Source of the DNA: an uncultured Clostridia bacterium
Lineage (GTDB): Bacteria; Bacillota; Clostridia; Oscillospirales; Acutalibacteraceae
DNA: 64,000 bases
Assembly: GCA_947584595.1 (NCBI GenBank)
Contig: CANPWP010000003.1
Coordinates: 1-64,000, forward strand
Direction of reading: 5' to 3'
A program made the position numbers and the translations under genes. Position 1 is the first letter of the stretch; each line of letters opens with the position of its first letter. This document shows, one piece after another, positions 1 through 64,000 of the stretch. Under the pieces are notes generated by a model. The model did no database searches, was not told the origin of the DNA, and saw only the letters and a list, made by a program, of their open reading frames with translations.

Positions 1-97
1 CCTGCTGATTATATTAACGCCTTTCTTTCTACCAGCGAAGTTTTCTAATTTTGTAACACATCATTGACAAACCTACAGTGAGGTAAATTCAAAAACA

Positions 98-964
98 ATG
101 AAACGTTCGTATTTCAAATACATAATTGGTCTGCTGCTTTTTGGCTCAAACGGAATTGTTGCGAGCTATATCGCTTTAAGCAGCTACGAAATCGTCCTGT
201 TCCGCACTCTGATTGGCAGTCTGTTCTTAATCGTACTTTTCTTTGCGGGCAAGGGGAAATTGACCTTTTATCAACATAAAAAACAGTTCCTATGGCTTAC
301 GGTTTCCGGCATTGCGATGGGAACGAGCTGGATTTTTCTTTATGAAGCCTACGCAAGAATCGGCGTCGGCATTTCATCCCTTCTTTACTATTGCGGTCCG
401 GTTATTGTTATGGCGCTGTCGCCGTTTCTTTTCAAAGAAAAACTGACCGTGTTTAAGTGTATTGGTTTTCTGTCCGTTTTTGGCGGTGCTTTTTTTATCG
501 GCGGAAACGCTTTAAGCGGAAACGGCGATACCTTTGGCATACTCTGCGGGCTGCTTTCAGCTGTAATGTACTCTCTGATGGTTATTTTCAATAAGAAAGC
601 GAAAGCAATTACCGGACTGGAAAACGCAGCTCTCCAACTTTTTATCAGCTTTCTGACGGTAGCTGTTTTTGTCGGTTGCAAGCAAGGATTTTCAATCGTC
701 ATACCACAATCAAGTATTGTCCCAATCTTTATTCTTGGACTGCTGAATACGGGCGTCGGCTGTTATTTCTACTTTTCCTCTATTGGACATCTGCCCGTAC
801 AGACCGTCGCTATCTGCGGATACTTAGAGCCTCTGTCCGCCGTTCTTTTTTCTGTGATTATTTTAGGCGAAACAATGTTCCCTATTCAAATAGTCGGGAC
901 AGTTTTAATATTAGGCGGTGCTGTTTTAGGAGAATGCATTAAAAATCATAAAAGGGCAAGGTAA
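98..964 (+). CDS. EamA/DMT-family transporter (10-TM drug/metabolite transporter)
   Basis: 288-aa hydrophobic ORF with duplicated multi-TM pattern typical of EamA permeases (LEPLSAVLFSVIILGE near C-terminus). Confidence 0.85.
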   Translation: MKRSYFKYIIGLLLFGSNGIVASYIALSSYEIVLFRTLIGSLFLIVLFFAGKGKLTFYQHKKQFLWLTVSGIAMGTSWIFLYEAYARIGVGISSLLYYCGPVIVMALSPFLFKEKLTVFKCIGFLSVFGGAFFIGGNALSGNGDTFGILCGLLSAVMYSLMVIFNKKAKAITGLENAALQLFISFLTVAVFVGCKQGFSIVIPQSSIVPIFILGLLNTGVGCYFYFSSIGHLPVQTVAICGYLEPLSAVLFSVIILGETMFPIQIVGTVLILGGAVLGECIKNHKRAR

Positions 965-1140
965 TGAAAACAAAAGAATGGCTATTGTGTCCCGTTTGCA
1001 AAGGCAAGACAAGGTTGTAAATACGGGACGATACTGAGATGAAAAAGTTTCCGTTTTTCTGTCCCAAATGTAAACAAGAAACCTTGATAGATGTTAGAGA
1101 TTTACTTGTAACCATTCACAAAGAAATACCGAAAGGGTAA
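964..1140 (+). pseudogene. Cysteine-rich KTR-family small protein, interrupted by one in-frame TAA
   Basis: Reading from ATG 964: MKTKEWLLCPVCKGKTRL*IRDDTEMKKFPFFCPKCKQETLIDVRDLLVTIHKEIPKG*; CPVC...KTR...CPKCKQETLI pattern; stop at 1018-1020. Confidence 0.7.
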
Positions 1141-1390
1141 CGGAGATTCTTGCTAAACATCTTGAAATTCTAAGCGAAATCGCTTATAATAATTGTGTTC
1201 TAATGTTTCAGTAGCTACATTTGATAGACACTTAGTGATAGCTATTTGATAGCAGAAGGCAGGATACCTGATAGAATGAGGATAATACATATTATTCTGT
1301 ATCAGATGAAATTAAAATTCCTAAGCGAAAACAGTTAACATCTGTTTTGCACTTAGGAGTGGGAGTAGAAAAAACAATTAATAATTATTT

Positions 1391-1422
1391 AAGGTCTTTA
1401 CATTTATTTGTAAAGACCTTTT
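1391..1422 (+). terminator. Rho-independent terminator-like hairpin
   Basis: aaggtcttta-catttatttg-taaagacctt followed by T. Confidence 0.6.
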
Positions 1423-1761
1423 AATATTTAACTCTAAATTTTTATGAATACTTTAAATATTCAAGAAATTTTTTTACTGCAAGAGAAGTAGATTTTCACT
1501 TTTCTAAGCAAGGCCTATATTGCGGTATGCAGGAACATTAAGTTCTTTTGCTATTAAATTTACAAGGAACTCGCTTTAAAATAAGCTGTGGAAAAATACT
1601 GACACAGACAGCTTTCTACCATAGATATAATGGAATAATCGTCCCAAGTATGTTAATATATTAATTAAATAATCGTTATTATTACTATTTCTTTACACAT
1701 ATAATCACGAATGTTATAATTATATTGTTTCTAATTAAATTGAATTTTTTGAGAGGAAAAA

Positions 1762-2394
1762 ATGAAAAAAGGAATTATATTTGACCTTGACGGAACATTG
1801 TGGGATACTACTGAAAGAATTATCCCTGCGTGGAATATAGTATTGAGACGCCATAATCAAAGACAGATTACCGTACAAGAAATGCAAAGTTATATGGGTA
1901 AAACTCTTGAAATAATCGGAGAATTAATGCTGCCTGATTTGCGTAAAGAGGAGAGAAGGAAAATACTTGATGAATGTTGCCTTGAGGAGCAGTCGTATCT
2001 TAGAAATTACGGCGGAATTTTGTATCCTGATTTAGAACAAACTCTTAAAAAGCTAAAAGCAAAATATAACCTATATATAGTAAGCAACTGCAATAGTCAA
2101 TACATGGAATCTTTCTTTATTGCACATAAGCTAAGAGATTATTTTTCTGATACCGAATGTAACGGTAATACAGGTTTGTCAAAAGGAGATAATATTAAGT
2201 TGATTATTAAAAGGGACCATTTGAATAAAGCTTTTTATGTTGGTGATACACAAGGTGATTTAGATGCTTCGGATTTTGCAGAAGTGCCATTTGTTTTTGC
2301 CGAATATGGCTTTGGCAGTGTAAACAGAAAAACCTTTACAATTGCCGGTATTTCTGATCTACTAAATATTTCAGATGAAATTTTGTGCAGTTAA
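1762..2394 (+). CDS. HAD-superfamily hydrolase
   Basis: Motif I FDLDGTLWDT, motif II SNC, motif III/IV YVGDTQGDLDA. Confidence 0.85.
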   Translation: MKKGIIFDLDGTLWDTTERIIPAWNIVLRRHNQRQITVQEMQSYMGKTLEIIGELMLPDLRKEERRKILDECCLEEQSYLRNYGGILYPDLEQTLKKLKAKYNLYIVSNCNSQYMESFFIAHKLRDYFSDTECNGNTGLSKGDNIKLIIKRDHLNKAFYVGDTQGDLDASDFAEVPFVFAEYGFGSVNRKTFTIAGISDLLNISDEILCS

Positions 2395-2560
2395 TAAAAT
2401 AAAAATTAATAATATCATTTACCGTTAATATATTAAAGCTTAAAGTAATAAAATTACTGTATTTATCAGTTACAGTAGTGTAACTCTCGTTTACAAACAC
2501 AATATATTGTGATATATTTATTATGTTTAATTATGTGATTTTTTACTTTCGGAGGTTACT

Positions 2561-3235
2561 ATGGAAGCATATAAAAAGGAATTTATAGAGTTTATGGTTG
2601 ATTGTCAGGTTTTAAAATTCGGTGATTTTGTAACTAAAAGCGGCAGACAGACACCGTTTTTTGTGAATACGGGTTTTTACAGAACAGGCACTCAGTTAAG
2701 ACGTTTAGGTCAGTATTATGCCGAAGCAATTAAAGATAAATTCGGTCTTGATTTTGATGTGCTTTTTGGTCCTGCATATAAGGGAATTCCGCTGTCAGTT
2801 GCGGCAACAATTGCAATCAGCGAAAAATACAATACAGATATCCGCTATTGTTCAAACAGAAAAGAAATTAAAGACCACGGCGATAAAGGAATTCTTTTAG
2901 GAAGTCCTATAAACGACGGCGACAAAGTAGTTATTATTGAAGATGTAACAACAGCAGGAACTTCAATAGAAGAAACGCTCCCGATTATAAAATCACAGGG
3001 AGATGTTAAGCCTATAGGACTTGTAGTTTCTGTTGACCGTATGGAAAGAGGACAAGGCGAGAAAAGCGCTTTAACAGAAATCGAAGAAAAATACGGACTT
3101 AAAACAACTGCAATTGTTACGATGGCGGAGATTGTAGAGCATCTTTATAATAAAGAATATAAAGGTAAAGTAATCATTGATGATAAATTAAAGGCTTCCA
3201 TTGATGCGTATTATGAAAAATACGGAGTAAAATAA
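2561..3235 (+). CDS. pyrE: Orotate phosphoribosyltransferase
   Basis: PRTase signature VVIIEDVTTAGTS; FGPAYKGIPLSVA. Confidence 0.92.
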   Translation: MEAYKKEFIEFMVDCQVLKFGDFVTKSGRQTPFFVNTGFYRTGTQLRRLGQYYAEAIKDKFGLDFDVLFGPAYKGIPLSVAATIAISEKYNTDIRYCSNRKEIKDHGDKGILLGSPINDGDKVVIIEDVTTAGTSIEETLPIIKSQGDVKPIGLVVSVDRMERGQGEKSALTEIEEKYGLKTTAIVTMAEIVEHLYNKEYKGKVIIDDKLKASIDAYYEKYGVK

Positions 3236-3261
3236 TTTCTGTTAAGAAAAGAGGCTGTTTT

Positions 3262-3966
3262 ATGCCTGATAAAAATTTACATAAAGGTCACAGACAAAGA
3301 ATGAAAAGCAAGTTTTTGCTGAACGGTTTGGATGATTTTGAACAGCATCAGGCATTGGAACTGCTTTTATATTATGCAATTCCGAGATGTGATACAAACC
3401 CTATGGCACATAGACTTCTTGACCATTTCGGTTCAATATCTGCAATTTTTGATGCTCCCGTAGACGCATTAAAGGAAGCAGGCGTATCGGAAACAACTGC
3501 GACCTTGCTTAAAATTATACCTGAATTTTCCAGACTTTATTTAGATGATAAGTATAATAATAAGAACAAAATTATAAATTTTGATCATTTAATAGAATAC
3601 TTTTCAAATAAATTTGTAGGCAGAAATGAAGAAACTGTAATGCTTCTTTTGGCAGATGCAAAGGGAAAAGAGATTTTCAGTGGAGTAATAGCTAAAGGCT
3701 CGTTAAATACTTCTGATGTACCAATAAGAAAAGTAGTAGATTTATCGTTGCGATATAATGCAAAAACTGCGGTAATTGCTCATAATCATCCGAGCGGTGT
3801 GGCAATTCCCTCAATAGCGGATATAAAAACAACAAAAGATATTTTTGACGCTTTAGACCATGTAAATGTACTTTTGGCAGACCATATTATAATTGCAGAC
3901 GGGGACGGAATTTCAATTGCACAAAGTCAGCTTGGAGAGGGAATTTTTTATTCTTGTGAAGAATAA
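3262..3966 (+). CDS. radC: RadC/UPF0758-family JAB-domain protein
   Basis: JAMM-type motif AHNHPSGVAIPSIAD; N-terminal HhH-like region. Confidence 0.88.
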   Translation: MPDKNLHKGHRQRMKSKFLLNGLDDFEQHQALELLLYYAIPRCDTNPMAHRLLDHFGSISAIFDAPVDALKEAGVSETTATLLKIIPEFSRLYLDDKYNNKNKIINFDHLIEYFSNKFVGRNEETVMLLLADAKGKEIFSGVIAKGSLNTSDVPIRKVVDLSLRYNAKTAVIAHNHPSGVAIPSIADIKTTKDIFDALDHVNVLLADHIIIADGDGISIAQSQLGEGIFYSCEE

Positions 3967-3998
3967 CTGCATTTTATAGTAGAAACATTTTAAAACAA

Positions 3999-4029
3999 TG
4001 TAGGGACAACCCTTGCGGTTGTCCGCAGG
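3999..4029. repeat. Short intergenic palindrome (tgtagggacaacccttgcggttgtccgcagg)
   Basis: ggacaaccc-ttgc-ggttgtcc hairpin between radC and uvrB. Confidence 0.55.
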
Positions 4030-4085
4030 TTTTTATCAATGTTTTATATTATATTCACGCTGAACTTTAAGGAAAGGATAGCTAA

Positions 4086-6056
4086 ATGGAAAAGTTTAAG
4101 CTTGTTTCAAAGTATAAGCCCACAGGCGACCAGCCTCAGGCAATAGAAACACTTGTAAACAGCATAAAACAAGGGCATAAAGAGCAGACCCTGTTAGGCG
4201 TAACTGGCTCTGGCAAAACTTTTACTATGGCAAATGTTATAGAAAAGCTTAACCGTCCTACCCTTGTACTTGCCCATAACAAAACTCTTGCGGCTCAGCT
4301 TTGTTCAGAGTTTAAAGAGTTTTTTCCTGAAAATGCAGTAGAATATTTTGTGTCATATTATGATTATTATCAGCCTGAGGCATATGTACCCCAGACAGAT
4401 ACTTATATAGAAAAAGACAGCTCAATAAATGATGAAATAGATAAACTTCGCCATAGCGCAACCCTTGCCTTGTCTGAAAGGCGAGATGTAATAATTGTAG
4501 CCTCGGTTTCCTGTATTTACAGCTTAGGCGACCCGATCGATTACAGAAATATGGTTATTTCCCTAAGACCGGGAATGGAAAAGTCAAGGGAAGATTTGCT
4601 TAAAAAATTAGTGGAGCTTCAATACGAGCGAAACGATATAAACTTTACCAGAAACAAATTTCGTGTCAGGGGAGATGTGGTTGAAATTTTTCCTGCCGCA
4701 TCTTCGGGCAACATAATAAGAGTTGAATTTTTTGGAGATGAAATTGACAGAATTTCGGAAATCAATCCCTTAACAGGCGAGCTTATAGGCTTATTAAGGC
4801 ACGCCGCAATTTATCCTGCCTCTCATTATATTGTTTCCCACGATAAAATGGAAAGAGCAGTAAAAGAGATAAATGATGAGCTTGACCAGCGACTTGCGTA
4901 TTTCATAGAAAAGGGAATGTTGCTTGAAGCCCAAAGAATAGAGCAAAGAACAAGATACGATTTGGAAATGCTTCAGGAAATCGGTTTTTGTTCAGGCATA
5001 GAAAACTATTCCAGAGTGTTGTCAGGCAGAAAGCCCGGCTCGGCGCCCTTTACGCTTCTTAATTACTTCCCTGAAGATTTCATTTTGTTTGTAGATGAGT
5101 CCCACGTTACACTTCCGCAGGTAAGGGGAATGTATGCAGGCGACCACGCAAGAAAGCAAACCTTAGTCGATTACGGGTTCAGACTCCCGTCGGCTTTTGA
5201 TAACAGACCGCTTAATTTTGATGAATTTTATAAAAGAATAAATCAGGTAGTGTTTGTAAGTGCAACGCCGTCAGATTTTGAAAAAGAAAAAAGTGCAGTT
5301 ATTGCAGAGCAAATTATCCGTCCTACAGGTCTTTTAGACCCTGAAATTTCAGTAAGACCGACAGACGGACAGCTTGACGACTTGATTTCCGAAATAAATA
5401 TAAGAACAGAAAAAAATCAACGGGTTCTTGTTACAACTCTTACAAAGAAAATGGCAGAAGATTTAACAGATTATTTTGAAACAATGGGTATAAAGGTGCG
5501 ATATATGCACCACGATATAGATACCGTTGAACGGATGGAAATTGTAAGAGATTTAAGACTTGGAGAATTTGACGTACTTGTAGGAATCAACCTTTTAAGA
5601 GAAGGGCTTGATATACCGGAGGTGTCTCTTGTAGCCATTCTTGACGCAGATAAAGAAGGCTTTTTAAGAAGCGAGCGCTCACTTATCCAGACAGTGGGAC
5701 GTGCCGCAAGAAATGCAGAGGGTACGGTAATTATGTACGCAGACAGCGTAACCCCCTCAATGAAAAATGCAATTACGGAAACTGCAAGAAGAAGAGAAAT
5801 TCAGCAGAAATATAACGAAGAACATGGAATTATTCCAAAAACGATAGTTAAAAAGGTCAGCGAAATTCTTGAAATTTCAACTCATTCAGATGACAAAGAT
5901 AAGGATATAAAGAAGCTGACAAAAGCACAGAAACAACAGCTTATAGAATCATTAACAAAAGAGATGAAAGCTGCTGCAAAGCTGCTTGAATTTGAACACG
6001 CTGCATATTTGCGTGATAAAATAAATAAGTTAAAAGGCAACGATAAAAAGAGGTAA
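4086..6056 (+). CDS. uvrB: Excinuclease ABC subunit B
   Basis: Walker A GVTGSGKT, beta-hairpin region [14 protein letters not shown]-terminal UVR motif. Confidence 0.97.
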
Positions 6057-6058
6057 AA

Positions 6059-8044
6059 ATGGCTAAGAAAAAGACTGCCGGATACGGCAATGACAGTATT
6101 TCTTCATTAAAGGGAGCAGACAGGGTAAGAAAAAGACCTGCGGTAATTTTCGGTTCAGACGGAATCGAAGGCTGTCAGCATTCTGTTTTTGAAATTCTTT
6201 CAAACTCAATAGATGAAGCAAGAGAAGGCTACGGCAAAAAAATAACCGTAACAAGATTTTCAGACGGTTCATTTGAAATTGAAGATTTTGGCAGAGGTAT
6301 TCCCGTTGACTTTAATAAAAACGAAAATAAATATAACTGGGAGCTTGTGTTCTGTGAGATGTATGCAGGAGGCAAGTATAATAATAACGAGGGAGAAAAC
6401 TATGAGTTTTCCCTTGGATTAAACGGACTTGGTCTTTGTTCTACCCAATATTCCTCTGAATATATGGATGTTGATATCCGACGTGACGGTTACCGATATA
6501 CACTTCATTTTGAGAAAGGAGAAAATATCGGCGGACTTAAAAAAGAGCCGTACTCAAAAAAAGATACAGGCACAAAAATCCATTGGAAGCCTGACCTTGA
6601 TGTCTTTACCGATATTCATATCCAGCCTGAGTATTTTCTTGATATTATGAAACGTCAGGCAATCGTAAATGCAGGAATAGAGTTTATTTTCCGCAATCAA
6701 AACGGCAGAAGCTATGATATTACTACCTATAACTATGTAAACGGTATTGTTGACCACGTTAAAGAATTGGTTGGAGATGACGGATTAACCTCCGTTCAAA
6801 GCTGTGAAACGGAACGAAAAGTAAAAGACAGAGAAGATAAACCCGAGTATAAATGTAAAATTAATGTTTCCTTTGCATTTTCCAATAAGGTAAATACAGC
6901 GGAATATTATCATAATTCAAGCTGGCTTGAGTACGGCGGAGCACCGGAAGCCGCAGTAAAAAATGCCTTTGTGTATCAGATAGACAATTATTTAAAGCAG
7001 AATAATAAATATAATAAAACAGATAAAAAAATCAGCTTTACGGATGTTGAGGACTGTCTTGTAATTGTAATTTCATCATTTTCAAGCGTAACTTCATATG
7101 AAAATCAGACAAAAAAAGCTATTACAAATAAAGGCATTCAAGACGCAATGACAGAATTTCTCCGTCATCAGCTTGAAGTGTATTTTATAGAAAACCCATT
7201 AGAGGCTGAAAAAATCGCAGCACAGGTACTTATAAATAAACGCAGTCGTGAAGACGCAGAAAAAACAAGACTTAACATAAAGAAAAAGCTTACAGGCAAT
7301 CTTGACATTACAAACAGAGTTGCTAAGTTTGTAGATTGCAGAAGCAAAGATGTTTCTCAAAGAGAATTATTTATAGTAGAGGGTGACTCTGCCCTCGGTG
7401 CTTGTAAACAGGCAAGAGACCCTGATTTTCAGGCTATTATGCCAATCAGAGGTAAAATTCTCAACTGCTTAAAGGCAGGCTATGATAAAATATTTAAATC
7501 CGAAATCATAACCGATTTGCTAAAAGTTATGGGATGCGGAGTTGAGGTTAAATCAAAAGCAAATAAAAAGCTCTCTAATTTTGATTTGGACCAGCTCAGG
7601 TGGAATAAAATCATTCTCTGCACAGATGCAGATGTAGACGGTTTCCATATAAGAACTATGCTTTTAACAATGATTTACAGATTAACTCCGACTCTTATTG
7701 AGGAGGGTAAAGTTTTCATTGCAGAGTCGCCTCTTTATGAAATAACAACAAAAAAGCAGGTTTATTTTGCATATGATGAAGCCGAAAAAGATAAATTCCT
7801 TCAGGAAATCGGCAACGAAAAATTCACAATCCAGCGCAGTAAAGGTCTTGGCGAAAACGAAGCAGATATGATGAACTTTACTACAATGAATCCTGCAACA
7901 AGAAGGCTTATAAAGGTAATGACTGACGACGCAGAGAGAACATCTGAAATATTCGATATACTTTTGGGAGAAAACTTGTCCGGCAGAAAGGATTATATCG
8001 TAGACCATGGTGCAGAATATATAGATAATCTTGATGTAAGCTGA
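6059..8044 (+). CDS. parE: Type IIA topoisomerase ATPase subunit (divergent ParE/GyrB-like)
   Basis: GHKL ATPase start (VRKRPAVIFGS...NSIDEAREGYG), DFGRGIPVD, TOPRIM EGDSALG and DADVDGFHIRTMLLT; divergent SLGLNGLG in place of SGGLHGVG. Confidence 0.85.
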   Translation: MAKKKTAGYGNDSISSLKGADRVRKRPAVIFGSDGIEGCQHSVFEILSNSIDEAREGYGKKITVTRFSDGSFEIEDFGRGIPVDFNKNENKYNWELVFCEMYAGGKYNNNEGENYEFSLGLNGLGLCSTQYSSEYMDVDIRRDGYRYTLHFEKGENIGGLKKEPYSKKDTGTKIHWKPDLDVFTDIHIQPEYFLDIMKRQAIVNAGIEFIFRNQNGRSYDITTYNYVNGIVDHVKELVGDDGLTSVQSCETERKVKDREDKPEYKCKINVSFAFSNKVNTAEYYHNSSWLEYGGAPEAAVKNAFVYQIDNYLKQNNKYNKTDKKISFTDVEDCLVIVISSFSSVTSYENQTKKAITNKGIQDAMTEFLRHQLEVYFIENPLEAEKIAAQVLINKRSREDAEKTRLNIKKKLTGNLDITNRVAKFVDCRSKDVSQRELFIVEGDSALGACKQARDPDFQAIMPIRGKILNCLKAGYDKIFKSEIITDLLKVMGCGVEVKSKANKKLSNFDLDQLRWNKIILCTDADVDGFHIRTMLLTMIYRLTPTLIEEGKVFIAESPLYEITTKKQVYFAYDEAEKDKFLQEIGNEKFTIQRSKGLGENEADMMNFTTMNPATRRLIKVMTDDAERTSEIFDILLGENLSGRKDYIVDHGAEYIDNLDVS

Positions 8045-8082
8045 TTTAAATATTTGAAATTAATTTAGTAAAGGGAAATTTT

Positions 8083-10323
8083 ATGTCACCGAGAAAAAAA
8101 ACTCCTGAAAAGGAAAATAAAGAATTTAAAGTAAGAGGATATATAGAGGGTGCGGGCGAAGTAGTGGAGCAAAAAATCGTAACCACTATTAAAGATAATT
8201 TTATGCCATATGCAATGAGCGTAATTTTGTCACGTGCGATCCCTGAGATAGACGGCTTTAAGCCGTCACACAGAAAGCTCCTTTATACAATGTATAAAAT
8301 GGGACTTTTATCGGGAGCCAGAACAAAATCAGCAAATATCGTAGGCGCAACTATGAAACTAAACCCACACGGCGATTCTGCAATTTACGATACTATGGTA
8401 AGACTTTCAAGAGGCTATGAGGCACTGCTTCACCCGTATGTTGATTCAAAAGGCAACTTTGGTAAGTTCTACAGCAGAGATATGGCGTGGGCGGCTTCAA
8501 GATATACAGAGGCTAAGCTTGCACCTATTTGCAGTGAGCTTTTTAAGGATATAGATAAAGACACGGTCGATTTTGTTGATAACTATGATAATACAATGAA
8601 AGAACCTACTTTACTTCCTGCAACATTCCCGTCTGTTCTTGTTAATGCAAATACAGGAATAGCGGTAGGTATGGCGTCAAATATCTGTTCATTTAATTTA
8701 AGGGAAGTTTGTGAAACTACAGCAGCTTTAATCAGAGACCCCGACCACGATATTAAATCAACAATGCCTGCCCCTGATTTTTCAGGAGGCTGTCCAATAA
8801 TTTATGACGAAAAAGCAATTGATAATGTTTATCAAACAGGCAGAGGAAGCATTAAACTCCGCTCAAAATATCAGTATGATAAAAAAGAAAACTGCATTGA
8901 TGTTTTAAGTATTCCAAGCTCAACCACCGTTGAAGCCATAATAGAAAGAATAATAGAGCTTGTAAAAAGCGGAAAAGTTAAAGAAATATCAGACGTCAGA
9001 GATGAAACAGGTCTTGACGGATTAAAAATAACTATTGATTTAAAGCGTGGTACTGACCCCGATAAGCTTATGGCAAAGCTTTTCAGGCTCACACCCTTGG
9101 AGGACAGTTATGCCTGCAACTTCAATGTGCTTATTGCAGGAGTCCCCAGAGTAATGGGTATAAGAGAACTTTTAAATGAGTGGATAGCATTCAGAATTGA
9201 ATGTGTAAGGCGCAGAACATATAATGATTTACAGAAAAAATCAGACAAGCTCCACCTGTTAAAAGGTCTGGAAGCTATTTTGCTTGACATAGATAAGGCT
9301 ATAAAAATTGTAAGAGAAACAGATGAAGAAGCCGAAGTAGTGCCAAATCTTATGATAGGTTTCGGAATTGACGAAACTCAGGCAGAGTATGTAGCAGAAA
9401 TCAAGCTTAGACATTTAAACAGAGAATACATTTTAAAGCGAACGGAAGAAATTTCAAAGCTTGAAGAAGAAATAAAAGATTTACAGGCAATTCTTGAAAG
9501 TAAAGCAAGAGTAAAAACAATTATTGTTAAAGAGCTTAAAGACGTTGCAGAAAAATACGGTCAGCCCAGAAAGTCAATGCTCCTTTATCTTAATGAAGAT
9601 GATTATGAAGAAGATGTAGAGGAAGTACCTGATTATCCTGTAAATATATTCTTTACAAAAGAGGGATATTTCAAGAAAATAACTCCTCAGTCGTGGCGAA
9701 TGGGCAATACACATAAGCTGAAAGACGGCGACGAAATAATAGACCATATAGAAACCACAAATAATTGTGAACTTTTGTTTTTTACAAATAAGTGCCTTGT
9801 ATATAAAGCAAAGGCGTCTGATTTTACAGAAACAAAGGCAAGTGCAATGGGTGATTTTATTCCTGCAAAACTTTCGATGGAAGAGGGAGAATCAGTTGTT
9901 AAAATGATTTTAACAAAGGATTATAAAGGTGTGCTTCTTTTTGCATTTGAAAATGGAAAAGTTGCAAAGGTACCTCTTTCTGCATATGAAACAAAATCAA
10001 ACCGCAAAAAGCTGACTGGAGCATACAGCGATAAATTCCCTCTTGCAGGTATTGCTTTTGCTTTGGAGGAGCAGGAATTTTTATTAACTGCAAGCTCAGG
10101 CAGAATGCTTCTTTTACATTCAGCTTCCATTAATGCAAAAACAACCAGAAATACTCAGGGGGTAGCGGTAATGAAGCTGAAAAAAGGTCAAAGATTGTTT
10201 TCAATTAAACCTTATGAGGAAGGCACATTCTCAAAACCCTCAAGATACAGGACACGCTCTCTGCCTGCATTAGGGGCAATGCCTTCGGAAGAAGATACGA
10301 CCGAACAGCTCAGTTTTATATGA
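8083..10323 (+). CDS. parC: Type IIA topoisomerase cleavage subunit (ParC/GyrA-like)
   Basis: PHGDSAIYDTMVRLS and FYSRDMAWAASRYTEAKL around the catalytic Tyr; directly downstream of the ATPase subunit. Confidence 0.88.
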   Translation: MSPRKKTPEKENKEFKVRGYIEGAGEVVEQKIVTTIKDNFMPYAMSVILSRAIPEIDGFKPSHRKLLYTMYKMGLLSGARTKSANIVGATMKLNPHGDSAIYDTMVRLSRGYEALLHPYVDSKGNFGKFYSRDMAWAASRYTEAKLAPICSELFKDIDKDTVDFVDNYDNTMKEPTLLPATFPSVLVNANTGIAVGMASNICSFNLREVCETTAALIRDPDHDIKSTMPAPDFSGGCPIIYDEKAIDNVYQTGRGSIKLRSKYQYDKKENCIDVLSIPSSTTVEAIIERIIELVKSGKVKEISDVRDETGLDGLKITIDLKRGTDPDKLMAKLFRLTPLEDSYACNFNVLIAGVPRVMGIRELLNEWIAFRIECVRRRTYNDLQKKSDKLHLLKGLEAILLDIDKAIKIVRETDEEAEVVPNLMIGFGIDETQAEYVAEIKLRHLNREYILKRTEEISKLEEEIKDLQAILESKARVKTIIVKELKDVAEKYGQPRKSMLLYLNEDDYEEDVEEVPDYPVNIFFTKEGYFKKITPQSWRMGNTHKLKDGDEIIDHIETTNNCELLFFTNKCLVYKAKASDFTETKASAMGDFIPAKLSMEEGESVVKMILTKDYKGVLLFAFENGKVAKVPLSAYETKSNRKKLTGAYSDKFPLAGIAFALEEQEFLLTASSGRMLLLHSASINAKTTRNTQGVAVMKLKKGQRLFSIKPYEEGTFSKPSRYRTRSLPALGAMPSEEDTTEQLSFI

Positions 10324-10433
10324 CATTTTGACAATTATTTCAATTTTTTTAAAATAATGCTTGCAAAATTTAATTTTATATGATATTATAATTAGGCTAT
10401 TTAATTGTATACCGATTTGAAAGGAAGATATAA

Positions 10434-10682
10434 ATGGGAGTTTTTGAATATATTTTAGGCGGACTTTTAATTTTATTCTCTATTTTAATTATTGTTGTTA
10501 TTATTCTTCAGGAAGGCAACCAAAAAGGAATAGGTGTTGTATCAGGCGGTGCCGATACGTTCTTCTCAAAGAATAAAGCTCGTTCAATTGATGCAAAGCT
10601 TTCCCGCTTAACAAAATTCTTTGCAGCAGGCTTTGTAATATTTGTTATTGCACTTAATGTAGTTTCTAAATTTCTTGGCTGA
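10434..10682 (+). CDS. secG: Preprotein translocase subunit SecG
   Basis: 82 aa; LILFSILIIVVIILQEGNQKGIGVVSGGADTFFSKNKARS. Confidence 0.9.
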   Translation: MGVFEYILGGLLILFSILIIVVIILQEGNQKGIGVVSGGADTFFSKNKARSIDAKLSRLTKFFAAGFVIFVIALNVVSKFLG

Positions 10683-10728
10683 TTACAGCTGATACAGCTA
10701 ACATATTTTTAAAAATACAAGCATAATT

Positions 10729-10762
10729 ATAGACCGTCAGTAGTTTGACGGTCTATTTTATT
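10729..10762 (+). terminator. Rho-independent terminator downstream of secG
   Basis: atagaccgtca-gtagtt-tgacggtctat-tttattttt. Confidence 0.65.
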
Positions 10763-10769
10763 TTTCGGA

Positions 10770-11039
10770 GTGTTTAAAATGACAATATGGGAAATACTGC
10801 TTGTAATTTTTATAACCTTAATTCTTTTCGCAATAGTACATAAAAAAGATAAATGCAAAAGGCCTATAAGAAGGGCGTGTGTGTCCATGCTTACGGGCCT
10901 GTTGTCTCTTATAGCTGTTAATGTAACAGGTGTTTTTACGGGTATAACTCTGCCTTTTAGTCTGTTATCGGTTTTAACATCGGTAATTGGCGGAATACCG
11001 GGCGTTACAATGCTTTTGGCATTGAATTTGTATTTTTAA
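10770..11039 (+). CDS. bofA: BofA-like pro-sigma-K processing inhibitor family membrane protein
   Basis: Small 2-TM protein ending NVTGVFTGITLPFSLLSVLTSVIGGIPGVTMLLALNLYF, typical BofA C-terminus. Confidence 0.7.
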   Translation: MFKMTIWEILLVIFITLILFAIVHKKDKCKRPIRRACVSMLTGLLSLIAVNVTGVFTGITLPFSLLSVLTSVIGGIPGVTMLLALNLYF

Positions 11040-11066
11040 AGCTAAAAAAAGTTTTCGCTAAAAAAA

Positions 11067-11385
11067 TAAAAGTTTTTGGGTCACTTTTTTCAAATAAGTT
11101 ACTTTATTGACGAACATCCTAAAAATTTAATGAAATGATATAAAAAAGCAAACGTTTCAGTTAAGAAAAGTAAAAGTTTTTGCGTTGCCTTTTTCAAATA
11201 AGTTACTTTATTAACGAACATTCTAAAAATTTAATGAAATGATATAAAATAGCAAACGTTTCAGTTAAGAAAAGTAAAAGTTTTTGCGTCGCTTTTTTCA
11301 AAAAGCGACCGAGGAACAAAGGTCGAGAAGCCCTTTGTCGCAGTCACTGACTGCGAAACCTGCCTTTTAATTCATAACAAAAAAA
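11067..11385. repeat. Tandem repeat, 104-bp period (about 2 full copies plus partial third) ending in a hairpin-rich module
   Basis: taaaagtttttg recurs at 11067, 11171, 11275; caaataagttactttatt[ga/aa]cgaacat[c/t]ctaaaaatttaatgaaatgatataaaa recurs. Confidence 0.85.
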
Positions 11386-11486
11386 TTGCTTTTCAAAAAA
11401 TTACTGAAAGACAAGGTAGTAATCCCTATGTCATTGCTAATTGCAAAACTGCAATCTATAAAAAATTTTTGAAAAATTATATATAA

Positions 11487-12089
11487 TTATAAAATACCGT
11501 ATAAATCCTCAAGAGCTTCACCTACAAATTCTTTGTTTTTTGTAAGCAAGGCAATAGTGGTTTTGTAAAATAATTCGGGATTTTTATGGAAGTTAGTCTT
11601 AATCAGCTTAGCTTGATTTTTGTCGGGAGCAAAAATTTCAAAATTTAAAAGTTCAACGCTTCCTCCCGAAATACTGCATTTAACCTTGTAACCGTTTTCC
11701 TGCTTTGTAATGATAACAGCATTTTCTTTTTCAACTCTTCTCTGTTCAAGCAGCATTAATGCGCAGGTGTAGGCTTTATTCTTAACGGTGTAAGACAATG
11801 TGCTTTCAAGCTGGGTTGCAATCATTTTTCCGTTTTCACTTACAAAATATAGCTTTTCATTATCACTGTTGTTTTTGGGAACAATATTTTTGTGAGAAAT
11901 CAAATCATCAAAGCAAGAGCTTGTTTCAAAATAATTTGCAAGTCCCTGCTTTTGTATAGTTTCAATAACGACCTCTTTGCTCATAGGTACGCCGACAGAG
12001 TTCAGTATATAACAAATCAAAGTACGAATTTCATTTTTGCTTCTAATTCCGCCGGGAACAATTCCCTCATCAAAAGTATCAAATGCCAT
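11487..12089 (-). CDS. DUF4364-family protein
   Basis: MAFDTFDEGIVPGGIRSKNEIRTLICYILNSVG...KQGLANYFETSSCFDDLI. Confidence 0.8.
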   Translation of the reverse strand: MAFDTFDEGIVPGGIRSKNEIRTLICYILNSVGVPMSKEVVIETIQKQGLANYFETSSCFDDLISHKNIVPKNNSDNEKLYFVSENGKMIATQLESTLSYTVKNKAYTCALMLLEQRRVEKENAVIITKQENGYKVKCSISGGSVELLNFEIFAPDKNQAKLIKTNFHKNPELFYKTTIALLTKNKEFVGEALEDLYGIL

Positions 12090-12222
12090 TCTATCACCTG
12101 CTTTAAAATAAAAATATCAATAATATTATTATATATTGTACCATAAAAAATTTCATTTGTGTAGATTTATTGACTATTTATTTTTATAATGATATTATTA
12201 GTCTAAGGAGGTTTGAATAGGG

Positions 12223-12684
12223 ATGAACGTGGAACAATTTATGCCGTTTGTGTGGTTAGGAATCGCAGTGATCCTTGCAATTGTAGAAGTATCAACTACC
12301 CAGCTTGTTTCAATTTGGTTTGTTGTAGGCGCAGTTGCATCAGCAATTTCAACGGCATTTACGGATGATTTAACAATACAAATAATTGTGTTTGTTTTAG
12401 TTTCTGCAATATGTGTTATAATTACAAGACCTTTTGTAAAAAAGATAACAAAAAATAAGAAAACAAGCACAAATGCAGACAGCTTAATCGGAAAAACGGG
12501 TATTATAACAATAGAAGTAAATAATACCCTTGCACAAGGTCAGATAAATGTCAGCGGTCAGATATGGTCCGCAAGAAGCAGCAACGATAAGCAGATTTTA
12601 AGTGTTAATGAAAAGGCACGAGTTAAGGAAATTTCAGGTGTTAAACTGATTGTCGAGCCTGTAGAAAATTTTGAGGAGGAATAA
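12223..12684 (+). CDS. NfeD-family membrane protein
   Basis: N-terminal TM helices plus C-terminal OB-like domain (LIGKTGIITIEVN...GQIWSARSSN). Confidence 0.85.
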   Translation: MNVEQFMPFVWLGIAVILAIVEVSTTQLVSIWFVVGAVASAISTAFTDDLTIQIIVFVLVSAICVIITRPFVKKITKNKKTSTNADSLIGKTGIITIEVNNTLAQGQINVSGQIWSARSSNDKQILSVNEKARVKEISGVKLIVEPVENFEEE

Positions 12685-12686
12685 TT

Positions 12687-13616
12687 ATGAATACAGATTT
12701 TATGATACCTTTAGGTTTGATTGTAGGAATAATAATAGCAATTTTTATTATTATTGCAATTGTAAGAAATATAAAAATCGTGCCGCAGGCACACGCTTAT
12801 GTAATTGAAAGACTGGGTGCATATTATGCAACTTGGGAAACAGGACTTCACCTAAAAGTACCTTTTATAGACAAAATTTCAAAAAAAGTATCTTTAAAGG
12901 AACAGGTAGTAGATTTCCCGCCTCAGCCTGTAATTACAAGAGACAACGTAACAATGCAGATTGATACTGTCGTTTATTTTGAAATTACAGACCCAAAGCT
13001 TTATACCTACGGTGTTGAACGCCCGATAAGCGCTATTGAAAATTTAACAGCAACTACATTGCGTAACATTATAGGTGATTTGGAGCTTGACAGCACTCTT
13101 ACATCAAGAGATACTATCAACGATAAAATCAGAATTATTCTTGATGAAGCTACAGACGCATGGGGAATAAAGGTTATCAGAGTTGAGCTTAAGAACATTC
13201 TTCCGCCGAGAGAAATTCAGGACGCAATGGAAAAGCAGATGAAGGCGGAGCGTGAAAGAAGAGCAAGAATTCTTGACGCCGAGGGCGAAAAACGCAGTCA
13301 GATTCTTGTTGCAGAGGGTATGAAAGAAAGTGCAATTTTAAAAGCAGATGCTGTCAGAGAAACAAAAATCCGAGAAGCAACAGGTGAAGCAGAAGCCATC
13401 AGAGAAGTACAGCAGGCTTATGCAGACGCACTTAAAATGCTTAATGAAGCTGCTCCCTCAGACAGAGTTATTGCAATTAAAAGCCTTGAAACATTCCAAA
13501 AAGTTTCAGACGGAAAGGCTACAAAAATTATCATTCCGTCAGATATTCAGAATATGGCGGGACTTATCAGTTCTGCAAAAGAATTGTGGTCAGATGTACC
13601 GAATAATAAAGAATAA
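12687..13616 (+). CDS. SPFH/stomatin-prohibitin family protein (QmcA-like)
   Basis: VPQAHAYVIERLGAYYATWETGLHLKVPFIDKISKKVSLKEQV; coiled-coil ERERRARILDAEGEKRS. Confidence 0.92.
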   Translation: MNTDFMIPLGLIVGIIIAIFIIIAIVRNIKIVPQAHAYVIERLGAYYATWETGLHLKVPFIDKISKKVSLKEQVVDFPPQPVITRDNVTMQIDTVVYFEITDPKLYTYGVERPISAIENLTATTLRNIIGDLELDSTLTSRDTINDKIRIILDEATDAWGIKVIRVELKNILPPREIQDAMEKQMKAERERRARILDAEGEKRSQILVAEGMKESAILKADAVRETKIREATGEAEAIREVQQAYADALKMLNEAAPSDRVIAIKSLETFQKVSDGKATKIIIPSDIQNMAGLISSAKELWSDVPNNKE

Positions 13617-13620
13617 ATTA

Positions 13621-13656
13621 AATGTGCATAGGGGATTTCCTTATGCACATTTTTTA
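13621..13656 (+). terminator. Rho-independent terminator
   Basis: aatgtgcataggggatttccttatgcacattttttat. Confidence 0.7.
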
Positions 13657-13757
13657 TGGTGTTTATAAGTTTTGAATAAATAAAAGCTTGCAGTAAAAAA
13701 GAAAAAATTGTACGTTTTTTTTAAAAAACTTTTTCTAACAATAAACATAAAGGAAAA

Positions 13758-13870
13758 TTAAAAGTTTTTTGCTCAGCCGTTTTTAAGAGAGCTTATGAGG
13801 TCCAAAGTGCGAAAAGCTCCTTAATACATTCAGTGACCGCAAAATTTGCAATTAATAATAATAAAACTTG
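13758..13870. repeat. Diverged copy of the dispersed hairpin-containing repeat also seen near 11.28 and 55.73 kb
   Basis: taaaagttttttgctcagccg...gaggtccaaag.gcgaaaagc...cagtgaccgcaaaat aligns by eye to 11275-11385 and 55735-55815. Confidence 0.55.
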
Positions 13871-13998
13871 TTTTTCAAATATCGACCAAATAATTCTTTA
13901 TACGTATTGAAATTTTTTATGCTTTCAAATATAATATTAAATGTATGTTATTTTTTACTTTGTAATGTAAAATTATCTTCATAAAAAGGAGAATGAGT

Positions 13999-14496
13999 AT
14001 GAAAAAAGTTGCAATTATTATGGGTTCTGACAGCGATTTCCCCGTTGTTCAGAAAGCTGTTAAAAAACTAAAAGAATTTGATGTTCCCTATGAGGTTCAC
14101 GTAATGAGCGCTCACAGAACACCCGAAGCCGCCTGCGATTTTGCAAAAAATGCAAAGAAAAACGGTTTCGGGGTAATAATTGCCGCAGCAGGCATGGCAG
14201 CACATCTTGCAGGAGTTCTTGCGGCAAATACAACACTTCCCGTAATCGGTATTCCAATTAAGTCAGCCGCATTTGACGGAATGGATGCACTTTTAGCAAC
14301 GGTTATGATGCCAACAGGAATTCCTGTAGCAACTGTCGCAGTTGACGGCGCAGGCAACGCAGGAGTTTTAGCAGTAGAAATTCTTGCTTTATCAGACGAT
14401 ATTCTTGCAGAAAAATTGGAAGCTATGAAAGAAACAATGGCAAAAGAAGTGGAAAAGAAAGATAAGGATATTCAGGCTAAGGTGGAAGAGCTTTGA
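13999..14496 (+). CDS. purE: N5-carboxyaminoimidazole ribonucleotide mutase
   Basis: VAIIMGSDSDFPVVQKA...VMSAHRTPE...AAAGMAAHLAGVLA; start chosen 7 nt after aaggag. Confidence 0.95.
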   Translation: MKKVAIIMGSDSDFPVVQKAVKKLKEFDVPYEVHVMSAHRTPEAACDFAKNAKKNGFGVIIAAAGMAAHLAGVLAANTTLPVIGIPIKSAAFDGMDALLATVMMPTGIPVATVAVDGAGNAGVLAVEILALSDDILAEKLEAMKETMAKEVEKKDKDIQAKVEEL

Positions 14497-15938
14497 AAAG
14501 TTTAATTTTAACACAAAACGATAAGATCCATGAGGAATGCGGTGTATTCGGCTTTTATAATAATGATAAAGATTTAAATACCGTAGATATAACCCGATAT
14601 GCACTTTTCGGACTTCAGCACAGAGGTCAGGAAAGCTGCGGTATTGCGATTAATGAAGACGGAGAGTTTAAAATAGTAAAAGATATCGGAATGGTGTCAT
14701 CCGTTCTTAATAAGAAAGCAATAGAAAAATTGCCTAACGGTAAAATTTCGGTAGGACATGTAAGATATTCAATTACAGGCGGACTTACAAGAGCGGCCGC
14801 CCAACCTATTGTAATGCGTTATATTGAAGGCGCAATTGCTCTTGCAAATAACGGAGCAATAACCAATTTCCCTGAAATCAGAAAAGAACTTGAAAACGGC
14901 GGAGCACTTTTTCAGTCTAATTCTCACGCAGAGCTTATTTCTTATGTAATTGCCTCAGAGAGAGTAGATAAAAACAGTATAGAAGAGGCAGTAATCAATG
15001 CCGTGAAGAAATTAAAAGGAGCTTATTCAATTGTTTTAAGCTCACCAAATAAACTTATCGGTGTTCGTGACGGTCACGGTTTCCGTCCTCTTGCAATAGG
15101 CAAACTTAAAAACAGTTATATGCTTGCGTCTGAAAGTTGTGTATTCGACAGCTTAGGCGCAGAGCTTATCCGAGATGTTGAGCCGGGCGAAATGGTAGTA
15201 ATTGATAAAGACGGACTGCACAGCTATAAAAATATTGTATCAAAAAAACCGTCATTTTGTATTTTTGAATATGTTTACCTTGCCCGACCCGACAGCGTAA
15301 TTAACGGTATAAGCGTGTATTCCGCAAGAAATAAGGCAGGTCAGTTGCTGTACAAAGAGCATCCTGTTGACGCCGATGTTGTATGCGGCGTGCCTGAATC
15401 CGGAATCCCTGCGGCACAGGGATTTTCACAGGCTTCGGGAATACCTTTCATTACAGGATTTGTCAAAAACAAGTATGTAGGCAGATATTTAACCGATAAT
15501 TCTTCAAGAGATAAAAAAGAAACTGTCCTTATGACAAAACTTACAGCACTTAAAGCTAATGTTAAGAATAAAAAAGTAGTTGTAATTGATGACTCAATTA
15601 TTAAGGGAGAAACCTCGGCTCATATTGTTAAACTGATGCGTGACGCAGGAGCAAAGGAAGTACATATGAGAATAAGTTCACCGCCGTTTTTAAATACCTG
15701 TTATTTCGGAACAAATATAAGTAAAGAAGATAACCTGATTGCCAACAGAATGTCGGTGGAAGAAATCTGCAAGGAAATAGGTGCGGATTCTTTGGGATAT
15801 TTAAGTATAGACGGCGTAAGAGAGATTGCCGAGGGTTCAACAATTGCTTGCTGTGACGGCTGTTTCAGCGGTGATTATAAGGCGGACTTGCCAAAATCAA
15901 TCTTTGTAGATAAATTTGCGCAAAAAATAGAAAAATAA
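14493..15938 (+). CDS. purF: Amidophosphoribosyltransferase
   Basis: ECGVFGFYN, GLQHRGQESCGI, PRTase VVVIDDSIIKGETS. Confidence 0.95.
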   Translation: MKSLILTQNDKIHEECGVFGFYNNDKDLNTVDITRYALFGLQHRGQESCGIAINEDGEFKIVKDIGMVSSVLNKKAIEKLPNGKISVGHVRYSITGGLTRAAAQPIVMRYIEGAIALANNGAITNFPEIRKELENGGALFQSNSHAELISYVIASERVDKNSIEEAVINAVKKLKGAYSIVLSSPNKLIGVRDGHGFRPLAIGKLKNSYMLASESCVFDSLGAELIRDVEPGEMVVIDKDGLHSYKNIVSKKPSFCIFEYVYLARPDSVINGISVYSARNKAGQLLYKEHPVDADVVCGVPESGIPAAQGFSQASGIPFITGFVKNKYVGRYLTDNSSRDKKETVLMTKLTALKANVKNKKVVVIDDSIIKGETSAHIVKLMRDAGAKEVHMRISSPPFLNTCYFGTNISKEDNLIANRMSVEEICKEIGADSLGYLSIDGVREIAEGSTIACCDGCFSGDYKADLPKSIFVDKFAQKIEK

Positions 15939-15955
15939 AATGGAGTGTGGTTTTA

Positions 15956-16990
15956 ATGAACAGCTTTTCAGAGAGCTACAAAGAAGCAGGAGTTGACGTA
16001 ACTGCCGGTTATAAAGCAGTTGAGTTAATGAAAAAACACGTTCAAAGAACGAAAACAGACGGAGTCGTATCAGGAATCGGAGGCTTCGGCGGACTTTTTG
16101 CCCCTGACTTAACAGGAATAAAAGAGCCTGTATTGGTAAGCGGCACAGACGGCGTAGGAACAAAGCTGAAACTTGCATTTTTGCTTAATAAACACGATAC
16201 GATCGGTATTGATGCAGTTGCAATGTGCGTAAACGACGTTGTATGCTGTGGAGCAAAACCACTCTTCTTTTTAGACTATATCGCAGTTGGTAAAAATGTG
16301 CCTGAAAAGGTTGCAGAAATTGTATCAGGTATTGCAGAGGGCTGTGTACAGTCAGGCAGTGCTTTGGTAGGAGGAGAAACAGCAGAAATGCCCGGTTTCT
16401 ATCCTGCTGATGAATATGATGTTGCCGGTTTTTCGGTTGGTCTTGCAGATAAAGCAAATATGATTGATTCTTCAAAGCTTGAAGAGGGCGATATTTTAAT
16501 CGGACTGCGTTCATCAGGCGTTCATTCAAACGGTTTTTCACTTGTAAGAAAAGTATTCGGTATAAATGAACAAACAATTAATAACATATATCCGGAGCTT
16601 GATAAGCCTCTTGGCGAAACTCTTTTAACACCTACGAAAATTTATGTTAAGCCGATTTTAGCTTTGATTAAAGAAGTAAATGTTAAAGCAATATCCCATA
16701 TAACAGGCGGCGGATTTTATGAGAATATCCCCAGAATGTTGACAGACGGTTTCTGTGCCAAAATCAATAAAGTCGCTGTTCCTGTATTGCCTATTTTCAA
16801 TGTAATTCAAAGAGAGGGTAATATTTCAGAACACGATATGTTTAATACATTTAATATGGGTGTAGGTATGGTTACAGCCGTTGCTAAAGAAGATGTGGAA
16901 AAAGCACTCCAAGTTCTTAAAGAAAACGGTGAAGATGCAGTTGTACTCGGTGAAGTTATTAAGGGTGAAAAGGGAGTAGTGTTTGCTTAA
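15956..16990 (+). CDS. purM: Phosphoribosylformylglycinamidine cyclo-ligase
   Basis: YKEAGVDVTAGYKAVELMKKHV, SGTDGVGTKLKLA, GGETAEMPGFY; start at ATG 15956 (ORF track uses upstream GTG 15947). Confidence 0.95.
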   Translation: MNSFSESYKEAGVDVTAGYKAVELMKKHVQRTKTDGVVSGIGGFGGLFAPDLTGIKEPVLVSGTDGVGTKLKLAFLLNKHDTIGIDAVAMCVNDVVCCGAKPLFFLDYIAVGKNVPEKVAEIVSGIAEGCVQSGSALVGGETAEMPGFYPADEYDVAGFSVGLADKANMIDSSKLEEGDILIGLRSSGVHSNGFSLVRKVFGINEQTINNIYPELDKPLGETLLTPTKIYVKPILALIKEVNVKAISHITGGGFYENIPRMLTDGFCAKINKVAVPVLPIFNVIQREGNISEHDMFNTFNMGVGMVTAVAKEDVEKALQVLKENGEDAVVLGEVIKGEKGVVFA

Positions 16991-17616
16991 TGAAAAACAT
17001 TGTGGTACTCGTTTCAGGCGGAGGAACAAACCTACAGGCTTTGATAGACGCCCAAAATAACGGGGAAATAAAGCAGGGCAAAATAACCTGTGTCGTTTCT
17101 TCAAACCCAAATGCCTATGCTCTTGAAAGGGCGGAGAAAAACTTCATTGATAAAGTAGTTATCAGAAAAAAAGATTATGAAACCTTTGAAGAATACGATA
17201 ACGCTTTAACAGAACTCTTAAAAAGTAAAAATGCAGATTTAGTGGTGCTTGCAGGATTTATGACCGTACTTGGAAAACAGGTCATAAATGCTTTTGAAAA
17301 TAAAATTATCAATATTCATCCTGCGTTGATTCCCAGCTTTTGCGGACAAGGCTTTTATGGACTGTATGTTCATCAGGCAGTACTTGAAAAAGGGGTCAAA
17401 ATTACAGGAGCGACAGCTCATTTTGTAAACGAAGTGTGTGACGGCGGACCGATCATAATGCAAAAAGCAGTAGAAGTAAAAAACGGAGATACGCCTGAAA
17501 TCCTGCAAAAGCGTGTAATGGAGCAGGCGGAGTGGAAGATACTTCCAAAATCTGTTGCATTATTCTGTGAAGGAAAAATAAAAGTAGAAAATAATAAAAC
17601 AATAGTAGAGGAGTAA
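16990..17616 (+). CDS. purN: Phosphoribosylglycinamide formyltransferase
   Basis: VLVSGGGTNLQALIDA, INIHPALIPSFCGQGFYG, TGATAHFVNEVCDGGPII. Confidence 0.95.
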   Translation: MKNIVVLVSGGGTNLQALIDAQNNGEIKQGKITCVVSSNPNAYALERAEKNFIDKVVIRKKDYETFEEYDNALTELLKSKNADLVVLAGFMTVLGKQVINAFENKIINIHPALIPSFCGQGFYGLYVHQAVLEKGVKITGATAHFVNEVCDGGPIIMQKAVEVKNGDTPEILQKRVMEQAEWKILPKSVALFCEGKIKVENNKTIVEE

Positions 17617-17620
17617 TAAT

Positions 17621-18337
17621 ATGAAACCGATTTCTATTGAAAAAGATTTAAACTCAAACGTATATCCGGGCAGAGGAATTTTGCTTGGCAAATCTGCCGA
17701 CGGAAAAAATGCGGTAATTGCTTATTTTATTATGGGCAGGTCGGAAAACAGCCGTAACAGAATATTTGTTGAAGAGGGAGAAGGTATCAGAACACAGGCA
17801 TTTGATGAATCAAAGCTTGAAGACCCGTCGCTTATTATTTATGCTCCCGTAAGAGTATTAAATGATACAACCATAGTTACAAACGGCGATCAGACTGACA
17901 CAGTTTATGACTTAATGGGTGAAGGCAAAACATTTGAACAGTCATTAAAAACAAGAGAGTTTGAACCTGATCCGCCTAACTATACTCCTCGAATTTCAGG
18001 TATAGTAAATACGGTGAACGGAAAAATGGATTATGCGCTTTCAATTTTAAAAAGTGCAAACGGCAATCCCGATTGCTGTGAAAGATACACTTTCACATAC
18101 GATAATCCTCTTGCAGGAAATGGACATTTTATCCATACTTATATGACAGACGGAAATCCCCTTCCCAGCTTTGAGGGAGAGCCTAAACTTGTTGAAATAG
18201 GCAATGATGACATTGATATCTTTGCAGATAAGCTGTGGACTTCATTAAATAAAGAAAATAAGGTGTCGCTTTTCGTAAGATATATTAATCTTGAAACAAA
18301 AGAAGTTACATCAAAAATTATCAATAAAAATAAATAA
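17621..18337 (+). CDS. IMP cyclohydrolase, PurO-like family
   Basis: YPGRGILLGKSADGKNAVIAYFIMGRSENSRNRIFVEE...; located between purN and AICAR formyltransferase. Confidence 0.82.
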   Translation: MKPISIEKDLNSNVYPGRGILLGKSADGKNAVIAYFIMGRSENSRNRIFVEEGEGIRTQAFDESKLEDPSLIIYAPVRVLNDTTIVTNGDQTDTVYDLMGEGKTFEQSLKTREFEPDPPNYTPRISGIVNTVNGKMDYALSILKSANGNPDCCERYTFTYDNPLAGNGHFIHTYMTDGNPLPSFEGEPKLVEIGNDDIDIFADKLWTSLNKENKVSLFVRYINLETKEVTSKIINKNK

Positions 18338-18350
18338 TGGAGGGTCTATA

Positions 18351-19529
18351 ATGAACGAGTTAGAATTAAAATACGGCTGTAACCCAAATCAAAAACCGTC
18401 TAAAATTTTTATGAAAAACGGCGGAAATCTGCCTATCACAGTTTTAAACGGAAAGCCCGGCTACATTAACTTTCTTGATGCATTCAACAGTTGGCAGCTT
18501 GTAAAAGAGTTAAAGGAAGCAACAGGACTTGTTTCAGCAGCGTCTTTTAAGCACGTAAGTCCCGCAGGAGCGGCAGTTGCAACTGAGCTTTCTGACACAT
18601 TAAAGAAAATTTATTTTGTAGACGATTTACAGCTTTCACCCCTTGCAAGTGCATATGCAAAGGCAAGAGGAGCAGACAGAATGTCCTCATACGGCGATTG
18701 GGCGGCGCTTTCTGATATTTGCGATTTAGAAACAGCAAAACTTTTGCAGAGAGAAGTTTCCGACGGCGTAATTGCACCGGGTTATACAGACGAGGCACTT
18801 GCTATATTGAAAACAAAGAAAAAAGGCAGCTACAATATTGTTCAAATTGACCTCGATTACGTTCCCGAGGAAATTGAGCATAAAGATGTATTCGGAATCA
18901 CTTTTGAGCAGGGAAGAAATAACCTGAAAATTGACGAAGAATTTCTAATGCAAAATATTATAACAGAGAATAAGAACTTGACAGAGGAAGCAAAACGTGA
19001 CCTTTTAATTGCACTTATTACATTGAAATATACACAATCTAATTCAGTTTGCTACGCAAAAGAAGGACAGGCTATAGGCGTAGGAGCAGGTCAGCAGTCA
19101 AGAATACACTGTACCCGTCTTGCAGGAAATAAGGCAGACATTTGGTATTTAAGACAGCACCCGAAGGTAATGGCACTTGACTTTGTAGATAATATCCGTC
19201 GTCCCGACAGAGATAACACAATTGATGTCTATATTTCCGACGATTATGAAGATGTACTTGCAGAGGGTGTATGGCAGCAGTTCTTTAAAACAAAACCCGA
19301 ACCTTTAACAAGGGAAGAAAAGAAAGAATGGCTTAAAACTCAAAGCGGAGTATCTTTAGGTTCAGATGCATTCTTCCCGTTCGGAGATAACATTGAAAGA
19401 GCAAAGAAAAGCGGCGTAGAATTTATTGCACAGCCGGGCGGCTCGATTCGTGATGATAATGTAATAGATACCTGCAATAAATACAATATGACAATGTGCT
19501 TTACAGGAATTAGACTATTCCACCATTAA
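18351..19529 (+). CDS. Standalone phosphoribosylaminoimidazolecarboxamide (AICAR) formyltransferase, equivalent to the PurH C-terminal domain
   Basis: LKYGCNPNQKPSKIF, SFKHVSPAGAAV, GVGAGQQSRIHCTRLAG, AQPGGSIRDDNVIDTCNKY; no N-terminal cyclohydrolase domain; start at ATG 18351 after ggaggg. Confidence 0.93.
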   Translation: MNELELKYGCNPNQKPSKIFMKNGGNLPITVLNGKPGYINFLDAFNSWQLVKELKEATGLVSAASFKHVSPAGAAVATELSDTLKKIYFVDDLQLSPLASAYAKARGADRMSSYGDWAALSDICDLETAKLLQREVSDGVIAPGYTDEALAILKTKKKGSYNIVQIDLDYVPEEIEHKDVFGITFEQGRNNLKIDEEFLMQNIITENKNLTEEAKRDLLIALITLKYTQSNSVCYAKEGQAIGVGAGQQSRIHCTRLAGNKADIWYLRQHPKVMALDFVDNIRRPDRDNTIDVYISDDYEDVLAEGVWQQFFKTKPEPLTREEKKEWLKTQSGVSLGSDAFFPFGDNIERAKKSGVEFIAQPGGSIRDDNVIDTCNKYNMTMCFTGIRLFHH

Positions 19530-19559
19530 TCTGGTTTGTTATAGAAAAAGGTGATTAAT

Positions 19560-20825
19560 ATGAACATTTTAATGATTGGTTCGGGCGGAAGAGAACACGC
19601 TTTGATTAAAAAACTTCTTGAAAGTCCAAAATGCACAAAGCTGTATTGTGCACCCGGCAACGGCGGTATATCCAAAGATGCGGAAATTGTTAATATTTCT
19701 GTAATGGATAAGGAAAAAATGGTTGATTTTGCAAAGAAAAATGCAATCGACCTTGTTTTCGTAGCTCCTGACGACCCGCTTGCAGACGGTATGGTAGACG
19801 CTTTTGAAGAGGCTGGGATCCGTGCCTTCGGCCCCAATAAAAAAGCGGCTGTAATAGAGGCGTCAAAGGTTTTCTCAAAAGACCTTATGAAAAAATATGA
19901 TATACCCACTGCGATGTACGAAACCTTTGATAATTCTAAACAGGCAATTGAGTTTATTGAAAAAAACAATACTTATCCTATTGTAATTAAAGCAGACGGT
20001 CTTGCTTTGGGAAAAGGTGTAATCATTGCTAAAGATTTTAAAGAAGCAAAAGAAGCCGTAACATCAATTATGGAGGATAAAAAGTTCGGTGAATCAGGCA
20101 ACCATATTGTAGTGGAAGAATTTTTAACAGGCCCTGAAGTTTCCGTACTTGCATTTACAGACGGTAAATGCGTTAAGCCTATGGTAAGCTCAAAAGACCA
20201 TAAACGAGCTTTTGATAATGACGAGGGTTTAAATACAGGCGGTATGGGAACAATCAGTCCAAACCCCTATTATACTGACGAAATTGCAAATGTTTGTATG
20301 GATAAAATTTTCGTACCTACCATTAAAGCCATGAATAAAGAGGGGAGACCTTTTAAAGGATGTCTTTATTTTGGACTTATGATTACTCCAAACGGCCCAA
20401 AGGTAATTGAATATAATGCACGTTTCGGTGATCCCGAGGCTCAGGTAGTACTTCCAAGACTTGATACCGATTTAATAGATATTTGCGAAGCTGTAATTGA
20501 CGAAAAGTTGTCAGACCTTGAAATCAAATGGAAAGACGGCGCAGCGGCATGTGTAGTTATTGCAAGCGGCGGTTATCCTGTTGCTTATGAAAAAGGTAAA
20601 GAGATTACAGGCTTAGACGAAAACGGTCAGATTGACGGAGTAATTGTTTATCACGCAGGAACAAAGTTTGAAAACGGTAAATTTCTTACAAACGGCGGAA
20701 GAGTTTTAGGCGTAACGGCAATAGCTGAAAATCTTGATAAAGCACTTGATAAAGCTTATAATGCAGTATCAAAAATAAAATTTGACGATATGCATTTCAG
20801 AAAGGATATCGGCAGAACAAAATAA
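19560..20825 (+). CDS. purD: Phosphoribosylamine-glycine ligase
   Basis: MNILMIGSGGREHALIKKL, DGLALGKGVIIA, ARFGDPEAQVVLPRL. Confidence 0.95.
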   Translation: MNILMIGSGGREHALIKKLLESPKCTKLYCAPGNGGISKDAEIVNISVMDKEKMVDFAKKNAIDLVFVAPDDPLADGMVDAFEEAGIRAFGPNKKAAVIEASKVFSKDLMKKYDIPTAMYETFDNSKQAIEFIEKNNTYPIVIKADGLALGKGVIIAKDFKEAKEAVTSIMEDKKFGESGNHIVVEEFLTGPEVSVLAFTDGKCVKPMVSSKDHKRAFDNDEGLNTGGMGTISPNPYYTDEIANVCMDKIFVPTIKAMNKEGRPFKGCLYFGLMITPNGPKVIEYNARFGDPEAQVVLPRLDTDLIDICEAVIDEKLSDLEIKWKDGAAACVVIASGGYPVAYEKGKEITGLDENGQIDGVIVYHAGTKFENGKFLTNGGRVLGVTAIAENLDKALDKAYNAVSKIKFDDMHFRKDIGRTK

Positions 20826-20838
20826 AAAATTAAAATTA

Positions 20839-20870
20839 AAGTCCGGATTTTAGTTGTCCGGACTTTTTTA
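20839..20870 (+). terminator. Terminator of the purine operon
   Basis: aagtccggattttagttgtccggactttttt. Confidence 0.75.
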
Positions 20871-21035
20871 TTGCATATAAAGATACAAAAAAGCCGCCAT
20901 ACAATTTGTAAGACGGCTAAGCGTGACGAAAAACCTATAAAATAGAAACAGAACAAAAAGTTTCTACTCTTTTCCCTCCCTTGACAATAAAATCGTAAAT
21001 TTAATATTAAAAAGTAAAACATTTAAGTAAAATAT

Positions 21036-21095
21036 CACCTCCCTCTGACGAGGGAGGTGGCTGCGGATTCGCCGCAGACGGATGGAGAGAAAACG
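21036..21095. repeat. Double-palindrome intergenic repeat
   Basis: cacctccctctgacgagggaggtg then ctgcggattcgccgcag, followed by acggatggagag. Confidence 0.65.
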
Positions 21096-21333
21096 TTTTC
21101 AATATTTTAAAATAAATTTAAAATTTTAAAATATTTAATTTCTCTCTTAGTTAAAATTTTCGTTTTGATATCTTTTTCTGAGAAAACGGCAACCCTTTTG
21201 TGGCTTTGCGATATTTCCACTTGCAGGGAAATTTCTCATAAGAGGGAGCCAATCAAGATGTCATAATAATTTGTGTTAAAAAGTATTTTTTAACTGTTTG
21301 AGCTGTCCTACAATTTTGTAAGACGGCTTCTTT

Positions 21334-22101
21334 TTAACTTGCGTTTTTAATTTCTAATCTCAGTCTGTCTGAAATCATAGCAATAAATTCGCTGTTAGTA
21401 GGCTTGCCTCTATCGTTATGGATAGTATATCCAAAGTAAGAGTTAAGCACCTCAACATCGCCTCTGTCCCATGCAACTTCAATAGCATGTCTTATTGCTC
21501 GTTCAACTCTTGAAGAAGTAGTGTTGTATTTTTTAGCAACAGAAGGATAGAGCTGTTTAGTAACAGCATTAATAATGTCAGGTTTTTCAATTGACATAAT
21601 AATCGAGTCTCTTAAATAATGGTAGCCCTTAATATGAGCAGGAACACCGATTTCATGCAAAATAGAAGTAACCTTAATTTCAAGACCAAAGCTGTCAAAA
21701 TGATTTACCGCATTATCATTTAGAACATTGCCGTTGACCATTTTTGTAAATCTATTGGCGAGTTGATTTACACTGTAAGGTTTTAAAACAAAGTAAGTTG
21801 CTCCGCAAGACATAACTTCTCTTTCAAGTACAGGACTGTGAAAAGAAGAAAATACAACAAACTTTGGCACTTTACAGTCTTGATTATTAATGGAATTCAT
21901 TACGCCGATAGCATCAAGGCGTGTCATAAATAAATCCATTAATACGATGTCAGGCTGTTCGGCGATAATTTTTTCGCACAAAGCTTCGCCGTCTCTTTGA
22001 CAGAAAATAGGAAGTATATTATTATTTTCCAAAACATCAAAATCGTCTTGAGAATAATCTACCGCATCTTCTGTAACAATAAGTTTGATTTTGTTAATCA
22101 T
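21334..22101 (-). CDS. spo0A: Sporulation transcription factor Spo0A
   Basis: Receiver [16 protein letters not shown]...YFVLKPY; DNA-binding domain [20 protein letters not shown]...[21 protein letters not shown]...[17 protein letters not shown]. Confidence 0.95.
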
Positions 22102-22218
22102 TGTAAGATCCCCCACTTTTTTATTTATTGTAATCATATTACCACACAAAATTTAAATTGGCAATAGTTTCCGTAAAAATTTTTTTAAAAAATTGGAAAA
22201 TCTTGTTATTAAATCAAA

Positions 22219-23277
22219 TTATTTTGCATTTTCATACAATATATTGTGTTTTGCTTCAAAATTCGATTTCATATTCTCAACTATTACACAATACCCCTTA
22301 TTCGGCTCATTTACAAATACATGATTTATAACTCCTGCCAGCTTTCCGTCCTGAATAACGGGACTTCCGCTCATACCTTGAACAATCCCTCCTGTTTTGT
22401 CAAGAAGTTCTTTATCGGTAATTTCAATTACGAAGTTTTTGTTTGTTTTGTCGCTTGTGTCACCGATGCTTATAATTTGTGCGTCAAATTTCTGAACTCC
22501 GCTGTCGTCAATTGTAGTATAAAAAACAGCGCTTCCTGTTTTTAATTCATTTTTCTCAGCAATTTTAATTTTTTGTTTATCTGAGCTTATGCTGTTATAT
22601 TTTCCGCAAATTCCAAGTTCGGTGTTAAGACTTATATTCCCGATATTTTTATCAGTCAAATAACCGTTTAAAGTTCCTGCATTACCGCTTGTACTTTTCG
22701 ATATTCCGTTAATTTCAGCACTTACCACTTCTCCGCTTTCAAGGGGCATAAGCTCTTTTGTGTCTATATCACAAATTCCGTGGCCAAGTGCGGCATAGGT
22801 CATATTATTGCAGTCATAATATGATATTGTTCCTATACCGGCGCAACTGTCTCTTACCCATGCGCCTATTTTATATCTGTTGTCGTTGCAAAGTTTCGGA
22901 GTAACATCAATACAGGTTTCTTTTTCATCTCTTATAACCTTCAAGGATATTTTGTTTCCCTTTGAATTTTCAATAATTTTTTCAAATTGTTCATTACTTG
23001 ATATCTTCGTATTATTTGCCATAATAATATTGTCATTTACTCTCAGTCCTGACTTTATGGCAGGACATACTTTTTCACTTTCACAAATAAATTCTTCGAG
23101 TTTTACTATCAATGCGCCTTTGGTGAACATTTTTATACCGAATGCTTCACCGCCTAAATAAACATAATTGTTACTATTATTATCCGCAGCATAAGTGTAA
23201 GCAGTGCCTGCAAAAATAAGACTAAAGCAAATTAAAAACACAGCGGCAACTTTAGTGCATTTGTAAAAATTTCTCAA
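22219..23277 (-). CDS. spoIVB: SpoIVB peptidase (S55), PDZ domain
   Basis: YLGGEAFGIKMFTKGALIV, ALGHGICD, GIVQGMSGSPVIQDGKLAGVINHVF; adjacent to spo0A. Confidence 0.93.
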   Translation of the reverse strand: MRNFYKCTKVAAVFLICFSLIFAGTAYTYAADNNSNNYVYLGGEAFGIKMFTKGALIVKLEEFICESEKVCPAIKSGLRVNDNIIMANNTKISSNEQFEKIIENSKGNKISLKVIRDEKETCIDVTPKLCNDNRYKIGAWVRDSCAGIGTISYYDCNNMTYAALGHGICDIDTKELMPLESGEVVSAEINGISKSTSGNAGTLNGYLTDKNIGNISLNTELGICGKYNSISSDKQKIKIAEKNELKTGSAVFYTTIDDSGVQKFDAQIISIGDTSDKTNKNFVIEITDKELLDKTGGIVQGMSGSPVIQDGKLAGVINHVFVNEPNKGYCVIVENMKSNFEAKHNILYENAK

Positions 23278-23438
23278 AATTTCACCTTCTTTCTGTTGCC
23301 GCTATTATTTTGTGTTATAATGGTGTATAATAAAGTGGTAATTAAATTTGCCTGTTTAAATTTGTATTAACAATTTGATTTTTTAAGATAAAACGATTTC
23401 AAATGTTTTTATTTAACAAAGCTTCCAAGGAGGGTTTT

Positions 23439-25787
23439 ATGGATAGAGAAAAGATTTATTCGGCTTCGCTGACCGATAAACAAGTTATTGAACGAATAAA
23501 CAACGGTAAAGTAAACATTGATTCTTCTTTGCCTACAAAATCTGTAAAAAGAATATTCTATGATAACATAGTAACACTATTTAATATTATAAATGTAATT
23601 TTATTTGTGCTTTTAATAATTGTAGGCTCATATAAAAATTTGCTGTTTATGGGTGTTATAGTATGTAATACCGCAATTGGAATTTTTCAGGAAATTCGTT
23701 CAAAAAGATCGGTAGATAAACTTTCTATCCTTGTATCCAAAAAAGTTAAAGCAATTAGAAATAAAAAAGAAACGGAAATACCCATTGATGAAATTGTTTT
23801 AGACGATATTATTTACTTAAACCGTGGAAGTCAGGTGCCCTCTGACTGTATTATAATTTCAGGCTCAGTTTACGCAAACGAAAGCCTGCTTACAGGAGAA
23901 TCTGATACAATTTATAAATCAAAAGATGAACAGCTTTTTTCAGGGAGCTTTATATCTTCAGGCGAATGTTATGCAAGGGTAAATAAAGTAGGTGCAGATA
24001 ATTATGCATCAAAAATTCATTCACAAGCAAAATACATAAAAAAAATAAATTCCGAAATTATGAATACGCTTAAAAAAATTATAAAAGTATGTTCAATAGT
24101 AATTTTCCCTGTAGGAGTTGCATTATTCTGTGCAAAATATTTTTCTGACGGATTTTCAATGCAGGATTCGGTTGTAAGTACAGTCGGTGCAATGATAGGA
24201 ATGATTCCCGAAGGACTTGTGCTTTTAACAAGCTCTGTTTTGGCGGTTTCGGTAATTCGATTAACACGAAGTAAAGTGCTTGTACAGGAACTTTATTGTA
24301 TAGAAACTTTAGCCCGTGTAGATGTGCTTTGCCTTGATAAAACAGGGACGATTACTTGTGACGAAATGGAAGTTACAAAAGTTCACAGCTTTACAGAAAA
24401 TGAAGAGGAGATAAAACTTGCTTTAGGTTCAATCTCCAAAAGCACAAAGGACGATAATTCAACAATTCGTTCGATAAAGGAATACAGCAAAAATTTTAAT
24501 TCTTTAAAATCAAAAAATGTTATTTCTTTTTCATCCGATAAAAAATGGTCGGGTGCAGTTTTTGAAAATGGAATTTCTTATGTAATAGGTGCGGGCGAGT
24601 TTATATTTAAGGATAAAGTTAAGTATAAAAATGTTTTTGACGCCATTAATTCAATAAATGAGCCTGTAAGGATATTGTCACTTGCAAAAATAAATAGGGA
24701 AATTACGCCGGAAGATAATTTGGAAGGTGTTATTCCTTTAGGTTTAGTGCTTATAAAAGATAAAATTCGCAGTAACGCAAAAGAAACGATCGGCTACTTT
24801 ATAAAACAGGGTGTAAAGCTTAAAGTAATTTCAGGCGACGGTGTAAATACTGTTTCCAATATTGCAAGAGAAGCAGGCATTGATGGAGCAGATTCAGCAG
24901 TAGACGCAACAACCCTTACAACAGACGAAATGTTGTTAGATGCGGCAGAAAAATATAATGTTTTCGGCAGAGTAACTCCTCAGCAAAAGAAAATTCTTGT
25001 TAAAGCCTTACAGAAAAATGGACATACAGTAGCTATGACAGGCGACGGCGTAAATGATGTTCTGGCATTAAAAGAGGCTGATTGTTCGGTAGCAATGGCT
25101 TCAGGCAGTGATGCCGCAAGAAATGTAGCACAGCTCGTTTTGGTAAATAACGATTTTTCTTCAATGCCGAAGGTTGTAGCAGAGGGAAGAAGGTCAATTA
25201 ATAATATTCAGAGAAGTGCGTCACTGTTTTTAATAAAAACAGTTTATTCTATGGTTTTGGCAATTGCATTTATTTTTGTAAGCACACAATATCCGTTTGA
25301 GCCTATACAGCTTTCATTTGTAGGAGGTCTTACAATCGGACTTCCGTCTTTTGTGCTTGCGTTACAGCCAAACCATGACAGAATAAAAGGAAACTTTTTT
25401 GCAAATATTATTTCTCGGGCAATTCCCGGAGCATTTGTAATAATACTTAATATACTTGTGACAAACATTGCAGGACATTATATTGGTTTTAATGAAGAGA
25501 GCATTTCAACAATTGCAGTTTATTTAACAGCCTTTGTGGGACTATTAATGGTAATTCGCCTTTCAATTCCGTTTAATGCTTTGCGGACAGCTCTGGTTTC
25601 GGTGATTTTTATTTCGCTTATGGTAGGATTTATATTATTCCAAAACTTATTATCCTTAAGCGATCTAAATGTGATCGAGTGGGTATTTACCGCTGTCTCG
25701 GCTGTAATTTCATTTGTGATTTTTAATATGCTTTATTCAATTTTTACAAGCCGAACAGCTAAAAAATATATTGACGGAAACAACTAA
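23439..25787 (+). CDS. HAD-IC family P-type cation-transporting ATPase
   Basis: TGES, phosphorylation motif CLDKTGTIT, MTGDGVNDVLALKEAD; start at ATG 23439 after aaggaggg. Confidence 0.92.
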   Translation: MDREKIYSASLTDKQVIERINNGKVNIDSSLPTKSVKRIFYDNIVTLFNIINVILFVLLIIVGSYKNLLFMGVIVCNTAIGIFQEIRSKRSVDKLSILVSKKVKAIRNKKETEIPIDEIVLDDIIYLNRGSQVPSDCIIISGSVYANESLLTGESDTIYKSKDEQLFSGSFISSGECYARVNKVGADNYASKIHSQAKYIKKINSEIMNTLKKIIKVCSIVIFPVGVALFCAKYFSDGFSMQDSVVSTVGAMIGMIPEGLVLLTSSVLAVSVIRLTRSKVLVQELYCIETLARVDVLCLDKTGTITCDEMEVTKVHSFTENEEEIKLALGSISKSTKDDNSTIRSIKEYSKNFNSLKSKNVISFSSDKKWSGAVFENGISYVIGAGEFIFKDKVKYKNVFDAINSINEPVRILSLAKINREITPEDNLEGVIPLGLVLIKDKIRSNAKETIGYFIKQGVKLKVISGDGVNTVSNIAREAGIDGADSAVDATTLTTDEMLLDAAEKYNVFGRVTPQQKKILVKALQKNGHTVAMTGDGVNDVLALKEADCSVAMASGSDAARNVAQLVLVNNDFSSMPKVVAEGRRSINNIQRSASLFLIKTVYSMVLAIAFIFVSTQYPFEPIQLSFVGGLTIGLPSFVLALQPNHDRIKGNFFANIISRAIPGAFVIILNILVTNIAGHYIGFNEESISTIAVYLTAFVGLLMVIRLSIPFNALRTALVSVIFISLMVGFILFQNLLSLSDLNVIEWVFTAVSAVISFVIFNMLYSIFTSRTAKKYIDGNN

Positions 25788-25807
25788 TTTTATAAGAGAG
25801 GATTAAA

Positions 25808-26251
25808 ATGGAATATAAATATAATAAATCAAAAGGAAATGTAAAAGAATTTATAAATGATGAAATTAAATGCCATAAAAAATATGATATATATAATGAA
25901 ATAAAAGGCAAAATTGATGGAGATAAAGTGACATTATATGTAGAAAGTGACATACCCGCAACACTTAATACATATTTTAAAAATTATTTTGTGGGTATGT
26001 TGTCGGAATCAAATGGACAAACAGCATTAAAAGGCAGGTTTTCAATGAAGCTGTTTAAAATAATTTTACTTGTTATTTTGTTTCTTGCTTGTGCAGAGGT
26101 TATTATATATAATATTGCAGTAAATAATCCTCTTACAAATATAATCCCCGCAATAATAATTTTAGCGGCAGAAATAGGTCTTATGATTTTTCAGACATTA
26201 GCTTCTAAAAAAGAAAAAGATATTATAAATAAATTTTTAAGCAGTCTGTAA
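25808..26251 (+). CDS. Hypothetical membrane protein (two C-terminal TM helices)
   Basis: 147-aa ORF with RBS immediately downstream of the P-type ATPase. Confidence 0.6.
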   Translation: MEYKYNKSKGNVKEFINDEIKCHKKYDIYNEIKGKIDGDKVTLYVESDIPATLNTYFKNYFVGMLSESNGQTALKGRFSMKLFKIILLVILFLACAEVIIYNIAVNNPLTNIIPAIIILAAEIGLMIFQTLASKKEKDIINKFLSSL

Positions 26252-26386
26252 TTTTCATTAAAAATCAAAGCTTTATAGTTAAATTGGATTAGTTACTGAA
26301 TAACAACAGACTATGAAATAATATTGATTTTTTCGAAATATATGCTATAATTCTAATAAAGCATATAATTTGAAAGAACTGATTTT

Positions 26387-27727
26387 ATGAAAATCACTTT
26401 GCCTGATAATGTAAATATTATAATAAATACTCTGACTGAAAACGGTTTTGAAGCCTATATCGTAGGCGGTTGTGTCCGTGATAGTATATTAGGTTTAAAA
26501 CCGCAGGATTGGGATATTACAACAAATGCCTTGCCAAATGATATACTTTTATGCTTCAAGAATTATAAAACTATTGATACAGGAATAAAGCACGGAACGG
26601 TGGCAGTTGTAATAGGTAAAGATATCTACGAGATAACAACATATCGTATCGACGGAGAATATAAGGATAACCGACATCCTGAAAGCGTTAAATTCTCCAA
26701 TAAGTTGAAATATGATTTGGCAAGAAGAGATTTTACTGTAAATGCAATGGCATATAATCCGAAATTCGGATTAGTTGATTTATACGGCGGAATGTATGAC
26801 TTAAAATATAAAGTGATACGCTGTGTGGGAGAAGCTGATAAACGTTTTAAGGAAGATGCATTAAGAATTTTGCGTGCGTTGCGTTTTGCTTCTGTATATG
26901 ATTTTACAATTGAAGTAAATACATCAAATGCAATTTTGGAAAATGCAAATCTGTTGAATAATATTTCATGCGAGCGTATAAATACGGAATTTAATAAGTT
27001 GATTTGCGGCAATTCAGCCTCATTTATTTTAAACAGATATAGAAAAGTTATTAAAGTATTTATTCCGGAAATTGAGGTTATGTTTAATTTTGACCAGAAA
27101 ACTCCGCATCATAATAAAACTCTTTGGAAACATACTCTCAGCTCAATGTCACATATAGATAATGACTTGCTTTTAAGACTTACAATGTTTTTTCACGATA
27201 TCGGCAAGCCTCTTGCGCAAAAATATGATGAAGAAAAAGATATTTGCCATTATAAAGGTCATAATGTTTTCAGCTGTGCAATAGCTGAAAATGTAATGAA
27301 AAGGCTCAGATATTCAAACGAAATGATAAATAATACAAAGGAACTTATTTATTATCACGATGTTCGTTGCTCAGATAATAAAAAGCAAATAAAAAAAATC
27401 CTCTCAAAAATTGGAGAGGAAAAATTCAGATTGTTGTTAAAGGTTCAAAAAGCAGATATTTTGTCGCAGTCATTTTATCAGCGTGATAAAAAACTATCCA
27501 ATCTTGAATTGTGCAAGAAAACCTTTGAAAGAATTATAATAAATGAAGAATGTTTTTCGTTGAAGGACTTAGCAGTTAATGGAAGCGATTTAATTCATTT
27601 AGGTGTAACAAATGGAGAAGAAATCGGAAAGACATTAAATACATTGCTTTCTTTGGTGATAGACGAAAAAATTAAAAACGAAAAGCAAACATTGCTTGAT
27701 AAATCAAAAGACCTGAATAATTTTTAA
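26387..27727 (+). CDS. cca: CCA tRNA nucleotidyltransferase with HD domain
   Basis: YIVGGCVRDSILGLKPQDWDITTNA, RRDFTVNAMAY, ALRILRALRFA, HD motif FFHDIGKP. Confidence 0.93.
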   Translation: MKITLPDNVNIIINTLTENGFEAYIVGGCVRDSILGLKPQDWDITTNALPNDILLCFKNYKTIDTGIKHGTVAVVIGKDIYEITTYRIDGEYKDNRHPESVKFSNKLKYDLARRDFTVNAMAYNPKFGLVDLYGGMYDLKYKVIRCVGEADKRFKEDALRILRALRFASVYDFTIEVNTSNAILENANLLNNISCERINTEFNKLICGNSASFILNRYRKVIKVFIPEIEVMFNFDQKTPHHNKTLWKHTLSSMSHIDNDLLLRLTMFFHDIGKPLAQKYDEEKDICHYKGHNVFSCAIAENVMKRLRYSNEMINNTKELIYYHDVRCSDNKKQIKKILSKIGEEKFRLLLKVQKADILSQSFYQRDKKLSNLELCKKTFERIIINEECFSLKDLAVNGSDLIHLGVTNGEEIGKTLNTLLSLVIDEKIKNEKQTLLDKSKDLNNF

Positions 27728-27819
27728 ACATTATTTGAGGCAAAAACAAAAATAACGAAAATAGGGGCGGTTATACCGCCCCTTAACTATATATGTATTG
27801 ATGTGAATTTATTTGTAAA

Positions 27820-28992
27820 TTAAATTCTCGCAGCACCCGTTGCTTTTGCGGCTTCAATAACAGCTTTTGCAACTGCTTTTCCTGTTCTTTTGTCAAGTGC
27901 GTCAGGCAAAATATAATCGGGAGTAAGCTTGTCATCTTCAACAAGACTTGCAATAGCCTTAGAAGCGGCAACTTTCATTTGTTCATTAATTTCTTTTGCT
28001 CTGCAATCAAGAGCGCCCCTGAAAATTCCCGGGAAAGCAAGAACATTGTTGATTTGATTGGGAAAATCGCTTCTTCCTGTACCTACAACTGCTGCACCTG
28101 CTTTTTTAGCAAGGTCGGGCATAATTTCAGGAGTAGGATTAGCCATAGCAAAAATAATCGGTTTTTCCGCCATTGATTTAACCATTTCTTCAGATACAAC
28201 GCCGGGAGCGGAAACGCCCAGAAAAATATCTGCACCTTTCATTGCGTTAGAAAGCGTACCTGTAAGTTTTTCTCTGTTTGTAATAGTTGCCATATATGCT
28301 TTTTCGCCGCTTAATCTCTCGTCTCCCTCACAAAGGATCCCCTTACTGTCGCAAAGAGTAATATTTTTAGCTCCCATATTAAAAAGATGCTTTGCAATAG
28401 CGACGCCTGCTGAACCTGCACCGTTTAAAACGATTTTAACCTCGTCCATTTTCTTGTCAACAATTTTAAGTGCATTTATTAGACCTGCCGCAACAATAAC
28501 GGCAGTACCGTGCTGGTCATCGTGGAAAATAGGAATATCGCAGATTTTTTTTAATTTCTTTTCAATTTCAAAGCATCTGGGAGCGGCAATGTCCTCAAGA
28601 TTTATTCCGCCGAAACTACCGCTTATAAGATAAATTGTTCTTACTATTTCATCAACATCCTTGCTTCTTACACAAATAGGGAAAGCGTCAACATCACCGA
28701 ATTCTTTAAATAAGGCACATTTACCTTCCATAACAGGCATACCCGCCTCAGGACCGATATCGCCTAAACCGAGAACCGCAGTACCGTCTGTTACAACGGC
28801 AACAAGATTGTTTCTTCTTGTAAGAGAAAAAGATTTTTCATAATCCTTGTTAATTTCAAGACAAGGCTCTGCAACACCGGGAGTGTAAGCAAGAGATAAG
28901 TCCTCTGATGTATTAATAGGAACACGGGTAACAACTTCAATTTTACCGTTCCAATCGTAATGTCTTTTCAAAGATTCTTCTCTGTAATTCAT
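27820..28992 (-). CDS. NAD(P)-dependent malic enzyme
   Basis: [63 protein letters not shown]. Confidence 0.95.
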
Positions 28993-29205
28993 AGGTGCAA
29001 CTCCTTATTTTAAATATAATTGTCAAAACTTATAATATTATAAACTTATTTGTGATATTTTACAAGCATGAAAACGAATAATGTTTTGACAACGTGTAGG
29101 ATTACAATTGATGTGTTACAGTAAGGAAAAAAAGAGTAGCGAATAGAAAACCTCTGTGTTACAGTTAAGTTGTGAAACAAAAACAACAGGAGGGAACTAT
29201 TCGCT

Positions 29206-29775
29206 ATGAATACTGTAACATAAACAATGTACTTTAGGCAAGCATTAATTAAATATTCTCAGAAATATGGTGTAACTAAGGCGGCAATAAGATATAAAAC
29301 AAATAGACAATATGTTTACAGGTGGTTAAAAAGATATGACGCTACACTTCAGTCATTAGCTGACAAGTCCCACAGGCTAAACTATCATCCAAATCAACAT
29401 ACAGAAAAAGAGTAAATGCTTTTAAATTACCTATACATTGTATTCAAAATAATAATGGTATGGAATTTACAAAACGTCTGTGTGCGTCTGAAAAGTCTAC
29501 TGAAACCCTGTTTGAGGTTCGCCTAAAACATTATGGAATTGAGCATAAGATAATCAGACCTTATATCCAAGACATAACGGTAAGTTCGAGAGAAGTCACA
29601 GAAAGAATAATGAATATTTTTATGCTGCTCATAAGTTTTATTCATTTGATGATTTTAAAAAGCAACTTGCTGTACACAGCAGAGCATATAACAAATTCCC
29701 TATGCATACTTTAAATTGAAAATATCCTGCCGACTATAATAGTGATTTACTTATCGTAGCCATATTGACAGTATT
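29206..29775 (+). pseudogene. Decayed transposase (HTH plus integrase core; IS481/IS3-like)
   Basis: MNTVT*TMYFRQALIKYSQKYGVTKAAIRYKTNRQYVYRWLKRYDATLQSLADKSHR, then out-of-frame fragments IQNNNGMEFTKRL, FEVRLKHYGIEHKIIRPYIQ, KFYSFDDFKKQLAVHSRAYNKFPMHTLN. Confidence 0.75.
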
Positions 29776-29797
29776 TTAAATAAAAAACCAAAATTTC

Positions 29798-29846
29798 ATG
29801 ACTTTTAATCAAGGTGTCCGGAGTTCGAATCTCCGATGGGTCACCA
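29798..29846 (+). pseudogene. 3' fragment of a tRNA-Lys(TTT) gene
   Basis: gacttttaatcaaggtgtccggagttcgaatctccgatgggtcacca: anticodon loop cttttaa, T-arm cggag-ttcgaat-ctccg, acceptor 3' strand plus CCA; no D-arm or 5' acceptor strand upstream. Confidence 0.75.
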
Positions 29847-29850
29847 TACA

Positions 29851-29891
29851 GAGCGGATTATATAGCTTCTACAAAGCTACATAATCCGCTC
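29851..29891 (+). terminator. Long hairpin after the tRNA-Lys fragment (probably the original tRNA terminator)
   Basis: gagcggattatatagctt-ctac-aaagctacataatccgctc. Confidence 0.6.
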
Positions 29892-30045
29892 AGTATTATA
29901 TAATTTAGAAATTAGAAAGTTACGGTACACTGCTTTGCGGCGGCTGTACGAACCTACACGTTCTTTTTAATAACGGACTTTAATGCGGGTCTACAAACAG
30001 TTCGTCAGAATTATCTGATGTATTGAATTTTATTTGCAAAAGAGT

Positions 30046-30077
30046 AAGACCTGTCCCGGTCAAACAGAACAGGTCTT
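30046..30077. terminator. Hairpin, terminator-like
   Basis: aagacctgt-cccggtcaaacaga-acaggtctt. Confidence 0.45.
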
Positions 30078-30383
30078 GAGAAATTTATCAATATTCAAGT
30101 AAGATATAGTGCAACTATTAAAAAAACATGCCCATGAATATTTGTAGTCATTGCGGTGCTCATCAGGGATGAAATTTTGTGTATAGACAAGTCAATGAAA
30201 TGATTAGTTTTATGCAAAAAATTGATTTTATTGAATAACATTTTGCATATACTGTCCCTCGGAGGGACACAAAAATAATTTATAATGTAGGTTTTATAAT
30301 TTTGAAACACATCATTGACAAGCCTACATGAAACAAATATTGTTTTTGACAACGGAGTAAAATTGATATATTATATAATATAT

Positions 30384-30757
30384 GCGAGCAAATTGAACAG
30401 TTGCGGGCAAATGTCGAAAGGCATTGTCCGAGGAAAGTCCGAGCTCCACAGAGCAAAAATAACGGCTAACGGCCGCCGAGGGTGACCTCAGGGATAGTGC
30501 AACAGAAAATTACCGCCGATATATACTAAACTCCAATCAAAGTTTAGTATAAATCGGTAAGGATGGAAAGGCGAGGTAAGAGCTCACCGGAGTTAAGGAG
30601 ACTTAACTGCCGTGTAAACCCTATTTGGAGCAACACCGTGGTAGGACAAAAACGCTTGCTCGGCGTGTCCTTAGGAGGTGGCATTGAGCAGAGATGGCAA
30701 CATTCTGCCAAGATAGATGACTGTTCACGACAGAACTCGGCTTATAGATTTGGTCGC
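30384..30757 (+). ncRNA. rnpB: RNase P RNA (bacterial)
   Basis: gtccgaggaaagtccgagctcc near 5' end, agatagatgactgttcacgacagaactcggcttata near 3' end; P1 pairing gcgagcaaatt / gatttggtcgc. Confidence 0.95.
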
Positions 30758-30764
30758 AGATATA

Positions 30765-30797
30765 AAAGCACTTTGGTAATTCCAAGGTGCTTTTTTT
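30765..30797 (+). terminator. rnpB terminator
   Basis: aaagcactttggtaattccaaggtgcttttttt. Confidence 0.75.
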
Positions 30798-30987
30798 GTA
30801 AATATCAATACAGGTCACAATAAAAAATTATAAAAGTCCTGACAATGGGACATATTAAAATTTTACGAACAAATGTTCTAAAAACTATTGAAAAAGTGAA
30901 ATTTATCTGCTAAAATTAAATTACAAGGCTGAAGCCCCGCAGGCTTGTACGAAAAATTACAGCATTTTACAGGGAAGGAATGGTAAG

Positions 30988-31215
30988 ATGAATGATATAA
31001 AAACAGTAAGCTATTTTGATATGGCAGAGGAATATTTTAAATCAGCAGATAATTTGCAAAGATTAATAGAAAAATTAAAGTCTGATAAAGAACTTAAGGC
31101 AAAAAATCCGAAGGAATATAACTCAAATATTTCACAGGTGCGTGCAATTTATTCAGACTGTATGCAAACGGGAAATCTTTTGAAAGAAAGGGCAAAAAGG
31201 TACGAAATTGCGTAA
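30988..31215 (+). CDS. Hypothetical small protein
   Basis: 75 aa, clear RBS (gggaaggaatgg); overlaps downstream ORF by 8 nt. Confidence 0.6.
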   Translation: MNDIKTVSYFDMAEEYFKSADNLQRLIEKLKSDKELKAKNPKEYNSNISQVRAIYSDCMQTGNLLKERAKRYEIA

Positions 31216-31507
31216 TACTTTAGTTAATTTTAACGACGAAAATAAAGATTATCTTTATTATGAATTTTATAAGCAAAATCAGGGAAAAACCCATAATCCC
31301 AAAAAATCAATGCTGAAATTTATTGCAAAAAGTGCAGATATTACGCTTACTGAAAAACAAAAAATGTATTTTAACGAATTTTTTATAAACGGAAAAACAG
31401 TAAACCAAATTGCGATGAAATTTGGCAGAGATAAGTCGACGGTATCCCGCCAAATTACCAGAGTAAAGCAAAAGCTTAAATCACTTACACCGTTGTATTT
31501 TAATTAA
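31208..31507 (+). CDS. Sigma-70 region 4-like HTH protein
   Basis: LTEKQKMYFNEFFINGKTVNQIAMKFGRDKSTVSRQITRVKQKLKSL; TTG start. Confidence 0.65.
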   Translation: MRNTLVNFNDENKDYLYYEFYKQNQGKTHNPKKSMLKFIAKSADITLTEKQKMYFNEFFINGKTVNQIAMKFGRDKSTVSRQITRVKQKLKSLTPLYFN

Positions 31508-31590
31508 ACTACAATATTATTTGACAAAATTAAAAATAGACGTTATTGGAAATTTTATAAAAATTAAAATTTAAATTTCCTAAAATAAGT

Positions 31591-31622
31591 AAGACCGACT
31601 TGCAAAAGTAAGCCGGTCTTAT
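31591..31622. terminator. Bidirectional terminator
   Basis: aagaccgacttgcaaaagtaagccggtctt. Confidence 0.6.
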
Positions 31623-31632
31623 TATGTATCAG

Positions 31633-31836
31633 TTATAAAGCAAAATCTTCGGGTGAAAACTGCTGCAAAGCAGGTGAGGATTTAGGAACTCTTTTTAAAG
31701 GATTATATTCAAATTTTTTGCATTTTTCATTTATAATTTCCTTGTTTTTAGTGCAAACATAGGTTTTATTTTCAAATTTTGCAAGCTCACAGTATTCGCA
31801 GCTTGGTTTAATATTGTTGCCGAAAAGTTTTTTCAT
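31633..31836 (-). CDS. Small Cys-rich hypothetical protein
   Basis: 67 aa with four Cys: PSCEYCELAKFENKTYVCTKNKEIINEKCKKFEYNPLKR; RBS on minus strand (ggaggtgtaattatg). Confidence 0.7.
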   Translation of the reverse strand: MKKLFGNNIKPSCEYCELAKFENKTYVCTKNKEIINEKCKKFEYNPLKRVPKSSPALQQFSPEDFAL

Positions 31837-31898
31837 AATTACACCTCCGAATTTTTGTAATAATAATATTCTTGAATCTCAATATATAATATAGTAAT

Positions 31899-32753
31899 AT
31901 GTTTTTGAAAGGAATGATTATTTTGAATTTTAACTCAAAGACAAATTCTATTAATAATAAAGATACCATACCGTACATAACATATAATTCTTTGTCAGAA
32001 ATAAGTTTTATCAATCATGCTTTTTCAACTCGTTTAGGAGGAGTATCAGAGGGCATTTATTCCTCAATGAATATGGGATTTAACAGAGGTGATAACCCTG
32101 AAAATGTAACGAAAAATTATAAACGCTTTTGTAAAAGTGCAGGCTTTGAATATGAAAGTCTTGTTGCTTCGGCACAGGACCATAATACTTATGTAAGAGT
32201 AGTAACATCAGCAGATAAAGGAATTGGTATTTATAAGCCCCGGGATATGCAAAGCGTAGACGCATTAACGACTAACGAAAGGGGCGTTACATTAGTTACA
32301 TATTATGCTGATTGTACACCTTTGTTTTTTGTAGATAAAAAAAATAAAGCTATAGCTCTTGCTCACGCAGGCTGGAGGGGAACTGCGGCGAAAATTGGAG
32401 CTAAAGTAATTGATACAATGGAGCAAAATTTCGGAACAGATCCGTCGGATCTTATTTGTGCAATCGGACCTTCGATTTCAAAATGCTGTTATGAGGTAGA
32501 TAAGGAGTGTGCAGATAATTTTCTTGCATTAAAAGACCTAAATCCAAATGATTTTGTAACAGAAAAGTCTGACGGTAAATATATGCTTGATTTGCTTGAA
32601 GCCAATCGGCAAATATTAGTAAGCAAAGGAGTTAAAGCGGAAAACATAACAGTAAGCGACCTTTGTACCAATTGCAGCAGCGAGCTTTTGTGGAGCCACC
32701 GTGCAACAAAAGGGCAGAGAGGCGTTATGTGTGCAATGATGTGCATAAAATAG
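31899..32753 (+). CDS. pgeF: Peptidoglycan editing factor PgeF / multicopper polyphenol oxidase family
   Basis: INHAFSTRLGGVSEG, VTYYADCTPLFFVD, ALAHAGWRGTAAKI, AIGPSISKCCYEV; start site uncertain. Confidence 0.88.
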   Translation: MFLKGMIILNFNSKTNSINNKDTIPYITYNSLSEISFINHAFSTRLGGVSEGIYSSMNMGFNRGDNPENVTKNYKRFCKSAGFEYESLVASAQDHNTYVRVVTSADKGIGIYKPRDMQSVDALTTNERGVTLVTYYADCTPLFFVDKKNKAIALAHAGWRGTAAKIGAKVIDTMEQNFGTDPSDLICAIGPSISKCCYEVDKECADNFLALKDLNPNDFVTEKSDGKYMLDLLEANRQILVSKGVKAENITVSDLCTNCSSELLWSHRATKGQRGVMCAMMCIK

Positions 32754-32769
32754 TAATTTAAATAAAAAG

Positions 32770-33735
32770 TCAAATTGTTTTAATTTTTCCGTTTTGGGCA
32801 AAGGGAATATTTTTAACGGAAAATTCTTTGCCGTTTAAATAATTTAAAATTCCCGCATCCTCAGAAAAATTAAAAATTAGCTTATAAGAATAAAGTGCCT
32901 GATATTTCATTTTATCGGGTACTTTTTTATTTTTCGAATACTTGCTGTCTCCGATTAAAGGGTGACCTATTGATGCCATATGTGCTCTAATCTGATGCGT
33001 TCTGCCTGTTAAAAGTTCAATTTCAACAAGGCTCGTGCCGTCTTTCTCATCAAGCACATTATAAAGCGTCTTGATCTTTTTACTTCCCTCTATCCGTTTG
33101 TTCAAAACAGTTACCTTGTTTTTCTTTTCATCTTTTATAATATACCCTACAAGGCAATCGCTCTTTTTATTTAAAATTCCTTTTACAAGACAAAGATAAA
33201 ATTTTTTAATCTCTCTGTTTTTCATTTTTGCATTTAAAATCCTGAGGGTTTCCGCATTTTTAGCGGCTATAACAATACCGCCTGTGTTTCTGTCAATTCT
33301 GTTTACAAGAGCAGGCGTAAAGGAATTTTCATTTTCGGGGTCGTATTCTTGTTTATTGTATAAATAATGTAATATCCTTGATATAAGAGAGTCAAAGTGA
33401 TAGTTTTTATCGGGGTGAACGATAAGGCCGGGTTTCTTGTCAATAAGTATTATATTTTCATCTTCATAGACTATATCAAATTTAGCAGGTGCTTTTAAAA
33501 ATTCATATTCTTTTTCATTAGTAATGTTTTCAAAAAACTCATCTTTAATGTAAAAAGTTAAAATATCCCCTTCATTAAGAAATACTTCCTTGGAACATTT
33601 TTTACCGTTTAATTTTATATATTTAGTTCGGATATATTTATACATTAAAGATTTTGGCATTGTTTTAAATTTCTTCATTAAGAATTTGTCTAATCTTTGA
33701 TTAGCGTCATTTTTCTTAATTTCCAGAGTTCTCAT
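32770..33735 (-). CDS. RluA-family pseudouridine synthase
   Basis: S4-like N-terminus, VNRIDRNTGGIVIAAKN, LLTGRTHQIRAHMASIGHPLIGDSKY. Confidence 0.93.
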   Translation of the reverse strand: MRTLEIKKNDANQRLDKFLMKKFKTMPKSLMYKYIRTKYIKLNGKKCSKEVFLNEGDILTFYIKDEFFENITNEKEYEFLKAPAKFDIVYEDENIILIDKKPGLIVHPDKNYHFDSLISRILHYLYNKQEYDPENENSFTPALVNRIDRNTGGIVIAAKNAETLRILNAKMKNREIKKFYLCLVKGILNKKSDCLVGYIIKDEKKNKVTVLNKRIEGSKKIKTLYNVLDEKDGTSLVEIELLTGRTHQIRAHMASIGHPLIGDSKYSKNKKVPDKMKYQALYSYKLIFNFSEDAGILNYLNGKEFSVKNIPFAQNGKIKTI

Positions 33736-33858
33736 AAAATCACCTGTAGTTATTTTAAATAATTATAACAGTAAATTTTAGTATATTCAACACAATGTAT
33801 TAAAAATTCATAGTGCTTTTCTACAAATTCATTTCCGTCACAATACAGATTATCTTGT

Positions 33859-33921
33859 ACAATCAGGGTGTCATTAAAAGATGCCGCATATATTCAGCTT
33901 AAATTAGCAAATTCCCTTTAA
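33859..33921 (+). pseudogene. Possible dockerin C-terminal remnant
   Basis: In-frame TIRVSLKDAAYIQLKLANSL* resembles dockerin F-helix repeats in this window (VKDATYIQQYVANLI, IKDCTLMQLKLADLM). Confidence 0.4.
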
Positions 33922-34033
33922 AGTTTTCTATAAAACAGTTATTAAAAACCCTTTATTATAATTATTAAGATTTTATTGCCAAAAATTTTTTCATTCACAC
34001 ATTTTATCAAATTAAATATTATGATAAAGGGTG

Positions 34034-34183
34034 ATGATGATGAACAGCTGCAATTCGCTATTAAAAACAGCAGCGGCATTTGGTGCAGGAATGCTTACGG
34101 CAACCGTCTTTCCCTGTGAATTTGTAGTGATAACTGCGGCGGTTACCATTGTTATTGTCTGTATAAAATGTTGCAGGAGGTAA
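34034..34183 (+). CDS. Hydrophobic microprotein upstream of SpoVM-like ORF
   Basis: MMMNSCNSLLKTAAAFGAGMLTATVFPCEFVVITAAVTIVIVCIKCCRR*; its last codons overlap the aggagg RBS of the next ORF. Confidence 0.6.
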   Translation: MMMNSCNSLLKTAAAFGAGMLTATVFPCEFVVITAAVTIVIVCIKCCRR

Positions 34184-34187
34184 ATAT

Positions 34188-34280
34188 ATGAAAGTAATAC
34201 TTATAGAAAAACCGAAATTTATATCTTTTTTTCTAAGAAAGCTATATGGAATAAAAAAGGTAGAGCCGTTGCCGCAATAA
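34188..34280 (+). CDS. spoVM: SpoVM-like sporulation microprotein (30 aa)
   Basis: MKVILIEKPKFISFFLRKLYGIKKVEPLPQ* with perfect aggagg 7 nt upstream; aligns ungapped with B. subtilis SpoVM MKFYTIKLPKFLGGIVRAMLGSFRKD at M1,K2,I6,P9,K10,F11,R17,G21. Confidence 0.75.
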   Translation: MKVILIEKPKFISFFLRKLYGIKKVEPLPQ

Positions 34281-34496
34281 CATAATTCATACTAATCGAT
34301 GGTTAGTATGAAATTTGAGTTTAGCTGAAGAATGTCAATATAAAAAGAAGCTTTCACAAAAAGCAGTTTGATGCAGTACGAATTAATTGCAGAAAATACA
34401 GCGAATAATTGTGGAGAAATAGCTGTTTTAAAGTATATTGAATATTTTTCAACAAATCTTTAGCATAACATTAGTTAATATGCATAAAAAATGCAG

Positions 34497-34543
34497 CGCT
34501 GAATGGTTAAAGTAACAAAAATTACTTTCATTCAGCGTTTCTG
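34497..34543 (+). terminator. Terminator-like hairpin
   Basis: cgctgaatg-gttaaagtaacaaaaattactttc-attcagcg then ttt. Confidence 0.6.
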
Positions 34544-34612
34544 TTTGCATTTCATCATTTTAGATAATATAATAAATTTAGCAATATTCATATGGAATTT
34601 TAGGAGGGAGTT

Positions 34613-35464
34613 TTGATGAATAAGAATATAAAAAATATTATATGTATAACTATTTCATTTGTATTGATGATTTTATGCTGTTCTGCAATAATATTTACGG
34701 TTAACGCTGCGACAAATAAAAATACCGCTCAGTCTGCGTCTGATGAACTTAATGTAACATCATCATCAAATCTTGCGTCGTCAGTTACAAAGACTTACTC
34801 AAATGAAGATACTGTTAATATAAAGCTTTATTTACAGTGTCAGAACTACATTGCAAACGGAGAGTATGAAATTACATATGATTCTTCAAAGCTTAAGTTA
34901 AGTAATTCCAACTTCGATTCAATCGGAAAAATTAAAATTACTCCTGATATAAGTAAAAATGGCGGAGATGTAATTAATGCTGATAATCCCGGTGAGATTA
35001 AAGGCAATTACTCAAGTGTTCTTGATCCATATGATTTTTTTACAGAAAAAGCGTTATTTGATGTTACGTTTGATATAATCGGAACAGGAAATACGACAGT
35101 AAGCTTTAAGATGATGGAAATGGATTCGTTTAATACCTCAACGAGCCAAACAGCAATGCTTATTTTTAATGGAAGTGCATTAGATTCATTTAATCAGTCG
35201 GCAAAAGCAAATTTTAAAATGTCTGATACAACACAGCCCGGCTCATCAAATACAAATACGGACAAAGTTTTAGGAGATGTAGATTTAGACGGAGATATTA
35301 ATGTAAAGGATGCGACCTTAATCCAGCTTTACTGTGCACATCTAAACACATTAACAGAAGAACAGCTGTTAAATGCAGATGTAGATAACGATAACGATGT
35401 AAATGTAAAGGATGCAACACAAATTCAGTTGTTTACAGCCCATCTTATTGCAGGTTTTAATTAA
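34613..35464 (+). CDS. Secreted cohesin-like domain + C-terminal dockerin protein
   Basis: Signal peptide; NIKLYLQCQNYIANGEYEITYDSSKLKL...ALFDVTFDIIGTGNTTVSFK (cohesin-like); LGDVDLDGDINVKDATLIQLYCAHL...NADVDNDNDVNVKDATQIQLFTAHLI (two dockerin repeats). Confidence 0.8.
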   Translation: MMNKNIKNIICITISFVLMILCCSAIIFTVNAATNKNTAQSASDELNVTSSSNLASSVTKTYSNEDTVNIKLYLQCQNYIANGEYEITYDSSKLKLSNSNFDSIGKIKITPDISKNGGDVINADNPGEIKGNYSSVLDPYDFFTEKALFDVTFDIIGTGNTTVSFKMMEMDSFNTSTSQTAMLIFNGSALDSFNQSAKANFKMSDTTQPGSSNTNTDKVLGDVDLDGDINVKDATLIQLYCAHLNTLTEEQLLNADVDNDNDVNVKDATQIQLFTAHLIAGFN

Positions 35465-35485
35465 ATAAAAAATAAAAATTGTAAG

Positions 35486-35520
35486 CTCGTGGTGTTTATT
35501 ACATCACGAGTTTTTCTTTT
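35486..35520 (+). terminator. Terminator
   Basis: ctcgtggtgtttattacatcacgagtttttctttt. Confidence 0.65.
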
Positions 35521-35777
35521 GTAAAAGATGTATTTTTATAAAATAATTTTTGTAAATACAATTCACCCAATAAAAGAGAAAATAATATTATATTACAAAA
35601 ATATATTAATTTATTATAATTCAAATTATCGTAAAAAATATTGACATTGTGACGGTTAAGTGATAAGCTATAAATGTAAATATATGGAAATTTAGTGGTA
35701 TATTTCTAATTTTGTAATAAAAAGTGAAATGTTCGTATTTTTCCATATAAAATTAAAATTATAAGGGGAGGTCAATT

Positions 35778-36614
35778 ATGAAAAAATTAAAAATTGTAGT
35801 ATCTTGTATTTTGGCAATGGTTATGCTTGCGGTGTCTACCGTGCCTGTTTTTGCAAATGAGGAAGATGATTTGTCTATTGCAAAAGCTCAGGTTTTAGAT
35901 TACGCATACCAATGTGAAAGTTTATATGTTTTTTATTATCATATGACACCTATTGATGTACCAATTTGGTCTAATGAATCAACACAAAGAATGAAAGATG
36001 TAGTTGAAAAGGTAAGAAATGAAGTTGATAATTGTGCAACTATTGAAGAAGTAGATGACTATCACGCTTTACTTGATGATGCAGTAGGTAAAATGTGCAT
36101 ATCTTCAAGTGAACTTCAATGGATGCTTGATTATATGAAAAATGATTACAACTCAACAGGCTATTATGAAGATGAAACCTATTCAGAATTAAAAAATATT
36201 TATGAAACTGCACAGTCTGCAATTAAATCAGGTATTGATATTGATATTCACAATGCTTATATTGATATGAGAAATGAGTTAAATAAGCTTTGCGGATATA
36301 ATCTTGTAAGATATGATGTTAATATGGACGGTGAATTTAATATTAAGGATTGTACACTTATGCAATTAAAATTAGCTGATTTAATGGATTTTAATTCATC
36401 TCAGAATTATGTTGCGGGATTTTACCATAACTCAACTATTAAAGAGGTTACAGAAAAACAATTAATGCTTGCAAATTTAAGTGATATTGAATATGTTAAA
36501 GAAATAGAAACAAATTTTGTAGAACTTGATCCAAGTATCAGAAATTACTTAGGCACAGACTATGAAACATCAAACCCTATGTATAATTATGACAGATATG
36601 TTTGGTGGACGTAA
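35778..36614 (+). CDS. Secreted protein with atypical dockerin-like module
   Basis: Signal peptide (MKKLKIVVSCILAMVMLAVSTVPVFA); one intact loop YDVNMDGEFNIKDCTLMQLKLADLM, second repeat degenerate (EKQLMLANLSDIEYVKEIE). Confidence 0.65.
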   Translation: MKKLKIVVSCILAMVMLAVSTVPVFANEEDDLSIAKAQVLDYAYQCESLYVFYYHMTPIDVPIWSNESTQRMKDVVEKVRNEVDNCATIEEVDDYHALLDDAVGKMCISSSELQWMLDYMKNDYNSTGYYEDETYSELKNIYETAQSAIKSGIDIDIHNAYIDMRNELNKLCGYNLVRYDVNMDGEFNIKDCTLMQLKLADLMDFNSSQNYVAGFYHNSTIKEVTEKQLMLANLSDIEYVKEIETNFVELDPSIRNYLGTDYETSNPMYNYDRYVWWT

Positions 36615-36646
36615 TATAATATCATTAAGAAAAGAGAGATTATAAA

Positions 36647-38949
36647 ATGAATAAAATACATTACTGTATATGTTTGTTATTAATTTTTTTATTGATAAGC
36701 CTTATATTGGTTATTCCTGTTTATGCAGAAGAAAACTCAAGCGATACTTGGGAAGTCGGAGAAGTCAGTGATTCCGGCCTTTTAAATGACGGCTTTGAGC
36801 CTGATGTTGTAAAAAAACTAAAGCGGATGGTTTTACACCCACTACTTTATCATATTATGATCCAAGAACCACAAATTCAGAAACTCCTGTAAAAAATCAG
36901 GGAAATATAGGTGCTTGCTGGGCGTTTGGTACAACAGCAATGCTTGAAAATGCTGTTTTTAAAAATACTGGATTAAAATACAGTTATTCTGTACAATCAA
37001 TGCGTATTATTACAAGCAATTTATTATATAACACATTTCACCGTTCGCCTGATTACGGGTATATTAATAGAAATGCATATGATGGAGGTACTGTAACATT
37101 AGGTATATCGTATTTATCACATAGAAACAATCCTATTACAAATGATAAATCATGGGTTGCTCCAAATTATGAATCAAGCATACCTTTTACATATAAAACA
37201 TTAGATACAAATGGCATATATCAAGATTTTGGTGCTGTTTGGCCTTCAAATATTAATACTTCTTATGCAAATGCTTATGCTACAGAAATAGAATATATCC
37301 CAACAGAATTAGAGTATATAAAAACTTATGTTTTGAAATATGGAGCGGCTTATTTATCATTTTGTATGAATAATTATAATCCTGAAACTTACGCAATATA
37401 TAATGATAATGTTGTTGGTAATTTAATGCATGGAGTAGCTATTGTCGGTTGGAATGATAATTATTCAAAAGAAAATTTTAACAAGGGAAATCAACCTAAA
37501 AACAACGGAGCATATCTAATAAAAAACAGTTGGGGAACAGATTGGGGAGACAACGGATATGCATGGGTTTCTTATGAAGATAAATCTTTATTTGCTGGAG
37601 GAAGTCAATGTGCAGTAGTTAAAGATGTAGCACCTGTATCAAAAAATGAATATGTGCTATCTTATGACTTTACGCCTCCTACAAATATACAAAGTGTTAA
37701 TTTAACAGGAAGCAATAATACAGTTGCAATGGCAAATGTTTTTGATGTATCAGAATTAGCAGATGAATATGGAAAAATAGATAAAGTAACCCTATATTCT
37801 CAGAATATCGGTTCATTTTATAAGGTGTATGTTGTCCCTATAAATACAAATGATGTAAAATTACCTGAAATGGATAAATTAGGTGCTGTAAAAGCACAGG
37901 GAACAATTGATTTTTCAGGATATATAACTGTGGATTTTAACACTCCATATATTTTAGATGCAAATACTAAGAAAGTAGCAATAGTTGTAAAATTTACTGT
38001 TGATAAAGAAGAAACTTCAACCGTGAAACTATATAAAGAATCTAATCAGGTTGGCTATGGCTATATGCCATTGACATACCCTGGCGAAAGTTATTATTAT
38101 GCAAATGGAATATGGAAAGATATTACAGGGGGAGAAATAAGTAATGTTGGTAACTTTTGCATAAGACCAACACTTGTAAGAAGAACTTCAGTTACTAAAA
38201 ATTCTACGTTATCTACAAATCAAGTAAGGTATCAAGGAAAGGCTATAAATTTAAACGTATATTTAAATGGAAATCAGCTTTATTCCATAAAGAAAAACGG
38301 TACAACACTTCTTTATCAGGATACTGATTTTTTATACTACGGAGGTACAATTTCGTTAAGAAAATCTTTTCTTGATAGTTTAAGTAAAACTTCTCCTACA
38401 AATATTGTTTTTGAGTTTACTGACGGCAATTCGCAGACATTAACAATTTTACCTAAATCAAAGTTAACATCTGCAAGCTTTAGTGGAAAGATTGCTCAAG
38501 GGAAGAATTTAATTGCTTCAGTGCAAAGTGAAACAGGTAAGGTTACTTATTATGTTTCATATCAATGGCAATCTTCTTCAAACGGAACGACATGGTCAAA
38601 TATAAGCGGAGCAACAAGCAATATATATAAATTAACAAATAATGAGTTTTTAAAATATGTAAGATTAAAAGTTTCTTCAAATAATAATTCAGTTTACTAT
38701 TATCCGAATACTATATATTCTGCAAAGTCTTCAACAAAGGTTATAATTTTCGGTGATGTTGATTTAGACGGTGAGGTTACTGTTAATGATGCAACAAAAG
38801 TTCAGCTTTATGTATCACACTATACAACTTTAAACGCAGAACAGCTTTATGCGGCAGATGTAGACGGTGACGGAGAAGTTACTGTAAAAGATGCCACATA
38901 TATTCAACAGTATGTTGCAAATTTAATTTCCAAATTTCCTGTTGAATGA
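36647..38949 (+). CDS. Papain-like (C1) cysteine protease with dockerin, split into two frames (ORFs 36647-36892 and 36940-38949) joined by a -1 shift
   Basis: Frame 1: signal peptide; frame 2: ADGFTPTTLSYYDPRTTNSETPVKNQGNIGACWAFGTTAMLENAV, HGVAIVGWND, KNSWGTDWGDNGYAWVSYED; C-terminal GDVDLDGEVTVNDATKVQLYVSHY...ADVDGDGEVTVKDATYIQQYVANLI. Continuous if -1 shift at A_AAA_AAA 36811-36817. Confidence 0.85.
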
Positions 38950-38980
38950 TAAATTAATAACTATAATATTATTTATAAAA

Positions 38981-39007
38981 CCGCAGAGCTTTCTGCGGCT
39001 TTATTTT
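38981..39007 (+). terminator. Terminator
   Basis: ccgcagagctttctgcggctttattttt. Confidence 0.65.
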
Positions 39008-39129
39008 TACCAATAAAAACTCCCTTACCATTAGATTTTTATTAATCAAATTTTTAAATTTAGTCATAAACAAGTTCCCTCCATAATATATGTGTTATAG
39101 AAACAAAAAGTTTAAAAGGAGAGAATAAT

Positions 39130-40662
39130 ATGGATTTTAACCTTGAACCACAAAACATAGGCACATCATTAACATGTCTTGATAGTGTCAGTGAACAGGC
39201 AGTAGATATAGATTTAACCCTGCCTGATTATTGTCCCGACATTGAAAAAATACTTAAATGCACGTTAACTCCGCAGATTTTCAGCAGAAATCTTAACGGC
39301 GGCCAGCTTGTAATCGACGGGGCATCAATTGTGCAGATCCTTTATGTAGACGCAGTAAAAAAGAACATTCGTTGCTGTGAGCAGACAATACCTTTTTCGG
39401 CGGCATTTAATTTAAAAGAGCCATCGGAAAATTATATTATACTTACCGATACAAAATCTGAATACATAAATTGCCGAGCCTTAAGTCCCAGAAAATTAGT
39501 CTTACACGGTGCTTTTTCATTGTATGCGAAAGTTATTTCCAAGAAGTTTGAACAAATTTATTCTTCTTCGGACGATGAATCGTTGGAAGCTAAATCAGAA
39601 AAAATAACCTGTTTTGAACTTTCAAGTCTTTGTCAGGAGCAGTTTTCCGTAAGCGAGGATATATCTGTTGCCAACAAACCGAATGTTGAGGCTATTCTTA
39701 ATAAAAAGGTATGCGTAAATGTAACAGATACAAGAACAATTCCAGGAAAAATAATGGTTAACGGTGAAGTTAATTTAAAACTGCTTTATCTGTCAAATCT
39801 TGAAAACTGTGATGTAAATCAGCTTGATTATATGCTTCCGTTCAGTCAGGTAATAGACTGTGAAAGCATAAACGAAGAAACTATCAACGATATAACGGTT
39901 CAGGTGCTTTCATTTGATGTACATTTAAAATCAGATATGCTCAGCGAAGCTCCCGTAATTTCACTTGATGTTAAGCTTTCTGCAAGCGTGGTAGGCTATA
40001 ATAAGCTGGAAAAAGAGATAATAACAGATGCCTACTCAACAAAATATTTAACCGAGCTTGATTTTGTAACTCCCAATTTAATTGAAAGCTGTAATCCTTT
40101 AAAGGAAACTGTAATGGAAAAATCAACTCTTGATTTAGGAGACGTAAAAATATCTAAGGTTATAGATTTATACAACGAAACCTGTATGATTACTCCTGTT
40201 ATAACAGAAGACGGTCTAACCGTGACAGGCAAGGCAAATGTCTGCATACTTGCCTTTAATCAGGAAGATTTCCCGATTTATATTGAAAGAATGATGGAAT
40301 TTGAACAGTTGTTTGCCTTAACGGATGAATTCAATTGTGTTTCAGATCCAAGTGCGTCAATTAAGAGCTTAAGCTACCGCTTAACTGATGATGATAAAAT
40401 AGAGGTAAGATGCGAGGTTATGCTTAAGCTTGAACTGAAAAACAATAAACTTCATACCTGTGTTTCCAAGGTTTTTTCACCTGAAGATAAAGAAATCACA
40501 CCAAGCGATTATGCTCTTACTTTATATTATGCACAAAAAGGTGAAAAGCTTTGGGATATAGCAAAACGGTATAACACAAAGCTGAATTTACTGACACAGG
40601 AAAATTCCCTTGATACAGAAGTTTTAGAAAATCCTGAAATGCTTCTGATACCAAGCGTTTAA
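39130..40662 (+). CDS. sipL: SipL-like spore protein: SPOCS/DUF3794 repeats with C-terminal LysM
   Basis: SEQAVDIDLTLPDYCPDIEKILKC; repeated DUF3794-type segments; LYYAQKGEKLWDIAKRYNTKLNLLTQEN (LysM); immediately upstream of spoIVA. Confidence 0.88.
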   Translation: MDFNLEPQNIGTSLTCLDSVSEQAVDIDLTLPDYCPDIEKILKCTLTPQIFSRNLNGGQLVIDGASIVQILYVDAVKKNIRCCEQTIPFSAAFNLKEPSENYIILTDTKSEYINCRALSPRKLVLHGAFSLYAKVISKKFEQIYSSSDDESLEAKSEKITCFELSSLCQEQFSVSEDISVANKPNVEAILNKKVCVNVTDTRTIPGKIMVNGEVNLKLLYLSNLENCDVNQLDYMLPFSQVIDCESINEETINDITVQVLSFDVHLKSDMLSEAPVISLDVKLSASVVGYNKLEKEIITDAYSTKYLTELDFVTPNLIESCNPLKETVMEKSTLDLGDVKISKVIDLYNETCMITPVITEDGLTVTGKANVCILAFNQEDFPIYIERMMEFEQLFALTDEFNCVSDPSASIKSLSYRLTDDDKIEVRCEVMLKLELKNNKLHTCVSKVFSPEDKEITPSDYALTLYYAQKGEKLWDIAKRYNTKLNLLTQENSLDTEVLENPEMLLIPSV

Positions 40663-40674
40663 GGAGGAAATACA

Positions 40675-42153
40675 ATGGAACAAAAAAACGTATATCATGA
40701 TATTTCACAAAGAACAAACGGAGATGTTTATATCGGAGTAGTAGGTCCCGTTAGAACAGGTAAATCCACATTCATAAAAAGATTTATGGATACTCTGGTC
40801 ATCCCGAATATAAATGACGACAATCTGCTTAACCGTACGGTAGATGAGCTTCCCCAATCCTCGGCAGGCAGAACGATAATGACGACCGAGCCTAAGTTTA
40901 TTCCCGAGGAATCAATAGAAATATCACTTTCAGATAATGCAAATCTCAACGTAAGAATGATAGACTGCGTAGGATATGTTGTAAACAGTTCGATGGGATA
41001 TGTAGAGGACGATCAGCCCCGAATGGTAAAAACACCGTGGAGTGATGAGGAAATTCCATTTGACAAAGCGGCTGAAATCGGAACAAAAAAGGTAATTACA
41101 GACCATAGCACAATCGGACTTGTTATTACAACAGACGGCTCAATAAGCGATATTCCCCGAGAAGATTACAAAGAAGCTGAAGAAAGGGTAATAAACGAGC
41201 TGAAAGAAATCAATAAACCTTTTATAGTTCTTCTCAATTGCCTTGAACCTCAGTCATCATATGCAAGGCAATTGGCATCGGATTTAAGCGCAGAGTATCA
41301 GGTGCCCGTATTGCCTGTAAGCTGTTTGGAATTGGATGAAAACGAGATAAAGCGGATACTTGCCCAGCTTTTGTTTGAGTTCCCGATTAAAGAAATCCGT
41401 ATTGATATTCCAAAATGGGTCGTATCACTTGAAAAGGAGCATTGGCTTAAATCTGGAATATTTGATGTTATTAAAGCTTCCTCACAAAAAATCGAAAAAA
41501 TTCGTCAGGTACAGGAAGTTATTACAAACATTTTAAAGTGTGAATACATAGTTTCCTGCCAGATTGCAAACCTTAATTTAGGAAAGGGTCAGGCCACATT
41601 TTCAATTATGATAGAGCCTAAGTTGTTTTATAAGGTCCTTTCAGAAAAAACAGGTATTGAAATTAATGATGAGGGTGAGCTTTTAAACTGTATTTGCACT
41701 CTTTCTGAAAAGCAAAAAGAATTTGATAAGATCGCACAGGCTTATGAGCAGGTACAGGCAACAGGCTACGGTATAGTAATGCCGTCAATTGAAGAACTTG
41801 AACTTGAAGAACCTCAAATTATTAAGCAAAGCGGTAAGTACGGAATCCGTCTGAAAGCAAGTGCGCCGTCAATCCATATGATGAAAATACATACCAAAAC
41901 AGAGGTAACACCAATTGTAGGCAGTGAACAACAATCTCAGGAGCTTGTAAGTTATCTGTTAAAAGAATTTGAAGAAAACCCCGTAAAAATCTGGGAATCC
42001 AACATATTCGGCAAATCAGTTCACGAACTTGTAAATGAAGGTCTGCATAATAAATTGTACAGAATGCCCGCTGACGCACGAGCAAAAGTAGGAGAGACAA
42101 TAGAAAAAATTATTAACGACGGCTGTAACGGACTTATCTGCATAATTCTTTAG
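40675..42153 (+). CDS. spoIVA: Stage IV sporulation protein A
   Basis: YHDISQRTNGDVYIGVVGPVRTGKSTFIKRFMDTLVIPNI; TEPKFIPEESIEI; RMIDCVGYVV; C-terminus MPADARAKVGETIEKIINDGCNGLICIIL. Confidence 0.97.
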   Translation: MEQKNVYHDISQRTNGDVYIGVVGPVRTGKSTFIKRFMDTLVIPNINDDNLLNRTVDELPQSSAGRTIMTTEPKFIPEESIEISLSDNANLNVRMIDCVGYVVNSSMGYVEDDQPRMVKTPWSDEEIPFDKAAEIGTKKVITDHSTIGLVITTDGSISDIPREDYKEAEERVINELKEINKPFIVLLNCLEPQSSYARQLASDLSAEYQVPVLPVSCLELDENEIKRILAQLLFEFPIKEIRIDIPKWVVSLEKEHWLKSGIFDVIKASSQKIEKIRQVQEVITNILKCEYIVSCQIANLNLGKGQATFSIMIEPKLFYKVLSEKTGIEINDEGELLNCICTLSEKQKEFDKIAQAYEQVQATGYGIVMPSIEELELEEPQIIKQSGKYGIRLKASAPSIHMMKIHTKTEVTPIVGSEQQSQELVSYLLKEFEENPVKIWESNIFGKSVHELVNEGLHNKLYRMPADARAKVGETIEKIINDGCNGLICIIL

Positions 42154-42250
42154 TAAACGTACAATATTTATCTGTAAATTATCCGTTAATTATTTAACAA
42201 ATTATTTATTAACATTTATTAAAATCTGGTTAAAATTCCAAAATAAAAAA

Positions 42251-42324
42251 ACCCCCATATTTTTTGTTGAAATTATACATATCTTAAAGTATAATTTATT
42301 GTATAATGAAATAAATATGGGGGT
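42251..42324 (+). promoter_or_regulatory. Consensus sigma-A-type promoter flanked by 11-bp inverted repeat
   Basis: TTGAAA (42267-42272), 17-nt spacer, TATAAT (42290-42295); arms acccccatatt (42251-42261) and aatatgggggt (42314-42324, containing the Shine-Dalgarno). Confidence 0.6.
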
Positions 42325-42333
42325 GTTCCGATA

Positions 42334-42732
42334 ATGGAAGATTTTATGAGTAAAGTCACCACTTCGGCAACAATGCTTTTAACAGGTTTTACCGTAGTTT
42401 TTTCAGTGCTTATACTGCTTATTTTAATTATTTTTATTTACGGAACCGTAATTACCAAAGCCCAGCAAAAAAGCAAGGAAAGCAAAGAGAAAAAATTAAA
42501 AACAAAACAGGTTGGGTCACAAATTGCAGCAGTACAGAATACTCCGTCAGTTTCTGTTACAAATGCTTTGTCAAGTAATGAAATTTCCGGTGAAATCGTT
42601 GCAGTTATTTCAGCCGCTGTTGATAGTATGTATGGTTCAAATACAAAAGTAAGAATTAAAAATATTAAAAAATCAGGCACAAGAAGTGCTTGGGCGAATG
42701 CCGGCATTCTTGATAATACAAGACCATTTTAA
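42334..42732 (+). CDS. OadG-like sodium pump decarboxylase gamma subunit
   Basis: Single N-terminal TM, short charged linker, C-terminal GEIVAVISAAVDSMYG...TRSAWANAGILDNTRPF; followed by OadB. Confidence 0.8.
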   Translation: MEDFMSKVTTSATMLLTGFTVVFSVLILLILIIFIYGTVITKAQQKSKESKEKKLKTKQVGSQIAAVQNTPSVSVTNALSSNEISGEIVAVISAAVDSMYGSNTKVRIKNIKKSGTRSAWANAGILDNTRPF

Positions 42733-42774
42733 GCAAACGGTGATTAAGAGTTTATACAGAAAGGAATTTCAAAC

Positions 42775-44016
42775 ATGGAAATAATCGATGGATTTTTAAA
42801 AGCCGTAAACGGCGTTTTTGAAAGCTCCGGTTTCACAAGCTTACAATGGCAAAACTATGTAATGATCGGTGTTTCAATCATTCTTATGTATCTCGCAATT
42901 CGCAAGCAATATGAGCCGCTTTTGCTTTTACCAATTGCATTCGGTATGTTGCTTGTAAACCTTTGCCCTGAAATTATGGCGGCACAGGAAACACATTTAA
43001 TGACAGCAGAGGAGTGTATAGCGGCAAAAGGAAGCATAGAAGGTTATGCCACGACTATAATTGACGGTGTAACTTATTATGATGTTCCAACATACGGCGG
43101 ACTTCTTTATTATTTATATCAGGGCGTAAAGCTTGGAATTTATCCTCCGCTTATTTTTCTTGGAATAGGTGCAATGACAGACTTTGGTCCTTTAATCGCA
43201 AATCCTAAAAGCTTTATTTTAGGTGCTGCTGCACAGTTAGGTATATTTATTACATTTATCGGGGCAATTTTTCTCGGCTTTACAGATGCACAATCGGGTG
43301 CAATCAGTATCATCGGCGGAGCAGACGGTCCTACTGCTATTTTTGTAACTTCAAAATTAGCGCCTGAACTGTTGGGCTCAATTGCTATTGCGGCATATTC
43401 ATATATGGCGCTTGTTCCTATTATCCAGCCTCCGATTATGAAAGCTCTCACAACTAAAAAAGAGCGTTCTGTAGTAATGTCACAGTTAAGACCTGTTTCA
43501 AAACTTGAAAAAATAATGTTCCCGGTTATTGTAACAATCATTATTGCGCTTCTATTGCCTGACGCAGCTCCTCTTGTAGGTATGTTGATGTTAGGTAACC
43601 TTTTCAAGGAAAGCGGAGTTGTAGACAGAATTTGCAAAACAGCTCAAAATGAGCTTATGAATATCATCACAATTTTCTTAGGAGTAACGGTCGGCGCAAC
43701 AGCAACAGGAACAAACTTCCTTAAACCTGAAACTTTAAAAATTATTGCATTAGGCCTTATTGCTTTCTGCTTCGGTACAGCTTTCGGCGTTTTGTTCGGA
43801 AAAATTATGTATAAACTTACCGGCGGAAAGGTTAATCCTCTTATCGGCTCGGCAGGCGTATCAGCAGTTCCTATGGCGGCACGTGTTTCACAAAAAGTTG
43901 GTCAAAGCGAGAACCCTTCAAACTATCTCCTTATGCATGCTATGGGTCCCAATGTTGCGGGTGTAATCGGTTCGGCAGTTGCAGCAGGTGTCCTTTTAAG
44001 CGTAATACCTCATTAA
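42775..44016 (+). CDS. Sodium-translocating decarboxylase beta subunit (OadB-like)
   Basis: GIGAMTDFGPLIANPKSFILGAAAQLGIF, SIIGGADGPTAIFVTSKLAP, SAVPMAARVSQKVGQSENPSNYLLMHAMGPNVAGVIGSAVAAG. Confidence 0.95.
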   Translation: MEIIDGFLKAVNGVFESSGFTSLQWQNYVMIGVSIILMYLAIRKQYEPLLLLPIAFGMLLVNLCPEIMAAQETHLMTAEECIAAKGSIEGYATTIIDGVTYYDVPTYGGLLYYLYQGVKLGIYPPLIFLGIGAMTDFGPLIANPKSFILGAAAQLGIFITFIGAIFLGFTDAQSGAISIIGGADGPTAIFVTSKLAPELLGSIAIAAYSYMALVPIIQPPIMKALTTKKERSVVMSQLRPVSKLEKIMFPVIVTIIIALLLPDAAPLVGMLMLGNLFKESGVVDRICKTAQNELMNIITIFLGVTVGATATGTNFLKPETLKIIALGLIAFCFGTAFGVLFGKIMYKLTGGKVNPLIGSAGVSAVPMAARVSQKVGQSENPSNYLLMHAMGPNVAGVIGSAVAAGVLLSVIPH

Positions 44017-44041
44017 TTATTTTTTACTGACAAAAGATTTT

Positions 44042-44075
44042 AAAAATCCTGTTTATTTGACAGGATTTTTCTTTT
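44042..44075 (+). terminator. Terminator
   Basis: aaaaatcctgtttatttgacaggatttttctttt. Confidence 0.7.
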
Positions 44076-44180
44076 ATTATTATTTCTTTTCGGAAATGTT
44101 ACTATTAAATTCTAATTAAGAATAATAACTTGATATTATTTGTATATAATACTATTCAAGGAAAGTGGGGTTATACCTTT

Positions 44181-44855
44181 ATGACAAAGGACTTTACGAT
44201 TCAAAAAATATTTTCAATTATATTAAGACATATAAAGCTGATAATTTTAATTACGGTCATTGCTACTCTGATTGCATATACTTATACAACCTTTTATGTA
44301 ACTCCTATGTATTCGGCTTCTGCAATAATACAGGTAAGTAACTATGACTATTCACAAATGCAAACTCAGGAAGAGACAACTCAGAACAGAGTTTATGTAA
44401 GCGACCTTACGTCTTCGGCAACACTTGCTGATTATTGTACGGTATTGTTTTTAAATTCTCCCGTAATGTCTGAGATTTTAGAGGATTGCACCCTAAATAT
44501 TACCAGTGAAAATGAGACTAACTTTTTGAGAGTAACAGTTTCAAGCAGTGAGCCTGAGAAGGCCGCTGAAGTTGCAAATTCAGTTACAAAAGAAGCTCCA
44601 AAGCTGTTTTTAGAATACTATAAGGCCGGAAGAATAGATACTCTTCGTCCGGCAGATGTTCCGAAAGTTCCATCATATCCAAATGTGAGAATGAATGTAC
44701 TATTAGGATTTATCGGCGGTTTAATTTTTGCCGTTTTATTGTCGTTGTTCCTTGATATTATTGATACTACAATTAAACCTGATGATGATTTGTTCAAAAT
44801 ATACGGAATTCCTGTTTTTGCAGAGATAGTTGATTTTGAGCGTGAGGAGAAGTAG
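44181..44855 (+). CDS. Wzz/CpsC-type polysaccharide chain-length/kinase modulator
   Basis: Two TM helices flanking an extracellular domain; PADVPKVPSYPNVRMNVLLGFIGGLIFAVLLSLFLDIIDTTI. Confidence 0.88.
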   Translation: MTKDFTIQKIFSIILRHIKLIILITVIATLIAYTYTTFYVTPMYSASAIIQVSNYDYSQMQTQEETTQNRVYVSDLTSSATLADYCTVLFLNSPVMSEILEDCTLNITSENETNFLRVTVSSSEPEKAAEVANSVTKEAPKLFLEYYKAGRIDTLRPADVPKVPSYPNVRMNVLLGFIGGLIFAVLLSLFLDIIDTTIKPDDDLFKIYGIPVFAEIVDFEREEK

Positions 44856-44858
44856 TAT

Positions 44859-45572
44859 ATGAAAATTAAATTTAAAAGATACAAAAAAGATAATGATTCA
44901 AACCCTAAAGCCGTAATTAGTGAAAAAAGCAAATTTGCAATCGTTGAAGCATATAAAACGGCAAGAACAAATATAATGTTTTCACTTTCGGCATCTGAAA
45001 AAAAGTGCTTTGCCGTAACCAGTTTTTCAAAAGGCGATGGTAAAAGTACCGCTTCAACAAATCTTGCTATTTCTTTTTCAAAATTAAATAAAAAAGTAAT
45101 TTTGATAGACTGTGATTTGAGAAGACCGAATATTCATAATATATTAAAGCTCGAAAACTCAAAAGGACTTTCAGACGTTATAGGTAAAATGTCAACATTT
45201 GATGAAGCGGTTGTAAAAAACGTTATCCCGTCTCTCGACATTTTAACATCAGGCACAATACCTCCCAATCCATCAGAATTAATTGGTTCGCCTGCTTTTG
45301 AAGAATTAATAAAACAAATTGAAAATGATTATGACTATATTATATTTGATACTCCGCCAATCGGAATAGTAGCCGATTCATTAATGCTAAAAAATCTTGT
45401 AGTAGGGTATTTGGTCGTTATAAGAGAAAGAAGTACGACCCACGGCGATGTTGAAAAGCTTATGGAAAACTTCAAGCTGGCAGACGCCAAGATTTTGGGC
45501 TTTTTGAAAGTTGGTTGTAATCCGAAAGAAAGAAAGAGTTATAAGAAAGGCTATTATTATCAATACTATTAA
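44859..45572 (+). CDS. CpsD/BY-kinase family tyrosine-protein kinase
   Basis: EAYKTARTNIMFSL, CFAVTSFSKGDGKSTASTNLAISFS, LIDCDLRRPNIH, Tyr-rich tail YKKGYYYQYY. Confidence 0.92.
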   Translation: MKIKFKRYKKDNDSNPKAVISEKSKFAIVEAYKTARTNIMFSLSASEKKCFAVTSFSKGDGKSTASTNLAISFSKLNKKVILIDCDLRRPNIHNILKLENSKGLSDVIGKMSTFDEAVVKNVIPSLDILTSGTIPPNPSELIGSPAFEELIKQIENDYDYIIFDTPPIGIVADSLMLKNLVVGYLVVIRERSTTHGDVEKLMENFKLADAKILGFLKVGCNPKERKSYKKGYYYQYY

Positions 45573-45575
45573 TAC

Positions 45576-45603
45576 AAAAAGCTCCCGTTTAAGGGGGCTT
45601 TTT
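45576..45603 (+). terminator. Terminator
   Basis: aaaaagctcccgtttaagggggcttttt. Confidence 0.6.
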
Positions 45604-45786
45604 GCCTTTTGAATGAAGAATTAAAATAAATTAGTATATCTACTGTATAATCAACAGTACAAAAATTTTCATATTTTGTATATTTTGCAGGATTTTTAAA
45701 AAACACTTGCAATTATCTGCATATCATATTAAAATAGAGAAGAAATTGAATGGAATATGAATATTTTTTTTGGGGTGACATCAAAA

Positions 45787-47067
45787 ATGAATTATTTAAA
45801 TGCAGATAAAGTACAGCTTGAAAAAGAATACGAGATTTTATCAAAGCAGTATGAAGACGCAAAGGGAAAGGGTTTAAAGCTCAATATGGCAAGAGGAAAG
45901 CCGGGTAATGAGCAGCTTGAAATTTCCAAGGAAATGTTAAATGTAATCAACAGTACCGCAACCTGCATAGCAGATGACGGAACTGATTGCAGAAACTATG
46001 GAAATCTTGAAGGTATAACGGAAAGCAGAGAATTATTCGCACAAATGCTTCAGGTAGAACCTTCAATGGTAATGGTGGGCGGAAATTCAAGCCTTAATAT
46101 GATGTTTGACTCAATTTCAACAATGATGACAACTTCTATTGTAGAAGGAGAAAAACCGTGGTATGAGGTTAAAGACAGAAAATTTCTTTGCCCCGTTCCA
46201 GGTTATGACAGACATTTTAGTATAACGGAATATTTTGGTTTTGAAATGATAGCTGTACCTATGACAGAAACCGGCCCCGATATGAATGTTGTAGAAAAGC
46301 TTGTTGAAGATGACAGCTCAATAAAAGGAATGTGGTGTGTTCCTAAATATTCAAACCCTCAGGGTATCACATACAGTGATGAAACTGTAAAAAGAATTGC
46401 TGCATTAAAGCCAAAGGCAAAGGATTTCCGTGTAATATGGGATAATGCATACGCCGTACATGATGTAACAGATACACCTGATACGCTTCTTAATATTGTG
46501 GACGAATGCAGAAAGGCAGGAAATGAAGATTTACCTATTCTATTCTGTTCAACCTCTAAGATCACATTTCCCGGCTCAGGCGTTGCGGCGATGGCAGCGT
46601 CAGAGAATAATATGAAGGTATTTTTAAATAAATACAAATATCAGACGATAGGCTTTGATAAAATGAATATGCACCGTCATATGTTGTTCTTTAAGGATTA
46701 TAACGGCGTTTTAGAGCATATGAAAAAGCATAAAGAAATATTAAAGCCGAAGTTTGAAATGGTAATTTCAAAGCTTGAAGAGCAGATCCAGGATACAGGA
46801 GTTGCTTCATGGACAAATCCGAACGGCGGTTACTTTGTAAGCGTAGACGTTTTGGAGGGCACAGCAAAAAGAGTGGTTCAGTTGTGTAGAGAAGCAGGCG
46901 TTGTATTAACGGGAGCAGGAGCAACTTATCCTTACGGAAAAGACCCTAAAAATTCAAATATAAGAATTGCACCGTCATATCCGCCTGTAGACGAGCTTGC
47001 AGACGCAATGGACGTTTTCTGTATATGTACAAAGCTTGCAGCTGCGGAAAAACTGTTAAATAAATAA
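45787..47067 (+). CDS. Class I aminotransferase (Asp_aminotransf-like)
   Basis: LNMARGKPGNEQLEIS, GGNSSLNMMFDSI, VPKYSNPQGITYSDETV, STSKITFPGSGVA. Confidence 0.88.
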   Translation: MNYLNADKVQLEKEYEILSKQYEDAKGKGLKLNMARGKPGNEQLEISKEMLNVINSTATCIADDGTDCRNYGNLEGITESRELFAQMLQVEPSMVMVGGNSSLNMMFDSISTMMTTSIVEGEKPWYEVKDRKFLCPVPGYDRHFSITEYFGFEMIAVPMTETGPDMNVVEKLVEDDSSIKGMWCVPKYSNPQGITYSDETVKRIAALKPKAKDFRVIWDNAYAVHDVTDTPDTLLNIVDECRKAGNEDLPILFCSTSKITFPGSGVAAMAASENNMKVFLNKYKYQTIGFDKMNMHRHMLFFKDYNGVLEHMKKHKEILKPKFEMVISKLEEQIQDTGVASWTNPNGGYFVSVDVLEGTAKRVVQLCREAGVVLTGAGATYPYGKDPKNSNIRIAPSYPPVDELADAMDVFCICTKLAAAEKLLNK

Positions 47068-47071
47068 TTGT

Positions 47072-47105
47072 AAAGGCTGACTTAAATTTATAAGTCAGCC
47101 TTTTT
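47072..47105 (+). terminator. Terminator
   Basis: aaggctgacttaaatttataagtcagccttttt. Confidence 0.75.
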
Positions 47106-47337
47106 ATCTGTCATAAAACGACAATTTAATTCTAAATCAGAAAATAAGAAAAATTAAATATCAAAAATTGGCATTGAAATTTGTTAAAAAAGACTATTTT
47201 TAATGACATTTTTGTTAAAAATCTATTATTCCATTGACATTTAAATAAAAAAAAATTATAATAATTCTGTTATGCTTTACATAATGTATTTTTATATATT
47301 TTTGTAACAGCTCAAAAATTATTCGGAGGTCTAAGGC

Positions 47338-48762
47338 ATGAAAAGAATTCCAAAGCCTGTATTCTTCATTGTGGCCTTGCTGATCCTTGTGTTTGCAGCA
47401 ACATCAATCTTTGGTGTTTCATATTATGTAGGTGATAATAGGCAAACGATTATCAAGGGTTTAGGCGACATAAGATGGGGAATAGATATCAGGGGCGGTG
47501 TAGAGGCAACATTTAAGCCTGCCGGAGATTACAACGCAACTGATCAACAATTAGATTCAGCAAAAGCTATTATTGAAAACCGTATGATTTCAGAGGGTAT
47601 TACAGATTATGAGTTGTACGCTGACTATAATTCAGACCGTATAATCGTTCGTTTTCCATGGAAAGACGGTGAAACAGAGCAGGATCCTGCTGCTGCTATT
47701 GATGAAATATCATCAACAGCTCAGCTTACATTCCGTCCCGGACAGGAATACACAGATGTAGAAATGGGTTCAGACGGAAACTATGTATATAAAACGCCTA
47801 AAGGCGAAACAGAAACAATTCTTATGGACGGTTCAGCAGTAGAATCCGCACAGGCGGGAGTAATAACCAACAATTCAGGTTCTAACTCAACAAAAGGCGG
47901 TTCACAGTATGTTGTAAATTTGACATTAAACAGTGAAGGTGCTGAAAAGTTTGCGGAAATAACATCAGAGTACAACGGAAAAACAGTATCAATCTGGATG
48001 GACGACGTTATGCTTTCCGCACCGACTGTACAAGCTGTGATTTCAGACGGAAAGGCACAGATCACCGGTGACTTTACTGCTGAAGAGGCAACAAGCCTTG
48101 CAAATAAAATCAACGCTGGTGCATTGCCGTTCCAGCTTGAAACTGTATCGTCAGGTTCAATCAGCTCAACACTGGGAGCTAACTCATTAACGGCAATGGC
48201 ATATGCAGGCGTAATAGCATTAATTCTTATTGCAGTGTTTATGATAATTATGTATCGTTTGCCGGGCTTAATTGCAGCAATTGCACTTTTAGGTCAGGTT
48301 GGACTTTCAGTAGCAGCAATTTCAGGATACTTTACAGTATTGCCGTCATTTACAATGACACTCCCCGGTATAGCAGGTCTTATCCTTTCAATCGGTATGG
48401 GTGTTGACGCCAACGTTATTACGGCAGAGCGTATTAAAGAAGAAATGGTTTCAGGAAGAACATTGGACGGAGCCTTGGAAAGAGGTACAAAACACAGCTT
48501 GTCAGCTATTATCGACGGTAATATGACGATTATAATCGTATCAATTATCCTGCTTTTGGTATTCGGTCCTTCAAATATTCTCTCATGGCTGTTTGGCGCA
48601 TCAACAACAGGTACCATTTATTCATTCGGTTACACACTTTTAATGGGTGTAATTTCAAACTTTATTATGGGCGTATTCTTCTCACGTATTATGCTTAAGA
48701 GTTCAGCAGGCTTTAAGTTCTTACGCCACAAATGGTTGTATGGAGGTGCTAAAGGTGAGTAA
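47338..48762 (+). CDS. secD: Protein translocase subunit SecD
   Basis: GLDIRGG-like WGIDIRGGVEATF; ALPFQLETVSSGSISSTLGANSL; SIGMGVDANVITAERIKEE. Confidence 0.94.
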   Translation: MKRIPKPVFFIVALLILVFAATSIFGVSYYVGDNRQTIIKGLGDIRWGIDIRGGVEATFKPAGDYNATDQQLDSAKAIIENRMISEGITDYELYADYNSDRIIVRFPWKDGETEQDPAAAIDEISSTAQLTFRPGQEYTDVEMGSDGNYVYKTPKGETETILMDGSAVESAQAGVITNNSGSNSTKGGSQYVVNLTLNSEGAEKFAEITSEYNGKTVSIWMDDVMLSAPTVQAVISDGKAQITGDFTAEEATSLANKINAGALPFQLETVSSGSISSTLGANSLTAMAYAGVIALILIAVFMIIMYRLPGLIAAIALLGQVGLSVAAISGYFTVLPSFTMTLPGIAGLILSIGMGVDANVITAERIKEEMVSGRTLDGALERGTKHSLSAIIDGNMTIIIVSIILLLVFGPSNILSWLFGASTTGTIYSFGYTLLMGVISNFIMGVFFSRIMLKSSAGFKFLRHKWLYGGAKGE

Positions 48763-49753
48763 TGATAAAGCAAATACTGTAACAGAAAATCAAATTACAG
48801 TCAACAGCAAAAAACCTATTGATTTTATCGGAAAAAGAAAAATTTTCTTTGGCATTTCAATTGCAATTATATTGATCGGTATAATTTGTAACTTTGTTTT
48901 CGGAACAAATCTTGATATTCAGTTTTCAGGCGGTGCAATGATTAAGTACAGCTATACAGGCGAGCTTGATACTGAACAAATGAAAAATTTGATTCAAAGT
49001 GAAACACCTGACAATCAGGTATCATTTGCAATCACACAAAGCATTATGAATTCTACTGAGAATTTGAATGCATATACTGTAACAGTTCAGTTCTCTGGAA
49101 ATAAAGCAGTAAGTACAGATTTGCAGAAAAATCTGACTTCAAAGCTTCAGAGTGAATTTCCTGATAATGATTTCAAATATCTCGAATCAAACTCCGTTGA
49201 TCCGACAATGGGATTCAGCTTCCTGCTTAAATGTTTGGCAGCGGTTGCCCTTGCAAGTATTTTGATGGTTATTTATGTAACAATCAGATTTAAGAAAATC
49301 GGCGGTTTTTCAGCAGGCGTTATGGGTCTTGTTGCATTGTTCCACGATGTGGCAATGATTTATTTCATGTATGTAATTTTCCGTATGCCTATTGACAGTA
49401 ACTTTATAGCTGTTGTTCTTATGATTATAGGTTACTCTCTTAACGATACAATCGTTGTATATGACCGTGTAAGAGAAGAAAAGAAGAAAATGGGTTATAA
49501 GGCAGATATTGCAGATGTATTTAATGTTAGCTGTACAAGGGTTATGAGAAGATCAATTATAACTTCTTTAACAACTCTTGCGGCAATTGCTGTTGTATAT
49601 GTTGTTGCAACAATTTACGGTATTACATCTGTTCAGGGCTTTGCTCTTCCGATGATGATAGGTATTATTTCAGGTTGTTATTCTTCATTGTGTATTGCAG
49701 GTCCGTTATGGGTAACATGGCAAAAGTATAAAGCAAAGAATCCAAAAAAATAA
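48740..49753 (+). CDS. secF: Protein translocase subunit SecF
   Basis: NLDIQFSGGAMIKYSY; IIGYSLNDTIVVYDRVREE; overlaps secD by 23 nt. Confidence 0.94.
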   Translation: MEVLKVSNDKANTVTENQITVNSKKPIDFIGKRKIFFGISIAIILIGIICNFVFGTNLDIQFSGGAMIKYSYTGELDTEQMKNLIQSETPDNQVSFAITQSIMNSTENLNAYTVTVQFSGNKAVSTDLQKNLTSKLQSEFPDNDFKYLESNSVDPTMGFSFLLKCLAAVALASILMVIYVTIRFKKIGGFSAGVMGLVALFHDVAMIYFMYVIFRMPIDSNFIAVVLMIIGYSLNDTIVVYDRVREEKKKMGYKADIADVFNVSCTRVMRRSIITSLTTLAAIAVVYVVATIYGITSVQGFALPMMIGIISGCYSSLCIAGPLWVTWQKYKAKNPKK

Positions 49754-49764
49754 TATTAATTGCT

Positions 49765-49795
49765 AAAGGGGCGTACTCCGGTACGCCTCTTTTTT
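49765..49795 (+). terminator. Terminator
   Basis: aaaggggcgtactccggtacgcctctttttt. Confidence 0.7.
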
Positions 49796-49845
49796 AAAAT
49801 AATGTTAATTTGATATTCAGACTGAGACATGTATAAGGAGTATAT

Positions 49846-50766
49846 ATGAAAAAACTGTTTGCTTCATTTTTTGTAATATTAATTATCTTATCACTTGCTT
49901 CCTGTAATTCAAAAGATAAAACAATGAGTAAAGAAGAGGGTAAACTTAATATTGTAGCAACAATTTTTCCATATTATGATTTTGTAAGAAATCTTACGGG
50001 AGACAAGGCAAATGTAAAAATGCTCTTATCACCGGGAGTTGAACCTCATCATTATGAACCGTCGCCCTCAGATATAATTGATATAAATAATGCGGATTTA
50101 TTTATATATACAGGCGGAGAAAGCGATGAATGGGCAGAAACAATAGTAGAAAGTTTAGATTCTGATGTAAGAGTACTAAAACTTATAGATACAGTAAAAA
50201 CATACAACGAAGAAGAAACAGATAAAACAGTTGGTGATGAAACAGACGAACATATTTGGACATCACCCCGAAACGCTGTTGAAATTACAAAAAATATTTC
50301 TCGGGAAATAAATTTACTTGATGAAAACAACAGAGATTATTTTAAGGAAAATTCAAAAAAGTACCTGTCACAGCTTACAGAACTCGATAATGAGTTTAAA
50401 AATATAACGAAGAATGCAAAAAGAAATAAAATTGTATTCGGAGATAGATTTCCGATTTTATATTTTGTAAAGGAATATAATTTAGATTACGAATGTGCAT
50501 TTCCGGGGTGCAGTTCAGAAACAGAGCCGGGAATTGCTACCGTTAATCATTTAATAGATACAGTAAAAGAAGAAAAAATTCCTGTGATATTCTACCTTGA
50601 TTTTTCAAATCAGGCGGTTGCCAACTTGTTGTGTGAGGACTCAAATGCAAAACCGATGCTTTATCATTCCTGTCACAATATAACACAGGAGGATTATAAC
50701 AACGGTGAAACCTATATTTCTCTGATGAAAGAAAATGCAAAGGCAATAAAGGAGGCTTTAAATTAA
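49846..50766 (+). CDS. Zinc-type metal ABC transporter substrate-binding lipoprotein
   Basis: Lipobox SLASCNS; VATIFPYYDFVRNLTGDKANVKMLLSPGVEPHHYEPSPSDI; DEHIWTSPRNAVEI. Confidence 0.92.
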   Translation: MKKLFASFFVILIILSLASCNSKDKTMSKEEGKLNIVATIFPYYDFVRNLTGDKANVKMLLSPGVEPHHYEPSPSDIIDINNADLFIYTGGESDEWAETIVESLDSDVRVLKLIDTVKTYNEEETDKTVGDETDEHIWTSPRNAVEITKNISREINLLDENNRDYFKENSKKYLSQLTELDNEFKNITKNAKRNKIVFGDRFPILYFVKEYNLDYECAFPGCSSETEPGIATVNHLIDTVKEEKIPVIFYLDFSNQAVANLLCEDSNAKPMLYHSCHNITQEDYNNGETYISLMKENAKAIKEALN

Positions 50767-51503
50767 TGTCTTTAATTAAATTTGCTGATGTGTCAATAGG
50801 ATATGAGGGGGTAAATGTTCTTTCAAATCTCAGCTTTGAAATTAATGCAGGAGATTACCTTTGTATAGTGGGAGAAAACGGTTCGGGTAAAACAACACTT
50901 ATGAAAAGTATGCTGGGTTTAATTTCTCCAATAAGCGGAACGATCAGCTTTAATGACGGCTTAAAACAAAATCATATAGGCTATCTTCCTCAGCAAAGTA
51001 AAATTCAAAAGGATTTTCCTGCTTCGGTTTATGAGGTAGTTTTGTCAGGCTGTCTATCAAAAGGTTTTTTACCGTTTTATTCTAAGTTTCAAAAGAAAAC
51101 TGCATTTGATAATATGCAGAAAGCAGGTATTTCTGATTTAAAGAATAAATGCTTCAGAGAGCTTTCAGGAGGTCAGCAGCAGAGAGCATTGCTTGCAAGA
51201 GCTTTATGTTCAACAGAAAAGCTTTTAATACTTGATGAACCCATAACCGGTCTTGACCCGATAGCCGCACAGGAACTTTATACCCTTATAAAACAGCTTA
51301 ACCATAACGGAATAACCGTTATAATGGTGACCCATGATGTAAATGCCGCCATAGTTAATGCTTCACATATATTGCATTTAGAAAAAGAGACTTACTTTTA
51401 CGGTACAACACATACCTATCTTCATTCAGATATAGGCAAAAGATTTTTAGTGACGGATTGTCCATGTGATAATTGTCAAAAAAATCATAGAGGAGGCGTC
51501 TGA
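50766..51503 (+). CDS. Metal ABC transporter ATP-binding protein
   Basis: GENGSGKTTLMK, ELSGGQQQRALLARAL, LILDEPITGLD. Confidence 0.95.
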   Translation: MSLIKFADVSIGYEGVNVLSNLSFEINAGDYLCIVGENGSGKTTLMKSMLGLISPISGTISFNDGLKQNHIGYLPQQSKIQKDFPASVYEVVLSGCLSKGFLPFYSKFQKKTAFDNMQKAGISDLKNKCFRELSGGQQQRALLARALCSTEKLLILDEPITGLDPIAAQELYTLIKQLNHNGITVIMVTHDVNAAIVNASHILHLEKETYFYGTTHTYLHSDIGKRFLVTDCPCDNCQKNHRGGV

Positions 51504-51504
51504 A

Positions 51505-52347
51505 ATGATAGCAGAAATGTTTACTTATAACTTTATTATCAGAGCATTTGTTGTAGGTATTCTTGTATCCCTTTGCGCTTCACTTTTAGGAGTTACACTT
51601 GTTCTGAAAAGATATTCAATGATTGGCGACGGACTTTCTCACGTAGGATTCGGTGCATTGGCAGTTGCGGCGGCATTAAACATTGCACCTTTAGAGGTAG
51701 CCGTTCCCGTTATAGTAATTGCCGCATTCCTTTTACTCAGAATATCTGAGAACAGTAAAATAAACGGAGATGCCGCAATTGCCATAATTTCCAGCACCGC
51801 TCTTGCAATCGGCGTATTTACAGCAAGTCTTTCAGGAATTAATACAGATTTAAACAGCTATTTGTTCGGAAGTATTCTTGCAACCTCAAACAGCGATGCG
51901 ATAATGTGTGTTATTCTTGCGGTAATAGTAATTGTAATGTACTTTATTTTCTATAACAAAATATTTGCGGTCACTTTTGATGAAAACTTCGCAAGGGCAA
52001 CAGGACTTAAACCATCTATATATAATATGGTAATTGCGTTGCTGACAGCGCTTACAATAGTTATCGGTATGAGAATAATGGGAACTCTTTTGATTTCAGC
52101 GCTGATAATTTTTCCTGCAATTACTTCAATGCGACTTTGTAAGAGATTTAAGTCGGTAATTGTATGTTCAGGTATTTTGTCCGTAATTTGCTTTTTTGCA
52201 GGTATGCTGATTTCTTATAATTACGATACTCCAACAGGTGCAAGCGTAGTTTTAACAAACTGTGCGGCATTTCTTGTGTTTTGGTTAATTTCAATAGTTA
52301 AGGTTAAGATTACAAAATCAAAAACAATAAGACACATAAATCTTTAA
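51505..52347 (+). CDS. Metal ABC transporter permease
   Basis: RYSMIGDGLSHVGFGALAVAA; start at ATG 51505 after aggagg. Confidence 0.94.
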   Translation: MIAEMFTYNFIIRAFVVGILVSLCASLLGVTLVLKRYSMIGDGLSHVGFGALAVAAALNIAPLEVAVPVIVIAAFLLLRISENSKINGDAAIAIISSTALAIGVFTASLSGINTDLNSYLFGSILATSNSDAIMCVILAVIVIVMYFIFYNKIFAVTFDENFARATGLKPSIYNMVIALLTALTIVIGMRIMGTLLISALIIFPAITSMRLCKRFKSVIVCSGILSVICFFAGMLISYNYDTPTGASVVLTNCAAFLVFWLISIVKVKITKSKTIRHINL

Positions 52348-52368
52348 AATTAATAAGATAAAATGCGA

Positions 52369-52400
52369 AAGAGGCCGGCAAAAATCTGCCGACCTCTTTA
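52369..52400 (+). terminator. Terminator of the metal ABC operon
   Basis: aagaggccggcaaaaatctgccgacctcttta. Confidence 0.7.
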
Positions 52401-52583
52401 CTATGCAGAAAGCAAAATTAATAGTTTGGTAGAGCTTTTTTTAAAGCTCGAAGAGTTAAAGGGAGTTTGTTGCGGTCGCTCATAAAAAGGCATAACAGGT
52501 AATTTTGTTGCCTTGCAACATTTTCCCTTTCAGTCAATGTCGTCAAATTAAGAGAACTAAGGATTACATTAATATTAGCAGAA

Positions 52584-52702
52584 AAAGGCTCCCCTTAAGG
52601 GGAGCTGTCAGCGTAAGCTGACTGAGGGGTGGATAGCTGAACATTTCTACCCTTCCGTCACGACTCCGCCGTGACACCTTCCCTGTTAGGGAAGGCTTTT
52701 TC
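52584..52702. repeat. Head-to-head palindromic composite repeat (MITE-like)
   Basis: aaaggctccccttaaggggagctgtcagcgtaagctgactgaggggtgga ... ctacccttccgtcacgactccgccgtgacaccttccctgttagggaaggctttt. Confidence 0.7.
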
Positions 52703-52878
52703 TCTCAAATGTTCTGCTTTAATCTAACCTTTTCCTAAGTTGAAGACATTGTCCTTACAGGGGAATTTCTCGTCAGAGGAAGTCTTTTACTGCTAAAACT
52801 TAATGAAACCCATATTCTCTTAATTGTCGATATTTCCCCTTTGTCTGTCAAATACTAGGAACAGCGTTACAAATTAAT

Positions 52879-54474
52879 TTATATACTTTTGTCAATAATT
52901 TTTTCTGCACATTTAATTCCATCAACTGCGGCGGATACAATTCCGCCTGCATATCCTGCACCTTCACCGCAGGGATATAAACCTTTAATTTTAACAGATT
53001 CCATATTTTCATCTCTTAAAATTCTGATAGGAGAGGAGCTTCTTGATTCAACTGCGGTAAGTAAAGCGTCATTATCTGCAAAGCCTTTCAGCTTATTGTT
53101 TAAAAGTGGAAGTGCATCTCTGAAAGAATTGCATACAAAGTCAGGTAAAATATCGTCCATTTTGCAAAAGTTTGTGCCGGGTCTGTAGCTTGGTAAAACT
53201 TCGCCAAATTCTTTTGAATTTACGTTATTTAAAAAGTCTCCTACCCTTTGTACAGGAGCATAATAATTTTTTCCGCCGCAAATAAATGCTTTTTCTTCAA
53301 GCTCTCTTTGAAGATACATTCCTGCAAGCTTGTGGTCTGATTTAAAATCATCGGGAGTAATTCCAACGAGCAATGCAGAATTTGAGTTGATTTCATCACG
53401 GGCAAAGTTACTCATTCCGTTTGTAACAAGGCGTTTTTCCTCACTTGCCGCCGCAACAACTTTTCCGCCGGGACACATACAAAATGTGTAAACTCCTCTG
53501 CCGCTTTTCAGGTGGACGTTTAGCTTGTAGGGAGCGGCACCTAAATTTTTGTTACCTGCAAAATCTGCATATTGACTTCTGTCAATTTTTTCTCTTAAAT
53601 GCTCAATTCTTGCACCTATTGCAAAAGGCTTTTGTTCAATAGGAATTCCTGATTTGTAAATTTCTTCAAATGTATCTCTTGCACTGTGACCGATGGCAAG
53701 AACAATGGTGTCTGATTCAATAATTTTTTTGCTTCCATTTTGTATAACTTCTGCACCGATAACATTGTCATCTTTTGTTTTAATAGAAGTTAATTGCGTT
53801 TCAAATAAAACTTTTCCGCCTAAATTTATAATTTCTTCTCTTATATTTTTAACTGTATTTCTTAATTTGTCTGTACCGATATGAGGCTTTGCGTTGTATA
53901 AAATTTCTTTTGGAGCACCGTGTTTTGCAAATTCCAATAGTACCTTTCTTGCTCTTGTGTCTTTAGTACCTGTGTTTAATTTTCCATCGGAAAAAGTTCC
54001 AGCACCGCCCTCGCCAAACTGAACATTTGATGTTGTATTGAGTTTTCCCGTAAGCCAAAAAGCTTCTACATCTTTAATTCTTTCATCAATTTTTTTCCCA
54101 CGTTCAATTAAAATAGGTTCTGCACCTGATTGGGCAAGAATAAGAGCGGAAAATAAGCCCGCAGGACCTGCGCCTACAACTAAAGGTCTGCCTATTCTAT
54201 ATCCAAACTTGTTTATTTTATATCCATATTCCTCTGTAATTTGCGCATTTTTGCATTTAGCTCTTGACAAACAAACATTTTCATTGGCGTTTATATAGAC
54301 ATCGACAGTAATAATAAAATGAATTTCCTGCTTTTTTCTTGCGTCTATTGATTTTCTGAAAATTGAGTATTTTAATATATCATTTTTTGAAATTCTAAGA
54401 CTTTTACAGATTTTCTTTTCTAAATCATCACTACCGTAATTTACAGGTAAATGTAAATCAGTAATTCTAATCAT
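52879..54474 (-). CDS. NAD(P)/FAD-dependent oxidoreductase (FAD-dependent dehydrogenase family)
   Basis: VVGAGPAGLFSALILAQSGAEPILIERG, FGEGGAGTFSDGKLNT, GLYPCGEGAGYAGGIVSAAVDGI. Confidence 0.9.
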   Translation of the reverse strand: MIRITDLHLPVNYGSDDLEKKICKSLRISKNDILKYSIFRKSIDARKKQEIHFIITVDVYINANENVCLSRAKCKNAQITEEYGYKINKFGYRIGRPLVVGAGPAGLFSALILAQSGAEPILIERGKKIDERIKDVEAFWLTGKLNTTSNVQFGEGGAGTFSDGKLNTGTKDTRARKVLLEFAKHGAPKEILYNAKPHIGTDKLRNTVKNIREEIINLGGKVLFETQLTSIKTKDDNVIGAEVIQNGSKKIIESDTIVLAIGHSARDTFEEIYKSGIPIEQKPFAIGARIEHLREKIDRSQYADFAGNKNLGAAPYKLNVHLKSGRGVYTFCMCPGGKVVAAASEEKRLVTNGMSNFARDEINSNSALLVGITPDDFKSDHKLAGMYLQRELEEKAFICGGKNYYAPVQRVGDFLNNVNSKEFGEVLPSYRPGTNFCKMDDILPDFVCNSFRDALPLLNNKLKGFADNDALLTAVESRSSSPIRILRDENMESVKIKGLYPCGEGAGYAGGIVSAAVDGIKCAEKIIDKSI

Positions 54475-55682
54475 ATACTTTCTCCTGCAATAATTCCGCT
54501 TGCAAAAGCAAAATGCAGGTTGTAACCTCCGCAGTCTCCGTTAATATCAATTAACTCACCGCATATGTATAAACCCTTGACGATTTTGCTTTCCATAGTT
54601 TTGTTGTTGATTTCCTTGCCGTAAACTCCGCCTGCCATAACCTGAGCCTTTGAAAAATCGCTGACCTTGCGGCACTCAAAACACCAGTTTTTAATTGTAA
54701 AAGCAAGTTTCTTTATTTCTTCATCAGTTAATGAACTGCATTTTCTTGAAAGAGGAGAAATTTTGCACTCTTTTAGTATAGCATTAGAAAGTTTAAAGTT
54801 AAAAATTCCCGAAAGCAAAGCCTGAACATTTTCATCTTTAAAAATTTCTTTACGGTCAAAAAGCATATTATAAATTTCTTTTTGAGAATAATCATTCATA
54901 AGAGAAATCTTAATGACAGGTTTTTTGCAGGCATTTATATGACTTGATAAATTAAACACACAAATACCCGATAAAGTCTTGTCCGTAAACTGAATTTCAC
55001 CGGTTTCACTTTTGATTTCTTTGCCGTCATCAAGAAGAGTTACCTTGCCTGCGCTCCTTACCCCTTTTAAATTCTTAATGTTTTTTGTTACTTCAACAGG
55101 ACAAAGGGCAGGAGATACGGGACTAATTTTATGACCTAAGTTTCTGCATAAATCAAGTCCGCCGCCGTATCCTCCGCAGGAGGGAGAGGCCTTTCCGCCA
55201 CAGCAAAGTACAATATTTTTGCATTCTAAAAAACCGCCGGTTGTTTTAACCGAAAACAACTTGTCCTTCTTTTTTATAAGAGTGACGTCACATTCTGTAA
55301 TAATTTCAATATTGTTTTTTGTTACAGCAAGCCTTAAAACCTCAAGAACAGAGCTTGACTGTTTTGAATATGGATAATATAAACCGAATCTTTCTTCTTT
55401 GCATAAAAGACCCAAAGAGTTAAAAAATTCGATAAGATTTTGTGTGTTTACCGTATTGATAATATAGTCCGGGTCAAAACTTCCCAGATAATTTTCTTTT
55501 TTTATGTTTGCATTTGTAAGGTTACATCTGCCGCTGCCAGTAGTTAAGAGCTTTTTGCCGATTTTATTGTTGCGTTCAATAATACAAACCTTAGCATTTT
55601 TGTTTTTACTTTTAAAGCTTATGGCGCAAGCAAGCCCTGAGGCTCCTCCGCCTACAATTATAACATCATAAAAATTCTTCAT
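54471..55682 (-). CDS. HI0933/BaiN-like NAD(P)/FAD-dependent oxidoreductase
   Basis: DVIIVGGGASGLACAIS, KKLLTTGSGRCNLTNANI, MAGGVYGKEIN, GLYICGELIDINGDCGGYNLHFAFASG; start chosen at internal Met near 55682. Confidence 0.88.
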   Translation of the reverse strand: MKNFYDVIIVGGGASGLACAISFKSKNKNAKVCIIERNNKIGKKLLTTGSGRCNLTNANIKKENYLGSFDPDYIINTVNTQNLIEFFNSLGLLCKEERFGLYYPYSKQSSSVLEVLRLAVTKNNIEIITECDVTLIKKKDKLFSVKTTGGFLECKNIVLCCGGKASPSCGGYGGGLDLCRNLGHKISPVSPALCPVEVTKNIKNLKGVRSAGKVTLLDDGKEIKSETGEIQFTDKTLSGICVFNLSSHINACKKPVIKISLMNDYSQKEIYNMLFDRKEIFKDENVQALLSGIFNFKLSNAILKECKISPLSRKCSSLTDEEIKKLAFTIKNWCFECRKVSDFSKAQVMAGGVYGKEINNKTMESKIVKGLYICGELIDINGDCGGYNLHFAFASGIIAGESI

Positions 55683-55734
55683 AAAATCCACCGCAGTTTT
55701 AATTAAGAAAATTAAAGGTTTCAATTGAGAAAAG

Positions 55735-56100
55735 TAAAAGTTTTTTGCTCAGCTTTTTTTCAAAAAAGCTGACGAGGTTCAAAGGGCGAGCAGCCCTTTG
55801 TCGCCGTTTGTGACGGCGAAACTCGGTTAATTAATAAAAAGCAAATATTTAAAAAATTAATTGCTTAGCCCTTTGTGCCGTTTGTAACGGCGAAACTCGC
55901 TTAATTAATAAAAAGCAAATATTTAAAAAATTAATTGCTTAGCCCTTTGTCGCCGTTTGTAACGGCGAAACTCGGTTAATTAATAAAAAGCAAATATTTA
56001 AAAAATTAATTGCTTAGCCCTTTGTCGCCGTTTGTGACGGCGAAACTCGCTTAATTAACAAAAAACATATATTTAAAAAAGTAATTGCTCAGTTATTTGT
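55735..56100. repeat. Tandem array, 75-bp period, about 4 copies plus degenerate fifth, each with a tcgccgt-ttgtg-acggcga hairpin
   Basis: agcccttt starts at 55792, 55867, 55941, 56016; degenerate copy at 56091; spacer ttaattaataaaaagcaaatatttaaaaaattaattgctt conserved. Confidence 0.9.
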
Positions 56101-56192
56101 CACACTCTTTAACAGCGATAAATCCTTTTATTTTCAAAAGAGGAAGAACCCTTAAAAGTTCTTCCTGAAAAATAAACTATCTAACTAATTTT

Positions 56193-56729
56193 TTATGCTT
56201 TCGGAGCAAACAGCGCACTAAGTCCTCCAAAAACTCCCATACTTGCAAGACCCATTATAATACCGGCAATAATTACACCAAATATAACGGCAATTATACT
56301 TTTTTTAAATCCCATATCAAGGAAACTTGCCGCAAGCGTACCTGTCCAGGCACCTGTTCCGGGGAGGGGAATACCTACAAACAGCATTAAAGCAATGAAT
56401 AATCCTTTTCCTGCCTTTGCCTGGAGTTTTTTGCCGCCCTTTTCTCCTTTTTCAATACAAAATGTAAAAAACTTGCCGATGTATTTTTTATTTTTGCCCC
56501 AAAGAAGGACTTTTCTTGCAAAAAGATAAATAATAGGAACGGGTAAAATGTTACCGATAATACAAATAATATATGATACTACAGGGTCAAGTCCCATACC
56601 AATTGCAACAGGGATAGCACCTCTGAGTTCAACAATAGGAACCATGGAAATTAAGAAAACGATTAAATATTTTAAAAACATAATAACTCCTAAAAATAAA
56701 TTTAATATAAAATAGTATAACTGAAACAT
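56193..56729 (-). CDS. COG2426-type small multidrug export/membrane protein
   Basis: MVPIVELRGAIPVAIGMGLDPV; LFVGIPLPGTGAWTGTLAASFLDM. Confidence 0.85.
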   Translation of the reverse strand: MFQLYYFILNLFLGVIMFLKYLIVFLISMVPIVELRGAIPVAIGMGLDPVVSYIICIIGNILPVPIIYLFARKVLLWGKNKKYIGKFFTFCIEKGEKGGKKLQAKAGKGLFIALMLFVGIPLPGTGAWTGTLAASFLDMGFKKSIIAVIFGVIIAGIIMGLASMGVFGGLSALFAPKA

Positions 56730-56857
56730 AAAAATATTTCAATAACAATTCATACTTTTTACCGAAATTGCAAAAATAATTAATCTATCATAACTACCCC
56801 TTTTTATCCATTGACAAAAATTTATTAATTCTGTATAATAATTAAAAAGGTGATAAT

Positions 56858-57349
56858 ATGAAAAAGCCACCTAAAAATACAGTGTTTTTTATTGTAATGA
56901 CTGTTTTAACAGTCCTTTTTATATCTTTTATATTTATCCATTCATCAAGAACTGCGGATTTATCGGAAAAAGAAAGTCTTGCGGCAATGGGCTTTTTTCA
57001 AAATATTTTAAATGCATTGGGAATACCGTTGAGCCTAACTGATTACATAATAAGAAAAACCGCTCATTTTTGCGAATTTGCAGTATTAGGCATTTTTGTT
57101 TCATTAACATTTTATTCTTATGATAAATGTATAACAAAATTCATAAGAAAAATTACATCGGTTCTTTTTGTATGTTTAGCAACAGCCGTAACAGATGAAA
57201 CGATTCAGCTTTTTGTTCCGGGACGTTCAGGACAGGTAACAGATATTCTGATAGATTTTTCAGGCTCTGTTACAGGTTTAATTACAGTTTGCATTGTTCT
57301 TTTTATAATTTATATGGTTAAAAATAAAAGAAATAATGAAAATAACTAA
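56858..57349 (+). CDS. VanZ-family membrane protein
   Basis: FIFIHSSRTADLS...RKTAHFCEFAVLGIFV...TDETIQLFVPGRSGQVTDILIDFSGS. Confidence 0.88.
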   Translation: MKKPPKNTVFFIVMTVLTVLFISFIFIHSSRTADLSEKESLAAMGFFQNILNALGIPLSLTDYIIRKTAHFCEFAVLGIFVSLTFYSYDKCITKFIRKITSVLFVCLATAVTDETIQLFVPGRSGQVTDILIDFSGSVTGLITVCIVLFIIYMVKNKRNNENN

Positions 57350-57425
57350 ATAAAAAGCGATAATTTATTATTTCAGCGGCAGATATTTTTCTGCCCTTTT
57401 GTTATGTTTAGAGAAAGGTGATATT

Positions 57426-58793
57426 ATGGCAGAAACAGTTCAAAGAGAAAATAAAATGGGAACTACTCCTATGTTACGACTGATTTTATCAATGTCAATA
57501 CCTGCAATGTTTTCAATGACAATTCAGGCATTATATAATGTAGTCGACAGCGTTTTCGTAGGCAATATTGAAAATACCGGCGGCGAGGCGCTGACTGCAT
57601 TATCTTTAGCGTTTCCGCTTCAGATGCTGATGGTTGCGGTTGGAGTAGGTACAGGAGTAGGTATTAATTCACTTGTATCGAGAAGATTAGGAGAAAAGAA
57701 CTTTAAAGAAGCAAACGATGCCGCAACCCACGGCTTAATTCTTGCACTTTTCAGTTGGTTTATATTTTTCATTATAGGTTTATTTTTTACAAATTTCTTT
57801 TTCAGATTGTTTACAGATAATGAAACAATTATAAATTACGGCGTACAATATACATCAATTGTACTAATATTCTCTGTTTTTTCTTTTTTCCAGATAAATA
57901 TAGAAAAAACATTGCAGGCAACAGGTAATATGATATTCCCAATGCTTTTCCAGCTCACAGGTGCAATAACAAATATTATTCTTGACCCACTGCTTATCTT
58001 TGGTATAGGACCATTTCCGAAATTGGAGATTGCAGGTGCGGCAATTGCAACAGTAATAGGTCAGGCATTTGCTATGATTTTTTCAATTACTATTCTTTTT
58101 GTCAAAAAACACGATGTAAAAGTAAGCTTTAAAAACTTTAAAATCAATTGGCTTTCAGTAAGAAATATTTATGCTGTAGGTTTCCCTTCAATTATTATGC
58201 AGTCAATAGGTTCTGTTATGATTTTAGGATTAAATGGAATATTAATTTCATTTTCTGATTTGGCGGTATCTGTTTTGGGAGTTTATTATAAATTACAAAG
58301 CTTTGTTTTTATGCCCGTATTCGGTCTTAATCAGGGTGTAATGCCTATTATCGGCTATAACTACGGTGCAAGGAATAAAAAGCGTATGTATTCGGCTTTA
58401 AAATACGGCTTAATGATAGCAATGATGATAATGGCGGTAGGAGTTGTTATTTTCTGGGTATTCCCCGAATTTTTATTAGGTCTTTTCGACAATACGGGGG
58501 AGCTTGCGTCAATCGGCGTAAGGGCATTCAGAACTATAAGTCTTTGCTTTATTCCGGCTGCCGCAGGTATTATGTTTACAACCTTGTTCCAGGCAGTAGG
58601 TAAGGGTATCAGAAGTCTGTTTATGTCATTTTTAAGACAGCTTATTTTAATTCTGCCCATAGCATATTTTATGTCTAAAATCGGACTTGATTTTGTATGG
58701 TATGCTTTCCCGATTGCAGAAATCGGTTCACTTATAGCAGCAATTTTCCTGTTTTTAGGCTTAGTTAAAGGTGATTTTAAGAAATTAGGGTAA
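57426..58793 (+). CDS. MATE-family efflux transporter
   Basis: MGTTPMLRLILSMSIPAMFSMTIQALYNVVDSVFVG; start likely at ATG 57426 after gaaaggtg. Confidence 0.93.
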   Translation: MAETVQRENKMGTTPMLRLILSMSIPAMFSMTIQALYNVVDSVFVGNIENTGGEALTALSLAFPLQMLMVAVGVGTGVGINSLVSRRLGEKNFKEANDAATHGLILALFSWFIFFIIGLFFTNFFFRLFTDNETIINYGVQYTSIVLIFSVFSFFQINIEKTLQATGNMIFPMLFQLTGAITNIILDPLLIFGIGPFPKLEIAGAAIATVIGQAFAMIFSITILFVKKHDVKVSFKNFKINWLSVRNIYAVGFPSIIMQSIGSVMILGLNGILISFSDLAVSVLGVYYKLQSFVFMPVFGLNQGVMPIIGYNYGARNKKRMYSALKYGLMIAMMIMAVGVVIFWVFPEFLLGLFDNTGELASIGVRAFRTISLCFIPAAAGIMFTTLFQAVGKGIRSLFMSFLRQLILILPIAYFMSKIGLDFVWYAFPIAEIGSLIAAIFLFLGLVKGDFKKLG

Positions 58794-58835
58794 CTTTGTC
58801 CGCCTCTTTGCATATATTTGTTTAGAGGTGAAATT

Positions 58836-59228
58836 ATGGACAAAAATAATGAATTCAAACAAAGTGAAATTACATATGATGAAGGCTGGCAAAGCGTATC
58901 AACTCCTGAATATCCGCAGACTTTAAGTGATTTCAGTGAAGAAGACTATAACGAAGAAGAAATGCAGGACGAAATGAGGGAAGAAGAACAAGCTAAAAAA
59001 CCTAAGAAAAAGCGTGAAACTCCGATTCAGCTTTTAATGATAATTCAGCTTGTTTTGTGTCTGCTTATATGCCTTGTTGCATATGTTCTTAAAAATGTAG
59101 GCGGAGATTGGTATAATACGGTACATAGCTGGTATGAAACTCAGCTTTCAAATGAACTTACGGCAGAAGATATTTTTAAGGATGCAGACATTACAAAGCT
59201 TTTAACGGCAACAAATGATGAGGCTTAG
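58836..59228 (+). CDS. Hypothetical acidic single-TM protein
   Basis: MDKNNEFKQSEITYDEG...; central TM IQLLMIIQLVLCLLICLVAYVL; overlaps next ORF. Confidence 0.65.
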   Translation: MDKNNEFKQSEITYDEGWQSVSTPEYPQTLSDFSEEDYNEEEMQDEMREEEQAKKPKKKRETPIQLLMIIQLVLCLLICLVAYVLKNVGGDWYNTVHSWYETQLSNELTAEDIFKDADITKLLTATNDEA

Positions 59229-59829
59229 ACTTTTTGATATTGAGTTTAAAATTTCTTTTCTGCTTGTTTCGGTATTTGCAATAATTACTCTTTTTGATAG
59301 ACAATGTAAACTGTTTATCTGTTTTTTATCAGCCTTTTTGCACGAATCTGGACATATTTTTGCTATGTGTAAAAATAACTGTAAGCCGAAATCCGTAATA
59401 TGCAATTTGTTTGATATAAAAATAATAGATAATGATCGTGCGTTGACATCATTCAGTGCAAATTTAATAATTGTTTTGTCGGGTGTAATTGTAAACTTTT
59501 TAGCGGCAATTTTTTCATATATATTATATTATTTTTCTCAAATAGAAATATTTTTTACTGTATCGGCTGTTAATCTGCTAATGGGCGTTTTTAATCTTTT
59601 GCCTGTATCAAATTTAGACGGAGGGCAGGCTTTGTATTTAATATTAACTAAAAAGCTGTCCTTTGAAACAGCTGATAAAATAATAGATTTACTGACAATT
59701 TTGCTTATACTGCCAACGGCCGTTTTCGGATTTATAATTTTATTTAATTCAAAATATAATTTTTCGCTTTTGCTTGTAAGCATATATCTGCTTGCGGCCC
59801 TTGTACTTAAAAAAAGTAAATTTTATTAA
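59215..59829 (+). CDS. M50/site-2-protease family intramembrane metalloprotease
   Basis: FLSAFLHESGHIFAM (HExxH-type) and NLLPVSNLDGGQALYLI (NxxPxxxxDG). Confidence 0.8.
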   Translation: MMRLRLFDIEFKISFLLVSVFAIITLFDRQCKLFICFLSAFLHESGHIFAMCKNNCKPKSVICNLFDIKIIDNDRALTSFSANLIIVLSGVIVNFLAAIFSYILYYFSQIEIFFTVSAVNLLMGVFNLLPVSNLDGGQALYLILTKKLSFETADKIIDLLTILLILPTAVFGFIILFNSKYNFSLLLVSIYLLAALVLKKSKFY

Positions 59830-59839
59830 CGGAGGAAGT

Positions 59840-61696
59840 ATGATAAATAAGGATGTCAAAAAACTTTTGCTGAAGGTCCAGAAGCCGGGTCGCTATGTAG
59901 GCGGAGAATTAAACGCAGTAGTTAAAAATAAAGAAGATGTAGATATAAGATTTGCATTTTGTTTTCCTGATACATACGAAGTTGGAATGTCTCATCTTGG
60001 AATGAAAATTCTTTACAGTCTCTTTAATTCAAAGGACTATATCTGGTGTGAACGTGTATTTGCGCCTTGGCTTGATATGGAACAGTTGATGATAGAAAAC
60101 AACATTCCCCTTTATGCTCTTGAAAGCGGCGACCCTATAACGAATTTTGACTTTATCGGTTTTACTCTGCAATATGAACTTAGCTTTACAAACGTGCTTA
60201 ATATGCTTAAACTTGCAAATATACCTATTTTGTCAAAAGACAGAAAAAACTTAAATCAGATTGTTGTCGCAGGAGGACCTTGTGCCTGCAATCCTGAACC
60301 CATAGCAGACTTTATTGATATATTTTTTATAGGCGAGGGAGAGGAGGTAGACCTTGAAGTAATAGATTTATACAGAAAATGCAAAAATGAAAATAAAACT
60401 AAAGCAGAATTTTTAAGGCTTGCCTCTCAGATTGAGGGAGTTTATGTTCCGTCACTTTATGATGTAACATATAACGATGACTTAACGGTAAAAGCATATA
60501 CTCCAAAGGAAAATGCGCCTGCCGTAATTCATAAACGACTTATGATGGATATGGATGATTGCTACTATCCTGATAATTTTGTAGTTCCTATGGTAGAGAT
60601 AGTCCACGATAGGGCAGTAGAGGAGATTTTCAGAGGCTGTATCAGAGGATGCAGATTTTGTCAGGCTGGATATTTGTATAGACCCGTAAGAGAAAAGTCA
60701 AGCGAGACTATTGATTTACAATGCCATAAACTTTGCACAAATACAGGTTATGACGAGGTATCTCTTTCATCGCTAAGTTCAAGCGATTACAGTCAGATCG
60801 TACATTTGCTTGATAAGCTTAATAAATGGTCAAAGGACGAAAAGGTAAGTATATCTCTGCCGTCCCTTCGTGTTGACGGTTTTACAGATGATATTATGAA
60901 CAAAATTAAAACAGTAAGAAAAAGCGGTCTTACATTTGCCCCTGAAGCAGGAAGTCAGAGACTTCGTGATGTAATAAATAAAAATGTAATGGAGGACGAG
61001 CTTTTAGAAACTTGTTCTGTAGCCTTTAACGGCGGCTGGACAAACGTTAAGCTGTATTTTATGATAGGTCTGCCTACTGAAACAATGGACGATGTTGCCG
61101 CTATTGCACAGCTTGGTCAGAATGTTGTAAATGAATATTATAAATGCCCCAATAGACCAAAGGGCAAATCGGTAAATGTTACGGTATCAACTTCTTCTTT
61201 TGTGCCGAAACCCTTTACACCGTTTCAGTGGTTCGGACAAAATACAATTGAAGAACTGCATAACAAGCAAAAGCATTTAAAAGAAAGTATTACTACAAAG
61301 AAAATCACCTATAATTATCACGACGCTGATACAAGCTATTTAGAGGCTGTTTTTGCAAGAGGCGACAGAAAGCTTTGTAAGGCTATGGAAAAAGCCTGTG
61401 AAAAAGGTTTTCATTTTGATGGTTGGGGTGATTGTTTCAGCCTTGAAAAATGGCTTGAAGTATTTAAAGAATGTAATATTGACCCTGATTTTTACGCAAG
61501 AAGGCAAAGAGACTTTGATGAGGTCCTCCCTTGGGATCATCTTGATTACGGCGTTACTAAAGAGCATTTAATAAGAGAATGTCAGAAAGCCTATAAAAAT
61601 ACTCCAACACCTCATTGCAGATTAAAATGCAGTAATTGCGGTGCGGCTAAGTATAAAGGAGGGGTTTGCTTTGAAAAACGCAAGAATTTGGTTTAA
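59840..61696 (+). CDS. TIGR03960-type B12-binding-domain/radical SAM protein
   Basis: RYVGGELNAVVKN, CIRGCRFCQAGYLYRPVREKS (CxxxCxxC), FVPKPFTPFQW. Confidence 0.9.
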   Translation: MINKDVKKLLLKVQKPGRYVGGELNAVVKNKEDVDIRFAFCFPDTYEVGMSHLGMKILYSLFNSKDYIWCERVFAPWLDMEQLMIENNIPLYALESGDPITNFDFIGFTLQYELSFTNVLNMLKLANIPILSKDRKNLNQIVVAGGPCACNPEPIADFIDIFFIGEGEEVDLEVIDLYRKCKNENKTKAEFLRLASQIEGVYVPSLYDVTYNDDLTVKAYTPKENAPAVIHKRLMMDMDDCYYPDNFVVPMVEIVHDRAVEEIFRGCIRGCRFCQAGYLYRPVREKSSETIDLQCHKLCTNTGYDEVSLSSLSSSDYSQIVHLLDKLNKWSKDEKVSISLPSLRVDGFTDDIMNKIKTVRKSGLTFAPEAGSQRLRDVINKNVMEDELLETCSVAFNGGWTNVKLYFMIGLPTETMDDVAAIAQLGQNVVNEYYKCPNRPKGKSVNVTVSTSSFVPKPFTPFQWFGQNTIEELHNKQKHLKESITTKKITYNYHDADTSYLEAVFARGDRKLCKAMEKACEKGFHFDGWGDCFSLEKWLEVFKECNIDPDFYARRQRDFDEVLPWDHLDYGVTKEHLIRECQKAYKNTPTPHCRLKCSNCGAAKYKGGVCFEKRKNLV

Positions 61697-62330
61697 AAAG
61701 CAGGATGAGTGTATTTATATTTCTCACCTTGATTTAAACAGATGTATGCTAAGAGCGCTCCATAAAAGCAGTCTGCCGATATGGCATACAGAGGGTTTCA
61801 ATCCTCACCCCTTTGCAACCTTTGCTCTTCCGCTGTCACTTGGTTTTGCAGGCGAAAATGAAAGTATGGATATCCGCCTTTTAGATGACGATTATCCATT
61901 TGAAAAAATTATTACAGACTTAAATGCTTGTTTGCCAAAAGGTATCCGTGCTTTTAAGGTTACAGAACCTGTAATGAAACCCGGAGATATTGCTTACGCT
62001 GATTTTAAAATGCTTTTGTCCTGTGACAGCGTTTCAAACGATATGCTTCTTAATATTTGTAATGAGCTTTTTAATATGGACGAAATCCTGATTGATAAAA
62101 AGGGAAAAAAAGGCGTTAAACAGGTTGATTTAAAGCCATCGCTTGTAAAATATACTTTAGAGAGACAAATCGGCGGAGTAGAACTTAATATAACTCTTCC
62201 TGCAGGAAGTACAAACAATGTAAACCCAAACCTTATTTTAAATGCACTTAAAAAATATTATGATTTAATAGTAGATGCAGATACAACAAGGCTTAATATT
62301 TATAACGAAAACTTTGAAGAATTTAAGTAA
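61671..62330 (+). CDS. TIGR03936/DUF2344 radical SAM-associated protein
   Basis: ARIWFKKQDECIYISHLDLNRCMLRALHKSSLPIWHTEGFNPHPFATFALPLSLG; probable TTG start 61671 after aggagggg. Confidence 0.85.
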   Translation: MKNARIWFKKQDECIYISHLDLNRCMLRALHKSSLPIWHTEGFNPHPFATFALPLSLGFAGENESMDIRLLDDDYPFEKIITDLNACLPKGIRAFKVTEPVMKPGDIAYADFKMLLSCDSVSNDMLLNICNELFNMDEILIDKKGKKGVKQVDLKPSLVKYTLERQIGGVELNITLPAGSTNNVNPNLILNALKKYYDLIVDADTTRLNIYNENFEEFK

Positions 62331-62335
62331 ACGAT

Positions 62336-63241
62336 ATGTATTATTATTCCTTAAATGAATATTTGAAAGAAACCTTTGGCGAAAAAGTCTATAAAATCTC
62401 TTTAAACGGCGGTATGACCTGTCCAAACCGAGACGGAAAGCTGTCTGATAAAGGCTGTATTTTTTGCAGTAAAGGCGGCTCGGGAGAGTTTTCTGCCAAT
62501 TCAAATCTGTCAATTACACAGCAAATTGACGAGGCTAAAAAGAGAGTACAAAATAAAATTAAAACCCATAAATACATTGCATATTTTCAGGCTTTTACAA
62601 ATACATATGCAGACATAAATTATCTTGAAAGAATCTTTTTTGAGGCTGTAGATAATGAGGAGATCGTAGCACTTTCAATTGCAACACGCCCTGATTGTTT
62701 AGGGAAAGAAGTGCTTGATTTACTTTTTCGGCTTTCAAAAATAAAACCTGTCTGGGTAGAATTAGGATTGCAGACCATTCATAAAAAATCAGCAGATTAT
62801 ATCAGAAGGTGTTATGAACTACCTGCCTATGAAAATGCGGTAAAAGAATTAAAATCAAGAGGAATAATAGTTATAACCCATGTAATTTTGGGACTTCCCA
62901 CTGAAAACGAAAAAGAAATGCTTGAAACGGTAGAGTATGTGGGTAAATATACCGATGGAATAAAACTCCAGCTTCTTCACGTTTTAAAAGGAACAGATTT
63001 AGCAAAAGAATATGATAAAGGGAAATTCAAAGTATTAACTTTGGAAGAGTATGTAGATATTCTTTGTAAAGCGGTAGAATTGTTGCCTGAGAATGTAGTA
63101 ATACATAGATTAACAGGTGACGGGGACAAAAAGCTGTTAATAGCACCGCTTTGGAGCGCAGACAAAAAGAAAGTGTTAAACACAATTAATAAGAGATTTA
63201 AGGAGAAAAATGTTACACAAGGAATTAATGCAAAGGATTAA
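62336..63241 (+). CDS. TIGR01212-type radical SAM protein
   Basis: YKISLNGGMTCPNRDGKLSDKGCIFCSKGGSGEFS; VWVELGLQTIHKKSADYIRRCY; THVILGLPTE. Confidence 0.92.
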   Translation: MYYYSLNEYLKETFGEKVYKISLNGGMTCPNRDGKLSDKGCIFCSKGGSGEFSANSNLSITQQIDEAKKRVQNKIKTHKYIAYFQAFTNTYADINYLERIFFEAVDNEEIVALSIATRPDCLGKEVLDLLFRLSKIKPVWVELGLQTIHKKSADYIRRCYELPAYENAVKELKSRGIIVITHVILGLPTENEKEMLETVEYVGKYTDGIKLQLLHVLKGTDLAKEYDKGKFKVLTLEEYVDILCKAVELLPENVVIHRLTGDGDKKLLIAPLWSADKKKVLNTINKRFKEKNVTQGINAKD

Positions 63242-63300
63242 TGTAAAAAAAGCTTGATTTTTTAAATAAATTTGGTATAATAAAATTCGTCAGAAAAGAT

Positions 63301-63393
63301 GGAGAGATGTCCGAGCTGGCCGAAGGAGCATGATTGGAAATCATGTGTACGGTAATCACCGTACCAGGGGTTCGAATCCCCTTCTCTCCGCCA
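63301..63393 (+). tRNA. tRNA-Ser (anticodon GGA), CCA encoded
   Basis: ggagaga/tctctcc acceptor stem, anticodon arm catgattggaaatcatg, long variable arm gtacggtaatcaccgtac, T-arm aggggttcgaatcccct, cca. Confidence 0.95.
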
Positions 63394-63446
63394 TAATAAA
63401 GTAAGCCGCATAATATAGCGACAATATGTCTAAGGAGGATTAATAG

Positions 63447-63668
63447 ATGCAGAAGTTAGTTTATTTAAGTAATAGTCGGGATTATACTGAGCAGGGTAAT
63501 ATTAATGAAAACAAATATTTTATCCATATCAATGAACTGTTAGATAAAGGTTGGAAAGTTGCTCACATAACGCACGATGTGGTGGAAATTGATGACAATC
63601 AGACCCCGTCACGTAAAGAAACTTTTGTTGCCTTTGTTTTGCTTGAAAGGACTGAAGAAGACGAATAA
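63447..63668 (+). CDS. Hypothetical small protein
   Basis: 73 aa with RBS (aaggagg) 10 nt upstream. Confidence 0.6.
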   Translation: MQKLVYLSNSRDYTEQGNINENKYFIHINELLDKGWKVAHITHDVVEIDDNQTPSRKETFVAFVLLERTEEDE

Positions 63669-63734
63669 CTTCCTGTATTTAAATTAAGAATCATCATGCA
63701 AAATTTTGAGAATACTTTTTATAGTTCTTAGACA

Positions 63735-63769
63735 TAAAAAATCCTGTTGCATTGCAACAGGATTTTTTA
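63735..63769. terminator. Terminator
   Basis: aaaaaatcctgttgcattgcaacaggatttttt. Confidence 0.7.
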
Positions 63770-63959
63770 GTTATATTTGCCGCAGGCAAATATAATATAA
63801 CTTAAAATGAAATTTTCAATATCATTTTTGCCTATAGCAAAAATATTACTCCAAGCAAAGCTAAAAATATCACTAAAAATAAATTAGAAAAGAAATTATC
63901 ATCATTGCTTTTTTATATTGTTTGATATAATATATTTATAAAGCTTACGAGGTGATATT

Positions 63960-64000
63960 ATGAATAGTCCATATGTTTTATTATACAATCTCCAAAATAC
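63960..64000 (+). CDS. Partial CDS at window edge
   Basis: gaggtgatatt-ATG; MNSPYVLLYNLQN... Confidence 0.4.
   Translation, partial: MNSPYVLLYNLQN

Follow-up and report, generated by a model that had tools for sequence, protein, structure and literature searches.

The gene for a dockerin-bearing, papain-like surface protease is split between two reading frames at seven consecutive adenines (A7) in the window, by which we mean the whole 64,000-nucleotide stretch of DNA that was analysed. The frame break is genuinely there in the sequence, and its explanation is an ordinary one. It is probably a recent, real one-base insertion or deletion (indel) in a dispensable, fast-evolving gene. We infer that the indel is present in the organism and that the function of the gene has been lost; programmed recoding of the protease is unlikely. 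An earlier note on this DNA had set four explanations side by side: programmed −1 frameshifting at a slippery heptamer, a recent null mutation, homopolymer phase variation and a sequencing error. The first of these did not hold up, while the second is the best supported, by intact relatives that lack the tract, by a stop-free stretch of 711 codons and by the dispensability of the module to which the gene belongs.

Geometry of the frame break

The A7 run has a T on its 5' side and CT on its 3' side, and is read in the zero frame as GTA AAA AAA CTA (Table 1). Translation of ORF1 gives ...NDGFEPDVVKK, followed by LKRMVLHPLL... up to the stop. The −1 frame is bounded upstream by a TGA at 36802–36804 and overlaps ORF1 over positions 36805–36889; when the two frames are joined at the tract, a read-through protein of 767 aa results. 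Alignment to the closest orthologue (NDGFQPRYVEKEEGEGFTFTDLSSYDPR) puts the change of frame no more than a few codons from A7. Codon usage agrees: upstream of the tract the zero frame scores +19.7, and downstream it scores −6.3 against +20.6 for the −1 frame, with the segment of ORF1 past the tract scoring as non-coding. The position of the tract, its zero-frame phase and the length of the read-through had all been given correctly in the earlier note. Its catalytic ORF does end at 38949, although the start that it gave, 36940, is only the first ATG of a frame that is open from 36805.

Table 1. Features of the protease locus, and the second tract break found in the same genome.
Feature	Position	Strand	Content or evidence
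Intact secreted dockerin protein	34613..35464	+	Upstream edge of variable module; Pfam, G009 comparison
Partner gene, 278-aa secreted dockerin-like protein	35778..36614	+	Adjoins protease, likewise in relatives
ORF1, 81 aa	36647..36892	+	Signal peptide, start of mature N-terminus, out-of-frame codons past A7, stop
−1 open frame with protease body	36805..38949	+	Translation, Pfam, nearest solved structures
A7 tract, site of coding-frame change	36811..36817	+	Sequence, codon-usage scores, orthologue alignment
Second break, A7 in thioester-domain pilus-type adhesin	G000:C14, about 38075-38081 (L073)	minus	Scan, Pfam TED

The protease

In the read-through protein a signal peptide is followed by Peptidase_C1 (residues 71–320, 65.9 bits in Pfam), Lectin_like, also matched in Pfam, CBM_X2 and a dockerin. 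ORF2, the −1 frame, has Pfam matches to CBM_X2 and Dockerin_1 (35.7 bits), the latter making the dockerin one of type I. Membership of the C1A papain-like family rests on the Peptidase_C1 match together with the catalytic residues: Q and C lie in NQGNIGACWAFG (the Cys in GACWAFG), H in MHGVAIVGW and N in KNSWGTDWG. The best sequence matches in the PDB are 4d59 and 4ci7 (E about 1e-35), structures of the cell-surface cysteine protease Cwp84. Like that type of C1A protease, the protein has a papain-like domain and then a lectin-like domain; unlike it, it carries a C-terminal CBM_X2 and dockerin, and its frame is broken. A ‘papain-like’ module of R. flavefaciens was rejected as a family match, as it belongs to an NlpC/P60 protein, a different family (PMC3573020). 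The genome encodes a second dockerin papain-like protease elsewhere, and this one is intact.

The signal peptide lies in ORF1 and the catalytic Cys, His and Asn in the −1 frame, as the earlier note had described. With export signal and catalytic core in different frames, neither ORF alone can give an exported, active enzyme. Internal initiation was considered as a rescue and dismissed, since the −1 frame has its first ATG 3' of the catalytic Cys and initiation there cannot restore the enzyme.

Relatives and genomic neighbourhood

Relatives of the protease were sought in 161 genomes of the genus at a cut-off of E <= 1e-40, and were found in 7 genomes besides the source. In all seven (G051, G157, G003, G100, G151, G067 and G029) the gene is a single open frame. 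Three can be aligned through the break site (G051 at 57%, G157 at 49% and G003 at 45% identity), and all of these lack an A-run there; the other four are more distant. The alignment with G051 is free of gaps at the site, where this relative reads GTTGAAAAGGAAGAGGGTGAG. G003 has the gene in the corresponding chromosomal position, with the SipL-domain and spoIVA genes downstream of it. A contig pattern scan for a second assembly of the same species gave no match, and a protein scan gave no relative.

The surroundings of the gene vary between close relatives. The sister species G009, whose spoIVA is 96% identical, keeps similar DNA (73%) at 34765–35439, and its sole match over 35440–38972 is 72 bp long and falls in the dockerin region. 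The module made up of the protease gene and its partner is thus accessory. The spoIVA gene of G003 is 98% identical, yet the front half of its protease is strongly diverged, with identity of about 0.17–0.5 at the front and 0.57–0.73 at the dockerin end, while the DNA downstream of the protease is about 85% identical. This gradient points to a front half that is mosaic or diverging fast. Since the module is missing in G009 and the front is diverged in G003, the protease gene is dispensable and fast-evolving.

The dockerin papain-like proteases of the group adjoin a secreted, dockerin-like protein of 250–300 aa, encoded in the window by the partner gene (elsewhere at L022–L025 and L051–L053); G003 has two copies. 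The partner gene of the window matched no Pfam family above the cut-off. Its product is possibly an inhibitor, chaperone or other partner of the protease.

Age of the break

Downstream of the break, 711 codons contain no stop. Under simulated neutral change of 0.02, 0.03 or 0.05 substitutions per site, the probability of finding no stop is 0.07, 0.03 or 0.003, respectively, and about 6 stops are expected at 0.05. The break is therefore young, unless it does not exist in the organism or the frame remains in use; a mere sequencing error, or phase variation of the gene, would leave a stop-free stretch as well. In the scenario that we favour, an ordinary A-tract would recently have gained or lost one base, disrupting the gene of a Cwp84-like C1A dockerin protease. 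The cell would then make, from the gene as sequenced, only an exported 81-aa fragment that lacks the catalytic residues, and any full-length enzyme would stem from incidental, low-level slippage at A7.

Programmed frameshifting as an unlikely alternative

Genes with programmed −1 frameshifting of the A_AAA_AAR class include dnaX and elements of the IS3 family. The protease site resembles this class in the sequence and phase of its heptamer, which lies between overlapping frames; it differs in being unconserved, in lacking a stimulator and in yielding a short product of no apparent role. Seven relatives have a single frame and the three that can be aligned lack the tract. RNA folding downstream of the site is that of shuffled sequence (z 0.06 over 103 nt and 0.10 over 58 nt, pseudoknot-free folding), and no good stimulator resembling a Shine–Dalgarno (SD) sequence lies upstream, the best anti-SD match being the 4-nt TGAT. 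Neither of the marks that the earlier note had pointed to, a conserved heptamer and downstream structure, was thus found, and no plausible role could be assigned to the 81-aa zero-frame product. In E. coli a large number of heptamers, among them A-rich ones, are prone to shifting; those without stimulators exceed a background near 0.05% by only 2- to 10-fold, and high efficiency accompanies stimulators (PMC4066793). We consider it very improbable that the full protease arises by programmed ribosomal frameshifting at A_AAA_AAA or by productive slippage during transcription.

The motif itself is common. In 464 kb sampled, 183 zero-frame A_AAA_AAR heptamers were counted, in 138 of 374 genes, and the A7 runs inside genes fell into the three phases as 81/56/83. 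As 81 of these 220 runs have the A_AAA_AAA phase, the slippery phase at a break within A7 is roughly a one-in-three coincidence. One strand of the window (GC 35%) holds 24 A7, 4 A8 and 1 A9 runs, and an indel in such an AT-rich genome most likely falls in an A7 run of this kind. In an AT-rich genome such as this, with the motif in more than a third of the genes sampled, finding a slippery-looking heptamer where a frame breaks is consequently weak evidence for recoding.

Sequencing error or genuine change

Frame changes at homopolymers were sought by a codon-usage scan of 846 kb, about half of the genome. In simulation its recovery of one-base indels was about 88%, and 61–69% once ordinary gene junctions had been removed. 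Most candidates were such junctions, and inspection left two clear tract breaks, both at A7; a general homopolymer decay of the assembly was rejected on this result. The second break lies in an adhesin gene (Table 1) that is single-frame and intact in G160 and G080 (77% identity), both of which carry an in-frame A7 at that place. The downstream frame of the adhesin (1549 aa) was also seen to run without a stop into what appears to be the next pilin gene (...KNKKRKEAFKMKKKN...), and the operon may contain more than one frame anomaly.

An isolated sequencing or assembly error, in which the consensus miscounts the homopolymer of a gene that the organism has intact, would account for the full preservation of the catalytic residues and of the frame downstream. 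Such errors typically occur in homopolymers, and, according to a published survey of frame transitions, singleton frameshifts validated by BLAST are expected to reflect sequencing errors and not indel mutations (PMC3711429). Random errors, however, should mostly hit non-secreted genes, and among the roughly 398 A7+ tracts (runs of seven or more) of such genes in the 846 kb no clear break was found, at the sensitivity of 61–69%. Secreted-like genes have 43 such tracts, and the sole other clear break is again in a surface gene. The probability that two of two breaks fall in secreted genes if errors are random is about 0.01, a small-number, after-the-fact figure based on n=2 breaks, a crude signal-peptide rule and a scan that overlooks roughly one in three simulated breaks. 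The location of both breaks in secreted genes speaks for real mutations that are tolerated, or for switching, rather than for error, which we regard as unlikely.

Phase variation as an unlikely alternative

Switching would mean that changes in the length of the poly-A tract flip the gene in and out of frame and so turn the protease on and off. The tract lies about 165 nt into the gene of a secreted protein, and another surface gene, that of the adhesin, is also broken at A7. A precedent exists in inlA of Listeria monocytogenes, which has poly-A alleles that are in frame (A7) or truncated (A6); both occur across many isolates, reversion has been measured, and the 5' tract, of similar length, is estimated to vary at a rate about 1000-fold above that of point mutation (PMC2831843). 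By this analogy, a tract of A7-like length can be mutable and reversible. The two cases share a short, early poly-A tract in a surface-protein gene, in which a one-base change truncates the product; they differ in that the allele here comes from one genome and the alignable relatives lack the tract. Moreover, seven adenines are an ordinary run length in this genome, and the density of A7+ tracts is 1.49 per 1000 codons in secreted-like genes vs 2.13 in others, which gives no support for dedicated contingency loci. Phase variation of the protease is accordingly judged quite unlikely, and the wider proposal, that short A-tracts serve as reversible on/off switches for both the dockerin protease and the thioester-domain adhesin in this clostridial genus, is doubtful to a similar, slightly greater degree. 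Were it true, A-tract switching would generate population-level heterogeneity in surface proteins, and an A7/A8 switch would offer a testable case of phase variation affecting a pilus-type adhesin as well as a dockerin protease, in a clostridial genus that has been little studied.

An Elp3-like gene with a candidate AUU start

A separate observation concerns an Elp3-like radical SAM gene that lies directly 3' of rnc (G000:C2, about 14890; L059/L115). No ATG, GTG or TTG start was found near its N-terminus. In 12 of the 12 genomes examined, an in-frame ATT stands at the expected start and overlaps the stop of rnc (TATTAA, or CTATTAA/GTTATTAA); some 10 nt before it comes a GGAG-like motif. The arrangement marks the gene as a candidate for a conserved AUU start with translational coupling.
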